From contig NZ_VLKH01000004.1 in the NCBI RefSeq assembly GCF_007830175.1, positions 346,399 through 410,398 on the forward strand: 64,000 nucleotides of DNA. Direction: 5' to 3'. Under the pieces are notes generated by a model. The model was not told the origin of the DNA. It made no database searches and saw nothing but the letters and a program-made list of their open reading frames with translations. Shown here piece after piece: positions 1 to 64,000 of this stretch. Both the position numbers and the translations under genes were made by a program. How positions within the stretch are numbered: the stretch's first letter is position 1; each line of letters begins with the position of its first letter. The stretch is from Sedimentibacter saalensis. Lineage in GTDB: Bacteria > Bacillota > Clostridia > Tissierellales > Sedimentibacteraceae.

Positions 1-54
1 AGCCCACATTGCTCCGCCTGTTGCAGCCGATACGAGGGCATCAGCCATATGCAT
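1..54 (-). CDS. cbiM: Energy-coupling factor permease, CbiM/NikM type (N-terminus only)
   Basis: Only the first 18 codons are inside the window; the gene runs off the left edge. The start reads MHMADALVSAATGGAMWA, which I recognise as the conserved N-terminus of CbiM/NikM permeases. In that family this segment, starting Met-His-Met, binds the Co(II) or Ni(II) ion in the substrate component of the importer. The ATG at 54 has an AAAGGAG ribosome binding site eight bases upstream. A promoter and a terminator-like leader precede it (see 101-153 and 208-236), so expression is probably controlled by attenuation. Cobalt or nickel cannot be told apart from this fragment. Confidence 0.72.
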   Translation of the reverse strand, partial: MHMADALVSAATGGAMWA

Positions 55-100
55 ATTATCAGCTCCTTTAATATTGTCATAATTATCCAAATTTAAATAA

Positions 101-153
101 AATAAAAAACCACAAGGTATGCTTGTTCTCAAGCAATAAAACCTTCGTGGTTT
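101..153 (-). terminator. Intrinsic terminator/attenuator in the cbiM leader
   Basis: Read on the minus strand, an 11-bp stem (arms 141-152 and 108-118, one bulged base) is followed by six T residues. The loop contains a smaller hairpin (121-134). It lies between the promoter at 208-236 and the cbiM start at 54, so it can stop transcription before the gene. Another small hairpin (186-200) lies upstream in the leader. A ligand-sensing RNA is plausible, but I recognise no riboswitch class. Confidence 0.6.
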
Positions 154-207
154 GATGTCATAATCTTGGTCTTCCAAAATTTTAATCGTCTTCAGACGAC
201 TTTTTAG

Positions 208-236
208 ATTTTAGCAAATTATATTGTTCTTGTCAA
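208..236 (-). promoter_or_regulatory. Sigma-A promoter for the cbiM transcript
   Basis: On the minus strand a perfect TTGACA -35 (231-236) is separated by exactly 17 bases from a TAAAAT -10 (208-213). It lies downstream of the LysR gene and points at cbiM, giving a leader of about 150 nt. Confidence 0.7.
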
Positions 237-255
237 CCATTAATGAAAATGATAT

Positions 256-1143
256 TTAACTTAATTTGATTGAACAATCCATACATGTGCTTATGAAACT
301 TTTAAGATTATCAGATAAATATTTGCTTTTGTGGTATGCAAGATAAAAGTTCCTAGTGAGTTTTAAGTCATTTATTTTTATTGCATGCAGCTTTTTTTCT
401 TCAATTTCTTTTCTGACCAGCATTTGGGAAATGACCGTGAGTCCCTGCCCGCTTATGACTGCATTTTTTATGGCTTCTGAGTTGTTGCAGATCCATTTTT
501 TGTTAATTGTTATGTCCAGGTTTTCGATTTTCTTTTCAAAGAGTTCCCTTGTTCCGCTGCCTTCTTCCCTGAGAATGAAGTCTTGATTGTTAAGCTTCTC
601 TGCAGTTATTTCTTCCAGTGATGAAAATTCATGGGAGAGAGGACAAACAAGAGTGAGTTCATCCGAAACTATTGGAACTGTAATTATGTCCCGGCTTTTA
701 ATTATTCCTTCAACTATTCCCAAATCAAGTTTACTCTTCAAAATCATTTCTTCTATGACGTTTGTATTTTCAACATATACCTTTGTACTTATGTTTGGTT
801 TCTTAAGTTTAAAGTCATTTAAAATATCATTTAACACGCATGTTCCCACAGTTATGGTTGCTCCAATTTTCAAAGAGGTGTTGCTGCTGCTTTTTAGTAG
901 GCTGTCTTCCATTTCTTCAAAAGAAGAAACAATGTGACGTGCATACTTCAGAAGATTTTCTCCTGCTTCTGTAAGATAAAGCTTTTTTGACAGCCTTTCG
1001 AAAACTCTTACTCCGTAGTGCTGTTCAATTTCTGCAATTACCTGGCTCACTGACGGCTGAGCCATGAAGAGTTTTTCTGCGGCCAGACTCATCTTTTTGT
1101 AATCGCAAACTGCTATAAAAATTTTCAGATGTCTTATTGTCAT
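256..1143 (-). CDS. LysR-family transcriptional regulator
   Basis: A LysR-type regulator of 295 residues, the usual family length. The N-terminal winged helix-turn-helix is at about residues 1-60 (LAAEKLFMAQPSVSQVI region) and a periplasmic-binding-like effector domain follows. I place the start at ATG 1143 rather than 1155 because GGGAGGA lies just upstream of 1143 and would overlap the earlier codon. It is divergent from the siroheme-reductase/ABC importer unit at 1250-4917 with a 106-bp shared control region that holds a perfect palindrome. That arrangement suggests it controls that unit. The co-inducer cannot be read from the sequence. Confidence 0.9.
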   Translation of the reverse strand: MTIRHLKIFIAVCDYKKMSLAAEKLFMAQPSVSQVIAEIEQHYGVRVFERLSKKLYLTEAGENLLKYARHIVSSFEEMEDSLLKSSSNTSLKIGATITVGTCVLNDILNDFKLKKPNISTKVYVENTNVIEEMILKSKLDLGIVEGIIKSRDIITVPIVSDELTLVCPLSHEFSSLEEITAEKLNNQDFILREEGSGTRELFEKKIENLDITINKKWICNNSEAIKNAVISGQGLTVISQMLVRKEIEEKKLHAIKINDLKLTRNFYLAYHKSKYLSDNLKSFISTCMDCSIKLS

Positions 1144-1153
1144 GGTTCCTCCC

Positions 1154-1169
1154 ATAGGTAATTACCTAT
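1154..1169. promoter_or_regulatory. 16-bp palindrome, probable LysR operator
   Basis: ATAGGTAATTACCTAT is a perfect palindrome in the divergent intergenic region, 10 bp upstream of the LysR start codon. LysR regulators commonly bind such dyads near their own promoter. The assignment to this regulator is inferred from position. The plus-strand unit has a TATAAT at 1214-1219 but no clear -35. Confidence 0.5.
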
Positions 1170-1249
1170 CATATTATACAATAATACTATTTTTAATTAT
1201 GTAATTCAAGGATTATAATATTAAATATAAAATATGTAGCGGAGGAAAT

Positions 1250-2185
1250 ATGGAAATTACAGCAGAACAGAGAAAAAAAGTTAAGGGTGAGGGATTCCTT
1301 TCCAACAATGATATGGAGCACTTTTCAGCAAGAATAATAACTGAAAACGGTGTTCTTACATCAAAACAAATGAAAAACTTAACCTTGGTTGCAGAAAAAT
1401 ACGGAAACGGACAAATTACATTCACTTCAAGACTGACAGTAGAGCTGCCTGGAATTAAATTTGAAGATATTGAAGCAGTGAAAAACCATGTGGCAGAAGA
1501 TAACATGAACATTGGAGGAACAGGATCAAGAGTTCGTCCTGTTGTTGCATGCAAAGGAACTGTATGTACAAACGGATTTTTCGACACGCAGGAAATGGCA
1601 ACTGAAATTCATAATCGCTTTTACACAGGATACAGGAGTGTTACTCTTCCTCATAAGTTCAAAATAGCAGTTGGAGGATGTCCAAACAACTGCGTCAAGC
1701 CTGACCTGAATGACCTTGGAATTGTAGGTCAAATGGTTCCAAACTACAACCAGGACAAATGCAGGGGCTGCAAAAAGTGCAGCATTGAAAATGTATGTCC
1801 CATGAATGCAGCAAAAGTAGTAAATAAGAAACTTGTTATTGATAAAGAAATATGCATTAACTGCGGCATTTGCATCAACAAATGTGCCTTTGATTCAATT
1901 CCCGATGGAAATAAAGGATACAAAGTATATGTTGGCGGCAGATGGGGTAAAAAAATACGCATGGGTTCTCCACTAAGAAAGCTTTTTACAAAAGAAGAAG
2001 CCATGGATGTTGTAGAAAAAGCAATATTATTGTTCAAATTAAAAGGCTTAACAGGCGAACGCTTTGCTTCAACTGTAGACAGGCTTGGAGTGGATGAAGC
2101 AGAAAAAATACTTGTATCAGACAATATTATGGACAGAAAAGGAGAAATACTTGGAATTAAAACAAAGGGCGGTGCAACGTGCTGA
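1250..2185 (+). CDS. Siroheme-type nitrite/sulfite reductase with fused 2x[4Fe-4S] ferredoxin domain
   Basis: A 311-residue protein of the small anaerobic sulfite/nitrite reductase family (AsrC/Fsr-like). Residues 1-70 form the ferredoxin-like half domain. The siroheme-[4Fe-4S] ligands are Cys101, Cys106, Cys144 and Cys148. The first pair is spaced C-X4-C, where AsrC and NirB have C-X5-C. An inserted ferredoxin domain follows with Cys171/174/177/183 and Cys202/205/208/212 for two more clusters. This predicts a soluble cytoplasmic reductase that takes electrons from ferredoxin. No AsrA or AsrB partner is adjacent. Instead the stop overlaps the start of an ABC-importer lipoprotein gene. GCGGAGG precedes the ATG. 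Substrate (sulfite, nitrite or another small oxyanion) is undetermined. Confidence 0.8.
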   Translation: MEITAEQRKKVKGEGFLSNNDMEHFSARIITENGVLTSKQMKNLTLVAEKYGNGQITFTSRLTVELPGIKFEDIEAVKNHVAEDNMNIGGTGSRVRPVVACKGTVCTNGFFDTQEMATEIHNRFYTGYRSVTLPHKFKIAVGGCPNNCVKPDLNDLGIVGQMVPNYNQDKCRGCKKCSIENVCPMNAAKVVNKKLVIDKEICINCGICINKCAFDSIPDGNKGYKVYVGGRWGKKIRMGSPLRKLFTKEEAMDVVEKAILLFKLKGLTGERFASTVDRLGVDEAEKILVSDNIMDRKGEILGIKTKGGATC

Positions 2186-3150
2186 AAAAAAACATTCAAA
2201 TACCACTGCTTATTTTGATTTTACTAACAGCAATGGTTGCTGTATCATGCAGCAATAGCCAGGCTTCATCAGATGAAACTAAAGTCAGCGCAGAAAATAT
2301 GAACTACACATTTGAAGATTCCCTTGGTAATGAGGTTGTGTTAAAGGAAAAGCCTCGTAATGTGATTGCTCTTTCAGGTTCTTATGCTGAAACGTGGCTT
2401 CTTGCAGGAGGAAATATTGCCGGAACAACAGACGACAGTATTTCAGAACGAAACATAAAGTTATCTGAAACCACTAAGATTGTGGGTACCATAAAAGAAC
2501 CAAACCTTGAAGAAATATTGTCTCTTTCTCCTGATTTCATAATCCTTTCCTCGGATATAGAAAGCCATTTGGAATTAAAAGAAACATTAACAAAAGCAAA
2601 TATACCTCATGCATACTTTAAGGTTGAACAGTTTGAGGATTATTTAAAAATGCTTGATATATGTACTGACATAACCGGAAACAAGGATCTGTATGAAAAA
2701 AACGGCCTCGAAGTACAAAATGAAATTGAAACAGTAAAATCTGATATTATATCATCAACGTCAAATCCATCAGTTTTATTCATACGTGCATTTTCAGGGG
2801 GTGCCAAGGCAAAGGACGATGACAACTTTGCATGCAGGATACTTGATGATCTTGGAACAACAAACATTGCCTCCAAGCACCAGTCAATTCTGGAAGAGTT
2901 GAGCATGGAAGAAATTATTGAAGAAGACCCTGATTATATATTCGTCACAACTATGGGCAACACAGAAAAAGCCATTGAAGCAATGAAAAGCGGAATAGAA
3001 AAAAATCCTGCCTGGAGCAATTTGTCTGCTGTAAAAAACGGCAGGTACATTGTACTTCCTAAGGAACTTTTCCACTACAAACCAAATGCAAAATGGGGAG
3101 AAAGTTATGAATACCTGGCAAAAATCATATATCCGGAAATTTTCAAATAA
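2179..3150 (+). CDS. ABC importer substrate-binding lipoprotein (FecB/BtuF class)
   Basis: A 323-residue secreted lipoprotein. It has a Lys-rich N-terminus, a hydrophobic core and a VAVSC lipobox (Cys24), so it should be lipid-anchored outside the membrane. The rest matches the iron-siderophore/haem/cobalamin binding-protein family (PeripBP_2 fold), including the typical NVIALSGSYAETWLLAGG opening. The start is GTG at 2179 and overlaps the end of the reductase gene by 7 bp, so the two are co-translated. Its stop lies 44 bp inside the permease gene. The ligand is unknown; siderophore, haem, corrinoid and molybdate importers all use this fold. Confidence 0.85.
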   Translation: MLKKNIQIPLLILILLTAMVAVSCSNSQASSDETKVSAENMNYTFEDSLGNEVVLKEKPRNVIALSGSYAETWLLAGGNIAGTTDDSISERNIKLSETTKIVGTIKEPNLEEILSLSPDFIILSSDIESHLELKETLTKANIPHAYFKVEQFEDYLKMLDICTDITGNKDLYEKNGLEVQNEIETVKSDIISSTSNPSVLFIRAFSGGAKAKDDDNFACRILDDLGTTNIASKHQSILEELSMEEIIEEDPDYIFVTTMGNTEKAIEAMKSGIEKNPAWSNLSAVKNGRYIVLPKELFHYKPNAKWGESYEYLAKIIYPEIFK

Positions 3151-4141
3151 AGACACACTGAGCTATAACATTTTTGTTATGGCTCTGCTTTCAATTACAC
3201 TTTCAGCAGGAATAATTTTAAGTATTTCTCTTGGCTCAACTAAACTAACTTTGACAGAAACAATAAATGCATTGTTTAATGAATCTTCATCAAATACTTA
3301 TCAGATTGTAAATTATGTGAGACTGCCACGAATGTTAGCAGCAGTTCTCGCCGGAAGCTCCTTGTCTGTTGCAGGGGTTATATTGCAGACTGTACTAAAC
3401 AATTCTCTTGCAAGCCCCAATGTAATAGGAGTTAATGCAGGATCTGGACTTTTTGTTGTTCTTATTGCAGCATTTTTCCCTTCATTTTTTTATTTGACTC
3501 CTGTTGCTGCATTCATGGGAGCGCTGATTGCTGTTAATCTTGTTTATTTAATAGCCTTAAAAACCGGAGCTTCGCGGATGACCATTGTATTATCAGGAAT
3601 TGCCGTATCAAGTTTCATCGGTGCCATAACAGACACAGTTCTCACAATTGTTCCTGATGCTTCAATAAGCAGGACTGCATTTATGATTGGTGGCTTTTCA
3701 GGAGTAACAATGGAAAAGCTTCAGTTTGCAGCCTTATTTATAATTTTCGGTCTTATAGTATCTATGCTTTTAAGCTATGACATGAATATTTTGTCCTTAG
3801 GGGACGAATCGGCTAAGTCCCTGGGGCTGAATGTTCCCTTGTACAGATTTGTTCTTCTGGCAGTTGCTGCTTTGTTGTCCGGGAGTGCCATAAGTTTTTC
3901 AGGGCTCATTGGCTTCATAGGATTAATTGTACCACATGCTGCAAGATTTTTGGTTGGAAATGACAACAGAATTCTGATAGTGGTAAGCGCCATGCTTGGA
4001 AGCTCGTTCACTGTTTTTTGCGACATACTTTCTCGTATATTGTTTGCACCCTATGAATTACCTGTGGGAATAATCATGTCCTTTATTGGAGGACCGTTTT
4101 TTGTGTATCTTTTATTGATGAAAAAAAGAGGTAATTTATGA
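3107..4141 (+). CDS. ABC importer permease, FecCD/BtuC family
   Basis: A polytopic permease of about 344 residues. It carries FecCD signatures, including VRLPRMLAAVLAGSSLSVAG early in the protein and the GLIGFIGLIVPHAAR segment that contacts the ATPase. About nine to ten membrane helices are visible. I start it at ATG 3107, preceded by GGGGAG, rather than at ATG 3050, which has no ribosome site and lies deeper in the lipoprotein gene. It overlaps the lipoprotein gene upstream by 44 bp and the ATPase gene downstream by 4 bp, so all three importer subunits are translationally coupled. Confidence 0.88.
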   Translation: MNTWQKSYIRKFSNKDTLSYNIFVMALLSITLSAGIILSISLGSTKLTLTETINALFNESSSNTYQIVNYVRLPRMLAAVLAGSSLSVAGVILQTVLNNSLASPNVIGVNAGSGLFVVLIAAFFPSFFYLTPVAAFMGALIAVNLVYLIALKTGASRMTIVLSGIAVSSFIGAITDTVLTIVPDASISRTAFMIGGFSGVTMEKLQFAALFIIFGLIVSMLLSYDMNILSLGDESAKSLGLNVPLYRFVLLAVAALLSGSAISFSGLIGFIGLIVPHAARFLVGNDNRILIVVSAMLGSSFTVFCDILSRILFAPYELPVGIIMSFIGGPFFVYLLLMKKRGNL

Positions 4142-4917
4142 TTAGTTTGAAAAATGTAACTGCAGGCTACAGCGGCAGGGAAATAATTAAAAACATAGAC
4201 GTTTCATTTGACAAAGGTACCATCACAACCATCATCGGCAAAAACGGCTGCGGTAAAACAACTCTGTTAAAAACTTCTTCAAATTTATTAAAAATAATGT
4301 CCGGAAAAATTCTTCTTAATGTTAATGGAAAAAACTTAGATTTATCCAATATGAAAAATCAAGATATAGCGCGGCACATTTCATTCCTTCCGCAAAACAA
4401 GGAAGTTCCAAACATAACAGTCTACAGCCTTGTAATGCATGGCAGATTTCCATATTTGAACTTTTCAAGAATTCCTCAGAAAAACGACAAAAAAATTGTT
4501 GAGGAGTCAATTGAATTAATGGGACTGGAACAGTTTAAAAACTGTAACTTGAAGGAATTATCCGGAGGTCAAAGGCAAAAATCATTTATTGCAATGGTCT
4601 TGGCTCAAAACACAGACATAGTATTTCTGGATGAACCCACAACTTATCTTGATATAAACCACCAGCTTGAAATTATTGAAACTGTGAAAAACTTGAAAAA
4701 ACTTGGCAAGACAGTTGTCATGGTCCTTCATGACTTGAATCTTGCCTTTTCCTGCTCAGATAAAATATGTCTCATGGACAACGGTCACATTGCTGTTAAT
4801 GATGTTCCTGAAAAGGTTATAAAAACAGGAAAAATAAACCAGATATTCAACATACGATGCATGGAGGCCAGTTTAGAAAACTATTCCTCAAAGCATTATA
4901 TCTTCACTCTTCCCTAG
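4138..4917 (+). CDS. ABC importer ATP-binding subunit, FecE/BtuD family
   Basis: A 259-residue ATPase with Walker A GKNGCGKT (residues 34-41), Q-loop at FLPQN, signature LSGGQ (141-145), Walker B IVFLDEP (161-167) and the switch histidine in MVLHDLN. The size and the HGRFPYL segment are typical of siderophore/cobalamin importers. Its ATG overlaps the permease stop (ATGA). It is the last gene of the unit and is followed by a terminator at 4977-5006. Confidence 0.9.
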   Translation: MISLKNVTAGYSGREIIKNIDVSFDKGTITTIIGKNGCGKTTLLKTSSNLLKIMSGKILLNVNGKNLDLSNMKNQDIARHISFLPQNKEVPNITVYSLVMHGRFPYLNFSRIPQKNDKKIVEESIELMGLEQFKNCNLKELSGGQRQKSFIAMVLAQNTDIVFLDEPTTYLDINHQLEIIETVKNLKKLGKTVVMVLHDLNLAFSCSDKICLMDNGHIAVNDVPEKVIKTGKINQIFNIRCMEASLENYSSKHYIFTLP

Positions 4918-4976
4918 CTTAAATATATAGTTATCTCATAAATCACGGCAATCACTTCAGATTATTGACAAATCCT

Positions 4977-5006
4977 GACGGGCATTTCTTATGGCCCGTC
5001 TTTTTG
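4977..5006 (+). terminator. Intrinsic terminator after the ABC importer operon
   Basis: A GC-rich stem, GACGGGC (4977-4983) pairing with GCCCGTC (4994-5000), with a nine-base loop plus one base and then five T residues. Confidence 0.75.
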
Positions 5007-5043
5007 CATTTTCTTCAATGTGAAAGACAATATTTTTTTATTG

Positions 5044-5089
5044 TTTATCGATAAATAATTATTGACATTAGAAAAACATCTGCTATAAT
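5044..5089 (+). promoter_or_regulatory. Sigma-A promoter with adjoining 12-bp palindrome
   Basis: TTGACA (5062-5067) and TATAAT (5084-5089) are both perfect, with a 16-base spacer. A perfect palindrome TTTATCGATAAA (5044-5055) sits six bases upstream of the -35. It could be the operator of the XRE-type regulator encoded in this operon; that link is inferred. Confidence 0.75.
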
Positions 5090-5116
5090 TTAGTTATAAA
5101 AGCAAGGAGGACTTTC

Positions 5117-5569
5117 ATGTATAAAAATAGTTTTGTTCATTATGTATCTAAAATTTGTGTTGATGTGCTTTTCATTGTAGGAATTATTTGCTGCTTATAT
5201 GTACCATTTTCAAAGCCATTGCTGGTGTACTACTTCAATTTGCAGGATAATTTGATTTTGCCCATGATATTGGTACTGATTGCTTCAGGCATTGCATCAG
5301 TATATATTTTGTGGCAGCTCAGGGTCATGTTCAAAACATTGATTGGTGGAAATCCCTTTGTTTTGAAAAATGTTACATGCCTTAGAAAGATGGCTGTTGC
5401 AAGCATGTTAATTTCAATTATATTCTGTATTAAAAGCTTGTTTTGGTTTACCATATCAACCGTTGTGATTATTCTCATATTTGTTATTGCATGTTTGTTT
5501 TGCCTGACCCTCAAGGATTTGTTCAAGCAAGCCGTATACTATAAAGATGAAAATGATTTAACAGTGTAG
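5117..5569 (+). CDS. DUF2975 family membrane protein
   Basis: A 150-residue protein with four predicted membrane helices (about residues 12-32, 48-68, 88-105 and 112-132). It ends in a short cytoplasmic tail closing with YYKDENDLTV, the characteristic end of DUF2975. It has no assigned biochemical role. In many Firmicutes and Actinobacteria the family is encoded beside a small XRE regulator, as here: the XRE gene starts 9 bp downstream behind an AGGAGG site. The pair could form a membrane-plus-regulator switch, but this is inference. Confidence 0.8.
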   Translation: MYKNSFVHYVSKICVDVLFIVGIICCLYVPFSKPLLVYYFNLQDNLILPMILVLIASGIASVYILWQLRVMFKTLIGGNPFVLKNVTCLRKMAVASMLISIIFCIKSLFWFTISTVVIILIFVIACLFCLTLKDLFKQAVYYKDENDLTV

Positions 5570-5578
5570 GAGGATACA

Positions 5579-5785
5579 ATGGGTATTGTTATTCAGTTAG
5601 ATGTCATGATGGCAAAGAGAAAAATAGGACTCATGGAGCTGGCGGAAAAGGTAAATATTACGCCTGCCAATTTATCAATATTGAAAAACAACAAAGCCAA
5701 GGCCATAAGATTCTCCACACTGGAAGAAATCTGCAGGGCATTGGATTGTCAGCCGGGAGATATAATAGAATATGTAAAGGAGTAA
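5579..5785 (+). CDS. Small XRE-family helix-turn-helix regulator (YozG-like)
   Basis: A 68-residue stand-alone Cro/CI-type DNA-binding protein. The HTH covers nearly the whole chain: MELAEKVNITPANLSILKNN holds the turn and recognition helix, and RALDCQPGDIIEYVKE closes it. It is typical of the small YozG-type regulators that accompany DUF2975 proteins. It sits between the DUF2975 and DUF4173 genes with 9-bp and 3-bp gaps. It probably autoregulates the operon, and the palindrome at 5044-5055 is a candidate operator. Confidence 0.85.
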   Translation: MGIVIQLDVMMAKRKIGLMELAEKVNITPANLSILKNNKAKAIRFSTLEEICRALDCQPGDIIEYVKE

Positions 5786-5788
5786 ATC

Positions 5789-7261
5789 ATGGATAATTCA
5801 ATAAAAATTAAGCTGTCTATTTATGGACTGCTTTCAGCAGTGAGCTTCATATATTTAATACTTACTCACAACCCGGGAATAAGTGTTCCTGTATTTACAA
5901 TCATTCAGTTTGTTTCAATATTCACCTTAATCTACAAGCGTGAAGAGGCAAAAAATAAAAAAGGACTGTTAATGTTTGTTCCCATATTCATTTTGTCTCT
6001 TAACTATTACTTAAGCGGAAGTTATTTATGGAGAGCGCCTAATTTCCTGTGCACAATGCTGTTGTACAGCACCATGGTTGCAATTCTTACAGACAACTTC
6101 CCTGTGAAAGAACTGAGTTTCAAATTCTTATTTAAAATACTCGAACATGTTATTGTCCCATTAAGAAACTTCAACATTCCTTTTAAATGGATCAATAAGT
6201 ATAAAAGCGATGACGTGAAAAAAAAGCTTCATTCCAGCATAATACTCGGAATATTCATATCTCTTCCATTTGTAGTATTCCTGCTGATTATGCTGTCCTC
6301 TGCAGACCTTGTTTTCTCAGTCAAAGTTGAAAATACACTTGAATGGTTTTCAAAAATGCTTGATTTAGAGTTAATATTTAAAATCATTTTTGGAATGATT
6401 GCAGGACTGTATTTGTTTGGTCTAATATACATTGTATTTGCAGAGAAAAAGTCAGATTCCCAAAATGCAATTTTCACCTTAGAAATACGACCCAAAAATG
6501 TCGACACAATTGTCATAAATATTTTGCTTTCATCAATACTGCTGGTGTATACACTGTTTATTTTCATTCAGTTCAAATATTTATTTGCGGGTTCTGTCTT
6601 GCCGGGAAACTTAAATTACGCCGAATATGCCAGAAGAGGATTTTTTGAACTCATTTTCCTGAGCTTTTTAAATATTGGGCTTATATTACTGACAGTATAT
6701 TTATATAAAGAAAAAATTTATGTTCAAAGAAACAAATGGTCAAATCTTACAAAAATATTCATGATGTATCTGTGCGCAGTAACATTTGTAATGCTCATAT
6801 CTTCATTTTACAGAATGTATCTATACGACCAGGAATACGGATTTACACGACTTAGGGTCTTGGTTTACGGATTCCTCATATTTGAATCCATTGGTCTTAT
6901 AATTACTGCTGCATTTATAATGAGACCTGAATTCAATATTATGGCCGTATACATGGTTATTGGATTATGCTATTACTTGTGTTTGAATGTTGTTCAAATT
7001 GATTACATAATTGCCAAACATAATGTTGATATGTATCTTGCAAAAGAAACAGATTCGCTGGATATAGATTATCTCATGAGTTTATCTGTGGACGCGGCTC
7101 CACAGATAGCAAGGCTTGTAGAAAACAAAAATGCAGACATAATGACCAGGTATAAAGCAGATTTGTACTTTAAAGATATTGAAGAAAATTACAGCAGCGA
7201 TTCACTTTGGCAGAGCAGAAATTATTCCATCGACAAAGCCATACAGCTAATAAGCAAATAA
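5789..7261 (+). CDS. DUF4173/DUF4153-family polytopic membrane protein
   Basis: A 490-residue integral membrane protein with about twelve hydrophobic segments and a soluble C-terminal stretch of about 90 residues. The late segment YRMYLYDQEYGFTRLRVLVY is a hallmark of the DUF4173 family, whose function is not established. AAAGGAG precedes the ATG, and the gene follows the XRE gene by 3 bp as the last member of the operon. The stop codon is immediately followed by a 50-bp perfect inverted repeat (7264-7313). Confidence 0.8.
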   Translation: MDNSIKIKLSIYGLLSAVSFIYLILTHNPGISVPVFTIIQFVSIFTLIYKREEAKNKKGLLMFVPIFILSLNYYLSGSYLWRAPNFLCTMLLYSTMVAILTDNFPVKELSFKFLFKILEHVIVPLRNFNIPFKWINKYKSDDVKKKLHSSIILGIFISLPFVVFLLIMLSSADLVFSVKVENTLEWFSKMLDLELIFKIIFGMIAGLYLFGLIYIVFAEKKSDSQNAIFTLEIRPKNVDTIVINILLSSILLVYTLFIFIQFKYLFAGSVLPGNLNYAEYARRGFFELIFLSFLNIGLILLTVYLYKEKIYVQRNKWSNLTKIFMMYLCAVTFVMLISSFYRMYLYDQEYGFTRLRVLVYGFLIFESIGLIITAAFIMRPEFNIMAVYMVIGLCYYLCLNVVQIDYIIAKHNVDMYLAKETDSLDIDYLMSLSVDAAPQIARLVENKNADIMTRYKADLYFKDIEENYSSDSLWQSRNYSIDKAIQLISK

Positions 7262-7263
7262 AC

Positions 7264-7313
7264 CCGTGGACGGACCTTTTAATTTATAAATGAACTAAAA
7301 GGTCCGTCCACGG
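7264..7313. repeat. REP-like palindrome, copy 1
   Basis: Two perfectly complementary 18-bp arms (7264-7281 and 7296-7313) flank a 14-base loop. The core GGACGGACCTTTTA recurs at 10829-10876. Neither strand carries a terminal T-run, so it is not a standard terminator. It starts two bases after the DUF4173 stop codon. Confidence 0.85.
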
Positions 7314-7371
7314 AATGAATTATTTATACTGTATTAAAATAAAATCAACAAAGTAATTAGAGAGGTGTTTT

Positions 7372-7848
7372 ATGAAACGAGGATCAACACTTTTTTTAAA
7401 GATAGCTATTATTCTTATAGGAGTTCCAGTTCTTAGCCTCGGTGTATTTGGATTAACCTGGCTTCCTAATAATCCGGTAAATCCAAAATATGCCCATATG
7501 ATATATCCCATTATACTAGGGATGTATGTATCTGCTATACCATTTTTCATTGCATTATATCAGGCTTTTAAACTATTAAACATTATAGACATCAATCAAG
7601 CATTCTCTAAATTGTCTGTTAAATGTCTAAAGAACATCAAACTTTGTGCAGCAGCTTTCAGTGGTGTGTATGGGTTAATAATGCCATTTGTTTTTCTCAT
7701 AGCAGAATTTGATGATGCACCAGGTTTAGTCATAATCGGTATGATTCCAGTATTTGCTTCAATTGTAATTTCTGTCTTTGCTGCAGTTCTTGGAAAGCTA
7801 TTAAAAGAAGCCATTGATATAAAAGACGACAATGATTTAACGATTTGA
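7372..7848 (+). CDS. Second DUF2975 family membrane protein
   Basis: A 158-residue protein with four membrane helices and the C-terminal tail IKDDNDLTI, matching the DUF2975 protein at 5117. It is clearly a paralogous arrangement: it too should be followed by a small XRE regulator. Here only a broken remnant is found (7860-7895). GAGAGGTG precedes the ATG. No convincing promoter is visible between the palindrome at 7264 and the start. Confidence 0.78.
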   Translation: MKRGSTLFLKIAIILIGVPVLSLGVFGLTWLPNNPVNPKYAHMIYPIILGMYVSAIPFFIALYQAFKLLNIIDINQAFSKLSVKCLKNIKLCAAAFSGVYGLIMPFVFLIAEFDDAPGLVIIGMIPVFASIVISVFAAVLGKLLKEAIDIKDDNDLTI

Positions 7849-7859
7849 TACAGCATATA

Positions 7860-7895
7860 GTCAATATCGATGTGATGTTAAAAAGGAAAAATTAG
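7860..7895 (+). pseudogene. Probable remnant of an XRE regulator paired with the second DUF2975 gene
   Basis: Directly after the DUF2975 stop, one frame reads VNIDVMLKRKN then a stop. This resembles IQLDVMMAKRKIG at the start of the intact XRE regulator at 5579. A one-base shift continues as KISVASY, without a recognisable helix-turn-helix. No start codon with a ribosome site is present. It looks like the decayed 5' end of the missing partner, but the match is short. Confidence 0.35.
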
Positions 7896-7992
7896 TGTGG
7901 CTTCTTACAGAAAATACTATAACTATGACATATTGAAAGAGCAAGAAAAAGAAAAATATTAATAAAAGAAATATATCAAAAGAGGTACATTT

Positions 7993-9060
7993 ATGTATGA
8001 TATTGTAATTGTCGGGTCTGGCCCTGCAGGAGCTAACCTTGCACGATTAATCGGAGATAAATATAAAGTTTTATTGATAGATAAGCGTGATCTGGAAAAT
8101 GAGAACCACAAAAACACTATTAATAAATGTTGCGGAGGTTTACTAGCACCTGATGCTCAGAAAATGATTGCAAAGTTGGGCTTAGGAGTTCCAAAAGATA
8201 TTCTAGTTGACCCACAGCTTTTTGCAGTAAGAACCATTGATTTAACTAACAACCTAGAAAGGCTATATCAGAGATTCTATCATAACATGGACAGAGAAAA
8301 GTTTGATAGATGGCTTATTTCATTACTTCCAACCGGTGTTGATAAAAAATTCAATTCATTTTTTAAGAGCTTTACCAAAACGAAGGAAGGGTATGAAATT
8401 AAATATATTTATAATGGACTTGAGACAGCTGCTAGAACAAAAGTTATCGTAGGTGCTGATGGTGCCCTTTCAAATATAAGAAAGTCTATTTGCTATGATA
8501 AAAATTTTCCCGAAAGGTACATTTCAATTCAGGAATGGTATGAGTGTCAATCTACTATGCCTTATTTCACAGCAATCTTTGATACAGAAATAAGTAATTT
8601 TTACTCTTGGGTAATACCTAAGAATAAATGCTTGCTATTAGGATCAGCCCTAAAACCTGGGGATAATACAAGAGAAAAATATAATCTTCTGAAGGCAAAA
8701 TTAACACAATTAGGCTTTAATTTTGGAAACAAATTAAAAACAGAGGGTGCATTTATTAATAGACCTATGAAAATATCACAGTTTTATGCAGGTAGAGACT
8801 GTATAGCTTTAGTTGGAGAAGCCGCAGGAGCAATTAGCCCCAGCTCAGCAGAAGGAATCAGCTATGCATTAAAAAGCTCCCTATATTTAGCTGAGAGTCT
8901 TGAAGATGGAATAGATGGATTTTTAAATAGATATGAACAGAAGGTAAAAGATATTAAATTAAATTTACTTATAAAAAATTTAAAATCTCCGGCAATGTTT
9001 AACCCCTTTTTAAGAAATTTTGCTATGAAATCAGGTTTTCAAAGTTTAAAGCAATGCTAA
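7993..9060 (+). CDS. FAD-dependent oxidoreductase, geranylgeranyl-reductase-like
   Basis: A 355-residue flavoprotein. The N-terminal Rossmann motif GSGPAG (residues 8-13) binds the FAD ADP moiety. The second FAD segment is VGEAAGAISPSSAEGISYAL, and VGADG (about 155-159) is the DG motif of the FixC/geranylgeranyl-reductase/aromatic-hydroxylase superfamily. A cluster NKCCGGLLAP near residue 50 resembles the Cys-containing loop of archaeal and anaerobe GGR-like enzymes. No membrane helix or signal peptide is seen. GAGGT precedes the ATG. It has no metabolic partner nearby, so the substrate is unknown; reduction of a polyprenyl or other unsaturated lipid is one possibility. Confidence 0.72.
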   Translation: MYDIVIVGSGPAGANLARLIGDKYKVLLIDKRDLENENHKNTINKCCGGLLAPDAQKMIAKLGLGVPKDILVDPQLFAVRTIDLTNNLERLYQRFYHNMDREKFDRWLISLLPTGVDKKFNSFFKSFTKTKEGYEIKYIYNGLETAARTKVIVGADGALSNIRKSICYDKNFPERYISIQEWYECQSTMPYFTAIFDTEISNFYSWVIPKNKCLLLGSALKPGDNTREKYNLLKAKLTQLGFNFGNKLKTEGAFINRPMKISQFYAGRDCIALVGEAAGAISPSSAEGISYALKSSLYLAESLEDGIDGFLNRYEQKVKDIKLNLLIKNLKSPAMFNPFLRNFAMKSGFQSLKQC

Positions 9061-9177
9061 ATCTCTGCTAATTTAAATGTCCGTACCCAAGATGATTTTT
9101 TACATCTTCTGTATTATTTTTTACATTGCAGAGAAATTATTATGATAATGTGTTATTATAATGATGGAGGGAATTAT

Positions 9178-9867
9178 ATGAATGCTTCTGTTTCAATGCT
9201 TTTTTATTCCATAGTAAGTGCATTTTCAATTATTTATACTGCCTATTCCATTAATAAAAACATATCTCTAAGAAGAAAAAAAGAAGATTATCTTATTGTG
9301 CAGCTGAACAATAAATACAACTTTGCATGGTTATATTTGATTCTTGTGATCATTTGGATTACCATGTTCACTAAAGAAATCAGCAGTATGTACAATATGC
9401 TTAAGAGAGAATATTTAAACAGTATTTTTCAACTGTTCAATCCCATATATATAGAGAGCTTAAGCAATTACTTTTACGAAAATGACAAGATGATTGAATA
9501 TTATGAAACGTTGCATTATCCAAATGACTTCATGAACAGTCTCTATATGATTATCGCTTCCGTATGTATTTTAATATTGGATATTAACAAAGAAAAAGTA
9601 AAAATCGCCCTATTTCAAGATGGCGTGCTCGTTAGAGACAAATTTTATAATAAGGATAAGCTACTCCAGTATGAGTGGGGCGGTGCCTATGAAAACAAAA
9701 TGTTTTTTAAAGGGATATATTGCAACCTGGTGTTATACATGGACAGTATTTTTCAAAGCAACCGTGAACTTGCAGTAAGAGTGAATTATTCCGACAAGGA
9801 TAAAATAGATAATATTTTAAAGTATACATACAACCTGAAATCAAAGGATAATGATGGTGATAAATGA
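9178..9867 (+). CDS. Two-helix membrane protein with cytoplasmic domain, unknown function
   Basis: About 229 residues. The start is ATG 9178, which has GGAGGG six bases upstream; the earlier ATG at 9142 has none. It has a helix at the N-terminus, another near 50-70 and a third hydrophobic segment near 130-145. A soluble domain follows (VKIALFQDGVLVRD, YEWGGAYENKMFF) that resembles small PH-like bacterial domains such as DUF5673. I do not recognise a function. Its stop overlaps the start of the UvrC-like gene by 4 bp (ATGA), so the two are co-translated. Confidence 0.62.
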   Translation: MNASVSMLFYSIVSAFSIIYTAYSINKNISLRRKKEDYLIVQLNNKYNFAWLYLILVIIWITMFTKEISSMYNMLKREYLNSIFQLFNPIYIESLSNYFYENDKMIEYYETLHYPNDFMNSLYMIIASVCILILDINKEKVKIALFQDGVLVRDKFYNKDKLLQYEWGGAYENKMFFKGIYCNLVLYMDSIFQSNRELAVRVNYSDKDKIDNILKYTYNLKSKDNDGDK

Positions 9868-10853
9868 TAGACATTTCAGACAAAATTAAAACTATACTTG
9901 AGCAACTTCCTGAGCTTCCCGGTATCTACAAAATGATTGATCAAAGAGGAAACATTATATATATTGGAAAAAGCAAGAGCCTTAAAAAAAGAGTGAAAAC
10001 TTATTTTGCAGATAATCCTAAGTGGGATAAAGTCAACAGAATGGTGCGACTCATTGACAACATTGAGTACGTGGTCACTGACACCCACTTGGAGGCAATG
10101 CTTCTGGAATGCAGTCTCATTAAATCCATACAGCCCATATTCAACTCTCAGATGAAAAATGACAAACGTTACGTCTATCTTAAAATAGAAGACTTCAACC
10201 GCCACAATTCCTTAAAGGTTACAAGCACAAGAGAAGAAAATTCCTTCGGACCTTTCAGGAACAAGTACATGCTGTATGATATCATGGATTCGTTAAAGAA
10301 TCTGTACCCCATAATAAAATCAAATGACAGCTATGATTTTGAATACAACCTCTTTCCTGTTTCCATGAACAAGGAAATTTTTCAGGAGAATAAAAAATCA
10401 TTGCTCCATTTGTTTTCTGACGAAAATAACTTTGATATTTTCATTAAAATTTTAAATCAAAAAATGCAGACAGAATCATCTCTGTGCAATTTCGAATCAG
10501 CAATAATGTACAGAAACATGATTCAAAACATGGAATATCTTAAAACAGCAATAAATAAATACAAAATCATCATGACTTCAAGCATATTTATAACAATACC
10601 GCTGAAAAATGGGTACAAGCTTTTTTTCATATCCGGTGGAAACATTGTTTTAAAAGAAAAATTATCTGAAACCAGCGAAATAAGTGATGAAACTAAAAAT
10701 GACTTCATCAGGCGGGGAATGAAATCAACAGAAAATTTTTTAGCTGACATGGACGAAAAATCGCACATGGATTACAGGGACATTCTGTATTCTGAAATAA
10801 TAAACCTTCCCGACGAATACAAGACTGTGGGGACGGACCTTTTAATTCAGTAA
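9864..10853 (+). CDS. UvrC N-terminal-like GIY-YIG endonuclease (Cho-type)
   Basis: A 329-residue protein matching the N-terminal half of UvrC. The GIY-YIG nuclease has GIY at 20-22, YIG at 33-35, Arg43 and a catalytic-Glu segment EAMLLE (77-82). A UVR-like helical hairpin follows (about 200-220, FESAIMYRNMIQNM). The C-terminal RNase-H-like nuclease and HhH domains of full UvrC (about 600 residues) are absent, as in Cho, the alternative 3'-incision nuclease. It is translationally coupled to a membrane protein, which is unusual for repair nucleases. The final residues GTDLLIQ and the stop are supplied by a palindromic repeat (10829-10876). Confidence 0.82.
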   Translation: MIDISDKIKTILEQLPELPGIYKMIDQRGNIIYIGKSKSLKKRVKTYFADNPKWDKVNRMVRLIDNIEYVVTDTHLEAMLLECSLIKSIQPIFNSQMKNDKRYVYLKIEDFNRHNSLKVTSTREENSFGPFRNKYMLYDIMDSLKNLYPIIKSNDSYDFEYNLFPVSMNKEIFQENKKSLLHLFSDENNFDIFIKILNQKMQTESSLCNFESAIMYRNMIQNMEYLKTAINKYKIIMTSSIFITIPLKNGYKLFFISGGNIVLKEKLSETSEISDETKNDFIRRGMKSTENFLADMDEKSHMDYRDILYSEIINLPDEYKTVGTDLLIQ

Positions 10854-10876
10854 TTTGAATTAAAAGGTCCGTCCCC
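10829..10876. repeat. REP-like palindrome, copy 2, forming the 3' end of the UvrC-like gene
   Basis: Two perfectly complementary 20-bp arms (10829-10848 and 10857-10876) surround an eight-base loop that contains the stop codon of the upstream gene. The core is shared with the copy at 7264-7313. The downstream NYN gene, on the other strand, ends six bases beyond. Confidence 0.85.
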
Positions 10877-10881
10877 GGAAT

Positions 10882-11781
10882 TTATTGTGTTTTCTTTTTT
10901 TTGTTGTAGGTTCTTTTTCGAACTTTTTGTGTTTTGGCTGGCTTTGCAGCTTCAGCATGTGATTCCTGCTCTGTTGGATTGTGCTTTAATGACACCCACA
11001 GAGATGTTCCTTCTGCTCCCTTTGTATGCATATCCAGGAAGTCAAATTTCTTTAAAAATTTAGAAAGCTTTGTATCACCGTAATTTCTCACGTCAAAGTC
11101 AGGATATCTTTTTACAAGCCTGCTTCCTAATTCTCCTATGTTCATGCTTTGATCTTCATCGTCTATTTCATTAACCATTTTGATAATTGCCATCTTAATG
11201 GTGTTTATATCAGTCATGGTCTTGTCATTTTTGTCTGTACTGTTTTTAGATGCTTTTGAAGTTTTATCTGCCTGACTATCCCCTTCTGTCTTTGACCCAT
11301 CGGTCCTTTGTCCTGAGGAATTGTCCGCAGCAATTTGATTTTCCGATTCTGCCAGCACATCCAGATATTTGAACTGATTGCATGAAGCAATAAATGGTTT
11401 TGGAGTCTTCCTTTCTCCCATTCCAACCACCAGCATGCCTGACTCTCTGAGCCTTGAGGACAGTTTTGTAAAATCGCTGTCGCTTGACACTATGCAAAAT
11501 CCATCAACATTGCCGGAATACAAAATATCCATGGCATCAATAATCATGGCTGAATCCGTGGCATTCTTTCCTACAGTGTAGCCATACTGCTGTATTGGAG
11601 TAACAGAATTTTCAAGAAGGACATCTTTCCATGATGAAGTATTGGGCTTTGTCCAATCAGCGTAAATTCTCTTGTACGTTGCAACACCGTAATTTGTTAT
11701 TTCGTCCAATATGTTTTTTATGTATTTTGCTGACACATTGTCCGCATCTATCAGCACTGCAAATCGTTTTTCTTCAACCAT
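10882..11781 (-). CDS. NYN-domain ribonuclease-like protein with C-terminal OST-HTH/LOTUS domain
   Basis: About 299 residues from ATG 11781, which has GGAGAG eight bases upstream. The NYN (PIN-like, LabA/DUF88) domain has metal-site acidic residues Asp12 and Asp14 in VLIDADN and the SSDSDF motif near residue 105. A polar linker rich in Ser, Lys and Asp follows. A LOTUS-type winged helix ends the protein (about residues 195-265; INTIKMAIIKM to FLKKFDFLD) with a basic tail, RKRTYNKKKK. The domain pair predicts an RNA-binding nuclease or RNA/DNA adaptor in the cytoplasm. It stands alone and converges with the UvrC-like gene. Confidence 0.82.
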   Translation of the reverse strand: MVEEKRFAVLIDADNVSAKYIKNILDEITNYGVATYKRIYADWTKPNTSSWKDVLLENSVTPIQQYGYTVGKNATDSAMIIDAMDILYSGNVDGFCIVSSDSDFTKLSSRLRESGMLVVGMGERKTPKPFIASCNQFKYLDVLAESENQIAADNSSGQRTDGSKTEGDSQADKTSKASKNSTDKNDKTMTDINTIKMAIIKMVNEIDDEDQSMNIGELGSRLVKRYPDFDVRNYGDTKLSKFLKKFDFLDMHTKGAEGTSLWVSLKHNPTEQESHAEAAKPAKTQKVRKRTYNKKKKTQ

Positions 11782-11927
11782 TGCATTCACTCTCCGATTT
11801 ATGTTATATATATAATACTTCAATTAACATAATTTATCAACAAAAACAAATAATAAATGAATTGTAGATTAATTATTCTGATTCTGACTGTAATCATAAT
11901 AAGAAATTACATTTTCATAAATAGTGC

Positions 11928-11956
11928 TTGACAAATCATTTTGTTGATAGTATTAT
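11928..11956 (+). promoter_or_regulatory. Sigma-A promoter of the perR-rubrerythrin operon
   Basis: A perfect TTGACA (11928-11933), 17-base spacer and TATTAT (11951-11956). The Fur/PerR-type operator at 11960-11976 begins just downstream, covering the start point of transcription. Confidence 0.75.
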
Positions 11957-11959
11957 TAG

Positions 11960-11976
11960 TTTGTAATCATTACAAA
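11960..11976. promoter_or_regulatory. PerR/Fur-type operator
   Basis: TTTGTAATCATTACAAA is a perfect 8-1-8 inverted repeat. It closely follows the PerR box pattern TTATAATnATTATAA and lies across the transcription start. A second dyad, TGTAAT...ATTACA (11889-11911), lies upstream of the -35. Autoregulation by the PerR encoded next is the natural reading. Confidence 0.75.
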
Positions 11977-12010
11977 TTAGAAATCAATATAAATCTAAAG
12001 AAGGTGTCAT

Positions 12011-12427
12011 ATGAAAATAATACTTGAAGATTTGTTGGAAGAACTTAAAAAAAATAATATACGTCTTTCACATCAAAGATTGAAGGTATTGGAATTCCTT
12101 GTTTTAAATCAATGTCACCCTACAGTTGACCAGATTTACAACGGACTTCACAAGGATGTTCCAACTCTGTCAAAAACAACTGTTTATAACACTTTAAACT
12201 CATTGACCAGTGCAAATCTTGTAAAAGTCATAAACATTGAGGACAATGAAACCAGATATGACATAAACACCTTTAATCACGGCCACTTCAAATGTCAGCA
12301 GTGCAAAGAAATTTTTGATTTTGGAATAAACATGGATTCAATAAACACTGATGATTTAAACGGCTTTAAAACAACTGATAAAAACGTGTATTTCAAGGGC
12401 TTATGCCCTAAATGTTCAAATGCTTAA
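12011..12427 (+). CDS. perR: Peroxide-responsive repressor PerR (Fur family)
   Basis: A 138-residue Fur-family regulator with N-terminal winged helix (residues 1-85; TVYNTLNSL recognition region) and C-terminal dimerisation domain. The structural zinc site is Cys95, Cys98, Cys132 and Cys135. The regulatory metal ligands of Bacillus PerR are all present at equivalent places: His36, Asp84, His90, His92 and Asp103. This favours PerR over Fur or Zur. It has its own box at 11960-11976 and is followed by rubrerythrin in the same transcript, so oxidation of PerR should derepress a peroxide-scavenging enzyme. Confidence 0.88.
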   Translation: MKIILEDLLEELKKNNIRLSHQRLKVLEFLVLNQCHPTVDQIYNGLHKDVPTLSKTTVYNTLNSLTSANLVKVINIEDNETRYDINTFNHGHFKCQQCKEIFDFGINMDSINTDDLNGFKTTDKNVYFKGLCPKCSNA

Positions 12428-12470
12428 TCGCCGTAAGGCAGAATATAAAATAAAATTTATGGAGGATATT

Positions 12471-12965
12471 ATGGAAGATAACAAAACACTTAAAAATTTA
12501 ATGGATGGTTTCGCTGGAGAGTCACAGGCTAACAGAAAATACCTTGCATACGCAAAAAAAGCTGAAGCAGAAGGAAAAACTAATGCAGCTAAACTTTTCA
12601 GAGCAGCATCTGATGCAGAAGCATTGCACGCTCAAAAACATTTAGAAGTTGCAGGAAAAATCAAGACTACAGCTGACAACCTGGCAGATGCAGTTGCAGG
12701 AGAAACATTTGAATTTGAAAGCATGTATCCTGAATTCATTAAAGCAGCAGAAGCTGAAGGAAACAAAGCAGCAATTAATTCATTTACTTTTGCAATGAAA
12801 GCAGAAGAAGTTCACGCGAAATTATACAAGGAAGCTTTGGAAAATATAGACAATACAGAAGAAGTTACTTACTACTTATGTCCTGTATGTGGAAACATTG
12901 AAACATCTGTTCCTGATAAATGCAGCATCTGCGGCGTACCAGGCACAAAATTTATAAAGTACTAA
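12471..12965 (+). CDS. rbr: Rubrerythrin
   Basis: 164 residues from ATG 12471, which follows GGAGG by five bases. The N-terminal four-helix ferritin-like domain carries the two ExxH diiron motifs (Glu50/His53 and Glu112/His115) and further Glu ligands. The C-terminal rubredoxin domain has Cys137/Cys140 and Cys151/Cys154 for a mononuclear iron. Rubrerythrin reduces hydrogen peroxide to water in anaerobes using electrons from rubredoxin or NADH. It lies 43 bp after perR in the same operon. Confidence 0.93.
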   Translation: MEDNKTLKNLMDGFAGESQANRKYLAYAKKAEAEGKTNAAKLFRAASDAEALHAQKHLEVAGKIKTTADNLADAVAGETFEFESMYPEFIKAAEAEGNKAAINSFTFAMKAEEVHAKLYKEALENIDNTEEVTYYLCPVCGNIETSVPDKCSICGVPGTKFIKY

Positions 12966-12993
12966 TCACCTAAACATAATAAATGTAATAATT

Positions 12994-13202
12994 AAACCGC
13001 TCATAATGAGCGATTAGATTGATGACAAGGTTATTAAATTAATTAATATTGGTAATTGTTGTGAACTTGAAATCTAAGTTCGTAGGGGAGAGCCTTGTGC
13101 TCTCCCGCAGATAACAAATTTTGAATTAATAGCCCCGGGAGGACACGAGGTCCTCCCCTACGGTTTGTCAATAGTCTGCCGCTCATAATGAGCGGTTTTT
13201 TT
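12994..13202. repeat. Terminator-nested small repeat element, copy A1
   Basis: This fills the 359-base gap between rubrerythrin and the hydroxylase genes. A stem-loop CCGCTCATAATGAGCG occurs at 12997-13012. It recurs as CCGCTCATAATGAGCGG plus seven T residues at 13179-13202, a real terminator. Between the two copies lies an element with outer ends GATGACAA (13021) and TTTGTCAATAGTCTG (13164-13178). An inner 82-bp module (13081-13162) is bounded by CGTAGGGGAG and its complement CTCCCCTACG and holds two strong hairpins. It is non-coding. The same inner module recurs near 50.2 kb. Confidence 0.75.
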
Positions 13203-13249
13203 GTCTGAAATCATATTTCAGAATATTTATCCCTTTTTATAAAGTTTCA

Positions 13250-13278
13250 TTGAATATTTTGTCGAATTAATGTAAAAT
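13250..13278 (+). promoter_or_regulatory. Probable promoter of the molybdenum hydroxylase operon
   Basis: TTGAAT (13250-13255), a 17-base spacer and TAAAAT (13273-13278), 47 bp before the first gene. It is the best match in the gap, but both hexamers deviate from consensus. Confidence 0.45.
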
Positions 13279-13324
13279 TAATTGACTATTCAGATAGATT
13301 AATTTATATGAAGGGAGTGTATTC

Positions 13325-14116
13325 ATGTTTACTATAGATAAATATGTTGTTGCCGAAAGTCTGGATCAGGCATATGAGCTTAATCAAAACAGGCGAAATG
13401 TTATAATCGGCGGAATGCTCTGGCTTAAAATGGGAAGAAAAAAAATAGGAACAGCTATTGACCTTTCTAATCTCAATCTTAATACAATTGAAGAAGATGA
13501 CGACAGTTTTAAAATAGGAGCAATGTGCACGCTTAGAGATGTGGAAAATCACTTGGGATTGAACAGCTATTTCAACAATTTGCTTTCAAAATCAGTTGAA
13601 CACATTGTGGGAGTTCAAATGCGCAATCTTGCAACAATAGGAGGAAGCATTTATTCCAGATTTGGCTTTTCTGATATTTTGACCGCACTATTGTCTCTTG
13701 ATAGTTATGTTGAGCTTCACAAAGGAGGAATTGTTCCTTTAAAAAAATTTGTAGACATGCCTTACGACAATGATATTCTTGTAAGAATCATAATAAAGAA
13801 AGATGGAAGGTCATCGTGCTACAAAAGCCACCGCATGAGTTCTTCTGATTTTCCTGTTCTTGCCTGCGCAGTTTCAAACAAAGGAAATGAATGGTATGCT
13901 TCAGTGGGAGCGCGCCCTGGAAAAGCAGTTTTAAAACAGTTCACCTTAAGTGAAAAACCAAGCAATGAAGAAATAGACAAGGTTGCTCAAGATATAACCA
14001 AATTGATGACATTCGGAACAAACATGAGAGGAAGTACCAGGTATCGCAGGCTTCTTGCTGACGTTCTTATAAAAAGAAACATTGAAGAAATAATAGGAGG
14101 AAATCATGCAGATTAA
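13325..14116 (+). CDS. Molybdenum hydroxylase FAD-binding subunit (XdhB/CoxM family)
   Basis: A 263-residue subunit. It has the FAD-binding PCMH fold with the adenine-side motif VIIGG (about 26-30) and the characteristic RNLATIGGS motif (about 100-108). The C-terminal domain is of the CO-dehydrogenase flavoprotein type. It should carry electrons from the [2Fe-2S] subunit to NAD or ferredoxin. Its end overlaps the iron-sulfur subunit gene by 11 bp. GAAGGGAG precedes the ATG. It is slightly shorter than the usual 280-290 residues but no motif is missing. Confidence 0.88.
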   Translation: MFTIDKYVVAESLDQAYELNQNRRNVIIGGMLWLKMGRKKIGTAIDLSNLNLNTIEEDDDSFKIGAMCTLRDVENHLGLNSYFNNLLSKSVEHIVGVQMRNLATIGGSIYSRFGFSDILTALLSLDSYVELHKGGIVPLKKFVDMPYDNDILVRIIIKKDGRSSCYKSHRMSSSDFPVLACAVSNKGNEWYASVGARPGKAVLKQFTLSEKPSNEEIDKVAQDITKLMTFGTNMRGSTRYRRLLADVLIKRNIEEIIGGNHAD

Positions 14117-14579
14117 ATTATGGATTAACAACAAAGAATTTAATGATGATATAGCACCTGACATGCTGCTCCTTGATTTCATAAGATCAAAAGGGTTTTT
14201 AAGCGTGAAAAGAGGATGCGAGACATCTAACTGCGGATTGTGCACCGTCATGCTTGATAATAAGCCTGTACTTTCATGCTCTGCTCTTGCAGTGCGGGCA
14301 AACGAAAAACATGTCACAACAATTGAAGGTCTTGAAAAAGAAGCCTTGGAATTCGGTGGCTTTTTAGCCGATGAGGGAGCCGAACAATGCGGATTCTGCA
14401 GCCCTGGATTCATAATGAATGTACTTGCCATGAAAAATGAACTTATAAATCCTTCAGAAAGAGAAATCAAAAAATATCTGGAAGGGAATCTTTGCCGCTG
14501 TACCGGTTACATGGGACAGCTAAGAGCCATAAAAAAATATTTATCACGTGTAAAGGAGGGTTCTTATGAAAATAGTTAA
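14106..14579 (+). CDS. Molybdenum hydroxylase [2Fe-2S] subunit (XdhC/CoxS family)
   Basis: 157 residues. The plant-type [2Fe-2S] cluster is held by Cys38, Cys43, Cys46 and Cys58. The second cluster, in the helical domain, is held by Cys95, Cys98, Cys130 and Cys132 (CGFCSPG and CRCTGY). These relay electrons from the molybdenum centre to FAD. AGGAGG precedes the ATG. The gene overlaps both neighbours by 11-14 bp, so the three subunits are translationally coupled. Confidence 0.93.
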   Translation: MQIKLWINNKEFNDDIAPDMLLLDFIRSKGFLSVKRGCETSNCGLCTVMLDNKPVLSCSALAVRANEKHVTTIEGLEKEALEFGGFLADEGAEQCGFCSPGFIMNVLAMKNELINPSEREIKKYLEGNLCRCTGYMGQLRAIKKYLSRVKEGSYENS

Positions 14580-16857
14580 CAAAGGTGTCAGAAAAAAAGA
14601 TGCTTTAGCACTGGTTACAGGAAAACCCGTTTACACAGATGATATAGCGCCAAATTGCCTGACTGTAAAGCTCTTAAGAAGTCCTCATGCTCATGCCATG
14701 ATTGAAGATATCAGCACTGAGAAAGCAAAAAAAGTGCCCGGCATAGAATGCGTGCTCACATATGAAGATGTTCCCAAAACTAGGTTCACAACTGCAGGAC
14801 AGACATACCCTGAGTTCAGTCCTTACGACAGGTCAATTCTTGACAAACATATACGATGTGTGGGAGATCCTGTTGCAATAGTTGCAGGATGGGATGAAAA
14901 ATCCGTTGACAAGGCTATTGGATTGTTAAAGGTAAAATACAATGTTCTAGAGCCGATTCTTGACTTTAGAAAAGCAAAGGACAATAAAATAATTGTGCAC
15001 CCCGAAGAAGATTTCAAGGCACTGGTTGATGTTGGAACAGACAAAGACAGAAACATATGTGCTTCGGAAGTTTTTGAATTTGGAAATGTTGAAGAAGAAT
15101 TAAAAAAATGTTCTCAAATCATAGATGAAACATATCACACAAAGGCAAATCATCAGACTGCAATGGAAACATTCAGGACGTACACATACATGGATGCTTA
15201 CGGCAGGCTTAACATTTTAAGCTCCACCCAGGTGCCTTTCCATATAAGACGTATAATGGCAAATGCTCTGGACATACCGAAATCAAAAATACGTGTTATT
15301 AAGCCTAGAATTGGCGGAGGCTTCGGCTCTAAACAATCTTCTGTCAGTGAAATGTTCCCTGCAGTTGTAACATGGATAACAGGAAAACCTGCAAAAATTG
15401 TGTTCTCAAGAAAAGAAAGCCTTACAAACGGAAGCCCGAGACATGAAAGTGAAATCAGAATACGCCTTGGGGCAGATGATGATGGAATGATAAAGGCTAT
15501 ACACATGGACACATTGTGGAATGCAGGAGCTTACGGTGACCATGGCCCTACAACAGTTGGTCTTGCCGGACACAAAGCCATGACTATCTATAACAGCGCT
15601 GCTGCATATAAGTTCAATTACGATGTGTTGTACACAAATACCATGGGCGGCGGTGCTTACAGAGGATATGGTGCAACACAGGGATTCTTTGCACTTGAAT
15701 CAGCCATAAATGAGCTGGCAGCACGACTTAACATGGACCCCACAGAACTTAGAATGAAAAACATGCTCACCCAATCACAGGTTGGAAATAAAATGCCCAC
15801 ATACTACAATGAAGAGCTTAAAAGCTGCACATTGGACAAGTGTCTCTTAAGAGCTAAAGAAATGATAGGCTGGGATGAAAAGTACCCGTGCAAAGACATG
15901 GGAAACCATAAGGTAAGATCCGTTGGCGTTGCTGTATGCATGCAGGGTTCAGGTATTTCAAACGTTGATGTTGGAGCAGTGGAAATAAGGCTCAATGATG
16001 ACGGCTTCTACACATTGATGATAGGCGCTACTGACATGGGAACGGGCTGCGACACCATTCTTTCACAGATAGCTGCAGAATGTCTTGAATGCGAACTGGA
16101 CAACATTGCAGTAAACGGCGTTGATACAGATGTGTCTCCTTACGACACAGGATCCTATGCTTCAAGCACAACATACATTACAGGAATGGCTGTTATTAAA
16201 GCATGTGAAGCTCTTAAAAATAAAATACTTCATGAAGGAGCCAGACTTCTTAATCTTAATTCTGATGACGTTGAGTTTAACGGCAAGGAAGTGTTCTCCC
16301 TGAAAGAAAACAAGAGTATTTCATTAAAAGACATTGGAAATAACAGCCTTGTTGGATTCAACAACTATCTTACAGCCTCAGCATCTAACTATTCTCCTAC
16401 ATCACCTCCTCCATTCATGGCTGGAATTGTAGAAATCGAACTAGACAAGCTTACAGGCAAAGTGGACATAATTGATTATGCTGCAGTTGTTGACTGCGGA
16501 ACTCCTATAAATCCAAACCTAGCAAGAGTCCAGACTGAAGGCGGATTAGTCCAGGGAATAGGAATGACGCTGTTTGAAGATATAATTTATGATGAGAATG
16601 GACGTATGATGAACGATTCATTTATGCAGTACAAAATTCCATCCAGAATAGATGCCGGCAACATAAGAGTTGAATTTGAATCAAGCTATGAACCCACAGG
16701 TCCGTTCGGGGCAAAATCCATAGGTGAAGTGGTTATAAACACTCCTGCACCTGCAATTGCAAATGCCATTTACAATGCAACAGCATTAAACTTCAGGGAA
16801 CTTCCCATAACTGCTGAAAAAATAGCCTTGAAAATGCTTGAAAGAAATAATATTTAA
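14566..16857 (+). CDS. Molybdenum hydroxylase large subunit, xanthine/purine dehydrogenase-like
   Basis: A 763-residue molybdopterin-binding subunit. The a/b hammerhead domain is at the N-terminus. Cofactor motifs are GGGFGSKQ (249-256) and AYRGYG (364-369, the loop carrying the substrate-site Arg), and GAKSIGE ends in Glu721, the catalytic base. AYRGYGATQ is typical of clostridial purine/xanthine dehydrogenases. The nearby yqeB, yqeC and MocA-like genes (27.5-29.6 kb) and guanine deaminase (29.8 kb) make this a candidate selenium-dependent molybdenum hydroxylase acting on purines. The labile selenium ligand leaves no mark in the sequence, so this is inferred from context. Nicotinate or aldehyde substrates are less likely. 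Confidence 0.86.
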   Translation: MKIVNKGVRKKDALALVTGKPVYTDDIAPNCLTVKLLRSPHAHAMIEDISTEKAKKVPGIECVLTYEDVPKTRFTTAGQTYPEFSPYDRSILDKHIRCVGDPVAIVAGWDEKSVDKAIGLLKVKYNVLEPILDFRKAKDNKIIVHPEEDFKALVDVGTDKDRNICASEVFEFGNVEEELKKCSQIIDETYHTKANHQTAMETFRTYTYMDAYGRLNILSSTQVPFHIRRIMANALDIPKSKIRVIKPRIGGGFGSKQSSVSEMFPAVVTWITGKPAKIVFSRKESLTNGSPRHESEIRIRLGADDDGMIKAIHMDTLWNAGAYGDHGPTTVGLAGHKAMTIYNSAAAYKFNYDVLYTNTMGGGAYRGYGATQGFFALESAINELAARLNMDPTELRMKNMLTQSQVGNKMPTYYNEELKSCTLDKCLLRAKEMIGWDEKYPCKDMGNHKVRSVGVAVCMQGSGISNVDVGAVEIRLNDDGFYTLMIGATDMGTGCDTILSQIAAECLECELDNIAVNGVDTDVSPYDTGSYASSTTYITGMAVIKACEALKNKILHEGARLLNLNSDDVEFNGKEVFSLKENKSISLKDIGNNSLVGFNNYLTASASNYSPTSPPPFMAGIVEIELDKLTGKVDIIDYAAVVDCGTPINPNLARVQTEGGLVQGIGMTLFEDIIYDENGRMMNDSFMQYKIPSRIDAGNIRVEFESSYEPTGPFGAKSIGEVVINTPAPAIANAIYNATALNFRELPITAEKIALKMLERNNI

Positions 16858-16861
16858 TATG

Positions 16862-16887
16862 CTGCTGCACGTTTGTGCAGCAGTTTT
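16862..16887 (+). terminator. Intrinsic terminator of the hydroxylase operon
   Basis: Perfect nine-bp stem CTGCTGCAC (16862-16870) with GTGCAGCAG (16875-16883) followed by TTTT, five bases after the stop codon. Confidence 0.75.
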
Positions 16888-16898
16888 AAATTAAAAAA

Positions 16899-17076
16899 GT
16901 TGCTCCATGATGCAGCAACTTCAGGTGGATGACAAATAAACTTTCGACGTTGTCATTCTGAGGGCTTAGCCCGAAGAATCTCAGGTTTTCAATAAAGATG
17001 AGATTCTTCACTATCGTTCAGGATGACTGCGTCAGTGTTTGTCAATGGTCTGAGTTGCTCCATGTTGTGCAGCAAC
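16899..17076. repeat. Terminator-nested small repeat element, copy B1
   Basis: Two near-identical stem-loops (16899-16919 and 17054-17076, both beginning GTTGCTCCATG and ending CAGCAAC) flank an element. Its outer ends are TCAGGTGGATGACAAA (16921) and TTTGTCAATGGTCTGA (17038-17053). The inner module (about 16945-17033) starts GACGTTGTCATTCTGAG and ends with the complementary GGATGACTGCGTC. It contains inverted GAATCTCA/TGAGATTC segments. Related copies are at 34473, 41273 and 47654. It fills the gap between the convergent hydroxylase and nagA genes and is non-coding. Confidence 0.75.
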
Positions 17077-17117
17077 CTTCTAATTAGTTTTACCGTCACA
17101 GTATTAATTTCTTATCA

Positions 17118-18275
17118 TTACTTCTTAAATATTACATTCCCACCTTTTATCACACAAGAAACATTAACATTATCATCAAGCAACAACATATCTGCATCCT
17201 TTCCGACTTCAATGCTTCCTTTGTTAACATGAACGCCTATAGCTCTTGCAGGTGATAAGCTGGCCATTTTTACTGCTTCATGTATAGGAACATTTAAAAA
17301 TTTCACCATATTGTATACTGCTTTGTTTAAATTTAAAGTTGAGCCTGCCAGACTGCCATCTGACAAGCGAGCTTCGCCGTTAATTACCATTACCTTTTGT
17401 CCGCCTAATTCAAATTCGCCGTCTTTTAAACCTGCTGCCCGCATGGCATCTGAAACTAACACTGCTTTATCTGTTCCCTTTGCCTTTAATGCCAGTTTAA
17501 TTGCAGCATCATGCAAATGGATTCTGTCACATATTAATTCACAACAAACTCTGTCATCTGTCAATGATGCTCCAACAATTCCAGGTTCTCTATGATTAAA
17601 ACTTCTCATGCCATTATATAAATGGGTTGAAATTGTTGCACCATTATTTATGCCATTCATGGCTTCTTCATAAGTAGCATTGCTGTGTGCCATGGATACT
17701 GCAACATTTTTTTCCTTTAAATATCTGATTAACTCAAGTGCTCCGTCTTTTTCAGGCGCAATGGATACCATTTTTAATTTATTGTCTGATATTTTTATTA
17801 ATTCTTTAATAAAAATAATATCCGGATCTCTTATAAATTTATCCGGCTGAGCTCCTTTTTTGCTATGGGAAAAAAATGGTCCTTCCAAATGAATTCCAAG
17901 TATTTGTGATGAATTTTCCTTATTTTCATAATTTGCAATGTTTTTTACAGCTTCAACAATATTCTCATATGACTGCGTTAAAACAGTTCCTAAATATGAA
18001 GTTACACCGTTTTGCAAATGATATTTACCTATGGAATCTATGGCTTCTATAGTTGAATCCATAAAATCATATCCTGAATTACCGTGGTTATGAATATCTA
18101 TAAAACCTGGTGATAAGTATTGGCCTTTTCCATCTATAATTTCATCAAATTCAATATTTTGCATATTTTCCTGCAAATCAATTTTAGTAATTTTACCTTG
18201 TTTTACTAAAACTTCATATCCGATTAATACTTCAGAAGGAGTAATGATTTTAATGTTTCTAAGCAATATACTCAT
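17118..18275 (-). CDS. nagA: N-acetylglucosamine-6-phosphate deacetylase
   Basis: 385 residues from ATG 18275, which has AGGTGGG six bases upstream; a TTG two codons earlier would touch the ribosome site. It is an amidohydrolase with DIHNHG, the EGPF segment HLEGPFFSHSKKGA, AHSNAT, THLYNGM and the catalytic-Asp motif VSDAMRAAG. It converts GlcNAc-6-phosphate to glucosamine-6-phosphate and acetate in the cytoplasm. Its start overlaps the nagB stop (ATGA). It is the last gene of the amino-sugar operon. Confidence 0.95.
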   Translation of the reverse strand: MSILLRNIKIITPSEVLIGYEVLVKQGKITKIDLQENMQNIEFDEIIDGKGQYLSPGFIDIHNHGNSGYDFMDSTIEAIDSIGKYHLQNGVTSYLGTVLTQSYENIVEAVKNIANYENKENSSQILGIHLEGPFFSHSKKGAQPDKFIRDPDIIFIKELIKISDNKLKMVSIAPEKDGALELIRYLKEKNVAVSMAHSNATYEEAMNGINNGATISTHLYNGMRSFNHREPGIVGASLTDDRVCCELICDRIHLHDAAIKLALKAKGTDKAVLVSDAMRAAGLKDGEFELGGQKVMVINGEARLSDGSLAGSTLNLNKAVYNMVKFLNVPIHEAVKMASLSPARAIGVHVNKGSIEVGKDADMLLLDDNVNVSCVIKGGNVIFKK

Positions 18276-19030
18276 AGACAACCCACCTTTAGAAAATTGT
18301 AATCTTTTATGTTTTCAGCTGCTTCATTATCAAGTAAAATTGTTATATTATTGTGAAGCTGCAATATAGATGCCGGCAGTCTGGGATCTATTTTGCCGCT
18401 TATAGTTTTTGAAATAGCTTCAGCTTTTGATGAACCTGCTGCTATTAAAACTATTTTCTTAGCCGACAGTATTGTTTTTATTCCCATAGTTATGGCTTTT
18501 TTCGGAACATCTTCAATTTTATTAAAGAATCTTGAATTAATATTTATAGTATTTTGATGTAATTTAACTTCGTGTGTATGGGGTTCAAAATATTCAGCTG
18601 GTTCATTAAATCCTATATGTCCATTTTTGCCGATCCCCAGAAATAATATATCTATGAAACCAGCCTTTTTAATTTTATTTTCATAATTAAGACATTCTGA
18701 TTCAATGCTGCTTGTCATCCCATTTGGAATATTAATGTTCGCCCAGTTAATGTCAATATGTGAGAACAGATTTTTTTCCATGAAAAAATAATAACTGTTT
18801 TTATCAGTCTTATTAAGACCAATATATTCGTCAAGATTAAATGTTTTAATATTTTTAAAAGATATATTATTTTTTTTGTATTCATTGACAACTATTTTGT
18901 ACATCTCCAATGGAGTGCTGCCTGTAGGCAAGCCCAGCACTGCATTTTCTTTATTTTTAACTGTATTTAACAAATAGCCAGCTGCCAGGCTGCTTATTTC
19001 CTGATAGCTGTTTTTTATTATAACTTCCAT
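18272..19030 (-). CDS. nagB: Glucosamine-6-phosphate deaminase
   Basis: 252 residues from ATG 19030, which follows AGAGGG closely. Motifs are GLPTGSTPLEMY (phosphate binding), NLDEYIGL (catalytic-Asp region) and LGIGKNGHIGFNEP (active-site His). It makes fructose-6-phosphate and ammonia, feeding glycolysis. It overlaps nagA by 4 bp and starts one base after the murQ stop codon. The protein is of the short Firmicute type without the allosteric C-terminal extension of the E. coli enzyme. Confidence 0.95.
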   Translation of the reverse strand: MEVIIKNSYQEISSLAAGYLLNTVKNKENAVLGLPTGSTPLEMYKIVVNEYKKNNISFKNIKTFNLDEYIGLNKTDKNSYYFFMEKNLFSHIDINWANINIPNGMTSSIESECLNYENKIKKAGFIDILFLGIGKNGHIGFNEPAEYFEPHTHEVKLHQNTININSRFFNKIEDVPKKAITMGIKTILSAKKIVLIAAGSSKAEAISKTISGKIDPRLPASILQLHNNITILLDNEAAENIKDYNFLKVGCL

Positions 19031-19031
19031 T

Positions 19032-19970
19032 TTACCCTCTAACAGTCTTTGCATTAAGATATTTTTTTCCTAATTGAATTGCATCGATTACAAACCCTTC
19101 TGACTGCATCAAATAATCTTTAGCTTCATCTAAAGAACAATCCGTTTCATATATAACAATTGCTTCTTTTAAATTCCAATTTGTTTTTTCAAGAATTAAT
19201 TTTGCTTCATCTTCATTTTCAACATTTGTTATATTTTTAAATATTCTTAACGCCCTTTGTCTTAATTTTGAATTTGATGCCTGCAAATCAACCATTAAAT
19301 TTTTATACGTCTTTCCCAGCTTTATCATGGTTGTTGTGCTGATTATGTTAAGTATCATTTTTTGAGCTGTTCCTGATTTAAGCCTTGTTGAGCCTGATAT
19401 AACTTCCGGCCCCACTATGACTTCAATGCTGACATCAGCAAGCTTTCCTGTTTCTGAATTTGGATTACAGGATATTGCAATTGCTTTAGCTCCAACAGCT
19501 TTAGCATACTTTATTGCACCTTTAACATATGGTGTTCTTCCGCTGGCTGCAACTCCTATCAATACATCATTAGAATTGAATTTCTCTTTTATTAAGTCAT
19601 TGACACCGCTGTTTTCATCGTCTTCAATTCCTTCCACTGCATTTCTGAGGGCTATGTCACCACCTGCAATTAGGCCCTTAACCAACTCTGGATTTGTATT
19701 AAATGTAGGAGGACATTCTGAAGCATCTAATACTCCCAGTCTGCCGCTTGTTCCTGCTCCAACTATAATCAGTCTTCCATTGTTTCTTAAAGCTGATACT
19801 GTTATGTCAACGGCTTTAGTGATTTCGGGTATAACATTTTCTACAGCAAAAGCTACTTTTTTATCTTCGTTGTTTATAGCTTCTATTATTTCTCTTATGC
19901 TCATCTTATCTATGTTAGAGGTATTTTCGTTTAATTGTTCCGTTATCATACCATTTTCAATAATTGTCAT
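19032..19970 (-). CDS. murQ: N-acetylmuramic acid 6-phosphate etherase
   Basis: 312 residues. It has an SIS-domain sugar-phosphate fold with the signature VGAGTSGRLGVLDASE (about 70-85), GVAASGRTPYV and the strongly conserved SGSTRLKSGTAQK near residue 190. A UBA-like helical end follows. It removes lactate from MurNAc-6-phosphate, giving GlcNAc-6-phosphate for NagA. Its presence is what identifies this operon as a peptidoglycan-sugar pathway rather than a chitin pathway. TAGGAG precedes the ATG. Confidence 0.96.
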   Translation of the reverse strand: MTIIENGMITEQLNENTSNIDKMSIREIIEAINNEDKKVAFAVENVIPEITKAVDITVSALRNNGRLIIVGAGTSGRLGVLDASECPPTFNTNPELVKGLIAGGDIALRNAVEGIEDDENSGVNDLIKEKFNSNDVLIGVAASGRTPYVKGAIKYAKAVGAKAIAISCNPNSETGKLADVSIEVIVGPEVISGSTRLKSGTAQKMILNIISTTTMIKLGKTYKNLMVDLQASNSKLRQRALRIFKNITNVENEDEAKLILEKTNWNLKEAIVIYETDCSLDEAKDYLMQSEGFVIDAIQLGKKYLNAKTVRG

Positions 19971-19980
19971 TTATTTGCTC

Positions 19981-21078
19981 CTACATTTCTAAATTGATTC
20001 CTGTTTCTTTATTAAACATGTGAATTTTGTCCCATTTGAAAGATATGTTTATCTTATGGTCTGTTTTAATATCATAGCGTGTCTCGCTTCTTATAACGAT
20101 TTTATTGTCATTAATTCTTGAATGTATTAACATTTCATTTCCCATTAACTCTGATACGTCAACATTTATTTCGTAGCTGTCTTGTAACTTGTCTGTGATT
20201 GAAATGCACTCAGGTCTTACACCAAGCGTTATTGGCTGTGATTTAATATTTTTTGATTTAAACTTTTCAACATATTCTTTTGATAAGTTTATTGTATGTC
20301 CATTAAATATAATAAAATAATTATCGTCTTCACAACTTAATTCTGCTTCAAAGAAATTCATTTGAGGAGTACCGATAAATCCTGCCACAAATACATTTGA
20401 TGGATTTTCATATACATTTTGAGGTGTATCAACTTGATTAACAACTCCATCTTTCATTATTACTATTCTGTCTCCCAGTGTCATGGCTTCTGTCTGATCA
20501 TGTGTTACATATATAAAAGTGGTGTTAAGTCTTTTATGAAGTTTTAATATTTCAGTTCTCATTTCATTTCTAAGCTTTGCATCCAGGTTTGACAATGGCT
20601 CATCCATTAAAAACACCTTTGGGTCTCTCACTATTGCTCTGCCTATGGCAACCCTTTGTCTTTGTCCACCTGAAAGTGCACGTGGCTTTCTTTTTAAATA
20701 CTCTTCTATTCCTAATATCTTTGCAGCATTAATAACCCTGTCATTTATTTCTTCTTTGCTCATTTTTCTTATTTTCAAACCAAAAGCCATGTTATCATAC
20801 ACAGTCATATGCGGATACAAGGCATAGTTTTGAAATACCATGGCAATATCTCTGTCCTTAGGAGCAACATCATTAACTTTTCTATTTTCTATATACAGTT
20901 CTCCTTGGGTTATTTCTTCCAGCCCTGCTACCATTCGTAAAGTAGTAGTCTTGCCGCATCCTGATGGTCCGACTAAGACTATAAATTCCTTGTCTTGTAT
21001 TTCCAGATTCAAATCTTCAACTGCTGTTACATCATGATCATATTTTTTATATATATTTTTTAATGTTATAGATGCCAC
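19981..21078 (-). CDS. ugpC: Sugar ABC importer ATPase (MsmX/UgpC type)
   Basis: 365 residues. Walker A is GPSGCGKTT (about 37-45), the Q-loop MVFQNYALYPHMTV is typical of carbohydrate importers, the signature is LSGGQRQRV and Walker B is VFLMDEPLSNLD. The C-terminal TOBE/MalK-type regulatory domain starts near residue 240 with the GTPQMNFFEA motif. It energises the two permeases encoded at 23.1-24.9 kb. The family often serves several importers, but here the gene is inside the importer operon, so a dedicated role is likely. Confidence 0.93.
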   Translation of the reverse strand: MASITLKNIYKKYDHDVTAVEDLNLEIQDKEFIVLVGPSGCGKTTTLRMVAGLEEITQGELYIENRKVNDVAPKDRDIAMVFQNYALYPHMTVYDNMAFGLKIRKMSKEEINDRVINAAKILGIEEYLKRKPRALSGGQRQRVAIGRAIVRDPKVFLMDEPLSNLDAKLRNEMRTEILKLHKRLNTTFIYVTHDQTEAMTLGDRIVIMKDGVVNQVDTPQNVYENPSNVFVAGFIGTPQMNFFEAELSCEDDNYFIIFNGHTINLSKEYVEKFKSKNIKSQPITLGVRPECISITDKLQDSYEINVDVSELMGNEMLIHSRINDNKIVIRSETRYDIKTDHKINISFKWDKIHMFNKETGINLEM

Positions 21079-22004
21079 GTTTTCCTCCTGGTTTCATATA
21101 GATTAAATACTGCTTCTGTTACCATTATGTCCTTATTAATAAACAGGCAATTTTTACTGTATTTTGAAACTTCATTTTTATATGATTCAAGTACAACAAT
21201 GCTGTTATGAAATACTCCCCCATTTAAGCCAATTTTTATATTTTCGTCAGTTTTAAATTCCTTAATTGCTGATACAGTTGTTTCTGCTAAATATTTCCCT
21301 GCATCTTCTAAAAGTTTTACTGCAGCAGCATTATCTTTATCTGATAGATTTACAATTATATGAAACAGTGAAGCTACTGTTTTTTTGGGATTGTCATAAA
21401 CAAACTTCTTAATCACCTTGGGTACAATTTCTGTAATTTCTTTTTGAGAATTTGGAAGACTGCCCCAAATTTCTCTAATGATCTTTGTACTTAATTCATC
21501 TAACTCAAGTCCGTTATCTATTTGTGCAGCTATTCTTTTAAGAGCTTCAACAGCAGTATGATAACCGCTTCCTTTATCTCCTAAAATATGGCCCCATCCT
21601 CCAATAACTTTTCCTTCATTATTTTTTTGAACATATACAGAAGCACCTGTTCCAGCTATTGCAATTATTCCATCTTCATTTTTCAAGTACGCTTTTGCTG
21701 TCATTTCAGCATCATTCAATATAATGTTGTCCAGCATAAATTTATCTTTTATGTAATTATGTAAAATTTCCTTAAAATCTCCGGTGTCGGCACCGGCCAT
21801 TCCAACTGCTAAAAATCTGCATTCACCTTTTATACTTTCCAAACAGCTTTCAATCAACTTGCTTATATTGGCAATTGTTTGCTTGGCATCAACTGAAGGA
21901 TTGCCGTATCCTCCGTTATTTTCAAATATTAAATTTTGTTCCAAGTCATATGCTGCAAGATGTGACTTAGTTCCTCCAGATTCTATACCGATTATATATT
22001 CCAT
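21066..22004 (-). CDS. BadF/BadG-family N-acetyl amino-sugar kinase (MurK/NagK-like)
   Basis: 312 residues of the ASKHA kinase fold. The phosphate-1 motif is GIESGGTKSHLA (residues 5-16), the phosphate-2 region IAIAGTGASVYV and the adenosine region GLNGGVFHNS. In Clostridium acetobutylicum the related MurK phosphorylates both MurNAc and GlcNAc. Because the sugar enters by an ABC importer, not a phosphotransferase system, this pathway needs exactly such a kinase before MurQ and NagA act. It overlaps the ATPase gene by 13 bp. Confidence 0.85.
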   Translation of the reverse strand: MEYIIGIESGGTKSHLAAYDLEQNLIFENNGGYGNPSVDAKQTIANISKLIESCLESIKGECRFLAVGMAGADTGDFKEILHNYIKDKFMLDNIILNDAEMTAKAYLKNEDGIIAIAGTGASVYVQKNNEGKVIGGWGHILGDKGSGYHTAVEALKRIAAQIDNGLELDELSTKIIREIWGSLPNSQKEITEIVPKVIKKFVYDNPKKTVASLFHIIVNLSDKDNAAAVKLLEDAGKYLAETTVSAIKEFKTDENIKIGLNGGVFHNSIVVLESYKNEVSKYSKNCLFINKDIMVTEAVFNLYETRRKTWHL

Positions 22005-22018
22005 ATGTCTTCCCAGCT

Positions 22019-23068
22019 TTATTTTATAGATGTTAAAGCAATATTGTGTATATTTCTTCTTAAGCTTACTAATTTAGTATTATCTCGGGATGGGTGGATT
22101 CTGTTAGTTAAAAGTATGAAAGCTTTTTTGTTGACTAAATCCATGATTATTGAAGTTCCAGTAAAACCGCTGTGATATATTGTTCTGTCACCGGCAAAAT
22201 CACACAATGCAGCATTCTTTCCCTTAACCCACCAGCCTAATCCTCTGTCGTCATTTAATCCTTCTGTATGTAATTTTGAAATCAATTTGATTGTTTGTTT
22301 GCTTAAAACTGTTTGTCCGTTAAACTCACCGTCATTTAAATACATTCTTGCAAAGTTCTTTAAATCACCGGCTGTTGAAAACAGTCCTGCATGTCCTGCA
22401 ACTCCCCCAAGAACATATGATTTTTCATCATGTACCATACCTTTAATAATTTTATTGCGCATTTTACAAAATTCAGTTGGAACACAAAGCCCTTTTATTT
22501 CATCTTTTGGACTAAAGAATGTATCAGTCATATTAAGTTTATTAAATACATTTTCTTCTGCAAATTTTTCATAGGACCCTGTTAAGGCATCAATTATAAA
22601 TCCCAACAAAATGAATCCAATATCTGAATACAACACCTGCTTTTCAAACCGTAGGTCATTTACTTTGTTGTTGAACACTGCATCAATTAATTGCTCCTTG
22701 TTCATTTCTTTGCAGTCTATATCAGCATCATGACCTGATGTATGAGTCAACAGATGTCTTATTGTTACCTTATTGTTTTTATATCTTGGCAATATGTCTG
22801 AAACCGGCGTATCCAGGTGCAAAACCCCTTGTTCCATCAGCATCATGATTGATGTTGTTGTTGAAATGACCTTGGTCAGTGAAGCTAAATCATATATGGC
22901 ATTATCAATTAGATTTTCTTCAGTTGGTATTAGCTGTGATTTTCCAAAGCATTTCATGTATGAATCTTTTTCATCCATAAGAACAAACGCAGCTCCAGGA
23001 AAAGTTTGATTTTCGCACAAGCTAATAATGTAATTTTCTAAATATTCAACTCTTTCTTTAATAAACAT
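22019..23068 (-). CDS. Beta-lactamase-fold serine hydrolase (YbbE-like)
   Basis: 349 residues from ATG 23068, which has AAGGAGAG just upstream. It has the class-C beta-lactamase/PBP-like fold with the nucleophile motif SLTK (DLASLTKV), the YSD motif (YSDIGFILLG) in place of YxN, and HSGFTGT in place of KTG. No signal peptide is present, so it appears cytoplasmic unless exported otherwise. Bacillus subtilis has a related gene, ybbE, beside murQ, murR, murP, amiE and nagZ in its cell-wall recycling cluster. A role in trimming muropeptides or esters is likely but unproven. Confidence 0.8.
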   Translation of the reverse strand: MFIKERVEYLENYIISLCENQTFPGAAFVLMDEKDSYMKCFGKSQLIPTEENLIDNAIYDLASLTKVISTTTSIMMLMEQGVLHLDTPVSDILPRYKNNKVTIRHLLTHTSGHDADIDCKEMNKEQLIDAVFNNKVNDLRFEKQVLYSDIGFILLGFIIDALTGSYEKFAEENVFNKLNMTDTFFSPKDEIKGLCVPTEFCKMRNKIIKGMVHDEKSYVLGGVAGHAGLFSTAGDLKNFARMYLNDGEFNGQTVLSKQTIKLISKLHTEGLNDDRGLGWWVKGKNAALCDFAGDRTIYHSGFTGTSIIMDLVNKKAFILLTNRIHPSRDNTKLVSLRRNIHNIALTSIK

Positions 23069-23078
23069 AAATCTCTCC

Positions 23079-23912
23079 TTATTCCTTAAGGCCGCCAACC
23101 AGAAATCCTTTGGCAATTCTGTCCTGAAATATAATATATATTAAAATTGTAGGTAGTGTGGCTATTATTACTGCTGCAAACAAGACTGTCCACGTTGCGT
23201 TATATTGCTGCTGAACCTGCAATGATCTGAGTCCCACAGCCACTGTCTGAAGTTCTGGATTTGTAAGCAGTATGGATGGAAGGAAATAGTCATTCCAAAT
23301 ATTAATTGCAGTAATTATAGTAACTGCAATTGTTGCTTCTCTTGCCATGGGAAACATAACATTCCAGAACACCTTAAAATCGCTGGCTCCGTCAATAAAT
23401 GCTGCTTCAGCATAACTCCACGATATTTTTTTAAAGAAAGAATAAAAAATTACCATGTTTGTTCCCATGCCGGTAGCATACATAACTATTAATCCGTATA
23501 TATTAAATAAACCTGTGTCTTTTAAGAAAACATACAATGGAGCGAGTGTTCCTGATGTTGGTATTAAGAATCCAACTATTGCCATACCGTATATCAGCTT
23601 ATTACCTCTAAATTTGTATTTTGCCAGTATATATGCTGTACCGGCTGAACAGATTACCTGAAGAACCGTACCAACAATTGTTAAAACAATACTTGTCTTA
23701 AAATATGAGAGCATGTTTGTTTCTTTAAGAGCCCTTGCATAATTTGTAAAATCAAACTTTGCAGGAAGACTCCATGTGCTGCTATAAAATTCAGAAACTG
23801 TTTTAAATGAATTAATTAAAACCCATATATAAGGGAAAATTAATGAAAATGCATATGAAAACAACAATACTTCAATTAATATTAGAACAGTCTTGCTAAA
23901 TTTTCTTCCCAA
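23079..23912 (-). CDS. Sugar ABC importer permease, MalG type
   Basis: About 277 residues with six membrane helices and the EAA loop EAAFIDGASDFKVFWNVMFP that docks on the ATPase. I choose TTG 23912 as start: AAAGGAGG lies seven bases upstream and the resulting protein begins MGRKFSKTV, the normal length for this family. Starting further upstream would overlap the partner permease and add a hydrophilic tail. It follows the other permease gene by 13 bp. Confidence 0.88.
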   Translation of the reverse strand: MGRKFSKTVLILIEVLLFSYAFSLIFPYIWVLINSFKTVSEFYSSTWSLPAKFDFTNYARALKETNMLSYFKTSIVLTIVGTVLQVICSAGTAYILAKYKFRGNKLIYGMAIVGFLIPTSGTLAPLYVFLKDTGLFNIYGLIVMYATGMGTNMVIFYSFFKKISWSYAEAAFIDGASDFKVFWNVMFPMAREATIAVTIITAINIWNDYFLPSILLTNPELQTVAVGLRSLQVQQQYNATWTVLFAAVIIATLPTILIYIIFQDRIAKGFLVGGLKE

Positions 23913-23925
23913 TTTATATCCTCCT

Positions 23926-24888
23926 TTAGCTCCATTCCTTTTCTCTTTTGTCCAGGAATTTTTTAATAATAGATACTGCAATGTAACCCAAAACAGCCAT
24001 TGTTATTCCGGCTGCAGAGGCAAGGCCATAGCTTCCGCCACCTAATACTTCCTCAACAACTTTAAGTGCAATGGTTGATGTTCCGTATTGGCCGTTTGTC
24101 AATAATTGTGGATGGAGAAATACTCTGAATGCTGCTGTTGCACCTAAGATTGTAACAGTGCATATTGTTGGCCATACGCTTGGTATTATAATGTGAATGA
24201 ATTCCTGCCAGTTTGTTATTCCATCTAACTCAGCTGATTCCAATATCTCTTTAGGTATTTTTGCAATTGCTCCGCTTAAAATCAGATTATTAAAACCGAT
24301 ACCTGCCCATACGCAATAAATAAATACATTTATTAGAGCTGTCTTGGGATCTCCCAGCCAGACCCTTGTAAGGTTCTCCATTCCAATTCTTGTTAAAAGC
24401 TCATTAACCAATCCTTGGTTTGGAGCCCAGGCAAATGACCAAACCATGGTCAATATAACTATTGATATAATATTGGGGATAAAAAGCACTGCATTAAAAA
24501 ATCTATAAAAAGGAATTTTTTTAGACAGCACGTATGCCACAACCAATGATAAGGGAACTATAACCAAGACGTTCAATCCAAGCCATAAGAATGTATTCCT
24601 AAATGCTATTCCGTATGAAGCAGTATTATTTATTATCTTATTAAATAGTTCCATGTAGTTTTCTATACCGGCAAAACGCATTTTACCTGTAAATCTGTTT
24701 AATCTTTGAAATGAATAAGCTAAAGTCTGCAAGTTCATAAAAAGTGTGAAAATCAGCCAATGAGCAACAGGCCATGCCAGCATTAAAACAACAAATAATT
24801 TTGATTTGTTCAATTTATTTGATTTCACTTTAATTAACTTTTTATTTTTGTCTTTGTTTTCGATTTTTGAAATTTCGCTCAAAATCAT
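23926..24888 (-). CDS. Sugar ABC importer permease, MalF type
   Basis: About 320 residues with a charged N-terminal tail of 30 residues, six membrane helices and an EAA loop at ESAELDGITNWQEFIHIIIP. It pairs with the permease at 23079 and the binding protein at 24964. The exact start is uncertain: GTG 24891, ATG 24888 or TTG 24882 all lie near AGAGAGG. I give the ATG. A strong hairpin (24916-24953) separates it from the binding-protein gene. Confidence 0.87.
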   Translation of the reverse strand: MILSEISKIENKDKNKKLIKVKSNKLNKSKLFVVLMLAWPVAHWLIFTLFMNLQTLAYSFQRLNRFTGKMRFAGIENYMELFNKIINNTASYGIAFRNTFLWLGLNVLVIVPLSLVVAYVLSKKIPFYRFFNAVLFIPNIISIVILTMVWSFAWAPNQGLVNELLTRIGMENLTRVWLGDPKTALINVFIYCVWAGIGFNNLILSGAIAKIPKEILESAELDGITNWQEFIHIIIPSVWPTICTVTILGATAAFRVFLHPQLLTNGQYGTSTIALKVVEEVLGGGSYGLASAAGITMAVLGYIAVSIIKKFLDKREKEWS

Positions 24889-24915
24889 CACCTCTCTGAT
24901 AGCTATTTTAAACTC

Positions 24916-24953
24916 AAGGAACTCCTAATGAGCGTTCCATTATGGAGTTCCTT
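24916..24953 (-). promoter_or_regulatory. Intercistronic hairpin between binding-protein and permease genes
   Basis: A perfect 10-bp stem, AAGGAACTCC (24916-24925) with GGAGTTCCTT (24944-24953). In sugar ABC operons such hairpins protect or partly terminate the upstream message, so that binding protein exceeds permease. The T-tract after it is short, so read-through into the permease is expected. Confidence 0.6.
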
Positions 24954-24963
24954 TATAATCAGA

Positions 24964-26349
24964 TTATAAGCCTAAATCTGTTTTTACCCTATCATATTCT
25001 GTTGCAGCTTCATTTTTAAAGTCTTCTGCAGCCTTTTCAGGTGTTATTTCACCGGTTGAAATCTGAGTCAGATATGCATTTCCCAATGATTTAAACATTA
25101 AAGGGTTACTGCTTGCATCTGTATATTGATAATAAGCTTCATTAGTTATAACATCTTGGCATGTTTGAGTGAATTCACTTACTTCATCACTAAGTTCATA
25201 ATTAAATGGTCTTAATCCTCCTGCAAGCTTAGCAAACTGTTCACATGATTCCGGGCTTAAGCTGAATAAAACAAATGCTTTTGCGACTTCAGGCACTTCA
25301 GTATTGTTATATATAGCCATGTAGTCTGGCATATTAATAAATGATACAGGCTTATCCACTTTTCCACCTTGTGGAACAGGAGCCATAGCAATTCTGTATC
25401 CCTGCGGCCATGCTTCTGACATTTCGTTTTCTAACCAGTACCCATTGAGTATCATAGCTACTTTGTTGTTAATGAACTCCATTTGAACCTGTGTATGATC
25501 TAGTGCAGTAGTTCCGCTCATTATGTAACCTTTGTCAAATAATTTCCTAAAGTTCTTGAATGATTCCAACACTGCTGTATCTCCATAAATATCAGCACTT
25601 GTTGGGTTTTTATATTCTCCAAAGAATTTTTCTTCGCCCATTGCTTGTAACTGCCATCCTCTAATGAACGGTCTTGTATAATTAGGAAATTTTCCTGGAT
25701 AAGTCAAAGGTGCAATACCGGCAGATTTAATCTCTTCACATAAAGCTTCGAATTCTTCCCAAGTTTTTGGATATTCCCAACCATGTTCTTCAAACATATT
25801 TACATTGTAAACAACGCTCATAGGACCTGCTGACCAAGGAACAGAGTATTTTTTTATTCCGCCATTATCTTTTCCAAGGTCAAAGTAAAATTTATCTTTT
25901 GCTACATCAGTAATATACTCATCCAATGTCATATCAGTTCCCGGAACTTTTTCTTCATAAAGACTTGTTAAATCCATTACCAAACCCTGTGGTCCCCATT
26001 CTTCCCACATGCTACCGTTTGCCATATAAACATCCGGTGCATCTACTCCGCTTTCAATCATTGGTGTTAAAGTTTCTGTAAGGTTAGCATCTCCAACCAA
26101 CTCCACTGTTACATTTGGATATTGTTTTTCAAATTCTGTTTTAAGCCAGTTCTGCCACTTGTTGCCGAAACCTGCTTCGAAAAATGTTACTTTCAGAGTT
26201 ACTTCTTTATCTTGTGGAACGCTGGGAGCAGCTTCGTTTGATGCATTATTAGCTGCGTTGCTGTCTGCTGCTGTCCCTCCGCTGCTGCATCCTGCTAACA
26301 GCATTGCAGCTACTAGAGTAATTGATAATACCTTTGCAAACTTTTTCAT
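24964..26349 (-). CDS. Sugar ABC importer substrate-binding lipoprotein
   Basis: 461 residues of the family-1 extracellular solute-binding class. A signal peptide ends in LLAGC (lipobox Cys near residue 21), followed by a Ser/Ala/Asn-rich linker. The mature protein has the expected two-lobe fold with an Asp/Trp-rich ligand region (VYMANGSMWEEWGPQG). Operon context predicts GlcNAc, MurNAc or small muropeptide sugars as ligand. It is the first gene of the unit, with GGAGG before its ATG, and sits under the RpiR-type operator at 26445. Confidence 0.9.
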   Translation of the reverse strand: MKKFAKVLSITLVAAMLLAGCSSGGTAADSNAANNASNEAAPSVPQDKEVTLKVTFFEAGFGNKWQNWLKTEFEKQYPNVTVELVGDANLTETLTPMIESGVDAPDVYMANGSMWEEWGPQGLVMDLTSLYEEKVPGTDMTLDEYITDVAKDKFYFDLGKDNGGIKKYSVPWSAGPMSVVYNVNMFEEHGWEYPKTWEEFEALCEEIKSAGIAPLTYPGKFPNYTRPFIRGWQLQAMGEEKFFGEYKNPTSADIYGDTAVLESFKNFRKLFDKGYIMSGTTALDHTQVQMEFINNKVAMILNGYWLENEMSEAWPQGYRIAMAPVPQGGKVDKPVSFINMPDYMAIYNNTEVPEVAKAFVLFSLSPESCEQFAKLAGGLRPFNYELSDEVSEFTQTCQDVITNEAYYQYTDASSNPLMFKSLGNAYLTQISTGEITPEKAAEDFKNEAATEYDRVKTDLGL

Positions 26350-26432
26350 TACTATTCCTCCATAATTATTTTTGAAAGCCAGATGCTTTCTGAATTAATT
26401 TGAAACATTTATTGAAATTTTATTTTAAATTA

Positions 26433-26461
26433 ATTATAGTTTATTTGAAACATTATTTCAA
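26433..26461 (-). promoter_or_regulatory. Amino-sugar operon promoter with overlapping RpiR/MurR-type operator
   Basis: On the minus strand TTGAAA (26456-26461), a 17-base spacer and TATAAT (26433-26438). A dyad TTGAAA-CATTA-TTTCAA (26445-26461) covers the -35, so a bound repressor would exclude polymerase. Two further TTGAAA half-sites (26400-26405 and 26412-26417) lie downstream of the -10. The TGAAA-n5-TTTCA form is typical of RpiR-family operators. Confidence 0.72.
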
Positions 26462-26534
26462 CAGTTTAATTTATAAATTTAACTTTTTTACAATAAAAAA
26501 TAAATAAGATTTAGACTTGTTGTCGCAATCTTAC

Positions 26535-27386
26535 TTATTTTAGCTTTAAACCGGAAATTATGCTGCCCGTTTCTATTATTTGTTTTGGAATATGATCGTA
26601 ATTTTTCTTAATTAAACTCATGAATATGATGTCAATTAAGGTTAACTGCGATATTCTTGAAGATATGGCTCCTATTCTAAAACCCTGTTCTATATGTATT
26701 GTATTAATATTTATATCAGAAATATCAGCTATTGGATTTTTGCCGACATGAGTTATTGAAATTGTTTTAGCTCCTCTTTCTTTTGCCAGTTTCAGGCTGT
26801 TAAATGTTTCTTTAGTCTTGCCGCTATTGGAAATGGCAATTGCTATGTCATTTTTGTTTATGTAGGATGCTGAAACAAGCTGCAGATGGTAATCGCTGTG
26901 CAGACTGGTTTTCATATTTATTCTCACTAATTTATATTGAAAATCCAAAGCAACAACATAAGAACCACCAACACCAAACAAATGAATTGTATCTGCATTA
27001 TTTATTGCATCTACAGCTTCATCTATTATTTCTGATTTAATAATGGATTCTGTATTTTTAACAGCATTTATATGAGCGTTAATTACTTTAGAAATAATTT
27101 TTTCTGTAGAATCATTTGTGGTGATTTGTTCATATATTTCTTTTTCTTGATTTAATTCTTTACTTAAATTTTTGGCTATAGCCATTTGAAATTCTTTAAA
27201 ACCACTATATCCCAGCTTCTTTGAAAAACGAATTATTGCAGCGGGACTTGTATCAGATACACTTGCAAATTGTTGAACAGTCATTTCACATATTTCCAGC
27301 CTGTTATTTATTACATAGTCTGCTAATTTTTTATCATTTAAAGATAATGTAGGTTTTAAATTTTCTATAACATTTAATATATCCAT
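26535..27386 (-). CDS. RpiR/MurR-family transcriptional regulator
   Basis: 283 residues from ATG 27386, which has TAGGAG six bases upstream. The N-terminal HTH_6 domain (about 1-75; SPAAIIRFSKKLGYSGFKEF) is followed by an SIS sugar-phosphate-binding domain (about 105-250; GVGGSYVVA and SNSGKTKE). Regulators of this class sense MurNAc-6-phosphate or related sugar phosphates. It lies immediately upstream of the amino-sugar operon on the same strand, with a suitable operator at 26445. That makes it the likely local repressor. Confidence 0.9.
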   Translation of the reverse strand: MDILNVIENLKPTLSLNDKKLADYVINNRLEICEMTVQQFASVSDTSPAAIIRFSKKLGYSGFKEFQMAIAKNLSKELNQEKEIYEQITTNDSTEKIISKVINAHINAVKNTESIIKSEIIDEAVDAINNADTIHLFGVGGSYVVALDFQYKLVRINMKTSLHSDYHLQLVSASYINKNDIAIAISNSGKTKETFNSLKLAKERGAKTISITHVGKNPIADISDININTIHIEQGFRIGAISSRISQLTLIDIIFMSLIKKNYDHIPKQIIETGSIISGLKLK

Positions 27387-27534
27387 TATTACGCTCCTAA
27401 AAACTTTGAGACATGACCGTAAATGTTTTGCCGTATAATATGAAATGAGCGTCAAAACGTATTGATACTCTAATCATACCATATTATTACAAAATAAACA
27501 ATAAAGTATAGCGAACTCTCTCTATATTCTCTAT

Positions 27535-28341
27535 TTAAATCCCTTTAATTCTCTTAAAAATCATCACGGCCTCCAGAACTCCTCCTCCAATGGCTCTTGC
27601 CTTGTCAGAAATTGAAAAACAATTTTCAAGCTGGTCCACTCTTGGGTCCACATCTCCGACCTTGAAATTTTCAGTCACATATGTGTTGTCTCTTAAAATT
27701 CCTCTGAGTATGCCGTCAATTTTTGCTTTTACTTCCTTACCGTCAACTATAGCTACAGTTTCTCCGCATTTAATTATATCACCGATGTTATGGGATGTCC
27801 TGAATGTTCCTTTGCACGGCGAATAAATTACCCGTTCCCATGTGTATCCTTCTATGCTTCCGGGTGTCTTTGTGTTAGGAGCTGCTTCACCTTCAAAAAT
27901 AATTCTTCCAAGATTGTGTCCCCTGTTGCTTTCAATTACAGCATCAACATCTATTCCTGCTGTGAATCCGGGACCCACTGCAACAGTAACAGGAGCAAGA
28001 TTCCTGCTCATGCCGGTATTTTTTTTTGCTATTATTGAATCAACTACAACATCCGGTTTCAATATGTTTATATAATATCCTTCAGGATCAACAGCTATCG
28101 GAACCTGGTCCTTTTCCCATGCACTGTATATTTCATCTGCATTTTCAGCCAATATGCAAACTGTATCCTCAAGAACTTTTATTCCGCTGTATACTGCTTC
28201 TGAGAAACATACCGTCCTTCTTATGGAAGTAGGCTGTTTTGTTTCAAGAATGAGCACCCTGAAACCGGATCTGTGAAGTTTCTGTACAACACCTGAAGCA
28301 ATATCTCCTCCGCCTCTTACCAGGACAATATTTGATTTCAT
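27535..28341 (-). CDS. yqeB: Selenium-dependent molybdenum hydroxylase accessory protein YqeB
   Basis: 268 residues of the EF2563/YqeB family. It opens with VRGGGDIASGVVQKLHRSGF, an NAD-binding-like loop shared with XdhC-type proteins, and ends with the biotinyl/lipoyl-like segment containing GETVAIVDGKEVKAKIDGILRG. In genome comparisons this family always accompanies selenium-dependent molybdenum hydroxylases, and the protein is thought to help install or handle the labile selenium. It overlaps the nucleotidyltransferase gene by 4 bp. It is 10.7 kb from the hydroxylase subunits. Confidence 0.88.
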   Translation of the reverse strand: MKSNIVLVRGGGDIASGVVQKLHRSGFRVLILETKQPTSIRRTVCFSEAVYSGIKVLEDTVCILAENADEIYSAWEKDQVPIAVDPEGYYINILKPDVVVDSIIAKKNTGMSRNLAPVTVAVGPGFTAGIDVDAVIESNRGHNLGRIIFEGEAAPNTKTPGSIEGYTWERVIYSPCKGTFRTSHNIGDIIKCGETVAIVDGKEVKAKIDGILRGILRDNTYVTENFKVGDVDPRVDQLENCFSISDKARAIGGGVLEAVMIFKRIKGI

Positions 28342-28922
28342 CTTTCCACCTTCTTACTGACATTTTCATAATCTTCAATGGTATCAATATCCAAGAATTC
28401 ATATTCTCTGTCTGTGTCTACAAAGACTATTTTATCCTTATTATTAACTATGACAGCCTTTCCTCCATTGTCTTTGCTAAGCATTAAAAGTTCCTCCTTT
28501 AGCCAATGTGGAAAAATTACAGGATTCCTCATTTTATCTTTGCACCTGGGCACTATAATACAACAGGGATTTTTTTCAAAACTTTCAAGCATGAGCTTTA
28601 CAGTTTCAACAGATACAAGCGGCTGATCTGCCACAAAAAACATGTACCCATCGGCTTCCTTTGATTTTTGAACGCCAAGAATTACAGACCGGCTCTGACC
28701 GTTCTCATACTCTGTATTTTTAACAGCATTAAATCCCAGAAGCCTGGACTTTTGCAGTATTTCCTCATCCTTTGCCACAACAGTCTTATCATAAAAATCG
28801 CATTTATTGATTGTGTCAAGTATGTATTCAAAAATTTGCCTGTCTTTTAATTTCATGAGGAGTTTATTTTTATTCATCCTTCTTGACATACCTGAAGCCA
28901 TAACTATTGCGCTAACATTCAT
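28338..28922 (-). CDS. mocA: Molybdenum cofactor cytidylyltransferase-like protein (MocA/YgfJ)
   Basis: 194 residues of the MobA-like nucleotidyltransferase fold. The nucleotide-binding N-terminus is VMASGMSRRMNKNKLLM, with Lys pairs, and FFVADQPLVS is the metal-binding Asp segment. It should attach CMP to molybdopterin, giving the MCD cofactor used by xanthine dehydrogenase-type hydroxylases. It sits between yqeB and yqeC, overlapping both (4 bp and 11 bp). This matches the known yqeB-ygfJ-yqeC grouping. Confidence 0.85.
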   Translation of the reverse strand: MNVSAIVMASGMSRRMNKNKLLMKLKDRQIFEYILDTINKCDFYDKTVVAKDEEILQKSRLLGFNAVKNTEYENGQSRSVILGVQKSKEADGYMFFVADQPLVSVETVKLMLESFEKNPCCIIVPRCKDKMRNPVIFPHWLKEELLMLSKDNGGKAVIVNNKDKIVFVDTDREYEFLDIDTIEDYENVSKKVER

Positions 28923-29649
28923 AATATACCCCTTCTTTCAATGAACCCGTGCAAATTTTAAAATCAAATGCATTCCCTGCAGCATTTGTTTTCAGGTATT
29001 CTGCAAGTTTTCGAGCTGTCTGTATCTTTTCACTGTCATCTGCCCTGTTAATGAACAAGTACAAACTTCCTCTTGAATTTTTAAATATTCCATCTGGGCT
29101 GGAACATATTCTTCCTACGGTTTCATTGTCTACAATCAAGCTTCCTTCAGTAAACTTAATGAAACCCTCGTAATTATATATATTGTCCTGTTTTATTTTT
29201 TCGCCCAGCATGTCAATGGGAAAAACACCAATTGTCTTTGTTGTTTTTCTTAGTATAGGAGGTTCATGGTCCTTCCATGCTTTGAGAGGCAGCATTTTTG
29301 AACCATCTGCCTCAATGAGCACAACATCAAAATCATCCATTACACTTTCAAGGTCTTCATCACTGATTCCAATCAGTTTTTTTTCTTCCTTAATGTACTT
29401 GCTGGAAATCACTGTTTCTCCCTCATGATTCTTCATTTTATCTCGAATGTAATCATCTATGCAAGGGTATATGAAATCATAATATTCTTTTGAAGGCATT
29501 AAAATTTTGGTGCTGGTGGTTATAAGCACCCTGCTCTTTTTCCTCAGTTCATTTCCAAGTGTAAACAGAAGAGATGTCTTCCCTCCTGTACCTGTAATTG
29601 AAACAACATCACCCTTTTTTATATCAAACAATTCCTTTAAAGTTTTCAT
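28912..29649 (-). CDS. yqeC: Selenium-dependent hydroxylase accessory protein YqeC
   Basis: 245 residues with an N-terminal P-loop SITGTGGKTSLLF (about 18-30) and the family motif TTSTKI. DVVLIEADGSKMLPLKAW, containing a Walker B-like Asp/Glu, follows near residue 115. YqeC is a marker protein of selenium-dependent molybdenum hydroxylase systems. GAGGATTT precedes the ATG and a good promoter lies at 29699-29727, making this the first gene of the three-gene accessory operon. Confidence 0.88.
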   Translation of the reverse strand: MKTLKELFDIKKGDVVSITGTGGKTSLLFTLGNELRKKSRVLITTSTKILMPSKEYYDFIYPCIDDYIRDKMKNHEGETVISSKYIKEEKKLIGISDEDLESVMDDFDVVLIEADGSKMLPLKAWKDHEPPILRKTTKTIGVFPIDMLGEKIKQDNIYNYEGFIKFTEGSLIVDNETVGRICSSPDGIFKNSRGSLYLFINRADDSEKIQTARKLAEYLKTNAAGNAFDFKICTGSLKEGVYYEC

Positions 29650-29698
29650 AAATCCTCATTTTTAAACCATGAAGGCAGATACTGAAATCATTTTATTA

Positions 29699-29727
29699 AT
29701 TATACAATTTATAATATTAAATATCAA
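29699..29727 (-). promoter_or_regulatory. Promoter of the yqeC-mocA-yqeB operon
   Basis: Minus strand TTGATA (29722-29727), 17-base spacer, TATAAT (29699-29704), about 50 bp upstream of yqeC. Confidence 0.65.
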
Positions 29728-29810
29728 TGAATATAAAATGATATACGCGATTCTGGTTGATTTTCAAATAGAATGGTATTTTTAGAAGCTGAAATATTGT
29801 TCCTCTTTAC

Positions 29811-29837
29811 AAAAAAGAGCAATGAATTACATTGCTC
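29811..29837 (-). terminator. Terminator after guanine deaminase
   Basis: Eight-bp stem GAGCAATG/CATTGCTC (29817-29824 and 29830-29837) followed on the minus strand by six T residues. Confidence 0.8.
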
Positions 29838-29842
29838 AGATT

Positions 29843-31105
29843 TTATATCAATTTCCCTGCCACATATTTTTTGACTATATTTTCATGTGAGCCCACATAA
29901 ACAAATCTTTCAAGTCTTTCCTCCAGGTTGTGAGGAATTTCGTTTATGAGATTTTCATCATCAATTACTAGGGCATCAAACTGATAACCCTTCTCAAATG
30001 AGCCTACCTTGCCGAAGAAAGAACCTCCGCCTTTAGTGGCAAGATAAAATGCTTCAGAAAAGCTAACTGGCTTATATTCCGGAAAAACAGTCCAGTAAAG
30101 TTTTGATGTCTTGATTGTTTCAACTATGTGTTCTCTCATGTTGAGAGAATGAGCTCCTCCCACATCAGAGCCAAGTCCAATTTTTAGTCCTGCGTCCATA
30201 TATTTTCTAAGAGGCATCATGCCGCTTGACAAATTTGCATTAGACTGAGGGCAGTGGGCTATCATCACTTCACGTTCTTTAAGCATAATGAGCTCATCAT
30301 CTGAGCAGTGGACACAGTGAGCCATTACTGTCTGACCTTTGGGCATAAGACCATAGTCATTATAAACACTTGTAAAATCCCTGCACTCAGGATGAAGTTC
30401 TTTCACCCACTTTATTTCATCCTTGTTCTCATCAAGATGTGACTGAACAGGAAGATTATACTTATTTACTATTTCTGATAGTTTTTTCATGAGCTCTGCA
30501 GTTGTGCACGGAACATATCTGGGTGTAACAATATAATCCACATTGTCATTGTTTTTTGTACTGTTCATCCACTCAATAAGTTCAACTGTTTCATTTGCAG
30601 ATGTCAATGTATCTTCCATGAGGCCTTCTATTGAATTTCTATCCATATTCACTTTTCCAACCAATGCTCCCATGCCTGACTTTCTGAGAAGTTCAATCAA
30701 TATCTTAGTACCTTCAGAGTGGCTTGTTGCAAACATGCTTGCCCTTGTGGTGCCGTTCTTTTTCATCTCTTCGATTGTCAGACTATATGATGACCTTGCA
30801 AATTCAGCATCCTTGTAATTTCCTTCAACTGCAAAAGTATATTTCTCAAGCCATGGTAAAAGTTCAAGGCTAAATCCCATACCTGCATTGACCCACTGTG
30901 GTGCGTGAACATGTACATCGTTGAATCCCGGTATTATGAGTCCCTTTGTATCTACCTCCGGCAATATATTTTTATATTTTTCGGGGGGCTGTGAATAAAC
31001 TCCTTCAATAATTCCTTCTTCAACAGCTATATATCCATTTTTAACTATTGTAAATTTTTCTGATGTTTCAGTGTAAAGAATATTTCCTTTATATATTTTA
31101 ATCAT
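29843..31105 (-). CDS. guaD: Guanine deaminase
   Basis: A 420-residue amidohydrolase. Metal and active-site motifs are DVHVHAPQ (the HxHAPQ form specific to guanine deaminase), SHLDEN, MAHCVHCSD and GLGSDVGGAHSLNM. It hydrolyses guanine to xanthine and ammonia in the cytoplasm. Xanthine is the expected substrate of the molybdenum hydroxylase at 13.3-16.9 kb, so the two support a purine-fermentation or salvage route. It is a single gene with GAGGATT before the ATG and a terminator behind it. Confidence 0.93.
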   Translation of the reverse strand: MIKIYKGNILYTETSEKFTIVKNGYIAVEEGIIEGVYSQPPEKYKNILPEVDTKGLIIPGFNDVHVHAPQWVNAGMGFSLELLPWLEKYTFAVEGNYKDAEFARSSYSLTIEEMKKNGTTRASMFATSHSEGTKILIELLRKSGMGALVGKVNMDRNSIEGLMEDTLTSANETVELIEWMNSTKNNDNVDYIVTPRYVPCTTAELMKKLSEIVNKYNLPVQSHLDENKDEIKWVKELHPECRDFTSVYNDYGLMPKGQTVMAHCVHCSDDELIMLKEREVMIAHCPQSNANLSSGMMPLRKYMDAGLKIGLGSDVGGAHSLNMREHIVETIKTSKLYWTVFPEYKPVSFSEAFYLATKGGGSFFGKVGSFEKGYQFDALVIDDENLINEIPHNLEERLERFVYVGSHENIVKKYVAGKLI

Positions 31106-31186
31106 CTAAATCCTCTTTCTTATAACCTTAAAAACACAACTCTTAATCTTATCACAATTTCCATAATAATGCAATATATTTTTGAC

Positions 31187-31211
31187 AAAATAAAAGCACA
31201 GCGAACTGTGC
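31187..31211 (-). terminator. Terminator after the PrsW gene
   Basis: Stem GCACAG/CTGTGC (31196-31201 and 31206-31211) with a CGAA/TTCG tetraloop and a minus-strand TTTTATTTT tract. Confidence 0.78.
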
Positions 31212-31228
31212 CTTAATAGTGTGTATTC

Positions 31229-31918
31229 TTACAACCCGTTTCTTTTTTTCGAATCAGCATAATACACATTTAATTTCTTTAAGTTGTTCACCCAAAGATA
31301 AATAACAAAAGGTACGAATAAAACCATCAGAATATCTATTTGTGACATGAGTATGAAGTCAAAAATACCGTGGAGAACTGTAGGAACAGAGAGTGATTTC
31401 TTAAAATAATACTGGCTTTCTTCTTCTGTGAGAGCAAATTTTGCCATGGATAAATAATAACCCATTGTAACCGCAAAAAGCATGTGTGCAGGTACAGACA
31501 CAATTGCTCTGTAAAATCCTATGGATTCAACATCTGAAAATCTAAACACAACATACATTACATTTTCTATGGTTGCAAAACCGAGGGCTGCAATTACGCA
31601 ATATACTATGCCGTCCAGCTTCTCATCAAACACCGGATTGAAGTAAACATTTTTTAAAACAACCTGCCTTTTCATGTATTCCTCCGTGAGTCCGGCTACT
31701 ATGAAAGCCGTGTACCCAATACCGATTATTCCAGGAAACACATTGAAAAAAGTCAGAATGTTTTCCACAAAAATTGTTGGAATTACAGAAATTATCCCCA
31801 TAATGAAGACTTTTAAAAGAATTCTTACAGGTTCTCTGTCATGTCTGTCAAATAAATAGAAAAACAAACCAAGCGCAATGCCTGGGGTTATTGCCGTCAT
31901 AAATAAATTTATGTTCAT
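31229..31918 (-). CDS. prsW: PrsW-family glutamic intramembrane protease
   Basis: 229 residues with about eight membrane helices. Family motifs are in order: the EE pair in GLTEEYMKR, a DGIVY motif, ATIENVMY and the HGIFDF motif near residue 185. In Bacillus subtilis PrsW makes the site-1 cut in the anti-sigma factor RsiW in response to envelope stress. No sigma/anti-sigma pair is nearby, so the substrate here is unknown. GGAGAGG precedes the ATG. Confidence 0.88.
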   Translation of the reverse strand: MNINLFMTAITPGIALGLFFYLFDRHDREPVRILLKVFIMGIISVIPTIFVENILTFFNVFPGIIGIGYTAFIVAGLTEEYMKRQVVLKNVYFNPVFDEKLDGIVYCVIAALGFATIENVMYVVFRFSDVESIGFYRAIVSVPAHMLFAVTMGYYLSMAKFALTEEESQYYFKKSLSVPTVLHGIFDFILMSQIDILMVLFVPFVIYLWVNNLKKLNVYYADSKKRNGL

Positions 31919-32012
31919 AGCCTCTCCAATTATGAATTTTTACATAAAACTTATTCTTTTATATTATTACTTTATTATTCAATTGGCAAACTATTTTTAC
32001 AGGAAATAATTT

Positions 32013-32627
32013 TTACTGGCAGCTTATTGCCTGCTCCTGTGTTTTTTTCTGAGCGTCAAGGTATAGTCCCGATATGGTTGAAATAGGACAAATTGTGCAC
32101 CAGGTTCTTGGCTTGTAAACAAATGCAAGCACCAAACCAATTATGGTTGTGGTCATCATCATTGAATAAAAGCGGTATGCCATGTGTGTAATCCAAGGCA
32201 ATACGTTGTTTAATTCAATCATTTGCGGCATTTTGAAAGGAATTGGAAACACTATGAAAAACCTCAGCTGTTCCAATGGATTCATTAATCCCGACGCAAC
32301 TCTTGCCGTTGACATGGTGATGAAAAACAAGCTTATTCCGAAATATATCAGCATTATATATTTTAAGTTTCCTTTAATGAAATAAGTAGGAGTTTTTAAA
32401 GAAAACTTGCTTGTAAGTTTTCCTGCTTTTGTATATAGATTTGCTCTTGGGCAATATCCCTGACAATATGTCTTCCTTTTTGTTTTTACAAGCAATACCA
32501 TGGGAAGAATCATGCAAATCAGCCCCAGAAGCGAAAAGTGTATATTCACAAAACCAAGTGTGAAATATAAAATGTTGATGACAAAAAGATTTTTGTTGTT
32601 CTTTAAATTTTTAAAAAAATTAGTCAT
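32013..32627 (-). CDS. NapH-like membrane protein with two Cys-Pro motifs
   Basis: About 204 residues from ATG 32627, preceded by GGAGG. Four to five membrane helices are visible. Two cytoplasmic-facing cysteine motifs, YCQGYCPR (about residue 57) and TWCTICPIST (about 180), match the paired CxxxCP motifs of NapH/NosR/RdxA membrane electron carriers. The soluble ferredoxin domains of those proteins are absent. It may pass electrons from the quinone pool or ferredoxin to an unknown acceptor. No neighbouring redox gene explains it. Confidence 0.65.
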   Translation of the reverse strand: MTNFFKNLKNNKNLFVINILYFTLGFVNIHFSLLGLICMILPMVLLVKTKRKTYCQGYCPRANLYTKAGKLTSKFSLKTPTYFIKGNLKYIMLIYFGISLFFITMSTARVASGLMNPLEQLRFFIVFPIPFKMPQMIELNNVLPWITHMAYRFYSMMMTTTIIGLVLAFVYKPRTWCTICPISTISGLYLDAQKKTQEQAISCQ

Positions 32628-32802
32628 TAATACCTCCATGCAATTTCGCGACAAAAAAATATACAACTAAAAATTTTGGCGATATTCATTCGTGAAAATT
32701 AATTAATTGCATATATTTTTTAATCTTAATATGACTTAACTAATATGTTGTCATAGTATACATGTTGGTATGTATATGTTCTGTGATTAAATCACTGAAC
32801 CG

Positions 32803-33399
32803 TTATTCAATGATGCTTTGCACTCTTTTCATAACAGATTCAAATTCTTCAGTTCCGGCTAATTCAGCTATATTCTTAGGCTTTTCAGGACAGAGAGTGT
32901 ATTCCTTAATATTAAGGCTCAAATATTGAACATCCACCCAATTTCCGAATTTGAAGCCAACATTTTTCAGTATTCCAACTTTTTCAAAACCAAGCTTGCT
33001 GTGCAGTTTTTCGCTTTTGATGTTAGGCATCGTTACAACACCATAAATATTACAATATCCTAAAAGACCTGACAATTCAATAAGAGCAACATAAAGTGCC
33101 TTTCCAATGCACTTGCCCTGATGTGAAGGATCTATGTAAATAGAGGATTCAACGGACCAGTCATAGGCTTCCCTTTCTCTAAAGCGTGAAATGTAGGCAT
33201 ATCCTACAACCACGTTTTCTTCTTCGCAAACGAGAAGTGGAAATGTTTTTTGAATTTTGGCCATTCTTTCTATGAATTCTTCTTCTGACGGCACTTTGTA
33301 CTCAAAGGTAATAATGGTATCCCTTACAAATGGTTCATAGATATCTAAAATTGAAGAATAATCACCTTCGTTAGCAAGCCTTATTTTACAGTTATTCAT
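32803..33399 (-). CDS. GNAT N-acetyltransferase, phosphinothricin/methionine-sulfoximine type
   Basis: 198 residues. The N-terminus (RLANEGDYSSILDIYEPFV) and FEYKVPSEEEF match the Pat/MddA subgroup of GNAT enzymes. The acetyl-CoA loop is DPSHQGKCIGKAL (Q/RxxGxG/A form). NVGFKFGNWVDVQYLSL is the usual end of the subgroup. The C-terminal 25 residues extend beyond the usual length. Such enzymes acetylate toxic or non-standard amino acids. Confidence 0.82.
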   Translation of the reverse strand: MNNCKIRLANEGDYSSILDIYEPFVRDTIITFEYKVPSEEEFIERMAKIQKTFPLLVCEEENVVVGYAYISRFREREAYDWSVESSIYIDPSHQGKCIGKALYVALIELSGLLGYCNIYGVVTMPNIKSEKLHSKLGFEKVGILKNVGFKFGNWVDVQYLSLNIKEYTLCPEKPKNIAELAGTEEFESVMKRVQSIIE

Positions 33400-33495
33400 C
33401 TTTATCCCTCTCTATCATAATTTTATATATAATACTGCACATAATCGAAATTTTCAATATAAATAATAAAAAAGACAAATTAAGCTGTGCCTAAT

Positions 33496-34383
33496 TTATC
33501 CTATTGTTTCCTCAATGGAAAGTATTCCACCAAACCAAAACTCAAACCTAACAGGAACTTCTGTCTTCATAACTTCAAGATTAAAATCCACACTGGAGGA
33601 TTCGGGAAATTTTATCTTTGTACTTCGTATTATGTTACCTTCCAGGTCATAGAGTTTGTATTCATTGTTTCCTGATTCTTGAACAGGCTGGTTTGTAGAA
33701 AAATGAAGGACAAAGATGTTACTGTCAATTTTACCATCATACACTATGTTGTAATCCTTGATGAAGTTTTTTTCATTAAAAAACATTTCAGGTTCTACAC
33801 TGTAATATTTATTCTTTCCAAAGAGGCTGCACGCCCTCTTGTAGTCTGCAATACTCCTGAACACTATGTTCTTTAAATTTCTTATAGAAACCGGTTCATC
33901 AATAATAAGCTCTGCCATTTTTTTTCGTCTTGAAGTCTTCATGTTTTCACTTAAATCATCATCCGGTTCTATATTAAACACCGTTTCCCAGTCTATTTTC
34001 TTGCTGAAGAATTCATTGTCAGTTCCAAATTTTGTATAAATGGAGTCTGCATCACCGTCTGTAAACACTGACAGATCAAAACAAATTAATTCCTCACTGA
34101 ACACCAGACAAACTGGAACGTCCATTTTCAGGCGGCTGTTGCATTTTTTTTCATAATAAAACCTTGTGCAGTTTTTTAGGTCGTTTACTGCTTTAATGTC
34201 TTTATCCCATACATCCGTAAACTCTATGTTGTTTGCATAACAAAGAGCCCTGCTGCAAAGATATCCTATTTCTATTATGGAACTTAAGTTAGAAAAGTCT
34301 GTGTAGTGCAGCAGCCCCCTGAACTCATGCTCTTCTTTCAATTTTTTGACCGTTTCTTTCAGCTTATGGCAATCACTTTTCAC
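33496..34383 (-). CDS. DarT-like ADP-ribosyltransferase domain protein (orphan)
   Basis: 295 residues starting at GTG 34383, seven bases after AGGAGG. Residues 20-185 resemble the DarT (DUF4433) fold: LLHYTDFSNLSSIIEIGYL (His26), the R-F-Y segment RFYYEKKCN (74-82) as the NAD-loop region, and KKMAELIIDEPVS with the predicted catalytic Glu158 (DarT-like AE-x-L). DarT enzymes ADP-ribosylate thymidine in single-stranded DNA and are normally paired with the DarG macrodomain antitoxin. No macrodomain gene is next to this one. About 100 C-terminal residues are beta-rich and unlike DarT. Family assignment is by motif only. Confidence 0.55.
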   Translation of the reverse strand: MKSDCHKLKETVKKLKEEHEFRGLLHYTDFSNLSSIIEIGYLCSRALCYANNIEFTDVWDKDIKAVNDLKNCTRFYYEKKCNSRLKMDVPVCLVFSEELICFDLSVFTDGDADSIYTKFGTDNEFFSKKIDWETVFNIEPDDDLSENMKTSRRKKMAELIIDEPVSIRNLKNIVFRSIADYKRACSLFGKNKYYSVEPEMFFNEKNFIKDYNIVYDGKIDSNIFVLHFSTNQPVQESGNNEYKLYDLEGNIIRSTKIKFPESSSVDFNLEVMKTEVPVRFEFWFGGILSIEETIG

Positions 34384-34472
34384 ATAAATTCCTCCTCACA
34401 TCTTTAATAATTTATATTAGATAAGGTTTTCATTTATGTGATTAAAATTGAAACTATTTTTATGAAAAAAAT

Positions 34473-34599
34473 GGGCTGTTGCATTAGCATTTATTATCGT
34501 TTCATTTTGAGGGCTTTAGCCCTAAGAATCTCATTACTTTAAAATATGAGATTCTTCGCAGCGCTCAAAATGACATGAATATGCTAATGCAGCAGTCCC
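34473..34599 (-). repeat. Terminator-nested small repeat element, copy B2
   Basis: Arms GGGCTGTTGCATTAGCAT (34473-34490) and ATGCTAATGCAGCAGTCCC (34581-34599) are complementary apart from small differences. On the minus strand the distal arm is followed by ATTTTTTT, so together they form the terminator of buk with an insert of about 90 bases in its loop. The insert holds the family's core, TTTTGAGGGC...GAATCTCA and TGAGATTC...CTCAAAATGA. It lacks the TGACAA outer ends. Confidence 0.7.
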
Positions 34600-34604
34600 A
34601 AAAC

Positions 34605-35669
34605 TTATTCTGTGTATTCTTTTGCTTGTTCCTCATTTCTAAGAACTCTCAATGTTCCAAGGGCCAGTGATTCCATTTCATTTTCCCCTGCCATAATTTC
34701 AACTGGAGCAATGAACTCAACTCTTTCTTTTATCATGTCTGTCATCATTTTTGAATACGCAATGCCCCCTGTTAAGATTATGGCGTCAACATTACCTTTC
34801 AATACTGTTGCAAGCTCGCCTATTCCTTTTGCGATCTGGTATGCCATGGCTCTATAAACAAGATTTGCTTCTTCATTACCTTCATGTATCATCTTTTCAA
34901 CTTCTCTTGCATCTGTTGTTCCAAGGTAGCCTTTAAGCCCTCCGTTTCCGCTTATCATTTTCCCCACTGTTTTTTTATCGTACTTTCCTGAAAAACACAT
35001 GTCCATGAATGGCCTTAAGTTTACTCTTCCTGAACGTTCCGGTGAAAATGGTCCCTCATCGTCAGAAATGATGTCGCTTAATCTTCCCTTTTCATAGACA
35101 CTTAAGGAAACCCCGCCTCCCATGTGGGCAACAACAAAGTTCATTTCAGTGTAATTTTTACCCATGTTCTTTGCTGCCTTAATTGCCATAGCCCTGGAAT
35201 TTAATACATGGCTTGTGCTGGTTCTCGGCAATGCGGGCATTCCTGAAATTCTAGCTTCCGGTATCAATTCGTCAACCTTTACCGAATCGTAAATGTATGC
35301 TTCTTTTCCTATTGAAGAAGCAATTTCATGGGCAATAAGTGCTCCAAGGTTCGATGCGTGTTCTACAACGGGTCTGTTTTTAAGTCTGTCAACCATCAAA
35401 TCATTGACTCTATATGCACCCGACTTTACAGGCGGAAGCATTCCTCCTCTTCCAACCACTGCATCAAGCTTATTTACATCAAAACCATTGTCCTTTAAAA
35501 ATAAAAGAACAACGTCTTTTCTCATTTGAAACTGATCAACAACCTTTTCAAACTTTTCCATTTCTTCAGAAGGGTGATCCAGGGTCTTGACCAGAATTTC
35601 CTGCTCATTTTCGTAAAGCGCTATTTTTGTTGAAGTGGAACCGGGATTGATTGCAAGTATCTTATACAC
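34605..35669 (-). CDS. buk: Butyrate kinase
   Basis: 354 residues of the acetate/butyrate kinase (ASKHA) family. Motifs are AINPGSTSTKIALY at the N-terminus, VVAHMGGGVSLS, GRSGRVNLRPF-type segments and ILTGGIAYSK near the end. It transfers phosphate from an acyl phosphate to ADP. Start is GTG 35669 with TAGGAGG five to six bases upstream. It is the last gene after iorA-iorB, and phosphate butyryltransferase lies at 40244. Together they can turn the acyl-CoA made by IorAB into free acid plus ATP. Confidence 0.94.
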   Translation of the reverse strand: MYKILAINPGSTSTKIALYENEQEILVKTLDHPSEEMEKFEKVVDQFQMRKDVVLLFLKDNGFDVNKLDAVVGRGGMLPPVKSGAYRVNDLMVDRLKNRPVVEHASNLGALIAHEIASSIGKEAYIYDSVKVDELIPEARISGMPALPRTSTSHVLNSRAMAIKAAKNMGKNYTEMNFVVAHMGGGVSLSVYEKGRLSDIISDDEGPFSPERSGRVNLRPFMDMCFSGKYDKKTVGKMISGNGGLKGYLGTTDAREVEKMIHEGNEEANLVYRAMAYQIAKGIGELATVLKGNVDAIILTGGIAYSKMMTDMIKERVEFIAPVEIMAGENEMESLALGTLRVLRNEEQAKEYTE

Positions 35670-35723
35670 AAGTGCCTCCTATATTTTTTATACCTTAAGT
35701 GAAAATACTATTCATACTTAAGT

Positions 35724-36293
35724 TTAAACTAAACTTTTTCCTGTTTCAAGTGCTGTTAAATTGATATCAACAAAATTTTCTTTTACGTTATCTCTGAGTA
35801 TTTTTTCCCAGTCAATTTCTTCAAGCCCCATTGCCTTTATGATTGTTCCAAGCAATATTATGTTCATAACCTTTGAGTTTCCGAGTTTTTCAGCTTCCTG
35901 CGCTGCATGTATTACAACTGTAGCTGCTTTTCTTTTTAATACTTCAACTGCATTTATAGGATATTCTGCTTTTCCTGAAAGTATTGGCATTGAATTTATT
36001 TCATAGTCATTTACAACAACCTTTCCATCCGGTTTAAGAAAATTCAAGTATCTCAATGCTTCCATCTTTTCAAATGATACAAGTATGTCTGCTCCTCCAA
36101 GCTCTATAACCGGAGATTCAACTTTTTCTCCGTATCTTACCTGAGATGATACAGAACCTCCTCTTTGGCTCATGCCGTGAATTTCGCTCATCTTCACGTC
36201 AAATCCAGCTTCCATCAATCCTGTTGTAAGAAGTTTGCTGGCAAGTATTGTTCCTTGTCCTCCCACTCCAACCAATAATATGCTTTTTGTCAT
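35724..36293 (-). CDS. iorB: Indolepyruvate:ferredoxin oxidoreductase, beta subunit
   Basis: 189 residues of the pyruvate-oxidoreductase gamma-type domain: VGVGGQGTILASKLL (residues 8-22), the family motif SEIHGMSQRGGSVSS and later GTIIKAMGLEEI. With IorA it oxidatively decarboxylates indolepyruvate, phenylpyruvate and related aryl 2-oxo acids to acyl-CoA with reduction of ferredoxin. Its ATG directly follows the iorA stop codon, with the ribosome site inside the end of iorA. Confidence 0.94.
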   Translation of the reverse strand: MTKSILLVGVGGQGTILASKLLTTGLMEAGFDVKMSEIHGMSQRGGSVSSQVRYGEKVESPVIELGGADILVSFEKMEALRYLNFLKPDGKVVVNDYEINSMPILSGKAEYPINAVEVLKRKAATVVIHAAQEAEKLGNSKVMNIILLGTIIKAMGLEEIDWEKILRDNVKENFVDINLTALETGKSLV

Positions 36294-38078
36294 TTATGCT
36301 TCCACCTTTCCTATTGCATTTACAGGACATACCTGGACACAAACTTCGCAGCCCACGCATGAATTCTTGTCTATGAATGACTTCTTTTCACTTTTATCAA
36401 ATGATATGGCAGGACATCCTGTTCTTGTGCAGGCTTTACAGCCAATGCATTTTTCAGTATCAACCGCGCAATATGTTTTAAACGCATCTTTGAATTCTTC
36501 TTTGTCTTCCGGAGAGAATTTTTTCAATACGCAAGGCCATCTGGTTATTATAACCGAAGGTTCATCAAGTGCTAAAGCCCAGTCAAGAGCTGTCTTTACC
36601 GCCTTTAAATCATTTGGATTGATAACAGCAACATTATTAAACCCTATTCCCTTTACTATTTTCTCTATGTCAAGAATTACCGTCTTGTCGCCCTGCAAAG
36701 AGTATCCTGAGCCTGGATTTTCCTGATGTCCTGTCATTCCTGTAATACGGTTGTCAAGAATCACATTCACAGTGTTTGAGTTGTTGTACAGAACATTCAT
36801 AAGCGAGTTTATGCCAGTGTGGAAGAACGTTGAATCACCAAGGCATGAAACAACTCTCATCTTGCTGTCCTGCTGCATGTTGAACACCTTTTGCGCTCCG
36901 TGTCCCACGCTCATGCTTGCTCCCATGCATATGTTGTGATCCGTACAGTTATAAGGCTCTGCAAATGCCAGTGAATAGCATCCTATGTCTCCTGATACCA
37001 GAACATTTTTTCTTTTTCCCAGTTCATAGTAAAATCCTCTGTGAGGACATCCTGCACAAAGAGTAGGTGGTCTTGAAACAACTTCCTTTTCATCATACTC
37101 AACAGTTGGAAGAGTTTCTCCGAACACGGAAGCACGTATTACTTCAGGAAGCATTTCTCCAAATGGAGGGAATGTATTTTTTCCGAAACATTCAAATCCG
37201 AGTATTTTTACCTGTTCCTCAATATAGGGGTCATTTTCTTCTATTACGTATACCTTTTCTATCTTTGAACAAAACTCACTTATTTTTTCTGTCGGCAGTG
37301 GCTGGGTGAAACCAAGCTTCAAGTATGACACTGTATTTCCGAACACTTCCTTTGCATAGCTGTAACATACGCCTGATGTGATAACTCCTACTGCTGTGTC
37401 ATTCCATTCAAAGAAATTAAGCTTTGTTGTGTTTGAAAATTCAAGAAGCTTATGCTGTCTTTCTTCAACCTTTGCACGCAACTTTCGTGCAATGGCTGGA
37501 ACTGTAACGTATTTGTTTATGTCTTTTTTGTATGGTATTATTTCTTTTTCTTCTCTTTCAACACATTCAACTATTGCCTTTGAATGGCACACTCTTGTAG
37601 TCATTCGAAGAAGTACCGGCGTATCATATTTTTCGCTTAATTCCAGAGCTGTCTTTGTCATGTCTTTTGATTCCTGGGAATCTGAAGGCTCAAGCATTGG
37701 AATTTTTGCAGATTTTGCATAATTGCGATTGTCCTGTTCATTTTGAGAAGAGTGTTGTCCCGGCTCATCTGCAGATACAAGCACAAGTCCTCCGTAAACT
37801 CCCGTATATGCTACTGTGAACAAAGGGTCCGCAGCAACATTCACTCCAACATGTTTCATTGAAGCAATTGCCCTTGCTCCTGCCATGGATGCACCAATTG
37901 CTGTTTCCAATGCAACCTTCTCATTAACTGCCCATTCAGCCACGATATTTTCTTTATACAATGCTATGTTTTCTAATATTTCAGTGCTTGGTGTTCCCGG
38001 ATAAGCTGAAGCATATCTTACACCTGCTTCATAAGCACCTCGTGCAATGGCTTCATTTCCTGTCATTAATTTTTTCAT
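36294..38078 (-). CDS. iorA: Indolepyruvate:ferredoxin oxidoreductase, alpha subunit
   Basis: 594 residues. The N-terminal pyrimidine-binding domain has SAYPGTPSTEI. The TPP domain contains CAGCPHRGFYYELG, GDIGCYSLAF and CLGDSTFFHTGINSL. The C-terminus has two [4Fe-4S] motifs, CIGCKACTRTGCP and CVGCEVCVQVCP. All domains of the family are present and the length is standard. AAGGAG precedes the ATG. A sigma-54 promoter lies at 38112-38129, so expression should depend on the activator encoded next door. Confidence 0.96.
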   Translation of the reverse strand: MKKLMTGNEAIARGAYEAGVRYASAYPGTPSTEILENIALYKENIVAEWAVNEKVALETAIGASMAGARAIASMKHVGVNVAADPLFTVAYTGVYGGLVLVSADEPGQHSSQNEQDNRNYAKSAKIPMLEPSDSQESKDMTKTALELSEKYDTPVLLRMTTRVCHSKAIVECVEREEKEIIPYKKDINKYVTVPAIARKLRAKVEERQHKLLEFSNTTKLNFFEWNDTAVGVITSGVCYSYAKEVFGNTVSYLKLGFTQPLPTEKISEFCSKIEKVYVIEENDPYIEEQVKILGFECFGKNTFPPFGEMLPEVIRASVFGETLPTVEYDEKEVVSRPPTLCAGCPHRGFYYELGKRKNVLVSGDIGCYSLAFAEPYNCTDHNICMGASMSVGHGAQKVFNMQQDSKMRVVSCLGDSTFFHTGINSLMNVLYNNSNTVNVILDNRITGMTGHQENPGSGYSLQGDKTVILDIEKIVKGIGFNNVAVINPNDLKAVKTALDWALALDEPSVIITRWPCVLKKFSPEDKEEFKDAFKTYCAVDTEKCIGCKACTRTGCPAISFDKSEKKSFIDKNSCVGCEVCVQVCPVNAIGKVEA

Positions 38079-38111
38079 ATTAACGCTCCTTTATTTTTCT
38101 GCTAATATAAA

Positions 38112-38129
38112 TAGCAACATTCATGCCAA
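38112..38129 (-). promoter_or_regulatory. Sigma-54 promoter of iorA-iorB-buk
   Basis: Minus strand TTGGCAT-GAATG-TTGCT, with the invariant GG and GC exactly ten bases apart, matches the TGGCAC-N5-TTGC consensus. It lies 34 bp upstream of iorA and just past the terminator of the sigma-54 activator gene. Confidence 0.8.
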
Positions 38130-38130
38130 A

Positions 38131-38170
38131 AAACAAAGGCTTAAAATCATGGTTTTCATAATTTTAAGCC
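38131..38170 (-). terminator. Terminator of the sigma-54 activator gene
   Basis: A 14-bp stem with one mismatch (GGCTTAAAATCATG/CATAATTTTAAGCC), followed on the minus strand by TTTGTTTTTT. It isolates the activator transcript from the sigma-54 promoter immediately downstream. Confidence 0.8.
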
Positions 38171-38204
38171 TAGAATTTTTTAATTTTGTTTGTTTTTTTG
38201 TACG

Positions 38205-40160
38205 TTATTGTTTTATTTTTTGCACATCTTTCCCTGAATTTATTTTATTCCACAAGGATGACCTGCTTATACCAAGCATTTTTGCAATATCATTTTTTGA
38301 CATTCCCTGTTCTTCAAGCATTTTAATGACTTTATTTTCAACATACCTGTCTATTTCCTTCAAGTCCAGAATAATGTTAGATTTTTTTACTATTTCAGCA
38401 TTTTCTTCAGTAAATTCAATTTCTTCTCCAGTATTCTCAGCTTCAAATACTTCATTGTCTTTGCAGTCTGCTGCTCTATCATCCAGATTAAATTCTCCAA
38501 ATATGACACATCGTTTGGCAATATTCTTAAGTTCCCTGACATTGCCCGGCCATGAATAAAGAACAAGTTTTTCTTCAAACTCTGAACTTATTTCAGGGAC
38601 TTGTCCATCCTCTGCAAACTCATGCAAATAATGCTTGAAAAGAGGCAATATATCTTTTTTTCTCTGTCTTAATGGAGGTATGTGAAGTTCAAGTATGTTT
38701 AATCTGTAAAACAAATCCCTCCTGAAGGATCCATCCTTGATTTTATCTTTGAGACTTTCATTGGCAGCAGTCAATATTCTTACATCAAGAGGAATAACAT
38801 AATCAGAGCCTATTCGCATAACTTCCTTTTCTTCAAGCACCCTGAGAAGCTTCGACTGAAGATTCAAGGACACACTGTTTATTTCATCAAGGAATATTGT
38901 ACCTCCATGAGCAAGTTCAAAGAGACCGGGCTTTCCTCCCTTTCTGGCTCCTGTGAATGATCCTTCTTCATACCCGAACAGCTCGCTTTCAAGAAGACTC
39001 TCTGTTAATGCAGCACAATTTATTGCAACAAAAGGTTCATCCTTGCGGTCGCTTATGTTGTGTATGCTCTGAGCCATCATTTCCTTGCCCGTTCCTGATT
39101 CACCATAAATTATGGCAGTGCTGTCCGACATTCCTATTTTAACGGCCCTTGCCATGGTATCCTTCATGATAGAATCAGCTGCAATTATATCATTGAATTT
39201 AAATTTGGCAACAAGACCTTTTTTATTCATTTCATATCGTATTTTCTTTTCCAGATTCTGAAGTTTAGTTATATCCTGGAAAGAACATATAACACCTACA
39301 GCCTGGTTTTCTATTTCAAGCATTGATATGTTTGCTGTGACCACGACCTTTTTAAGCTGCATTATTTGATTGTACCTGTTAGTCCTAGTTTTTAAAACGT
39401 CCTCAATGGCACTGAGTTCCGGAAAGACATCTGTCAGGCTTTTCCCCAGCACATTGTATTGGTCTTTTTTTAGAAGCTCATGGGCACGTTGATTGTACAA
39501 AATTATTTTTCCTTCTCTGTCCACAGCCAGTACTGCATCATGGACTCCGTCAAGTGTTGTATTAAGAACTTCATTTTTATATTTTTGCTCATATAGACTG
39601 TCAACTATTTCCCTTGCTCTTGCCACTGCATCGTGAATGGAATCGTCACTGGCTGAAATATGCACAAAATTTAAGTTATAATTTTGAGCTGCCTTGCAGG
39701 GAATTCCTCCGCCCACTATTACAACATCTCGTCCTGCAAATACATAGCTGCTTATAATTCCTTCAATTTTATCCTGATGGTCAAACTTTTCAATAGTTAC
39801 GCTGCAATTTAACAGTTCGCTCCATTCATTAAGATCAAAAGTTTCCATGTGGGAAAGAACAAGCACCACTTCTTTTTTATACTTTTTCGCGGTCATAATG
39901 GCATACAAAATATCAAGGGTGGAAATTTTAAGCTGTATTACAGGAACACTTACTTTGCCAACAGTGTGAAAATAACCGCCGCTCCTTGCAATAATTGCCT
40001 TCACACCTTTTTTCTCAAGCAGCATTCCCTGTTCGCTGATTTTATCCTCATCAAGGGTTTCAATAATTATTTCACCGCTTTTTATATTGTCTGCATAAAG
40101 CTTTTCAATTATTTTTTTAAGCTCCGTATTGTTTGCTATGATCCCTATTTTTCTTCCCAT
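38205..40160 (-). CDS. Sigma-54-dependent activator with PrpR-N and PAS domains
   Basis: 651 residues from ATG 40160, preceded by GGAGA. Residues 1-180 match the PrpR N-terminal sensory domain (two-lobe, periplasmic-binding-like). A PAS domain follows (about 190-300; AVLAVDREGKIILYNQRA). The AAA+ core has Walker A GESGTGKE, the sigma-54 contact loop GSFTGA, Walker [11 protein letters not shown] and the R-finger region FRRDLFYRL. A Fis-type HTH ends the protein (MSKNDIAKMLGISRSSLWNKI). It lies between ptb and the iorAB-buk unit and is the obvious activator of the sigma-54 promoter at 38112. Its ligand may be a 2-oxo acid or aryl compound (inferred). Confidence 0.9.
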   Translation of the reverse strand: MGRKIGIIANNTELKKIIEKLYADNIKSGEIIIETLDEDKISEQGMLLEKKGVKAIIARSGGYFHTVGKVSVPVIQLKISTLDILYAIMTAKKYKKEVVLVLSHMETFDLNEWSELLNCSVTIEKFDHQDKIEGIISSYVFAGRDVVIVGGGIPCKAAQNYNLNFVHISASDDSIHDAVARAREIVDSLYEQKYKNEVLNTTLDGVHDAVLAVDREGKIILYNQRAHELLKKDQYNVLGKSLTDVFPELSAIEDVLKTRTNRYNQIMQLKKVVVTANISMLEIENQAVGVICSFQDITKLQNLEKKIRYEMNKKGLVAKFKFNDIIAADSIMKDTMARAVKIGMSDSTAIIYGESGTGKEMMAQSIHNISDRKDEPFVAINCAALTESLLESELFGYEEGSFTGARKGGKPGLFELAHGGTIFLDEINSVSLNLQSKLLRVLEEKEVMRIGSDYVIPLDVRILTAANESLKDKIKDGSFRRDLFYRLNILELHIPPLRQRKKDILPLFKHYLHEFAEDGQVPEISSEFEEKLVLYSWPGNVRELKNIAKRCVIFGEFNLDDRAADCKDNEVFEAENTGEEIEFTEENAEIVKKSNIILDLKEIDRYVENKVIKMLEEQGMSKNDIAKMLGISRSSLWNKINSGKDVQKIKQ

Positions 40161-40211
40161 ATGTTTCTCCGATTTGTTTTTTACATTATACAGCATCAAA
40201 AACAATAGCAC

Positions 40212-40237
40212 AAAAAACAGCTGAATAGTTCAGCTGT
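40212..40237 (-). terminator. Terminator of ptb
   Basis: Perfect nine-bp stem ACAGCTGAA/TTCAGCTGT (40217-40225 and 40229-40237) with a TTTTTTG tract on the minus strand. Confidence 0.82.
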
Positions 40238-40243
40238 ACGTAT

Positions 40244-41149
40244 TTATTTTACTGCAGAAGCCGATAACACCAGAGACAGGTATTTTTCTTCTGATGTCGC
40301 TCCCCTTGAAGTAAGCACTACCGGAACTTTTGCTCCAACTATCATTCCTGCCATTTTGCCGTGTGCAAGTTCAAGTATGGCCTTGCTCATTATGTTTCCT
40401 GTTGTAATATTTGGAGCGATAAGTATGTCCGCGTCCCCTGTGACAGGAGAATCAAATCCTTTTATTTCAGCAGATTCCTTGTTAAGAGTGAGGTCTACGG
40501 ATATGGGTCCTTCAACAAGACAGTTCTTGATTTTGCCTTCCTGGTTCATCTTTTTAAGCATATCGGCATCCACTGTTTCAGGCATCTTTGGATTTACGGT
40601 CTCAACTGCTGCCAGCACTGCAACCTTTGGGCATTCGTATCCCATTGCCAGAAAAACATCAACTGCATTTTCAATTATCTGTTTCTTTTCTTCTACATCA
40701 GGATACATCATCATTCCGCCGTCAGTTATTGAAATGAGCTTATGGTACGTTGGAACTTCAAGTATTGCAACATGCGACATCACCTTGCCTGTTCTTAATC
40801 CTTTTTCCTTGTTTACAACAGCTTTTAACAAATCTGCTGTCTGAAGCTTGCCCTTCATTATGAAATCGGCCTTGTTTTCATTTATAAGTTCCACAGTTTT
40901 TTCAGCTGCTTCCTGGTCGCTGTTTGTGCTGATTATAGAGTCTTCATCAAATTCAACATTAAGGTTTTTCAATATTTTTTTGATTTTTTCCTTGTCTCCG
41001 ATAAGCACAGGTTCAACAAGCTTGTCTTTTACCGCCCTAAAAACAGCTTCTAATGTGTGTTCGTCATGGGCTGCAGCCACTGCGACTCTCTTTTTAGAAT
41101 CATTGTTTTGAACTTTTGCAATCAATTCCTGAAAATTTTTCAACTCCAT
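40244..41149 (-). CDS. ptb: Phosphate butyryltransferase
   Basis: 301 residues of the phosphate acetyl/butyryltransferase family. The segments VAVAAAHDEHTLEA, DFIMKGKLQTADLLKAV, MSHVAILEVP and ITDGGMMMYPD are characteristic of Ptb. It exchanges CoA for phosphate on short acyl-CoAs, producing the substrate of butyrate kinase. It is split from buk by the activator gene and iorAB, and has its own promoter region and terminator. AGGAGG precedes the ATG. Confidence 0.94.
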   Translation of the reverse strand: MELKNFQELIAKVQNNDSKKRVAVAAAHDEHTLEAVFRAVKDKLVEPVLIGDKEKIKKILKNLNVEFDEDSIISTNSDQEAAEKTVELINENKADFIMKGKLQTADLLKAVVNKEKGLRTGKVMSHVAILEVPTYHKLISITDGGMMMYPDVEEKKQIIENAVDVFLAMGYECPKVAVLAAVETVNPKMPETVDADMLKKMNQEGKIKNCLVEGPISVDLTLNKESAEIKGFDSPVTGDADILIAPNITTGNIMSKAILELAHGKMAGMIVGAKVPVVLTSRGATSEEKYLSLVLSASAVK

Positions 41150-41186
41150 TTTGTCCTCCTGAATTTATACAACTTCTTTGTGATAT

Positions 41187-41215
41187 ATTATAACACATGT
41201 GACATAAATTTTAAA
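41187..41215 (-). promoter_or_regulatory. Probable ptb promoter
   Basis: Perfect TATAAT on the minus strand (41187-41192) with a weak TTTAAA at 17-base spacing (41210-41215). It is a vegetative type, unlike the sigma-54 site before iorA. Confidence 0.4.
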
Positions 41216-41255
41216 CTAGCAATTAGTCAGCTAAATTTTATATAATTTTATAAAT

Positions 41256-41421
41256 AAAAAGGGCCTATGCCCAAGTTTAGATGATAAAGTATATATTTGG
41301 ACGCTGTCATTCTGAGAGCTTGCTCGAAGAATCTCATATTTTCAATAAAGATGAGATCCTTCACTATCGTTCAGGATGACAGCGTCAGCTTTTGTCAATA
41401 GTCTGAGGTAACTGCCTTTTT
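41256..41421 (-). repeat. Terminator-nested small repeat element, copy B3
   Basis: The outer segments AAAAAGGGC (41256-41264) and GCCTTTTT (41414-41421) are complementary and look like one terminator stem of the downstream P-type ATPase gene, split by an insert. The insert ends in TTTGTCAATAGTCTGAG (41391-41407) and has an 11-bp perfect inner inverted repeat, GACGCTGTCAT (41300-41310) with ATGACAGCGTC (41376-41386). The core has the GAATCTCA/TGAGATCC pair shared with the other B copies. Confidence 0.75.
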
Positions 41422-43261
41422 AATCTATGTTTTTCACGTTCAGTGCTCTGAAGGAATTTAATATTGCTATTACGGCAACTCCCACATCGGCAAACACCGC
41501 TGCCCACATGGTAGCATAACCCATTGCCGATAAAAGAAGTATTAAAAGTTTGATTCCTATGGCAAAAATTATGTTTTGAGATGCAATCTTCAATGTTTTT
41601 TGTGATATTTTTATTGCAGTTGCTATTTTTGACGGTTCATCAGTCATTATGACAATGTCTGCTGCTTCTATGGCAGCATCTGAACCAAGTCCGCCCATTG
41701 CTATTCCTATATCAGCTCTTGCCAATACCGGTGCATCATTTATTCCGTCACCTACAAAAGCAAGCCGCCCTTTAGGAGATTTTTCTGTCAAAAGCTCTTC
41801 AACCTTTTCAACCTTGTCTGCAGGAAGAAGTTCAGCATAAACCTTGTCAAGTCCAAGTTCTCTTGCAGCCTTTTCTCCGGCCCTTAATGTATCTCCCGTA
41901 AGCATCACAATTTGTTTTATATTAATATTTTTAAGTTTCTTTATGGCGTTTTTTGAATCTTCCTTCACTTCATCTGCTATTACAATAAGACCGGCATAAA
42001 TATTCTCAACTACAACGTGAACAACAGTTCCTGAAAATTCATTTTTGTTGTATTCAATACCCATTTTCTCCATGAGTTTCACATTGCCTGCAGAAACTTT
42101 TTTTGAGTCTACAACTGCTGAAACTCCGTGTCCCGGAATTTCTTCAACATTTGATACTCTTTCTGCATTGATTTCCTTTTTATATGCTCTTTTCAATGAA
42201 GATGAAATAGGATGATTTGAATAATTTTCAGCATATGCTGTGAGTTCAAGAAGCTCCTGTTCAGAAATTCCTTCCGGATGGATTTCCTGGACGTTGAAAA
42301 CACCCTTTGTTAGGGTACCTGTTTTATCAAACACAACTATTTCAGTGTTTGCCAATGCTTCAAGGTAGTTGCTTCCCTTAACAAGTATTCCTTTTTTACT
42401 GGCTCCGCCTATTCCGCCGAAGAAGCTTAATGGAACTGAAATAACCAGTGCGCATGGACATGAAACAACCAGAAATGATAGTGCTCTGTAAATCCACTGG
42501 CTGAATGTTGCTTCTTTTATTATCAATGGTGGAACAACTGCCAAAAGTGCTGCTATTATAACAACCGTTGGTGTGTAGTATCTTGCAAATTTTGTTATGA
42601 ACTGTTCAGACTTGGACTTCTTGCTTCCTGCATTCTCAACAAGATCAAGAATTTTACTCACTGTCGATTCTTCAAATTCTTTGGTGACTCTTGCTGTAAC
42701 AAGTCCGTTTATATTGATGCAGCCGCTTAAGAGGTCGCTTCCTGCAATTATTTCTCTTGGAACAGATTCTCCCGTAAGTGCAGAAGTATCAAGCATTGAA
42801 CTTCCTTCAATAACTATTCCGTCAAGAGGCACCTTTTCTCCTGGTTTTATTACAATGATGTCCCCAATCTTCACATCTTCCGGGTCCATAACTTCAAGTC
42901 CGTCTTCTGTTTTTACGTTGGCATAGTCAGGTCTTATGTTCATTAATGCTGTAATAGATTTTCTGGACTGGCCAACAGCATAGCTTTGAAACAGCTCACC
43001 AATCTGATAAAACAACATTACAGCAACGCCTTCAGGAGCTTCTCCTATAGCAAATGCTCCAAGAGATGCCACGGCCATGAGAAAATTCTCATCAAACAAA
43101 TCTCCTCTTAAAATGTTTCTGAATGCATTGTTTACAACATCATACCCGGCAAACAGGTAGCTCACAACAAAAAATATTATTTTAAGTATTTCAACATTTA
43201 TAATTAATGCGGCTGCAAAAAAAATCGAGCTTAGCACAAGCCGCCAAACAAGTCTTTTCAT
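41420..43261 (-). CDS. cadA: Heavy-metal translocating P1B-type ATPase (Cd/Zn/Pb class)
   Basis: 613 residues. The transmembrane metal site is CPC (SCPCALVIS), the phosphorylation motif DKTGTLT, then the HP motif NHPISS and GDGINDAPVLA. The TGES actuator motif is ALTGESVP. Eight helices are expected. The CPC plus ArsR/CadC-type regulator indicates export of Cd, Zn or Pb. Unlike typical CadA (about 700 residues) it has no N-terminal metal-binding domain. A separate HMA protein gene lies 8 bp upstream and may supply it. Confidence 0.9.
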   Translation of the reverse strand: MKRLVWRLVLSSIFFAAALIINVEILKIIFFVVSYLFAGYDVVNNAFRNILRGDLFDENFLMAVASLGAFAIGEAPEGVAVMLFYQIGELFQSYAVGQSRKSITALMNIRPDYANVKTEDGLEVMDPEDVKIGDIIVIKPGEKVPLDGIVIEGSSMLDTSALTGESVPREIIAGSDLLSGCININGLVTARVTKEFEESTVSKILDLVENAGSKKSKSEQFITKFARYYTPTVVIIAALLAVVPPLIIKEATFSQWIYRALSFLVVSCPCALVISVPLSFFGGIGGASKKGILVKGSNYLEALANTEIVVFDKTGTLTKGVFNVQEIHPEGISEQELLELTAYAENYSNHPISSSLKRAYKKEINAERVSNVEEIPGHGVSAVVDSKKVSAGNVKLMEKMGIEYNKNEFSGTVVHVVVENIYAGLIVIADEVKEDSKNAIKKLKNINIKQIVMLTGDTLRAGEKAARELGLDKVYAELLPADKVEKVEELLTEKSPKGRLAFVGDGINDAPVLARADIGIAMGGLGSDAAIEAADIVIMTDEPSKIATAIKISQKTLKIASQNIIFAIGIKLLILLLSAMGYATMWAAVFADVGVAVIAILNSFRALNVKNID

Positions 43262-43269
43262 ATGTGCTC

Positions 43270-43491
43270 CTATAAGGCCTTAAATTTAACGTTAGGTTCG
43301 TATTTGTTCACTATTTTTTCTGCTGCAGCAATTATATGATCCATTTCGTCCTCATCGCCTTCAATTGTCATTTTAGTGGTCATAAAGCTCACAGTTGCAC
43401 TTTCTACTCCCTTAAGAGCATTGACTTCCCTTTCAATTTTTGCTGTGCAGTTTGCACAATCCAAGCCTTCAAGCATAAATTTCTTTTTCAT
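43270..43491 (-). CDS. Stand-alone HMA heavy-metal-binding protein
   Basis: 73 residues from ATG 43491, which has GGAGG five bases upstream. Ferredoxin-like HMA fold with GLDCANC as metal-binding loop (Cys11 and Cys14). Spacing to the ATPase gene is 8 bp. It appears to be the detached N-terminal domain of the ATPase or a metallochaperone delivering metal to it. Confidence 0.88.
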   Translation of the reverse strand: MKKKFMLEGLDCANCTAKIEREVNALKGVESATVSFMTTKMTIEGDEDEMDHIIAAAEKIVNKYEPNVKFKAL

Positions 43492-43512
43492 AACGTCCTC
43501 CAAATTTTTGTG

Positions 43513-43872
43513 TTATTTTTCTTTAATATGTTCCATTCCTATTTCAAAGATGTCTTTTACGTGATCATCCTTAAGAGAATAAAAAACAACTTTACCTTCT
43601 TTTCTGAATTTAACAAGATCTGCCTGCTTCAGATACCTGAGCTGATGAGAAATTGCCGACTTAGTCATATTTAATAAAACCGCTATGTCGCATACGCACA
43701 TTTCATGAGCATCAAGTGCAGATATTATTTTAAGCCTCGTGCTGTCTCCTAAAACCTTAAAAAAATCAGACAAATCATAAATATCCTCTTCAATTGGCAT
43801 TCTTGTTTTAACTTCTTCCAGAACATCTGCGTGTATCACTTCGCAATCACAGAATATTTCATCTTTTGACAA
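43513..43872 (-). CDS. ArsR/SmtB-family metal-responsive repressor (CadC-like)
   Basis: 119 residues starting at TTG 43872 behind AGGTGAT. The winged helix has TKSAISHQLRYLKQADLV as recognition region. Candidate soft-metal ligands are Cys8 and Cys10 (FCDCEV) near the N-terminus and Cys58 and Cys60 in CVCD of helix alpha-3. That is the alpha-3N site of CadC, which senses Cd, Pb or Bi. It heads the operon with the HMA protein and ATPase and has a double operator around its promoter. Confidence 0.88.
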   Translation of the reverse strand: MSKDEIFCDCEVIHADVLEEVKTRMPIEEDIYDLSDFFKVLGDSTRLKIISALDAHEMCVCDIAVLLNMTKSAISHQLRYLKQADLVKFRKEGKVVFYSLKDDHVKDIFEIGMEHIKEK

Positions 43873-43893
43873 ACAATCACCTGCTTTCTTTAG

Positions 43894-43950
43894 TTGAATA
43901 GTTGTTCAACTGTTATAATTATTATAGTTGAGCAACCATTCAATTGTCAA
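43894..43950 (-). promoter_or_regulatory. ArsR operon promoter with two operator dyads
   Basis: Minus strand TTGACA (43945-43950), 18-base spacer, TATAAT (43921-43926). Dyads TTGAATAGTTGTTCAA (43894-43909) and TTGAGCAACCATTCAA (43928-43943) lie one downstream of the -10 and one between -35 and -10. They are imperfect copies of each other in opposite orientation, as expected for cooperative ArsR-family binding. Confidence 0.72.
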
Positions 43951-44057
43951 TATTATTTTTATTTTTTTGAAAATTTTTCTAATGTTTGTACACAATTACT
44001 TTGTTGTGCATAAAATAATGTACAAGATTCTTGTAAATTATTTTGGAGTTTGATATT

Positions 44058-44741
44058 ATGTACAAAAAATTTAACAATCCAGTCGCTCAGGGAAACTTGG
44101 GTACATGGAGAAACAATGGATGCTGCGAACATCCTGATAATGAAGAAAATGAAGATACAGTACAAATCATCGAGGATGTTGACAGCGACAATACAATTGA
44201 CATCAGCACATCAATCAGCATAAGCCAGACAGCTACATCTGCCGGAGGTGCCGGTGGTGACGGCGGCGACGGCGGAGAAGGCGGAGGTGCTTCACAGGCA
44301 TACGGACTTATAGCTGTGGCAATAAATGAAATTGAAGCAGGCATTGAAATTCCTACAGTTCCTGATGCATTGGGTGAGGGAGATACTGCACTTGACGCTG
44401 AACAAGTTAAACAGCTTCAGCAGTCAAGACCTCATCAAAATGATGACGGCGCAACTGCTTCAGGAGGAGATGCTAACGGAGGTGCCGGTGGTGACGGCGG
44501 TAACGCAACATCTCTAAACTATGCATCTGTGGTAGTTGACAATGTTGTTATCATTAACAGCAATGTGGATGGCGACGGACAATATCCTGCATACACCATA
44601 GGAACAGGCAACAGGAAACTTGAAATAAGAGTGGATGAAAACGGAGAAGCTTTTGTCAATGGCGCAAAGATGGATGAACAAACATTGGGAGACGGCACAA
44701 AGGTATTAATTTTTAGAGACAGCAAAGTGCAAAATTCATAA
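44058..44741 (+). CDS. Gly-rich acidic repeat protein, unknown
   Basis: 227 residues from ATG 44058; the in-frame TTG at 44043 overlaps the only ribosome site, TTGGAG. The protein has no signal peptide or helix. It contains a Ser/Ile alternating stretch (about 49-60), then Gly/Asp-rich tracts at 62-77 (GGAGGDGGDGGEGGG) and 136-149. Each tract is followed by a short hydrophobic beta segment (AYGLIAVAIN, NYASVVVDN), which suggests an internal duplication. The end is a small hydrophilic beta-rich domain. Composition is like spore-coat, exosporium or curli-like structural proteins, but no family is recognised. A Cys-Cys-His segment (GCCEH) lies near residue 21. Confidence 0.65.
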   Translation: MYKKFNNPVAQGNLGTWRNNGCCEHPDNEENEDTVQIIEDVDSDNTIDISTSISISQTATSAGGAGGDGGDGGEGGGASQAYGLIAVAINEIEAGIEIPTVPDALGEGDTALDAEQVKQLQQSRPHQNDDGATASGGDANGGAGGDGGNATSLNYASVVVDNVVIINSNVDGDGQYPAYTIGTGNRKLEIRVDENGEAFVNGAKMDEQTLGDGTKVLIFRDSKVQNS

Positions 44742-44756
44742 AATGTTATAAAAAAT

Positions 44757-44774
44757 AGGGCGTTTAGGCGCCCT
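44757..44774. terminator. Shared terminator between convergent genes
   Basis: Stem AGGGCG/CGCCCT (44757-44762 and 44769-44774). A good T-tract follows on the minus strand (ATTTTTT). The plus-strand tract is weaker (TTTACT). Confidence 0.7.
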
Positions 44775-44778
44775 TTAC

Positions 44779-45072
44779 TCATATGTCCGAATCTGTTCCG
44801 TGGGAAAAGTCAATAATTTCTGATTGAGACATTATCGCTCCCGTTTCTTTAAATTCAACAATCTCGTCATCTTCAAGTCCTTCGCCTGCAGGCATTTCAT
44901 CTGCACCGGGACTTGATGTTTCATTGACTCCATCACCTGTTCTTCCGCTTTCATCAACAATCCATAACCGGTTGAACGGAGATCTTGTTCCTTCCTTCAA
45001 ATTATATTTTTCAGCAACTTGTTCATCAATGGGGACTAGACCCCCGTCTGTTTTCAAAAATAATTTTTTCAT
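44779..45072 (-). CDS. Small acidic protein, unknown
   Basis: 97 residues behind an excellent AAGGAGATATC site. It begins MKKLFLKTDGGLVPIDEQVAEKYNL, with no signal peptide, and contains RSPFNRLWIVDESG; the second half is very acidic and low in hydrophobic residues. It is convergent with the Gly-rich protein gene and shares its terminator. The two may belong together, but nothing in the sequence proves it. I recognise no family. Confidence 0.6.
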   Translation of the reverse strand: MKKLFLKTDGGLVPIDEQVAEKYNLKEGTRSPFNRLWIVDESGRTGDGVNETSSPGADEMPAGEGLEDDEIVEFKETGAIMSQSEIIDFSHGTDSDI

Positions 45073-45252
45073 GATATCTCCTTACATTTATAAATATAAA
45101 TTTAAGTACTTATATTATAGTAGTATTGCCGATAAAAGTAAAATTCATAATTTTTCATTTCCAATTATTTTTATTTTTCATGTGACTTAATCACTGTTAA
45201 ATATCCATTAAGTGATAAAATGAGTTTATAATAAATCAAGGAGATGGAATAT

Positions 45253-45561
45253 ATGAGTACAATAAAAATTACAAAAGACAACTTCGAACAGGAAGTTTTA
45301 AATTCAGATAAGCCAGTATTGCTGGATTTCTGGGCTTCATGGTGCACACCGTGCAAAATGGTTTCTCCTGTTGTTGATGAAATTGCCAGTGAAGTAACCA
45401 ATGCAAAAGTCGGAAAAGTTAACATTGATGAACAGCCTGAACTTGCATCTGCATTTGGAATAATGAGCATTCCTACACTTGCAGTAATGAAGAACGGAAA
45501 AGTTGTAAACAGCATGGTAGGAGTAAGGCCTAAGGCATCAATCCTAAAAATGCTTGCATAA
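45253..45561 (+). CDS. trxA: Thioredoxin
   Basis: 102 residues from ATG 45253, nine bases after AAGGAG; the ATG at 45244 touches the ribosome site. Standard thioredoxin fold: LLDFWASWCTPCKMVSPV holds the redox pair, and the cis-Pro is in IMSIPTLAVMKNG. The active site is CTPC instead of CGPC, a variant expected to alter redox potential slightly. It has its own terminator and no thioredoxin reductase nearby. Confidence 0.93.
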   Translation: MSTIKITKDNFEQEVLNSDKPVLLDFWASWCTPCKMVSPVVDEIASEVTNAKVGKVNIDEQPELASAFGIMSIPTLAVMKNGKVVNSMVGVRPKASILKMLA

Positions 45562-45585
45562 TATAGCAGTCACCTCTTAAAATTG

Positions 45586-45615
45586 GAAAAAGGCAGCAAT
45601 GGGAGCTGCCTTTTT
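45586..45615. terminator. Bidirectional terminator after thioredoxin
   Basis: A-tract, stem GGCAGC (45592-45597) with GCTGCC (45605-45610), T-tract. It serves trxA and the convergent ECF gene. Confidence 0.85.
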
Positions 45616-45640
45616 GTTGTTCACTTTTTATTTAAATAAA

Positions 45641-46228
45641 TCACATAATGTTTCTTTCAAGTTTTTCAAATACTCCTGCTGACTTCAGTGCAGGCCTTAT
45701 GGTCAGGGACAGAGCAATTGAAGCTATTACAGCTATTACAGCATTTGTTGATGAAACCATGAACTTTGTTACTGCAACTGCAGCCACTGCTTCCCAAGTG
45801 CTTTGCAGCACAACATACTGAAGAATAATTGTCTTTGATATATAAAGCGCTACATATAGAAAAGCTCCTACAACAGCAGCAACTATGTTTACTTTTTTGT
45901 TCTCACCGTTGTAGCTTCCCATGTGAGAAATTTTCCCCGCTACGTAACCCATTGCAAATTTCATAATAAAAGTGATCCAAAATTCCGGAGCAAAAGCCGG
46001 ATCAAACAAGTCAAATATTGCAGAGCCAAAACCTGCAGCCAGTCCTCCCACTGTTCCTCCAAACAAAAGTCCGCTTAAGATACACATGACATTCCCAAGA
46101 TGAAGCATAGTCTTCCCAAGAGGTGTGGGGATTTCAATCCTGAAATTCGTCGCAACAAAAACCATCGCTGCCATAAGACCCACAACCGCCATTTTATATA
46201 CTGAATATTTTTTTGAGTTCTCTTTCAT
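45641..46228 (-). CDS. ECF transporter S component
   Basis: 195 residues with about six membrane helices. The N-terminal TM (VGLMAAMVFVATNFRIEIP) and the GLLFGGTVGGLAAGFGSAIFDL segment are typical of S components of energy-coupling factor importers (PF12822-like). These capture a vitamin or metal and share a common ATPase/T module encoded elsewhere. AGGAGG precedes the ATG. No riboswitch is visible in the short leader, so the substrate is not predicted. Confidence 0.82.
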   Translation of the reverse strand: MKENSKKYSVYKMAVVGLMAAMVFVATNFRIEIPTPLGKTMLHLGNVMCILSGLLFGGTVGGLAAGFGSAIFDLFDPAFAPEFWITFIMKFAMGYVAGKISHMGSYNGENKKVNIVAAVVGAFLYVALYISKTIILQYVVLQSTWEAVAAVAVTKFMVSSTNAVIAVIASIALSLTIRPALKSAGVFEKLERNIM

Positions 46229-46320
46229 AACAGCCTCCTAATCATTTATACTTCCATTATACGATAGACTGATACTCTGTAAATATCCAGATTTGATATT
46301 TTTTAGCAGTACAGATTTAT

Positions 46321-47544
46321 TTATGCAAATATTGCAGTGAGTATGAATGCTGAACTGAAAAGCACAATCAAAGAAAACATGAGGTAGTATCTGTATTCCT
46401 TGTAAAGTTCAAGTGTTGTGACATTCATAAGCTGAATTGTAAAAGCCTGGCACAGATGAATGGGTGAAAAGAAATATCCTATAAATGCACTTGCAAAAGC
46501 AAAATAAACATATATATACAGCATGTTGCCTGCAACATTCAACTGGGAAACCATGGGTAGTATTATAGCCAAAGCAGCTGTCTGATTACCCGTAATGATA
46601 CCAAAGAATACAGATGAAACAAGAAATATTACCAATACAGAAAATGTGCTGTTGCTTTGTTTAAACAGATTTCCAAAAATCAGTAAAAGATCGTCCATTT
46701 TCAAAATCATTTCTTTAAGAAGCAATATTATTGCAACCATAAGAACTGTATGCCAGTTGATTGACTTAATGGTGATTTTCACAAAATCTTTTTTATCGCT
46801 TAGAAAATAAACGCATACAACGCTCACAATCATAGTAATATAAAATGGCAATCCTGTTAAAGCATTTAATATTACGCAAATAGTGATTGGGGATGTATAC
46901 AAAAGAAGTTTTAAAAAGTTCTTGCCCAGATCTTTTTTATGAGTTGATTTTTCACTTTCTATATTTTTTATGTAAAGCAAGTATCCTACAAAAAACATCG
47001 GTACAACATATGCAAGATTGAACATAACCAGTTTTGTAATGTTTATTTCAGGCATTGAACTGGCAATTACCAAAAGGCCTGTTGAAAACGGAAGCAAAAA
47101 CATGGCGACGTGCCTGAACACAAGATTAATGGCAGCGCGCTTCGGCGGAGCAATATTCATTTCCTCCCCCAGATTATTTATAAATGGTGCAGACAACAAT
47201 GCTCCCCCGGGTATTATAAGAATGCCGATTAAAGCGGGTATTATCATAAGAATTATTTTTTTGCTGCTTACTATGAGCAAAATAGTTTCTACTATTTTGT
47301 CAAGAGTTTTGTAGTGTTTCATGAGGCCACCAAGAACACTCACCATGAGTATGGTAAGTACAGTGCTAAGTGATGATCCTTTAAAGACCTCAGCTAAAGA
47401 TTGTGCTGTGCCTTCAAATCCTATTCCTGAAATTATTGCCAGAACACCTGCCGAAATCAATAATATATAGCTCAGCTTAAGTTTAGTCCTGCCCAGCACT
47501 GGAATCAATAAAAATGATATTATTACGGATGCCAATTGAATCAT
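46321..47544 (-). CDS. DUF401-family membrane permease
   Basis: 407 residues from ATG 47544, behind AGGAAGGGG. Around ten to eleven membrane helices. The segment IIPGGALLSAPFINNLGEEMNI and the conserved ITGNQTAALAIILPM match DUF401, a branch of the ion-transporter superfamily of anion/proton symporters. Substrate unknown. It sits between the ECF component and a RocB-like peptidase on the same strand, so peptide, amino-acid or acid transport is possible. Confidence 0.72.
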   Translation of the reverse strand: MIQLASVIISFLLIPVLGRTKLKLSYILLISAGVLAIISGIGFEGTAQSLAEVFKGSSLSTVLTILMVSVLGGLMKHYKTLDKIVETILLIVSSKKIILMIIPALIGILIIPGGALLSAPFINNLGEEMNIAPPKRAAINLVFRHVAMFLLPFSTGLLVIASSMPEINITKLVMFNLAYVVPMFFVGYLLYIKNIESEKSTHKKDLGKNFLKLLLYTSPITICVILNALTGLPFYITMIVSVVCVYFLSDKKDFVKITIKSINWHTVLMVAIILLLKEMILKMDDLLLIFGNLFKQSNSTFSVLVIFLVSSVFFGIITGNQTAALAIILPMVSQLNVAGNMLYIYVYFAFASAFIGYFFSPIHLCQAFTIQLMNVTTLELYKEYRYYLMFSLIVLFSSAFILTAIFA

Positions 47545-47638
47545 AGTCGTTCCCCTTCCTAATTTGTTATATAAATTATATTTCATATAAGAAAATATTA
47601 CAATATATTAAAATTTTATCAATTTCGATACAAAAACA

Positions 47639-47793
47639 GCCTCCAGTGGAGGCTTAGTTTGATGATAAGTATAAATTGGGCGTTCATACTTAGAGCTTGC
47701 TCAATCTCATGTTTTCGATAATGTGAGATCCTCGCTATCGTTCAGGATGACAGCGTCAGGTTGGACAATATTCCAATGGAAGCTTTCTTTCAA
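47639..47793 (-). repeat. Terminator-nested small repeat element, copy B4 (degenerate)
   Basis: GCCTCCAGTGGAGGC (47639-47653) is, on the minus strand, a terminator stem followed by TGTTTTTG. A diverged copy, TTCCAATGGAAGCTT (47771-47785), lies on the other side of the element. The insert begins GATGATAAGT (47661) and keeps the core GAGATCC...GTTCAGGATGACAGCGTCAGG but has lost part of the left half. It belongs to the same family as 16899, 34473 and 41256. Confidence 0.65.
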
Positions 47794-49392
47794 TTAAATA
47801 GTGTTAATCAATTTTCTTATTAATTCGGGAACTGTTTTTTCAACATCCGGCATATATACTCTTTCATAAATTGTATGATATTCCTTTCCCCATGGGCCAA
47901 GTACAATCACAGGAGCAGAAATATTTTCAACATAATCAAATGGAATGTCGTAGATTTCCTTGGAAGTGACCATGTTAGACATAACTTCCTCCTCGCCCTT
48001 TCTGTTTGTGCATGATGTGTAGCTGCCATCGCTGATTCCCATGAAGTAGCTTTCCTTCTCTAATTTCAATCCATAATGCTCCGAAAGTACCTTTTCAATT
48101 GTGTTTTCAAATATCTCATTGTTATTTGAAAGATAGCTGTTGTTAACTGCAGGATAGTAAGGAGGAATTATTCCTATTACTGCAACAGGTTCTGTAATGG
48201 CTGAGAGCTCAATTATCCGTTTTACTATGAGAATTCCGGCATCCTGCATGGATATTTCGTTGTTTCTTACAAGTGTGTTTATGTTGTCAATTAATTCCTT
48301 CTTCAGAGTAATGTAATTATCATTGTTTTCGGATGCAATTTTTTCAATTTCTTCGAACTTATAGACCAATGGATTGTAACTTCTTTTATTATTCCCCTTA
48401 AGACTGTAGTTTTCATTTAATATGTCATATGCCTTGTTGTACTTGTCAATTACTGTCTTCATTGAATTTAAGCACATGTCCTTAACTTCTTCAATTATTT
48501 TTTCAGGAGTCTTGCTCTTTAAAAATTGATAGTTAAAAAACACCGAGCTGTATTCCGGAATTGATACGTCATATGTTTCCTTCATGTCTCTGGCATAAAG
48601 AACAGTAGGAGGAGGTGTTGTCATATTTCTGTCTGTTGAACACAAATGAGGATTAAGTTCCATGTTTGAAATTATCTCTGCCATAATGGCAGTTGAGTTC
48701 AAGCCTTCCATCACATCGCTTGAATGGGCTATTTTTCCCTTGACAACTATCAATGGCATAATTTTTCCAACAGAACCCAACGAAATTTTAAATGTGTCAG
48801 GTCCTTTCCTTCCATGTGGCTCAGTGATTACAACCAGCTTGTAATCAAGATTATACTTGTGTTTTAGTTCGCTGAGCAGTCTTGTTGACTGCCTCATGCC
48901 TGCAGACAGGTTTTCCTCGTCGTGAACACCAACAAACAAAACATTAACTTCACTGTTTATTTGTTCAAGAACACAGTCAATGTCTATAGCAATTCCTGCC
49001 TTCATGTCGCATGTTCCTCTGCCGAAAAGCCAGTCACTGTCTTTCAGATCATTTTTTGCATCATCGTGCAGGCTAAAGTCATTAAGTTTTTCTTTCAGTT
49101 CGTCAGGATTCAGTGCATAACTCTTTAAAGTGCCGTATGATTCTATTTCAACTGCATCATAATGTCCTGACAACACTATTGTTTTGTCAGTGGTACCCCG
49201 TCTTAGAGCCCACACTGCAGCCCTTCCCAAAAAGTCGTCGTTATGGTACATGCCGCAAAGTTCCGGATTTTTTCTGAAATATTCATCTTCTTTTATAATG
49301 CCATAAATGCACTGTGCCATGTCATTTTCTTTTACACTTCCCGTATCGCTTTGAACTTGAACAAGTCTGTAAAGAATCTCTCTAATATTCAT
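47794..49392 (-). CDS. M20-family peptidase, RocB-like
   Basis: About 532 residues from ATG 49392, which follows GAGGAT. Zinc-peptidase motifs are VLSGHYDAV, LFGRGTCDMKAGIA (metal-bridging Asp), GVHDEENLS (catalytic and ligand Glu) and a late His region, WGKEYHTIYER. The length and overall order match RocB of Bacillus, an arginine-utilisation-associated protein of the M20/M25/M40 group with no firmly proven reaction. An N-acyl amino acid or peptide deacylase role is likely. Confidence 0.82.
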   Translation of the reverse strand: MNIREILYRLVQVQSDTGSVKENDMAQCIYGIIKEDEYFRKNPELCGMYHNDDFLGRAAVWALRRGTTDKTIVLSGHYDAVEIESYGTLKSYALNPDELKEKLNDFSLHDDAKNDLKDSDWLFGRGTCDMKAGIAIDIDCVLEQINSEVNVLFVGVHDEENLSAGMRQSTRLLSELKHKYNLDYKLVVITEPHGRKGPDTFKISLGSVGKIMPLIVVKGKIAHSSDVMEGLNSTAIMAEIISNMELNPHLCSTDRNMTTPPPTVLYARDMKETYDVSIPEYSSVFFNYQFLKSKTPEKIIEEVKDMCLNSMKTVIDKYNKAYDILNENYSLKGNNKRSYNPLVYKFEEIEKIASENNDNYITLKKELIDNINTLVRNNEISMQDAGILIVKRIIELSAITEPVAVIGIIPPYYPAVNNSYLSNNNEIFENTIEKVLSEHYGLKLEKESYFMGISDGSYTSCTNRKGEEEVMSNMVTSKEIYDIPFDYVENISAPVIVLGPWGKEYHTIYERVYMPDVEKTVPELIRKLINTI

Positions 49393-49490
49393 TTTATCCT
49401 CTTCTTTTTTCCTATTTTTGTTCATTTACCAGAATTATACTATACACACATCACCACTTCAAACAATATTTCCACGGAAATACATTATTA

Positions 49491-49519
49491 TTGCAGCATA
49501 TAAAATGCAATGTTATAAT
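49491..49519 (+). promoter_or_regulatory. Promoter of the TraX-family gene
   Basis: TTGCAG (49491-49496), 17-base spacer, TATAAT (49514-49519), 30 bp upstream of the start. Confidence 0.6.
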
Positions 49520-49548
49520 TAATTATTAATTTATTACTGGAGATAAAA

Positions 49549-50202
49549 ATGAATGTTTTATTCTTGAAAGCAGTAGCTCTTGCTACAATGATAATTGACC
49601 ATTACGGAGCAATTTTTCACAGCGGAGAAAATATTTACAGAATCATAGGAAGAATTGCATTTCCTGTTTATTGCTTCCTTCTTGTGGAAGGTTACTTCCA
49701 CACAAGCAATGTGAAAAAATACGGCAAAAGATTATTATTATTTGCATTTATTTCAGAGATTCCGTTTGATTTGGCCTTTTACGGAAATGTGGGATTTGCT
49801 CACCAGAACATTTTCTTCACATTGTTCATAGGACTTTCTGCAATTTATTTCCTTGAAAAGAAGGACCAAAAATACAATTTCGATAAAAGAAGTCTAGTAA
49901 TTGCAGCAGCTGGAATTTTAGCAATGGTTCTTTCTGTTGACTACAGCATAATGGGAGTCATTTACATATTGTCATTTTATTTTACCAGGAATTTTTCTAA
50001 AAAAAGGCAATTGTTATACATGGCGGTAATAATGTTATTTACAAACCTCATGTCATCACCTCTGCAGCAATTTTCCCTGCTTGCTCTTCCTTTCATATAT
50101 TTTTACAACGGCGAACCGGGGCTTAAAAACAAGTTTCTGCAGATTATGTTTTATGCAGCCTATCCTCTTCACCTCCTGCTGTTTTACTTGTTAAACAAAT
50201 AA
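49549..50202 (+). CDS. TraX-family membrane protein
   Basis: 217 residues with six to seven membrane helices. Family hallmarks are the early IDHYGAIF motif, RIIGRIAFPVYCFLLVEGY, RLLLFAFISEIPFDLAF and AYPLHLLLFY at the end. TraX was named for pilin acetylation in F plasmids. Most chromosomal members in Firmicutes are uncharacterised acyltransferase-like membrane proteins. CTGGAG precedes the ATG. Confidence 0.87.
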   Translation: MNVLFLKAVALATMIIDHYGAIFHSGENIYRIIGRIAFPVYCFLLVEGYFHTSNVKKYGKRLLLFAFISEIPFDLAFYGNVGFAHQNIFFTLFIGLSAIYFLEKKDQKYNFDKRSLVIAAAGILAMVLSVDYSIMGVIYILSFYFTRNFSKKRQLLYMAVIMLFTNLMSSPLQQFSLLALPFIYFYNGEPGLKNKFLQIMFYAAYPLHLLLFYLLNK

Positions 50203-50485
50203 AAAACATCGAAGAATTTAAACGTAGGGAAGAACTACTGTTCTCCCGTAGATATTATAATTACTGAATCAATAACAACGGGCGGACACAAGGTCCGCCC
50301 CTACGTATTGCAATATTAGCATTATCGCGAATCTGGATTACAGTATGCAGGGGAGAACTACTGTTCTCCCGCAGATATTAAAATTACTGAATCAAAAAAA
50401 GGGCGGTCACAATCCGCCCATACAATTTATAAAAAATTTATAATTTGTATGACATCGTTATTCAACGATGTCTTTATATTTTTTG
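50203..50485. repeat. Two tandem copies of the CGTAGGGG repeat module, with flanking terminator pieces
   Basis: Copy 1 (50222-50306) is bounded by ACGTAGGG and CCCTACGT. Copy 2 (50343-50423) is bounded by GTATGCAGGGG and a degraded CCATAC. Both carry a GAGAAC...GTTCTCCC hairpin and a GGGCGG...CCGCCC hairpin, as in the copy at 13081-13162. An AAAAAACATCG fragment to the left (about 50204-50214) matches part of the terminator GACATCGTT/AACGATGTC at 50451-50472. So the elements again lie inside terminator sequence. Confidence 0.72.
50451..50482. terminator. Terminator between convergent TraX and NhaC genes
   Basis: Perfect nine-bp stem GACATCGTT (50451-50459) with AACGATGTC (50464-50472) and a T-rich tract on the plus strand. 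Confidence 0.75.
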
Positions 50486-51895
50486 TTATATGCTTGTAAA
50501 TCCTATAATCAGGTATGCTGCCAGTGCCATTCCACCGCAAATTAATGCGTATGGAAGCTGAGTTTTTACATGGTCTATGTGGTCTGCAGCAGAACCTGTC
50601 GATGCAAGTATTGTAGTGTCAGACAAAGGTGAACAGTGGTCACCGAAAACTCCACCTCCAGCTACAGCAGCAAAGCATGCAACAACCAGTGTAGTTGCTT
50701 CTCCACCTGTGAAGCTGAAAGCAAGAGGCAATGCTATAGGCATACAAATTGCAAATGTTCCCCATGAAGTTCCTGTTGCAAATGCCATAACAGAAGCAAT
50801 CAAGAATATTATAGCCGGAAGAAGCTGAGGGCTTAGGAAACCTTCGCTTATTGAAATGATGTAATTTGCTGTTCCCATTTGCTTGCTCAAAGAATTGATT
50901 GAATAAGCCAATGCCAGTATCATGATTGCCGGAACCGCTCCTTTAACACCGTCAGTCATTGTGTGCATGATTTCCTTGAAAGGAATTCCCTGAATAAACA
51001 TGCTTATTCCCATGAATATCATTACGAAAAGGAATGCTTCCATTGTCTTTGCAGACTTCAGTTTAATATATGTTCCAATGGCAATTGTCATTATCATTAT
51101 TACAGGAAGTATAAAGTTCAAAAACACTCTTTGCTGGATTCCTGGATAGGCTTCCATTTCTGTGAGTTCCTTTCCTATTAAAGGATCAGCTCCGTCTCTT
51201 AAAACTTTTCCTTCCTTTATTGCTCTGTCTTCAGCTTTTTTCATAGGTCCAAAGTCTTTTATTATTCCTCCGGATATTAATCCTACAAAAATAACAGTAA
51301 TAAGTGCATAGAAGTTGAATGGAACAGCTTTGATAAATAATTTCATTGCATCTTCCTGAGTGACGATTGCCCCTATACCTACAGCCAGACCGCTTAAATA
51401 TGCTGCCCAGCCTGTTATGGGAACCAGCACGCTTACAGGAGCAGCACCTGAATCTGCTATGTACGACAATTTTTCTCTGGAAACTCTTGCTTTGTCAGAA
51501 ATGCTTCTCATTGTTGTTCCAACGAATAAAGGACTGAATGAATCGCTGAAATATACAAACATTCCCAACAGCCATGCTAAAAGCTGAACTGCACGTCTAC
51601 TTAAGTTCTTATTCTGAATATATTGCGAAAATCCTTGAATTGCTCCTGTTTTTTGAAAAAAAGCAACTAATATTGCAATAAAAGTGTTTAAAAGCATTAC
51701 CCATGCAAAACTTGTTGTGCCAAGGCTTGTTTTTATTAATGTAGGAAATCCCATTATTCCCTGGCCGGCAAGGAAAGTACCCAGTATGCATGCAAATCCT
51801 AGAGAAACAACCGTATTTCTTGTTGCAAAGGCTAAAGCTATTGCTAAAAGTGACGGTATTATCGATATAAAACCCATATTTACTACTTGTTCCAT
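50486..51895 (-). CDS. nhaC: Na+/H+ antiporter, NhaC family
   Basis: 469 residues with eleven to twelve membrane helices. It carries NhaC-family signatures: YFSDSFSPLFVGTTMRSISD, VLVPITGWAAYLSG and GGVFGDHCSPLSDTTILASTG, the ion-site region. Members exchange Na+ for H+, and some exchange malate for lactate or move amino acids. It starts behind AGGAGGAAGAG, 9 bp after the alanine dehydrogenase gene, and so shares its sigma-54 promoter. A Na+-coupled role in amino-acid metabolism is inferred. Confidence 0.87.
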   Translation of the reverse strand: MEQVVNMGFISIIPSLLAIALAFATRNTVVSLGFACILGTFLAGQGIMGFPTLIKTSLGTTSFAWVMLLNTFIAILVAFFQKTGAIQGFSQYIQNKNLSRRAVQLLAWLLGMFVYFSDSFSPLFVGTTMRSISDKARVSREKLSYIADSGAAPVSVLVPITGWAAYLSGLAVGIGAIVTQEDAMKLFIKAVPFNFYALITVIFVGLISGGIIKDFGPMKKAEDRAIKEGKVLRDGADPLIGKELTEMEAYPGIQQRVFLNFILPVIMIMTIAIGTYIKLKSAKTMEAFLFVMIFMGISMFIQGIPFKEIMHTMTDGVKGAVPAIMILALAYSINSLSKQMGTANYIISISEGFLSPQLLPAIIFLIASVMAFATGTSWGTFAICMPIALPLAFSFTGGEATTLVVACFAAVAGGGVFGDHCSPLSDTTILASTGSAADHIDHVKTQLPYALICGGMALAAYLIIGFTSI

Positions 51896-51904
51896 CTCTT
51901 CCTC

Positions 51905-53068
51905 CTAAAGGGTAATTTTATTGTTTGATCTTGATACTGTTGCTGGCGGTGCCGGATCCAGATTTTCATCAGCTATTTTCAAAACATCTTCCGGTCTTAT
52001 CCAAGGTCTTCCCTGCAGTGCACTTGTTTCCTCGTGAGTAAGATATCCTTTGTATGTTGTCATGCTTCTTCTTAAAAATCCGTCTCTGATACATGCCTTC
52101 TCTATTCCCAGGTTCATGATGTTTCTAAGGTGAGGCAAAATTGATGCTGCATATGCAACGGTTGTTGAATTTGCTATTGCTCCCGGAATATTGCTTACGC
52201 AGTAATGCACAACGCCTTCTTCCACATATCTTGGGTCTTCGTGAGTTGTTTCGTGGAATGTTTCAATAACGCCGTAGTCATTGCTTATATCAACTATTAC
52301 AGAACCTCTGGGCATTGATTTAACCATTTCCCTGTCAATAAGAAATTCCTTGCTTCCTTTTGGCCACTTAACACAGTTGATTACCAAATCTGTATCAGGA
52401 AGCAGCTTTCTGATGTTGTACTTTGTTGAAATCATGGTGTTTACTTTTTCGTCATACATTTTGCCTATTTCTCTTAATGTTGCAATGTTAACATCCATGA
52501 CTGTAACCCATGCTCCAAGAGACTGAAGAACCTGCAGTGCATTTTTGCCCACAATTCCTCCTCCGAGTATGAGAACCTTTATTCCCGGTGCTCCTGCAAG
52601 TCCGCTTACAAACTTTCCGCTTCCTCCGTTAATGGATAAAAGTGATTCAAGTCCCATGAGAGCTCCCTGTTTTCCTGCAGCTTCGCAGTTAGGAGAACCA
52701 TATCGATGTGAATCCTCAGCAGTGAAGGCAATAACCTTTTTGTCCAGCAATGCCTGAACCTCTTCCTTGTGAGCAGCCGGATGGATACATGTGAATACAA
52801 TCTGATTTTCCCTGAGAAGTTCAAATTCAGGCGGTTCAATTTCTTTTACTTTTGCCAGAAAATCACACCTTGAATACATTTCTTCCATGGTTTCAACCAA
52901 TTCAGCACCAACCTTCACATATTCTTCGTTCAGGAACCCGGCTTTCAAACCTGCGTCCTTCTGCACAAGAACCTTGTGTCCGTCTTCAACTATGCTGGCT
53001 ACTTCTGATGGAGTCGCTATAACCCTGAATTCCCCATTTTTTATGTCTTTCAATACTCCAAAAATCAA
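51905..53068 (-). CDS. ald: Alanine dehydrogenase-family enzyme
   Basis: 387 residues. Start is TTG 53068, seven bases after AAAGGAGG. The N-terminal catalytic domain has HKVLVQKDAGLKAGFLNEEY and IHPAAHKEEV (active-site His). The NAD-binding Rossmann motif is ILGGGIVGKNALQ (about 172-184). The domain order matches alanine dehydrogenase (NAD-dependent deamination of alanine to pyruvate and ammonia). The active-site segments differ in detail from canonical Ald and the C-terminus is longer, so another amino-acid dehydrogenase or opine-type enzyme of the same family is possible. Confidence 0.8.
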   Translation of the reverse strand: MIFGVLKDIKNGEFRVIATPSEVASIVEDGHKVLVQKDAGLKAGFLNEEYVKVGAELVETMEEMYSRCDFLAKVKEIEPPEFELLRENQIVFTCIHPAAHKEEVQALLDKKVIAFTAEDSHRYGSPNCEAAGKQGALMGLESLLSINGGSGKFVSGLAGAPGIKVLILGGGIVGKNALQVLQSLGAWVTVMDVNIATLREIGKMYDEKVNTMISTKYNIRKLLPDTDLVINCVKWPKGSKEFLIDREMVKSMPRGSVIVDISNDYGVIETFHETTHEDPRYVEEGVVHYCVSNIPGAIANSTTVAYAASILPHLRNIMNLGIEKACIRDGFLRRSMTTYKGYLTHEETSALQGRPWIRPEDVLKIADENLDPAPPATVSRSNNKITL

Positions 53069-53104
53069 AATATTTCCTCCTTTAAATTATTCTGTTCTTA
53101 TTTC

Positions 53105-53121
53105 TGCATTATTCATGCCAA
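53105..53121 (-). promoter_or_regulatory. Sigma-54 promoter of ald-nhaC
   Basis: Minus strand TTGGCAT-GAATA-ATGCA keeps the invariant GG and GC ten bases apart. Only the first T of the -12 TTGC is changed. It lies about 37 bp upstream of ald and downstream of a sigma-54 activator gene. Confidence 0.72.
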
Positions 53122-53198
53122 CGGAACAAAAATATTTAAAGATTGAAAATTCAATATTTTCAGATTCTGCTTATTGTTTATATCTTCGTCTCAACACT

Positions 53199-53246
53199 AA
53201 TATTGCCCGCAAATGAGCAGGCCGCTGCTCAAATGTGGGCAATATT
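53199..53246 (-). other. Large imperfect hairpin after the sigma-54 activator gene
   Basis: Arms 53199-53220 and 53225-53246 pair over 22 bases with about three mismatches, beginning directly at the activator stop codon. No T-tract follows on either strand. It may stabilise the message, or its repeated halves could be enhancer sites for the activator, since it lies about 80-125 bp upstream of the sigma-54 promoter. Confidence 0.6.
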
Positions 53247-54677
53247 TCAAATAATTTTAAATTTTTTAGCTTTCCTTTGAAGTGTCTGCCTTGGTATATT
53301 TAAAATTTTGCATGCTTTTGACACATTGTAATCCGTACTCTGGAGCACTCTTTCTATAATTGATTTTTCATACTTTTCAACCATGGACTCCAGAGGTTCT
53401 ATGTCCAGCTGTGACTCAGTGTTCAAGTTAATCAGCTGATTGAATTTATGCTCTATATCCGAAAACTTAAGGCTTTCACTTGATCCGTCAACCATGCTCA
53501 GACCATAAATCAATATATTTTCCAGTTCTCTCACGTTCCCCGGCCAGTCATATTGATTAAGTTTTTCATAAAGTTTGTTTGATACAAATTTGATGTTTTT
53601 CCCAAACACCTTGTTATACTTTGAAATAATGTAGCTTGTCAAAATAGGTATATCATCTTTTCTTTCCCGTAGTGGAGGTATGTTAAAGCTTATGGCACTT
53701 AATCTGTAATAAATATCTTTTCGTATGGTACCAAGATCTATTGCTTTTAATGGGTCTTCATTGCTGGCAGCTATAACCTTCACATCAACCGTCTTTATTT
53801 CTTTGGAACCAATACTTCTGAATGTTCCGTCCTGTAGCACCCTTAACAGTTTTGACTGCAGATGAGCAGGCATTGAGTTTATTTCATCCAGAAAAATAGT
53901 TCCTCCCTCAGCCAGTTCCAACAAGCCGGCATTATCAACAGCCCCTGTAAATGCCCCCTTAGATGTTCCGAACAAAATGCTTTCAAGCAGATTGTCAGGT
54001 ATGGCAGCACAGTTTTGCGAGATAAAAGGCTTGTTTTTTCTGCTGCTTTCATTGTGTATGGCTTGAGCAAAAAGTTCCTTTCCCGTTCCGGTCTCTCCGC
54101 ATATTAGTGTTGGAAGGCTGCAGCCTGCTGCAACTTTTATATAGTCCTTAAGCTCATTCATCCTTTTGTTGTTTGTTATAATGTTTTCCGTAACATAGCT
54201 TGCTTGATTTTCTTTTGATTCAAGCTTATCCATATGATTTCTTTCAAATGTTGAAGCGTCAATTTTTGCTCTCCTGCTCTTTTCATAAAGCTCAGTATCA
54301 ATTTCAACTTCATCCTTTTTAAGCTCGTCATATTCCCGCACTGATAAATCTATGGCTCCCACAATTTTGCTGTCTGATTTTATTGGTATGGATAGAGACG
54401 TAATTTTTATGGGCATTGTACCTGTTGCTTTCAAAGACTGGTTTTCAACATAAAAAGGAACTCCATGAATCATGGACTGATATGTTGTGCTGGACTTTTC
54501 ATCCAGATTTTCATACACATCCAGAAACTTCTTTCCTACAACTTCATAGTTTTCGTCTGCACCTTCATTAAGCTTGTTGTTGAATTTAGCGGTAAAAAGT
54601 ATTTCGCCTTTTAAGTCAATTATTGTAATACCGTCTATATAACCTTTGTTGTTGAATAAGTTTTTCATAAGTTCCAT
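53247..54677 (-). CDS. Sigma-54-dependent activator, RocR-like
   Basis: 476 residues. A PAS-like N-terminus (about 1-120; [18 protein letters not shown]) is followed by a charged linker, the AAA+ core and a Fis HTH ([21 protein letters not shown]). AAA+ motifs are GETGTGKE (Walker A), GAFTGA (sigma-54 loop, intact) and [10 protein letters not shown] (Walker B). The order and size match RocR/LevR-type amino-acid catabolism activators. It lies just upstream of the ald-nhaC sigma-54 promoter on the same strand, so it is the probable activator. GAGG precedes the ATG. Confidence 0.9.
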
Positions 54678-54794
54678 AATTTGCCTCGGTTATTTAAAAT
54701 AAATAATGCAATTACTATATTATTATAATTAAAACCATATTTTTGTTCAACATAAATACATTAAAGGATGTATTTATTATTTTTATTTTGACAA

Positions 54795-55052
54795 TTAAAA
54801 ATCGCTGCCTTTTTTTACAACATCTTTCATCTTGGACATTATTCTTTCGTAGCTTCCCTTTCCATGAGGTACAAGGCATTTGGAACAGTCTTTAATGCCG
54901 TGATTCTTTATATAATTTCCTCCGCATTCTCCTTTAAGCATGTACAATGGACAATAGCAAAAAAGGCAGTTGAAATTTTCCTTGTCTTCAGTTTTATGAC
55001 ATGGGAAGTACTCACACTGTGAATTTTGATAAAATTTAAAATGTTCAGTCAT
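54795..55052 (-). CDS. Cysteine-rich small domain protein (PF04071-like)
   Basis: 85 residues with nine cysteines. The order FYQNSQCEYFPCHK, FNCLFCYCPLY, GECGGN and IKDCSKCLVPH matches the Cys-rich small domain family, thought to bind metal. In other genomes the family is often near cobalamin or metal-cofactor genes. Here it stands alone between a sigma-54 activator and an S-layer gene. Function unknown; zinc or iron-sulfur binding is likely. Confidence 0.82.
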   Translation of the reverse strand: MTEHFKFYQNSQCEYFPCHKTEDKENFNCLFCYCPLYMLKGECGGNYIKNHGIKDCSKCLVPHGKGSYERIMSKMKDVVKKGSDF

Positions 55053-55122
55053 ATTATCTCCTAAAAGTATTATGTCTGATTATATCATATTTGTTCCACA
55101 ATATAAACGGTTAATTGATATC

Positions 55123-55149
55123 AAAAAAAGCGCGAAGTATTCTTCGCGC
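55123..55149 (-). terminator. Terminator of the S-layer protein gene
   Basis: Perfect eight-bp GC-rich stem GCGCGAAG/CTTCGCGC (55130-55137 and 55142-55149) followed on the minus strand by seven T residues. Confidence 0.88.
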
Positions 55150-55154
55150 CTTCA

Positions 55155-57416
55155 TTATTTTTTAGTTGCTATTATAATCCTTATTCTTCCTCCGTTGACC
55201 TCTGCCTTGTCGTAGTATGCCGTCAAGGTATAGTTGTCTGAATTGATGATTTCTGACAGTGGCAGAACCTTGTAGCCGTTTCCTGAATAGCTTTTTTCAT
55301 ATACAACAACATTGCTGCTTAGCAGGTATGATCCTGAGTAAGTTTCAATCTGCACCCCGTTAATGTCTGTGATTTTTGATGACACCTGGGACAATTTTTT
55401 TATGGAAACAACCGTTCCACCGCTTACTTCAAAGGCTGCAGGATCTCCTGAACATATACTTGTATATGAACCGTTATCTTTTATAAGAGTGAGAATACTT
55501 CCGTTGATATTGCATTTATATACGGATGATGTGCTGTTGTCTGCCTCTGTTACTTCTGCACTTGTGACAATGCCGTATTCCAACGCATCTCCCGTAACAT
55601 TTTGAAGAATCAGATTGTCTATTTCACCGTTTGTGTTCTTGCTGTAATACATAACATCTGAACTGGATATTTTAACATCATCAAGGCGCTGAGGGAAGAT
55701 TATCTCATACTGACTTGACAAATCAGAATCTGTGGCACCCACATCCATTATTTTAATGTCTTCTGCAAGCTTAGTGCTGCCAAGTTTTTTATTGTCCCAG
55801 TCAAATGTTCCGCTTAGTGATGAGCTGCTCAGCGTTGTTATTGTTGCAAGGCCGTCTGTAAATTTAACCTTTACAACACTGTTTATTTTGCTTGAATAAT
55901 CCTTGTATGCTTCGTATTCAAGCTCATCATCATCTGTTGTAACAATTTTTATGAAGTAAGCAGAATATGTGTAGCCTGATGAATTTGTAACACTCTTTGT
56001 TCCGCTTTCAGTCATATAGCCAACAACTTCTGTCTTTGATTCTGTTGGAGACACTACATCAGCAACCTTTCCATCCTTTCCAAGAAGGAGAGTAACACTG
56101 TCACCTATGTCAAATGTTCCTTTTGAACACAGTTTATTGAATGCTGCTATTGTTTCCAGAGAATAGTCAATACCTGAAACAGTTACACCGGAAGGCTGGT
56201 CCTGATTGGGATATGCCTTTTCATAAACACCTGTAATTTTTTTGTTGTATGCCCATATTGTATTTAATGAATCTGAATAATACAATATGTCGTTGAAGTT
56301 GATGTCTTTTACAGTTGCCTTGTTTCCGTTTCTTAATAATGTGGCACTGTTCACATCCGTATTGAACATGTTAACCCAGTCCGAACCAGATACAGTAACA
56401 GGTCCTTTAAGAGTGTTTCCTGATATTACAACAAAGTCTATGTTTCCGTTTATCTTTGAAACCTTTACTATGTCTCCGACGCTTATGTTTGAAACAGCAT
56501 TTGAAACAGTTGTTTTAGTGCCATCAACATACACGGTTGTTCCTGAGTTTAGTCCTAATGCTAAAGTGTATCCACCTTCAGTTGCAACTATTATGTCATT
56601 CTCCAGGGCAGCATAGGCTGTATAAGTTTCAACCTGATGGCTTGAAGGCATGAAACATATTATTTCATCGTTAATGTTCAAAATTGCATTTCCTTTTTTC
56701 CCTACACTATCCTCATTGAATGTATCAGCAACTTTGTAAGTTCCTTCAGAAGTGGATACTTTTCCTGCACCAATTGATGGATTTTCATTTGAAGTTGCAA
56801 TTAAGATTACATTTTCTAGCAGGCTGTATCCTGTTGAATCTATGTAGCTTGTTCCTGATTTCGTATTGCTGTTAAGCATGTTGTAGACAATTCTCATTGC
56901 ATCTTGTCTTGTTATTTCAGTTCCCGCTGTTGCTGAAACATTTTTAGTGAGTCCGATGTTTGCTGCAGCGCTTAGCTGTCCATAAGGCCATGAAGAACCA
57001 AAATCTTCGCTTGTGTATCCCATGAGAGTCAAAGCGACTGTAACAGCTTCTTCAAGGGTAACATTTTTGTCCGGCTTAAATGTTGCATCAGGATACCCTT
57101 TTATGAGCCCGTTTGAAACAGCAACGCTCACATATGGCGCTGCCCAGCTTGAATATTGAACATCTCGAAAAGGCGATGTGGTGGATCTTGATGACACGCT
57201 GTTTTTATAGATGGAAGCATTTATCATTATTTTTGCAAACTGTGCTCTTGTAAGCTTATCACCAAGATGAAGATTCCCGTCCGGATAACCGTTCATTATT
57301 CCAAGAGACTCCATAACTTCAGCAATTTCTTCACTGGACACTTCCAAAGCATTTGCCGGGGTGAAAGTTGATGCAAGCGTCAGTATTATTAACGCAACTG
57401 CCAATACTTTTTTCAT
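55155..57416 (-). CDS. S-layer homology domain protein
   Basis: 753 residues. A signal peptide cleaves around ANA-LE (residue 23). Three SLH domains follow, at about 30-70 (GIMNGYPDGNLHLGDKLTRAQFA), 85-135 (LIKGYPDATFKPDKNVTLEEA) and 145-190. These anchor the protein to pyruvylated cell-wall polysaccharide. The remaining 550 residues are Ser/Thr/Asp/Val-rich and beta-rich, without a catalytic motif I recognise. It may be a structural surface-layer or surface-display protein. A strong single-gene terminator suggests an abundant, separate transcript. Confidence 0.88.
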   Translation of the reverse strand: MKKVLAVALIILTLASTFTPANALEVSSEEIAEVMESLGIMNGYPDGNLHLGDKLTRAQFAKIMINASIYKNSVSSRSTTSPFRDVQYSSWAAPYVSVAVSNGLIKGYPDATFKPDKNVTLEEAVTVALTLMGYTSEDFGSSWPYGQLSAAANIGLTKNVSATAGTEITRQDAMRIVYNMLNSNTKSGTSYIDSTGYSLLENVILIATSNENPSIGAGKVSTSEGTYKVADTFNEDSVGKKGNAILNINDEIICFMPSSHQVETYTAYAALENDIIVATEGGYTLALGLNSGTTVYVDGTKTTVSNAVSNISVGDIVKVSKINGNIDFVVISGNTLKGPVTVSGSDWVNMFNTDVNSATLLRNGNKATVKDINFNDILYYSDSLNTIWAYNKKITGVYEKAYPNQDQPSGVTVSGIDYSLETIAAFNKLCSKGTFDIGDSVTLLLGKDGKVADVVSPTESKTEVVGYMTESGTKSVTNSSGYTYSAYFIKIVTTDDDELEYEAYKDYSSKINSVVKVKFTDGLATITTLSSSSLSGTFDWDNKKLGSTKLAEDIKIMDVGATDSDLSSQYEIIFPQRLDDVKISSSDVMYYSKNTNGEIDNLILQNVTGDALEYGIVTSAEVTEADNSTSSVYKCNINGSILTLIKDNGSYTSICSGDPAAFEVSGGTVVSIKKLSQVSSKITDINGVQIETYSGSYLLSSNVVVYEKSYSGNGYKVLPLSEIINSDNYTLTAYYDKAEVNGGRIRIIIATKK

Positions 57417-57495
57417 TTTATAATTCCTTTCATATTAGTATACAGGAGATTTCTCCCCTGAATGATATTTTATTTATGAACTGTAAACAATTGGA

Positions 57496-58674
57496 TTAAT
57501 CATGTCTTAAGGCATCTATGGGGTTCATTTTAGCTGCTTTGTTTGCAGGGAAATATCCAAATGTTATGCCTATGGCCACAGAAACAGAAAATGCTACTAT
57601 TACAGCTCCCATGGACGGCTTGACAGTCATGTCGAGAACAGATCCCACCAGGTACGATGAAAAAAGCCCAAGCATTATTCCTATTATTCCTCCGGCTGAA
57701 CTTGTGGTTGCAGCTTCTACAACAAACTGGCTCATAATATCGCGCCTTTTTGCTCCCAGAGATTTTCTTATGCCTATTTCTCTTGTTCTTTCAGTCACTG
57801 AAACAAGCATAATGTTCATGATGCCTATTCCTCCTACCAGAAGTGATATGGCTGCAACACCTACAAGTACAAGGGTTACTGTTCCCATCATTTCATTTAC
57901 CTGATCCAGGGCCTGGGATGCGCTGAATACACTGTAATAATCTGAGCTTGAAAAATATTCTCCCATTTTTTTATTTATTGCTGACATTGCATCTTCAACG
58001 GTTTCTGTTGATGCTGCACTGAATGAATAGCTGCTGACTCTGCCCATGAATGAAAGTCTTGCTGCTGTGGTGTAAGGAATCATAACAACATCATCGTCAC
58101 TTCCTTCCTCAGAATCAGCCTTTTCTTCCAAAACTCCCACAACTGTGAAGGATGAACCATTAATCTTTATTTGTTCTCCTAAGGGAGAGGCTCCTCCAAA
58201 CAACTCCTGGACAATGTAGGAGCCCACAACGCATACCTTCTGTCTTTTTTCAACATCCAGGTAAGTAATGAATCTTCCCAAAGATGTTTCACTGTTTTTA
58301 ATATCAGGATAAAATTCATTACAGCCTGTGCATGTGGTTGTAATATTTTCTGTTTCATATTTAACCGTGGCGCTTTGAATGTTTACAAGAGGAGTGACTG
58401 CTGCAAGCACTTCGGAATTTTCATCCACAAGTTCCTGCATATCATCAGGGTCTATGGTTATGTTTCCGCCTCTTCCTCTAATGCTGACAGATATAAGGTT
58501 CGTTCCCATGCTCTCAAAACTTGCCGACATGTCTGCAGCCATTCCGCTGATTAAACTCACCAGAATTATTACAGATGCCACACCTATAATGATTCCAAGC
58601 ATTGTAAGGAATGAACGCATCTTGCTTCCCAGAAGACTTTTTATTGCCATGTTGAAAGATTGCTTAAAGTTCAT
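57496..58674 (-). CDS. MacB/FtsX-family ABC permease
   Basis: 392 residues. One N-terminal helix (MRSFLTMLGIIIGVASVIILVSL), a large extracellular MacB_PCD domain (about 45-230), then three helices ending with the FtsX domain (GGIGIMNIMLVSVTERTREIGI, RKSLGAKRRDI). The start overlaps the ATPase gene by 11 bp. With the ATPase and adaptor it forms a MacAB-type mechanotransmission exporter, which in monoderm bacteria expels peptides or macrolide-like compounds or acts in envelope defence. Confidence 0.92.
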   Translation of the reverse strand: MNFKQSFNMAIKSLLGSKMRSFLTMLGIIIGVASVIILVSLISGMAADMSASFESMGTNLISVSIRGRGGNITIDPDDMQELVDENSEVLAAVTPLVNIQSATVKYETENITTTCTGCNEFYPDIKNSETSLGRFITYLDVEKRQKVCVVGSYIVQELFGGASPLGEQIKINGSSFTVVGVLEEKADSEEGSDDDVVMIPYTTAARLSFMGRVSSYSFSAASTETVEDAMSAINKKMGEYFSSSDYYSVFSASQALDQVNEMMGTVTLVLVGVAAISLLVGGIGIMNIMLVSVTERTREIGIRKSLGAKRRDIMSQFVVEAATTSSAGGIIGIMLGLFSSYLVGSVLDMTVKPSMGAVIVAFSVSVAIGITFGYFPANKAAKMNPIDALRHD

Positions 58675-59359
58675 TTTTCACAACCTCCAATACAGTATCC
58701 TCTGTTATGCTTCCGTCATGAAGCCTTATAATTCGCTTTGCCTGATGAGCAATGGAGTTGTCATGTGTTATAAGAACAATTGTGCTTCCTTCTTCATTTA
58801 TTTGTTTAAGAAGCTCGAGAACTTCCTGCCCTGTTTTGGAGTCAAGAGCACCTGTAGGTTCATCTGCAAGAATAACCGGAGGATTTCCCGACAACGCTCT
58901 TGCTATGGAAACTCTTTGCTGCTGTCCTCCTGAAAGCTGTGATGGCATGTTGTAAATTCTGTTCAAAAGACCTACACGAGACAATGACTCTTCAACCATT
59001 CTTTGTCTGTCGTGTTTTTCTATTCCTCTATATATGAGTGGAAGTTCAACATTTTCAAAAACATTTAGTTTTGAAATCAAATTGTACTGCTGAAATATAA
59101 AACCCAATGTAAGGTTACGTATTTCAGACAATTCATCCTCATTTAATTTGCTCACATCTCTTCCGTTTAGAATGTACTTGCCTGAAGTTGGAATATCAAG
59201 ACATCCTACCATATTCATGCATGTTGATTTTCCTGAGCCTGACTGACCTACTATTGCTACAAACTCTTTTTCGCCAATGTGCAGACTTATTCCATCGAGA
59301 GCCCTGATTTCTGTATCACCAACTTGGTAAATTTTATATATGTCTATTAAATCAATCAT
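58664..59359 (-). CDS. MacB/LolD-family ABC ATPase
   Basis: 231 residues. Walker A is GQSGSGKST, the Q-loop FIFQQYNLI, the signature LSGGQQQRVSIARAL and Walker B PVILADEPTGALDS. The stretch ADEPTGALDS is a hallmark of the LolD/MacB/FtsE type. AAGGAGG precedes the ATG, 12 bp after the adaptor gene. Confidence 0.94.
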   Translation of the reverse strand: MIDLIDIYKIYQVGDTEIRALDGISLHIGEKEFVAIVGQSGSGKSTCMNMVGCLDIPTSGKYILNGRDVSKLNEDELSEIRNLTLGFIFQQYNLISKLNVFENVELPLIYRGIEKHDRQRMVEESLSRVGLLNRIYNMPSQLSGGQQQRVSIARALSGNPPVILADEPTGALDSKTGQEVLELLKQINEEGSTIVLITHDNSIAHQAKRIIRLHDGSITEDTVLEVVKNEL

Positions 59360-59371
59360 TTGTGACCTCCT

Positions 59372-61090
59372 TTAAAAACCTCCGGGCGCTCCGCCTCCGC
59401 TTGTTGATCGTCCTGTGGGTGCTCCTCCCGACGGCATTTGTCCTCCCGGAATTCCGCCTTCCATTCCAGGCATCATCTGCTGAGTCTTTGTGGTTGTTGT
59501 TTCTGTGGGAACTATTATTGTGTCTCCTTCTTCAAGACCGTTTGTTATTTCCACGTAATCAGTATTGCTTATTCCAATTTCCACTGTTACATATGTATAT
59601 CCATCGGGAACATTGTCAGCACCTGGCATCTTCTTTGAATTTTCACCTTGTTTCGCTGCCTTGGAGCCGTCTTTGTCTTCAACCAGCACTCTGTTTCCTC
59701 TGTTCAGTGCAGACGCCGGTATCATCAGCACATCTTCTTTTGACTCTATAACTATTTTAGCGTCCACATTCATTCCAATCATAAGATCCTTAGAATATTC
59801 CATGACAACAGTTACAGGATAGTATGCAACGCCGTTTGAGTTAGTCCCTATTTTACTTATGTTGGCAATTGTTCCCTCAAAAACCTTTCCTTCCAGAGAA
59901 TCAGCAGTAACTTCAACAGACTGACCAACTTCGATTTTTCCTATGTCCAGCTCATCCACATCAATATCAAATTTCAAGTTGGACAAATCCGCCACCACTG
60001 CCATTACAGTACTGTTTGAGCCTGAATCAAGTGTATCTCCCGCCTTTGATGTTTTTTCAATTACTGTTCCGTCAATAGGAGAGGTTATGTTATAATCTTC
60101 AAGCTTATCATATGTGTTTTGCAGGGACAGCTCTGAATCAGAAAGTGACAGTTCGCTAGTCTTCAGCGTTATATCAGCACTGTCGCTTTCAAGATTTACT
60201 ATTACATTTCCTGCTCTCACGTTGTCTCCTGTTGTGTAGTTTACACTTACAACATCTCCTGAAGTTTCAGCTTTAATTGTTTTTTGCTGCCAGTAATCAA
60301 ACGTTCCCGAAGAGTTGCAGGCAACACTATTTACAATAGCAGTTGCCTTGTCCGCAGTTGTAATTGAGCCCGGATTTTTAACCTTGATTTTCACGTTTGA
60401 AACAGTGGCTCCGGAATCTGTTATTATTTCTCCCGATGAAACATATTGAACGGTTCCTGTTGTTTCATAAAAAGAATTTTCAAGAACGATGTTTGCAGCA
60501 TCACCAACATTTATATTTGCAGTATCTGCAGAGTTAAATGGCACTTCAAGCATCATGTATTCATTGTTAATAATATCAGCTATTGAAGTACCGCTTTGTA
60601 CGGAATCACCTGCTTTTACATAACACTGTGTGATTACTCCGGATATGGGAGCTTCAACAGACAGCCCTGCATATTCCTTAAGTGTTTGATTGTGTGAGAG
60701 CTGTTGTTTTTCAAGAGAAACCTTTGCTTTTTCAATTGTATTATCTATGTCCTTCGTATCAATCACATAAAGCAAATCTCCTTTTTTAACTTCCTGTCCC
60801 TCCTCAAAATCCGACTGCAAAATATCTCCCGTTGCCAGTGAAGTTATTTCATACATCTCCATTGCTTCTATAGCACCTGAACCTTCAATTGAAACAGTCA
60901 AATCTCCTTTTGTTACATTTGCTGTGTTTATTGAATCTGTTTCTTCCTTGCCGAATATTGCATTGTATCCAAACAAAGCTCCTGCAATTCCTGCAACAAC
61001 TGCAAAAAATATTGCGATTTTCTTTTTTGTCAGTTTTATTTTTTCGATTTTAGGCAGTTTGAATTTCTTGAAATTCTTTTCCTTATTCAT
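59372..61090 (-). CDS. Membrane-fusion adaptor protein (MacA/HlyD family)
   Basis: 572 residues. An N-terminal Lys-rich cytoplasmic segment precedes one membrane helix (about 29-45). Barrel-sandwich/lipoyl halves follow (GSGAIEAMEMYEITSLATGDI and ITSPIDGTVIEKTSKAGDTL) and a long beta-barrel domain. The C-terminal 40 residues are unusual, rich in Met, Pro, Gly and Gln (MMPGMEGGIPGGQMP). The protein is longer than Gram-negative MacA (about 370) because of an extra repeated barrel region. AAGGAGG precedes the ATG; it is the first gene of the exporter operon. Confidence 0.88.
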   Translation of the reverse strand: MNKEKNFKKFKLPKIEKIKLTKKKIAIFFAVVAGIAGALFGYNAIFGKEETDSINTANVTKGDLTVSIEGSGAIEAMEMYEITSLATGDILQSDFEEGQEVKKGDLLYVIDTKDIDNTIEKAKVSLEKQQLSHNQTLKEYAGLSVEAPISGVITQCYVKAGDSVQSGTSIADIINNEYMMLEVPFNSADTANINVGDAANIVLENSFYETTGTVQYVSSGEIITDSGATVSNVKIKVKNPGSITTADKATAIVNSVACNSSGTFDYWQQKTIKAETSGDVVSVNYTTGDNVRAGNVIVNLESDSADITLKTSELSLSDSELSLQNTYDKLEDYNITSPIDGTVIEKTSKAGDTLDSGSNSTVMAVVADLSNLKFDIDVDELDIGKIEVGQSVEVTADSLEGKVFEGTIANISKIGTNSNGVAYYPVTVVMEYSKDLMIGMNVDAKIVIESKEDVLMIPASALNRGNRVLVEDKDGSKAAKQGENSKKMPGADNVPDGYTYVTVEIGISNTDYVEITNGLEEGDTIIVPTETTTTKTQQMMPGMEGGIPGGQMPSGGAPTGRSTSGGGAPGGF

Positions 61091-61220
61091 TTATTTCCTC
61101 CTTAATTTCTATATAAAAAAATATAATCTTGCTTTGTGTTGGAAATGTGTGCATGGAGTGTCATAAAATTGAAATTTATCACACTTTAGGTTTCGAAAAC
61201 AAAAAACAGTTCCGCACAAC

Positions 61221-61244
61221 AAAAAAGCCTGAATTTATCAGGCT
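61221..61244 (-). terminator. Terminator of the GGDEF-EAL gene
   Basis: Stem AGCCTGA/TCAGGCT (61226-61232 and 61238-61244) with a minus-strand T-tract. Confidence 0.8.
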
Positions 61245-61260
61245 CTTAATCAGTATTGTG

Positions 61261-63321
61261 TCATTTGTATGTTGATGTATTATTGCTTAGCATTTCAGTG
61301 ATTGCTTCTGCAGGCTGAGGAATGCTTATGAAATACCCTTGCCCCAAACTGCAGTTGATATTTTTTAAATATTCCAGCTGTTTGCTTGTTTCGATTCCTT
61401 CTGCAACAACTGTCAGGTTCAGGTCTCTTGCCAGTGACAAAATAAACTTTATAATTGAACCGTCCCTTCTTCCGTCAGTCACAGATTTAACATAACTCTT
61501 ATCAAGCTTTATAATGTCAATTGGAAGCTGTTTTAAATATGTTATTGATGAATAACCGGTGCCAAAATCATCAAGGGCAATTTTAAGCCCCCTGCTCTTT
61601 AATCTGTTAAGCCGTTCAATTGCAAGTTCAACGTTGGAAATGGCTGCAGTCTCTGTGATTTCAACAACAAACTTTGTATAATCGACATGAAATTCTGATA
61701 AAATGGATTCAATGAACCTAAAGTTCATATTGCTTATCAGTGTCTTGCTGGATAAATTCAAGGACAATGTTATATCTCTATACCCTTTTTGTTCCCACTT
61801 TTGTTTTTGAATAAGAGCATTTCTAAAAATCCTCTGTTCAAGGCCATATATCTGGCCTGTTTCTTCTGCAACAGGAATGAAATCAGAAGGAGGTATAAAC
61901 CCTTCAGTTGGATGATTCCACCTTACCAATGCTTCAAGGGACACTATCCTGCCTGAGGAAAGTTCAATCTGCGGCTGATAATAAAGTTCGAATTCCTTGT
62001 TGTCCAAAGCCTTCTGCAGTTTATTAGACATGTTTATATGCCACATTATGTCTTCATGAATATTTTCCTTGTATAGAAGGACTTTGTTCTTTCCTTCTTT
62101 TTTTGCTACGTTCATTGCAATGTCAGATTTCTTGAGAAGAGCACCCCCATCACGCCCGTCATCCGGGTAAATTGCTGCTCCTACACTTATGGAAATGAAA
62201 AATTCCCTTATTCCGGAATGCCATGTATTGCCTAAATCCTTTTGCAATCTTTCTAATTTTTTCATAAGTATTTCTTCTGAGCCAAAGTTTTTTATCAGCA
62301 GGCCAAACTCATCACCTCCAAGTCTGGCAGCTAAATCTGGCGCTGTAACATATGAAGTGAGTTTAACTGCAATATATTTTAACAATTCGTCTCCTATAAT
62401 ATGTCCCATTGTGTCATTGACATATTTAAAATTGTCAATATCAATAAATACTATAGCAAACTTGTCCAATTTTTTACTTTCAATCAAACATTCAATTTCA
62501 TTTGAAAACATATCTCTGTTAGGCAATCCAGTAAGAGAATCATGGTATGCCAAGTATCTGATTTTTTCTTCGTATTTTTTTCTTTCAGTAATATCCATAC
62601 CGATGGACACAATTACTTTTTTACCTCTGTCAGTTTTTATTACCTTGTTGCTCCAGAGTATATCTAAATTTTTGCCTTCCTTTGCAGCAAAATTGATTTC
62701 ATATTCCCTGAGTCCGCCATTTTGAATTATTTCCTGGAAAATATTATTTACCCTTTGCTTGTTATGTGATACTTCAAAGAAGTCAACCCATATTTTTCCC
62801 AACAATTCCTCTTCATCATAACCGAAGGTCTTGATGCAAAAAGAATTTGTTTTTAATATTTTCCCATCCTCATCCCATAAAACAATAATTACCGGGGCTT
62901 CTTCAATTATGTTTTGAATAAGATCCTTCTGATAGTTAAGTTCTTTTTCCAGCACACCCTGTTCATGGTTTGAAGTTTTAAGATCCTCATATGCCTTGAA
63001 CGCTCTGTCTGTTGCGCTTTTTATGCTTTTTGTCTTTTCTGATATCAGTATAAAAAACATAACCATTGTTATTAGAACAAACAACCATCCCTTGTAAATC
63101 TGCATGATTTTGTAGAACTCTATATTATCGGTAAATGTTCCAAGAATCTTATCTGAAAGTACAATCCACAACAAGCCAAAAATACCGTACTTTATAACCA
63201 CTATTAAAGCTTCTTTTTGGGGATTAATACTTTTAACCGATTCAATAATATTTTTTGATGAATTGCTGAGTTTTGACATGTCATCAGGAAAATTTCGTTT
63301 TTTCAAATTCTTCACATCCAC
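61261..63321 (-). CDS. PAS-GGDEF-EAL cyclic-di-GMP protein, membrane-bound
   Basis: 686 residues. Two membrane helices lie near 45-65 and 78-95, then a coiled segment and a PAS domain (about 130-250; VIIVLWDEDGKILKTNSF). A complete GGDEF domain (RLGGDEFGLL) and an EAL domain (SLEALVRWNHP, DDFGTGYSS, VAEGIE) follow. Both catalytic motifs are intact, so it may make or degrade c-di-GMP; allosteric GTP stimulation of EAL is common in such tandem proteins. The start is uncertain: GTG 63321 is not preceded by a clear ribosome site, and the first later ATG is about 14 residues on. Confidence 0.88.
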   Translation of the reverse strand: MDVKNLKKRNFPDDMSKLSNSSKNIIESVKSINPQKEALIVVIKYGIFGLLWIVLSDKILGTFTDNIEFYKIMQIYKGWLFVLITMVMFFILISEKTKSIKSATDRAFKAYEDLKTSNHEQGVLEKELNYQKDLIQNIIEEAPVIIVLWDEDGKILKTNSFCIKTFGYDEEELLGKIWVDFFEVSHNKQRVNNIFQEIIQNGGLREYEINFAAKEGKNLDILWSNKVIKTDRGKKVIVSIGMDITERKKYEEKIRYLAYHDSLTGLPNRDMFSNEIECLIESKKLDKFAIVFIDIDNFKYVNDTMGHIIGDELLKYIAVKLTSYVTAPDLAARLGGDEFGLLIKNFGSEEILMKKLERLQKDLGNTWHSGIREFFISISVGAAIYPDDGRDGGALLKKSDIAMNVAKKEGKNKVLLYKENIHEDIMWHINMSNKLQKALDNKEFELYYQPQIELSSGRIVSLEALVRWNHPTEGFIPPSDFIPVAEETGQIYGLEQRIFRNALIQKQKWEQKGYRDITLSLNLSSKTLISNMNFRFIESILSEFHVDYTKFVVEITETAAISNVELAIERLNRLKSRGLKIALDDFGTGYSSITYLKQLPIDIIKLDKSYVKSVTDGRRDGSIIKFILSLARDLNLTVVAEGIETSKQLEYLKNINCSLGQGYFISIPQPAEAITEMLSNNTSTYK

Positions 63322-63423
63322 TTTGAATTTTTGGAAAATAAAAAAAGAATAACCATAGTATTTACTATAATCTACCCATTATTTTGCATTTTAAACACAT
63401 GCAAAGCTTAATCATTATAGCAA

Positions 63424-63462
63424 TAAAAAAGCAGCATATCAATCACAACATGCTGCTTTTTT
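63424..63462. terminator. Bidirectional terminator at the CoA-transferase end
   Basis: A-tract, stem GCAGCAT (63431-63437) with ATGCTGC (63450-63456), T-tract. It can serve the CoA-transferase gene on the minus strand. Confidence 0.82.
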
Positions 63463-63502
63463 GTAAAACTGTTTCAAATTTTTCTTAATTAATTTTTATA
63501 GA

Positions 63503-64000
63503 TTAGAATACACCTTTTTCAATATATTCATTTATTACAGCTTCGCTCAGTCCTACAAATTTCTCGTAAACATCAAAATTGTGCTGACCCAGTGTCGGTG
63601 CAGGAGTTCTTATTTCAGCTTTTTTGTCGCTGAATTTAATGTGGTCTCCTGTCAATGTAGTTTTTCCTGCTATAGGATGTTCAACTTCCACAAACATCTC
63701 TCTTGCTACAGCAATGTGAGGATCTTTTACAACCCTGTCTATTGTATTTATTGGTGATGATGGTACTCCTACAGCAAGCAGACTTTCTACCACTTCATCA
63801 ATAGTATGCTGAGAAGACCATACTTCAATGAGTGGTTTTAATTCAGCATGGTTTTTAACCCTCAGTGCATTTGTTGCAAATCTTTCATCTGAAAGAAGTT
63901 CAGGTTGTTCCATTACTTCTGTAAGCAGTTTATACAGCTTGTCATTACCGCATGCTATGATAACATCTCCGTCTTTTGCCTTAAATGAATCATAAGGATA
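63503..64000 (-). CDS. CaiB/BaiF-family CoA-transferase (C-terminal part)
   Basis: The reading frame continues beyond the apparent ATG at 63913 to the right edge of the window, reading YPYDSFKAKDGDVIIACGND then KLYKLLTEVMEQPEL. The gene is therefore truncated by the window end and not short. The visible 165 residues are the C-terminal part of a family III CoA-transferase: LSDERFATNALRVKNHAELKPL, GVPSSPINT and HPIAGKTTLTGDHIKFS are typical. It moves CoA between carboxylic acids. The acid substrate is unknown without the active-site half. Confidence 0.9.
   Translation of the reverse strand, partial: YPYDSFKAKDGDVIIACGNDKLYKLLTEVMEQPELLSDERFATNALRVKNHAELKPLIEVWSSQHTIDEVVESLLAVGVPSSPINTIDRVVKDPHIAVAREMFVEVEHPIAGKTTLTGDHIKFSDKKAEIRTPAPTLGQHNFDVYEKFVGLSEAVINEYIEKGVF

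What the first reader, a model, noticed from the sequence alone, without database searches (positions are those of the whole stretch)
12994..13202. Small modular repeat elements nested in transcription terminators (copy A1 as type case)
The stem-loop CCGCTCATAATGAGCG occurs twice, on either side of an element with ends GATGACAA and TTTGTCAATAGTCTG. The same ends flank a different inner module at 16.9 kb and 41.3 kb, so ends and cargo look interchangeable. All six sites lie at gene 3' ends and in or between terminator hairpins. This suggests a mobile non-coding family that targets terminators, or that copies the hairpin when inserting.
Basis: seen in the sequence. Interest (0 to 1): 0.62.

Follow-up and report, generated by a model that had tools for sequence, protein, structure and literature searches.

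The report
Mini-transposons that duplicate transcription-terminator hairpins
The repeated pieces are small non-coding transposons of the IS1182 family that insert into the stop-signal hairpin at the end of a gene and copy the whole hairpin, whatever its length, so that one copy stands on each side; this shows a transposase choosing and duplicating a target by its fold rather than by a fixed length or sequence.

Summary
Observation confirmed; interpretation largely right. Copy A1 is a mini-transposon (MITE) of about 165 bp with terminal inverted repeats (TTAGATTGATGACAA / TTTGTCAATAGTCTG), inserted in the terminator of a rubrerythrin-like gene. The hairpin CCGCTCATAATGAGCG lies on both sides as a direct duplication. 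The end motif occurs 108 times in the genome against 8 for the reversed control. All six window sites are empty in a syntenic congener, G003, each with a single terminator hairpin.

No IS1182 transposase was found in this genome. The rule holds widely: 12 of 12 plasmid ISs from Bacilli, alpha- and gamma-proteobacteria, and 22 of 36 genome ISs (20 exact), carry palindromic duplications of 17-28 bp. A related family (G026) has 22 sites, 21 with 20-28 bp duplications centred on the hairpin.

So the target-site duplication is the terminator stem-loop itself, cut where the stem meets the A-tract and T-tract. This matches an outcome that Wan et al. 2017 drew only as a hypothetical alternative to IS1272's stem-loop replacement. 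"Interchangeable cargo" is half right: the GTAGGGG module also exists without the ends; the GTCATTCTGAG module does not.

The parts
12997..13012 (.). Left copy of the duplicated terminator hairpin (CCGCTCATAATGAGCG), preceded by a short A-rich tract and not followed by a T-tract
   Evidence: single copy at the orthologous sites
13014..13028 (+). Left terminal inverted repeat of MITE copy A1 (TTAGATTGATGACAA)
   Evidence: same end in the genome's other copies; IS1182 ISs of the order have CAGACTGTTGACAAA or CAGATTGATTACAAA
13030..13162 (.). Interior of A1: GTAGGGG...CCCCTAC module with two hairpins. This module also occurs elsewhere as tandem arrays without the MITE ends
13164..13178 (+). Right terminal inverted repeat (TTTGTCAATAGTCTG)
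13179..13202 (+). Right copy of the duplicated hairpin followed by the T-tract: the complete intrinsic terminator for the upstream gene
12420..12965 (+). Upstream gene (rubrerythrin-like, 181 aa by eye) whose terminator was the target
   Evidence: same gene order with a single hairpin in congeners
16899..17076 (.). Second MITE with the GTCATTCTGAG interior, bracketed by GTTGCTCCATGATGCAGCAAC (16899-16919) and GTTGCTCCATGTTGTGCAGCAAC (17054-17076); ends 16920-16936 and 17038-17052
   Evidence: empty site with one hairpin in G003, the two alignment blocks overlapping by 25 nt
41261..41417 (.). Third MITE, same interior, between GGGCCTATGCCC (41261-41272) and AGGTAACTGCCT (41406-41417); right end 41391-41405
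   Evidence: empty in G003
47638..47785 (.). Degenerate MITE between AGCCTCCAGTGGAGGCT and TTCCAATGGAAGCTTT
   Evidence: empty in G003: AAAAGGACAGCTTCCATTGGAAGCTGTCCTTTT
50207..50472 (.). Two GTAGGGG modules between a hairpin remnant (ACATCG) and the intact terminator GACATCGTTATTCAACGATGTC (50451-50472); MITE ends lost or unrecognisable
   Evidence: empty in G003: AAAACATCGCTGAAATTCAACGATGTTTTT
4958..5000 (.). Solitary end CAGATTATTGACAAA (4958-4972) beside the terminator GACGGGCATTTCTTATGGCCCGTC (4977-5000): truncated copy
   Evidence: no such end in G003 or G022

Best explanation
Each element is a non-autonomous derivative (MITE) of an IS1182-family insertion sequence of the subgroup with ends CAGNYTNNTGACAAA. 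The transposase, supplied in trans, inserts at symmetrical A-tract/hairpin/T-tract terminators. It joins the element's ends at the two feet of the stem-loop, one on each strand. Gap repair then duplicates the complete stem-loop, so the target-site duplication is as long as the hairpin (17-30 bp) and has no fixed sequence. After insertion the left hairpin keeps the A-tract and the right hairpin keeps the T-tract, so transcription from either side can still terminate at the far end and neighbouring genes are spared. Shown here: element anatomy, single-hairpin empty sites, exact palindromic duplications, matching IS1182 ends, and cuts centred on the hairpin at the stem/A-tract border. Inferred: that the target is recognised as an extruded cruciform, that strand transfer is at the 5' feet (pathway b drawn by Wan et al. 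2017), and that an IS1182 transposase now missing from this genome moved these copies.
For: Genome-wide enrichment of the end motif, 108 against 8. Hairpin copies match within sites and not between sites. The six window sites are empty with one hairpin in G003, and A1 also in G022, G015, G021 and G019. G026: 22 sites, 15 exact, 21 of 20-28 bp, hairpin centre within 1 nt of the duplication centre in 20. IS1182 ISs with matching ends and direct hairpin duplications: L143, L146, L144 in the window's own family with an exact 28 bp duplication, and L145 (30 bp, imperfect). Plasmid ISs 12 of 12 exact. Genome ISs 22 of 36, 20 exact; pairing fraction 0.83 against 0.27 for shuffles. Cut-site preference A at -4 to -1 and AG just inside; 5' A-tract richer than at other terminators, 4.9 against 2.3 of 6, p=3e-7. 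Transposases match NF033551 (IS1182), PF05598 and PF13751.
Against: No IS1182 transposase (PF05598, PF13751) was found in the window's own genome or, by PF13751, in G003, so the partner is inferred from ends and behaviour. A:T pairs often continue beyond the duplication (up to 8), so the cut is at the GC-stem/A-tract border and not always at the foot of the longest possible cruciform. 14 of 36 genome ISs gave no scorable duplication, several because a contig ends there or ends are decayed. Many copies in this genome are old and their hairpin copies have diverged. No experiment shows a cruciform intermediate.
Confidence: 0.88

Rival explanations
1. Same IS1182 MITE, but the transposase dimer reads ordinary double-stranded DNA: two inverted AAAA|AG half-sites with flexible spacing, no cruciform. 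Hairpins are hit only because symmetrical terminators offer inverted half-sites.
For: There is a clear sequence preference at both cuts: A at -4 to -1, A at +1 (34 of 42), G at +2 (27 of 42). A-tracts continue to pair outside the duplication.
Against: Spacing ranges over 17-28 bp with intermediate lengths present (17-24, 27, 28), so the half-sites would face different sides of the helix. The stem interior is paired in nearly every case (mean 0.83 against 0.27) although inner sequence is unrelated, 21 of 21 distinct stem 6-mers.
Confidence: 0.25
2. The hairpins were doubled first (tandem terminator or recombination) and the element went between them without copying anything.
For: Some terminators in this genus do stand close together, e.g. 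a second hairpin at 16.86 kb.
Against: All six orthologous sites in G003 have one hairpin and no element. Duplications are exact and direct in recent copies and ISs. The A-tract lies only left and the T-tract only right, as expected if one terminator was split.
Confidence: 0.03
3. The hairpins belong to the element: its terminal repeats include a hairpin that changes by concerted evolution or gene conversion.
For: The two hairpins of one copy resemble each other and the whole array is an imperfect palindrome.
Against: Hairpin sequence is site-specific and resembles the single hairpin of the empty orthologous site. The conserved element sequence stops at the hairpin foot in MITEs and in 12 of 12 plasmid ISs.
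Confidence: 0.02
4. REP/RAYT-type (IS200/IS605-like, single-strand) mobilisation or a group IIC intron-like terminator insertion.
For: Both are known from general knowledge to use hairpins or terminators as targets.
Against: Those systems do not make long direct target duplications; here there are DDE-type ends, direct duplications and matching IS1182 transposases. No Rfam intron or other match in the window. The Y1 transposase family was not searched for.
Confidence: 0.02

Closest known systems
IS1182 family, ISBspe1-like members (annotated in PLSDB/RefSeq records as 'IS1182-like element ISBspe1 family transposase')
   Same: Matching terminal repeats (CAGNYTNNTGA[C/G]AAA), insertion into terminator hairpins, exact duplication of the whole hairpin
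   Different: Those carry a transposase gene; the window elements are about 110-180 bp and carry none, and no IS1182 transposase was found in this genome
IS1272 / TnSha1 (IS1182 family; PMC5678879, PMC4923244)
   Same: Same family; targets are inverted repeats, many of them terminators; no primary-sequence specificity
   Different: IS1272 deletes or replaces the stem-loop and makes no target duplication; here the stem-loop is duplicated. Wan et al. draw whole stem-loop duplication only as alternative pathway b in their Fig. 13
ISCbo5 / ISBma2 (IS1182) in Clostridium botulinum group III and C. novyi-NT (PMC3098183)
   Same: Insertion sites are hairpins at gene ends, described as likely transcription stop signals
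   Different: The text calls the sites hairpins and speaks of elements with or without a 'surrounding hairpin', but does not describe the duplication rule; those are full-length ISs
IS1182-derived MITEs of Methanosarcina acetivorans (ISMac2; PMC3852290)
   Same: MITEs of about 160 bp that are IS1182 derivatives
   Different: Reported duplications of 4 or 0 bp; no link to terminators stated in the passages read

Membership tests
MITE (non-autonomous IS derivative) | Short, no transposase gene, terminal inverted repeats, many dispersed copies | tested here: met
   About 110-180 bp in most copies; TIRs of about 15-16 bp; 108 end-motif hits in the genome; no ORF of 100 aa or more inside A1
MITE (non-autonomous IS derivative) | Target-site duplication and empty sites in relatives | tested here: met
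   Hairpin duplicated; six of six window sites empty in G003
MITE (non-autonomous IS derivative) | Autonomous partner with the same ends in the same genome | tested here: not met
   No PF05598 or PF13751 match in G000; partners with matching ends exist in the same family (L144) and order (L143, L145, L146)
IS1182 family (as source of the ends) | Transposase with NF033551 / PF05598 + PF13751 | tested here: met
   For partner ISs: L195 485.7 bits over the 270 cut-off for NF033551; the two halves of the L143 gene match PF05598 and PF13751 over their cut-offs and NF033551 at 228 and 221 bits (below the whole-protein cut-off, split gene)
IS1182 family (as source of the ends) | Terminal repeats match those of the window elements | tested here: met
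   CAGACTGTTGACAAA...TTTGTCATTAATCTG in S. faouarense and CAGATTGATGACAAA in a Vibrio plasmid IS, against TTAGATTGATGACAA...TTTGTCAATAGTCTG
IS1272-type stem-loop replacement | Target stem-loop deleted, no target duplication | tested here: not met
   The stem-loop is duplicated in 12 of 12 plasmid ISs, 22 of 36 genome ISs and 21 of 22 G026 MITE sites
REP / REPIN (RAYT-mobilised) | Y1 (HUH) transposase partner, no target duplication | not tested
   Y1 transposase was not searched; the long direct duplications argue against it
Group IIC intron | Intron RNA core / Rfam match, no duplication | tested here: not met
   No Rfam match in the window; duplications present

The most novel reading that the evidence does not exclude
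A broad subgroup of IS1182 transposases, in Bacillota and in alpha- and gamma-proteobacteria, are structure-directed DDE transposases that recognise an extruded cruciform at bidirectional terminators and strand-transfer at its 5' feet, so the target duplication has no fixed length and equals the hairpin. With IS1272, which removes the hairpin, one family would contain two opposite outcomes of the same structural recognition.
Probability: 0.55. Interest if true: 0.78.

Novelty: new variant of a known kind. Interest (0 to 1): 0.62.

Why it matters
Target-site duplications are usually taken as a fixed ruler set by the transposase. Here the ruler is the target's own stem-loop, and the rule holds over dozens of independent sites in several classes of bacteria, which makes structure-directed transposition directly testable in a laboratory strain. 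It also suggests how such an element can multiply to about a hundred copies without harm: it splits a terminator and leaves a working half for each neighbour. Genome annotators can use the rule to find element ends and to avoid calling doubled terminators separate features.

Tried and rejected
Rfam search of the window: no match. Search for IS1182 transposase in the window's own genome by PF05598 and PF13751: none. The idea that contig breaks in G026 hid a full-length IS was rejected: the broken contig ends carry matching hairpin copies and simply flank the same short element. The idea that hairpins might be inverted rather than direct copies was rejected where loops are asymmetric, e.g. CGCTCATAATGAGCG and CCGCTGATTTCTCAGCGG are direct. 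Other IS1182 subgroups in the order do not follow the rule: L140 no duplication; L151 and L169 about 9 bp within or near a hairpin. Literature: no paper in the held library was found that describes whole-hairpin duplication as an observed rule; Siguier et al. 2014/2015, cited by others for palindrome targeting, are not held, so prior description there or in ISfinder cannot be excluded.

Full report
CHECK OF THE OBSERVATION. The two copies of CCGCTCATAATGAGCG are at 12997-13012 and 13179-13194, and the element between them has the ends described. The same ends bound a different interior at 16.9 and 41.3 kb, and decayed copies lie at 47.7, 50.2 and 4.96 kb. The window is positions 346399-410398 of contig C4 of an assembly of 3.83 Mb. 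The right-end motif TTTGTCAATAGTCTG with up to two mismatches occurs 108 times in that assembly against 8 for the reversed control. Reading 30 of these with flanks showed one plan: A-tract, hairpin, TYAGGTTGATGACAAA ... TTTGTCAATAGTCTGA, hairpin, T-tract, with a different hairpin at nearly every site.

THE HAIRPIN IS A TARGET DUPLICATION. The hairpin copies at one site are direct repeats; where the loop is asymmetric this can be told from an inversion (A1, L034, L040, L041). Over 62 end pairs in this genome the two flanks of one copy match with a median score of 20 against 10 for swapped flanks, and 34 exceed the 99th percentile of the null (at least four elements are counted from both ends, and the lowest-scoring rows are probably not real pairs). 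The orthologous site of A1 in the congeners G003, G022, G015, G021 and G019 has one hairpin with a T-tract and no element. The other five window sites are likewise empty in the syntenic contig C14 of G003, each with one hairpin; at 16.9 kb the two alignment blocks overlap by 25 nt, the length of the duplication. G003 carries copies of its own (35 motif hits), so the family was active after the two split.

A SECOND, YOUNGER FAMILY. A genome of another genus of the same family (G026) has at least 40 copies of an unrelated interior with related ends, CAGATTGTTGACAAAG ... GGGTTTGTCAATAGCCT. Of 22 sites readable on both sides, 15 have exact duplications, 21 have lengths of 20-28 bp, and in 20 the centre of the hairpin is within 1 nt of the centre of the duplication.

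THE TRANSPOSASE. No IS1182 transposase was found in the window's genome, but searching 61 relatives with PF13751 gave ISs with these ends: L143 (406-1994, CAGACTGTTGACAAA ... TTTGTCATTAATCTG), L145 and L146, all with hairpin duplications (that of L145 is imperfect), and L144 in the window's own family with a 28-bp exact duplication. A named scan identified the L143 genome as Sporosalibacterium faouarense, order Tissierellales. The transposases match NCBIfam NF033551 (IS1182), PF05598 and PF13751; the gene in L143 is split by a frameshift.

HOW GENERAL THE RULE IS. Twelve plasmid ISs of this subgroup from Alkalihalophilus, Brevibacillus, Bacillus, Macrococcoides, Rhizobium (3), Aminobacter, Sphingobium, Vibrio, Salinivibrio and Acinetobacter were read; all twelve have an exact direct duplication of a palindromic hairpin of 18-27 bp directly beside the ends. 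Among 36 ISs from the genome scan, 22 have a scorable duplication of 17-28 bp, 20 of them exact; the others were cut by contig ends, decayed or not resolved by the script. The arms pair at a mean of 0.83 of positions against 0.27 in shuffled duplications, and all 21 analysed have different stem sequences. Pooled cut sites show A at -4 to -1 and AG as the first two bases inside. The 5' side of targets is richer in A than that of other hairpin-T-tract sites in the same loci (4.9 against 2.3 of six, p = 3e-7), so symmetrical, two-way terminators are preferred. A:T pairs frequently continue outside the duplication: the cut is at the border of the stem and the A/T tracts.

MECHANISM. The simplest reading is strand transfer of the element's ends to the two 5' feet of an extruded stem-loop, followed by repair, which duplicates the stem-loop. 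Wan et al. (PMC5678879, Fig. 13, read) drew this as pathway b, while IS1272 itself removes the stem-loop (also PMC4923244). What is shown here is the outcome, over many independent sites. That the enzyme reads a cruciform rather than flexible inverted half-sites is inferred; variable spacing and paired but unrelated stems favour it. The consequence for the host also follows from the layout: A-tract and T-tract end up on opposite outer sides, so transcription from either gene can still meet a complete terminator at the far end. This was not measured.

INTERIORS. The GTCATTCTGAG...CAGGATGAC interior had recognisable ends (sometimes decayed) in all 13 further copies read, so it is the MITE's own body. 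The GTAGGGG...CCCCTAC interior also stands alone in tandem arrays without ends, so it is a separate repeat that sits inside some copies.

WHAT IS KNOWN AND WHAT IS NEW. IS1182 members that target palindromes or gene-end hairpins are known (PMC3098183, PMC4923244, PMC5678879), and IS1182 MITEs are known from Methanosarcina with 0 or 4 bp duplications (PMC3852290). I found no paper in the held library that documents whole-hairpin duplication as a rule. The main reviews and ISfinder could not be read, and from memory the ISfinder family table gives a wide range of direct-repeat lengths for IS1182, so the raw fact may be recorded there. I therefore call this a new variant of a known kind.

Noticed in passing
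L319-L324 (G000 contigs C14, C1, C6): GTAGGGG...CCCCTAC repeats stand in tandem arrays of several units between genes, without MITE ends; some copies sit inside MITEs. Their own mode of spread is unknown.
   Followed up: partly
window 7250-7335 and 10831-10900: Another repeated inverted motif (GGACGGACCTTTTAATTCA / TGAATTAAAAGGTCCGTCC) at two gene ends, unrelated to the MITE.
   Followed up: no
L277, L046 and L108 (G000:C10 near 39,000; G003:C32 near 218,400): Two elements in tandem sharing one hairpin between them (hairpin-element-hairpin-element), as expected if a duplicated hairpin is hit again. The same arrangement lies in both species, so it is probably an older shared insertion.
   Followed up: partly
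L151 (1365-3070) and L169 (1377-3096): Other IS1182 subgroups show about 9 bp duplications within or near a hairpin, possibly the loop-type outcome (pathway c of Wan et al.).
   Followed up: partly
L326 (2730-2802), Macrococcoides canis plasmid pB8: Directly after the duplicated hairpin of one IS come further IS1182-like ends, suggesting repeated insertion at the same terminator.
   Followed up: no
L091-L107, L110-L139 (G026): The interior of the G026 MITE carries a second, inner end-like sequence (CAGGCTTTTGAGAAA) close to its left end, so it may be a fusion of nested elements. Three contig breaks of that assembly fall inside copies.
   Followed up: partly
window 44234-44505: Short in-frame repeats coding a glycine-rich stretch (CGGAGGTGCCGGTGGTGACGG units) in the ORF at 44043-44741.
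   Followed up: no
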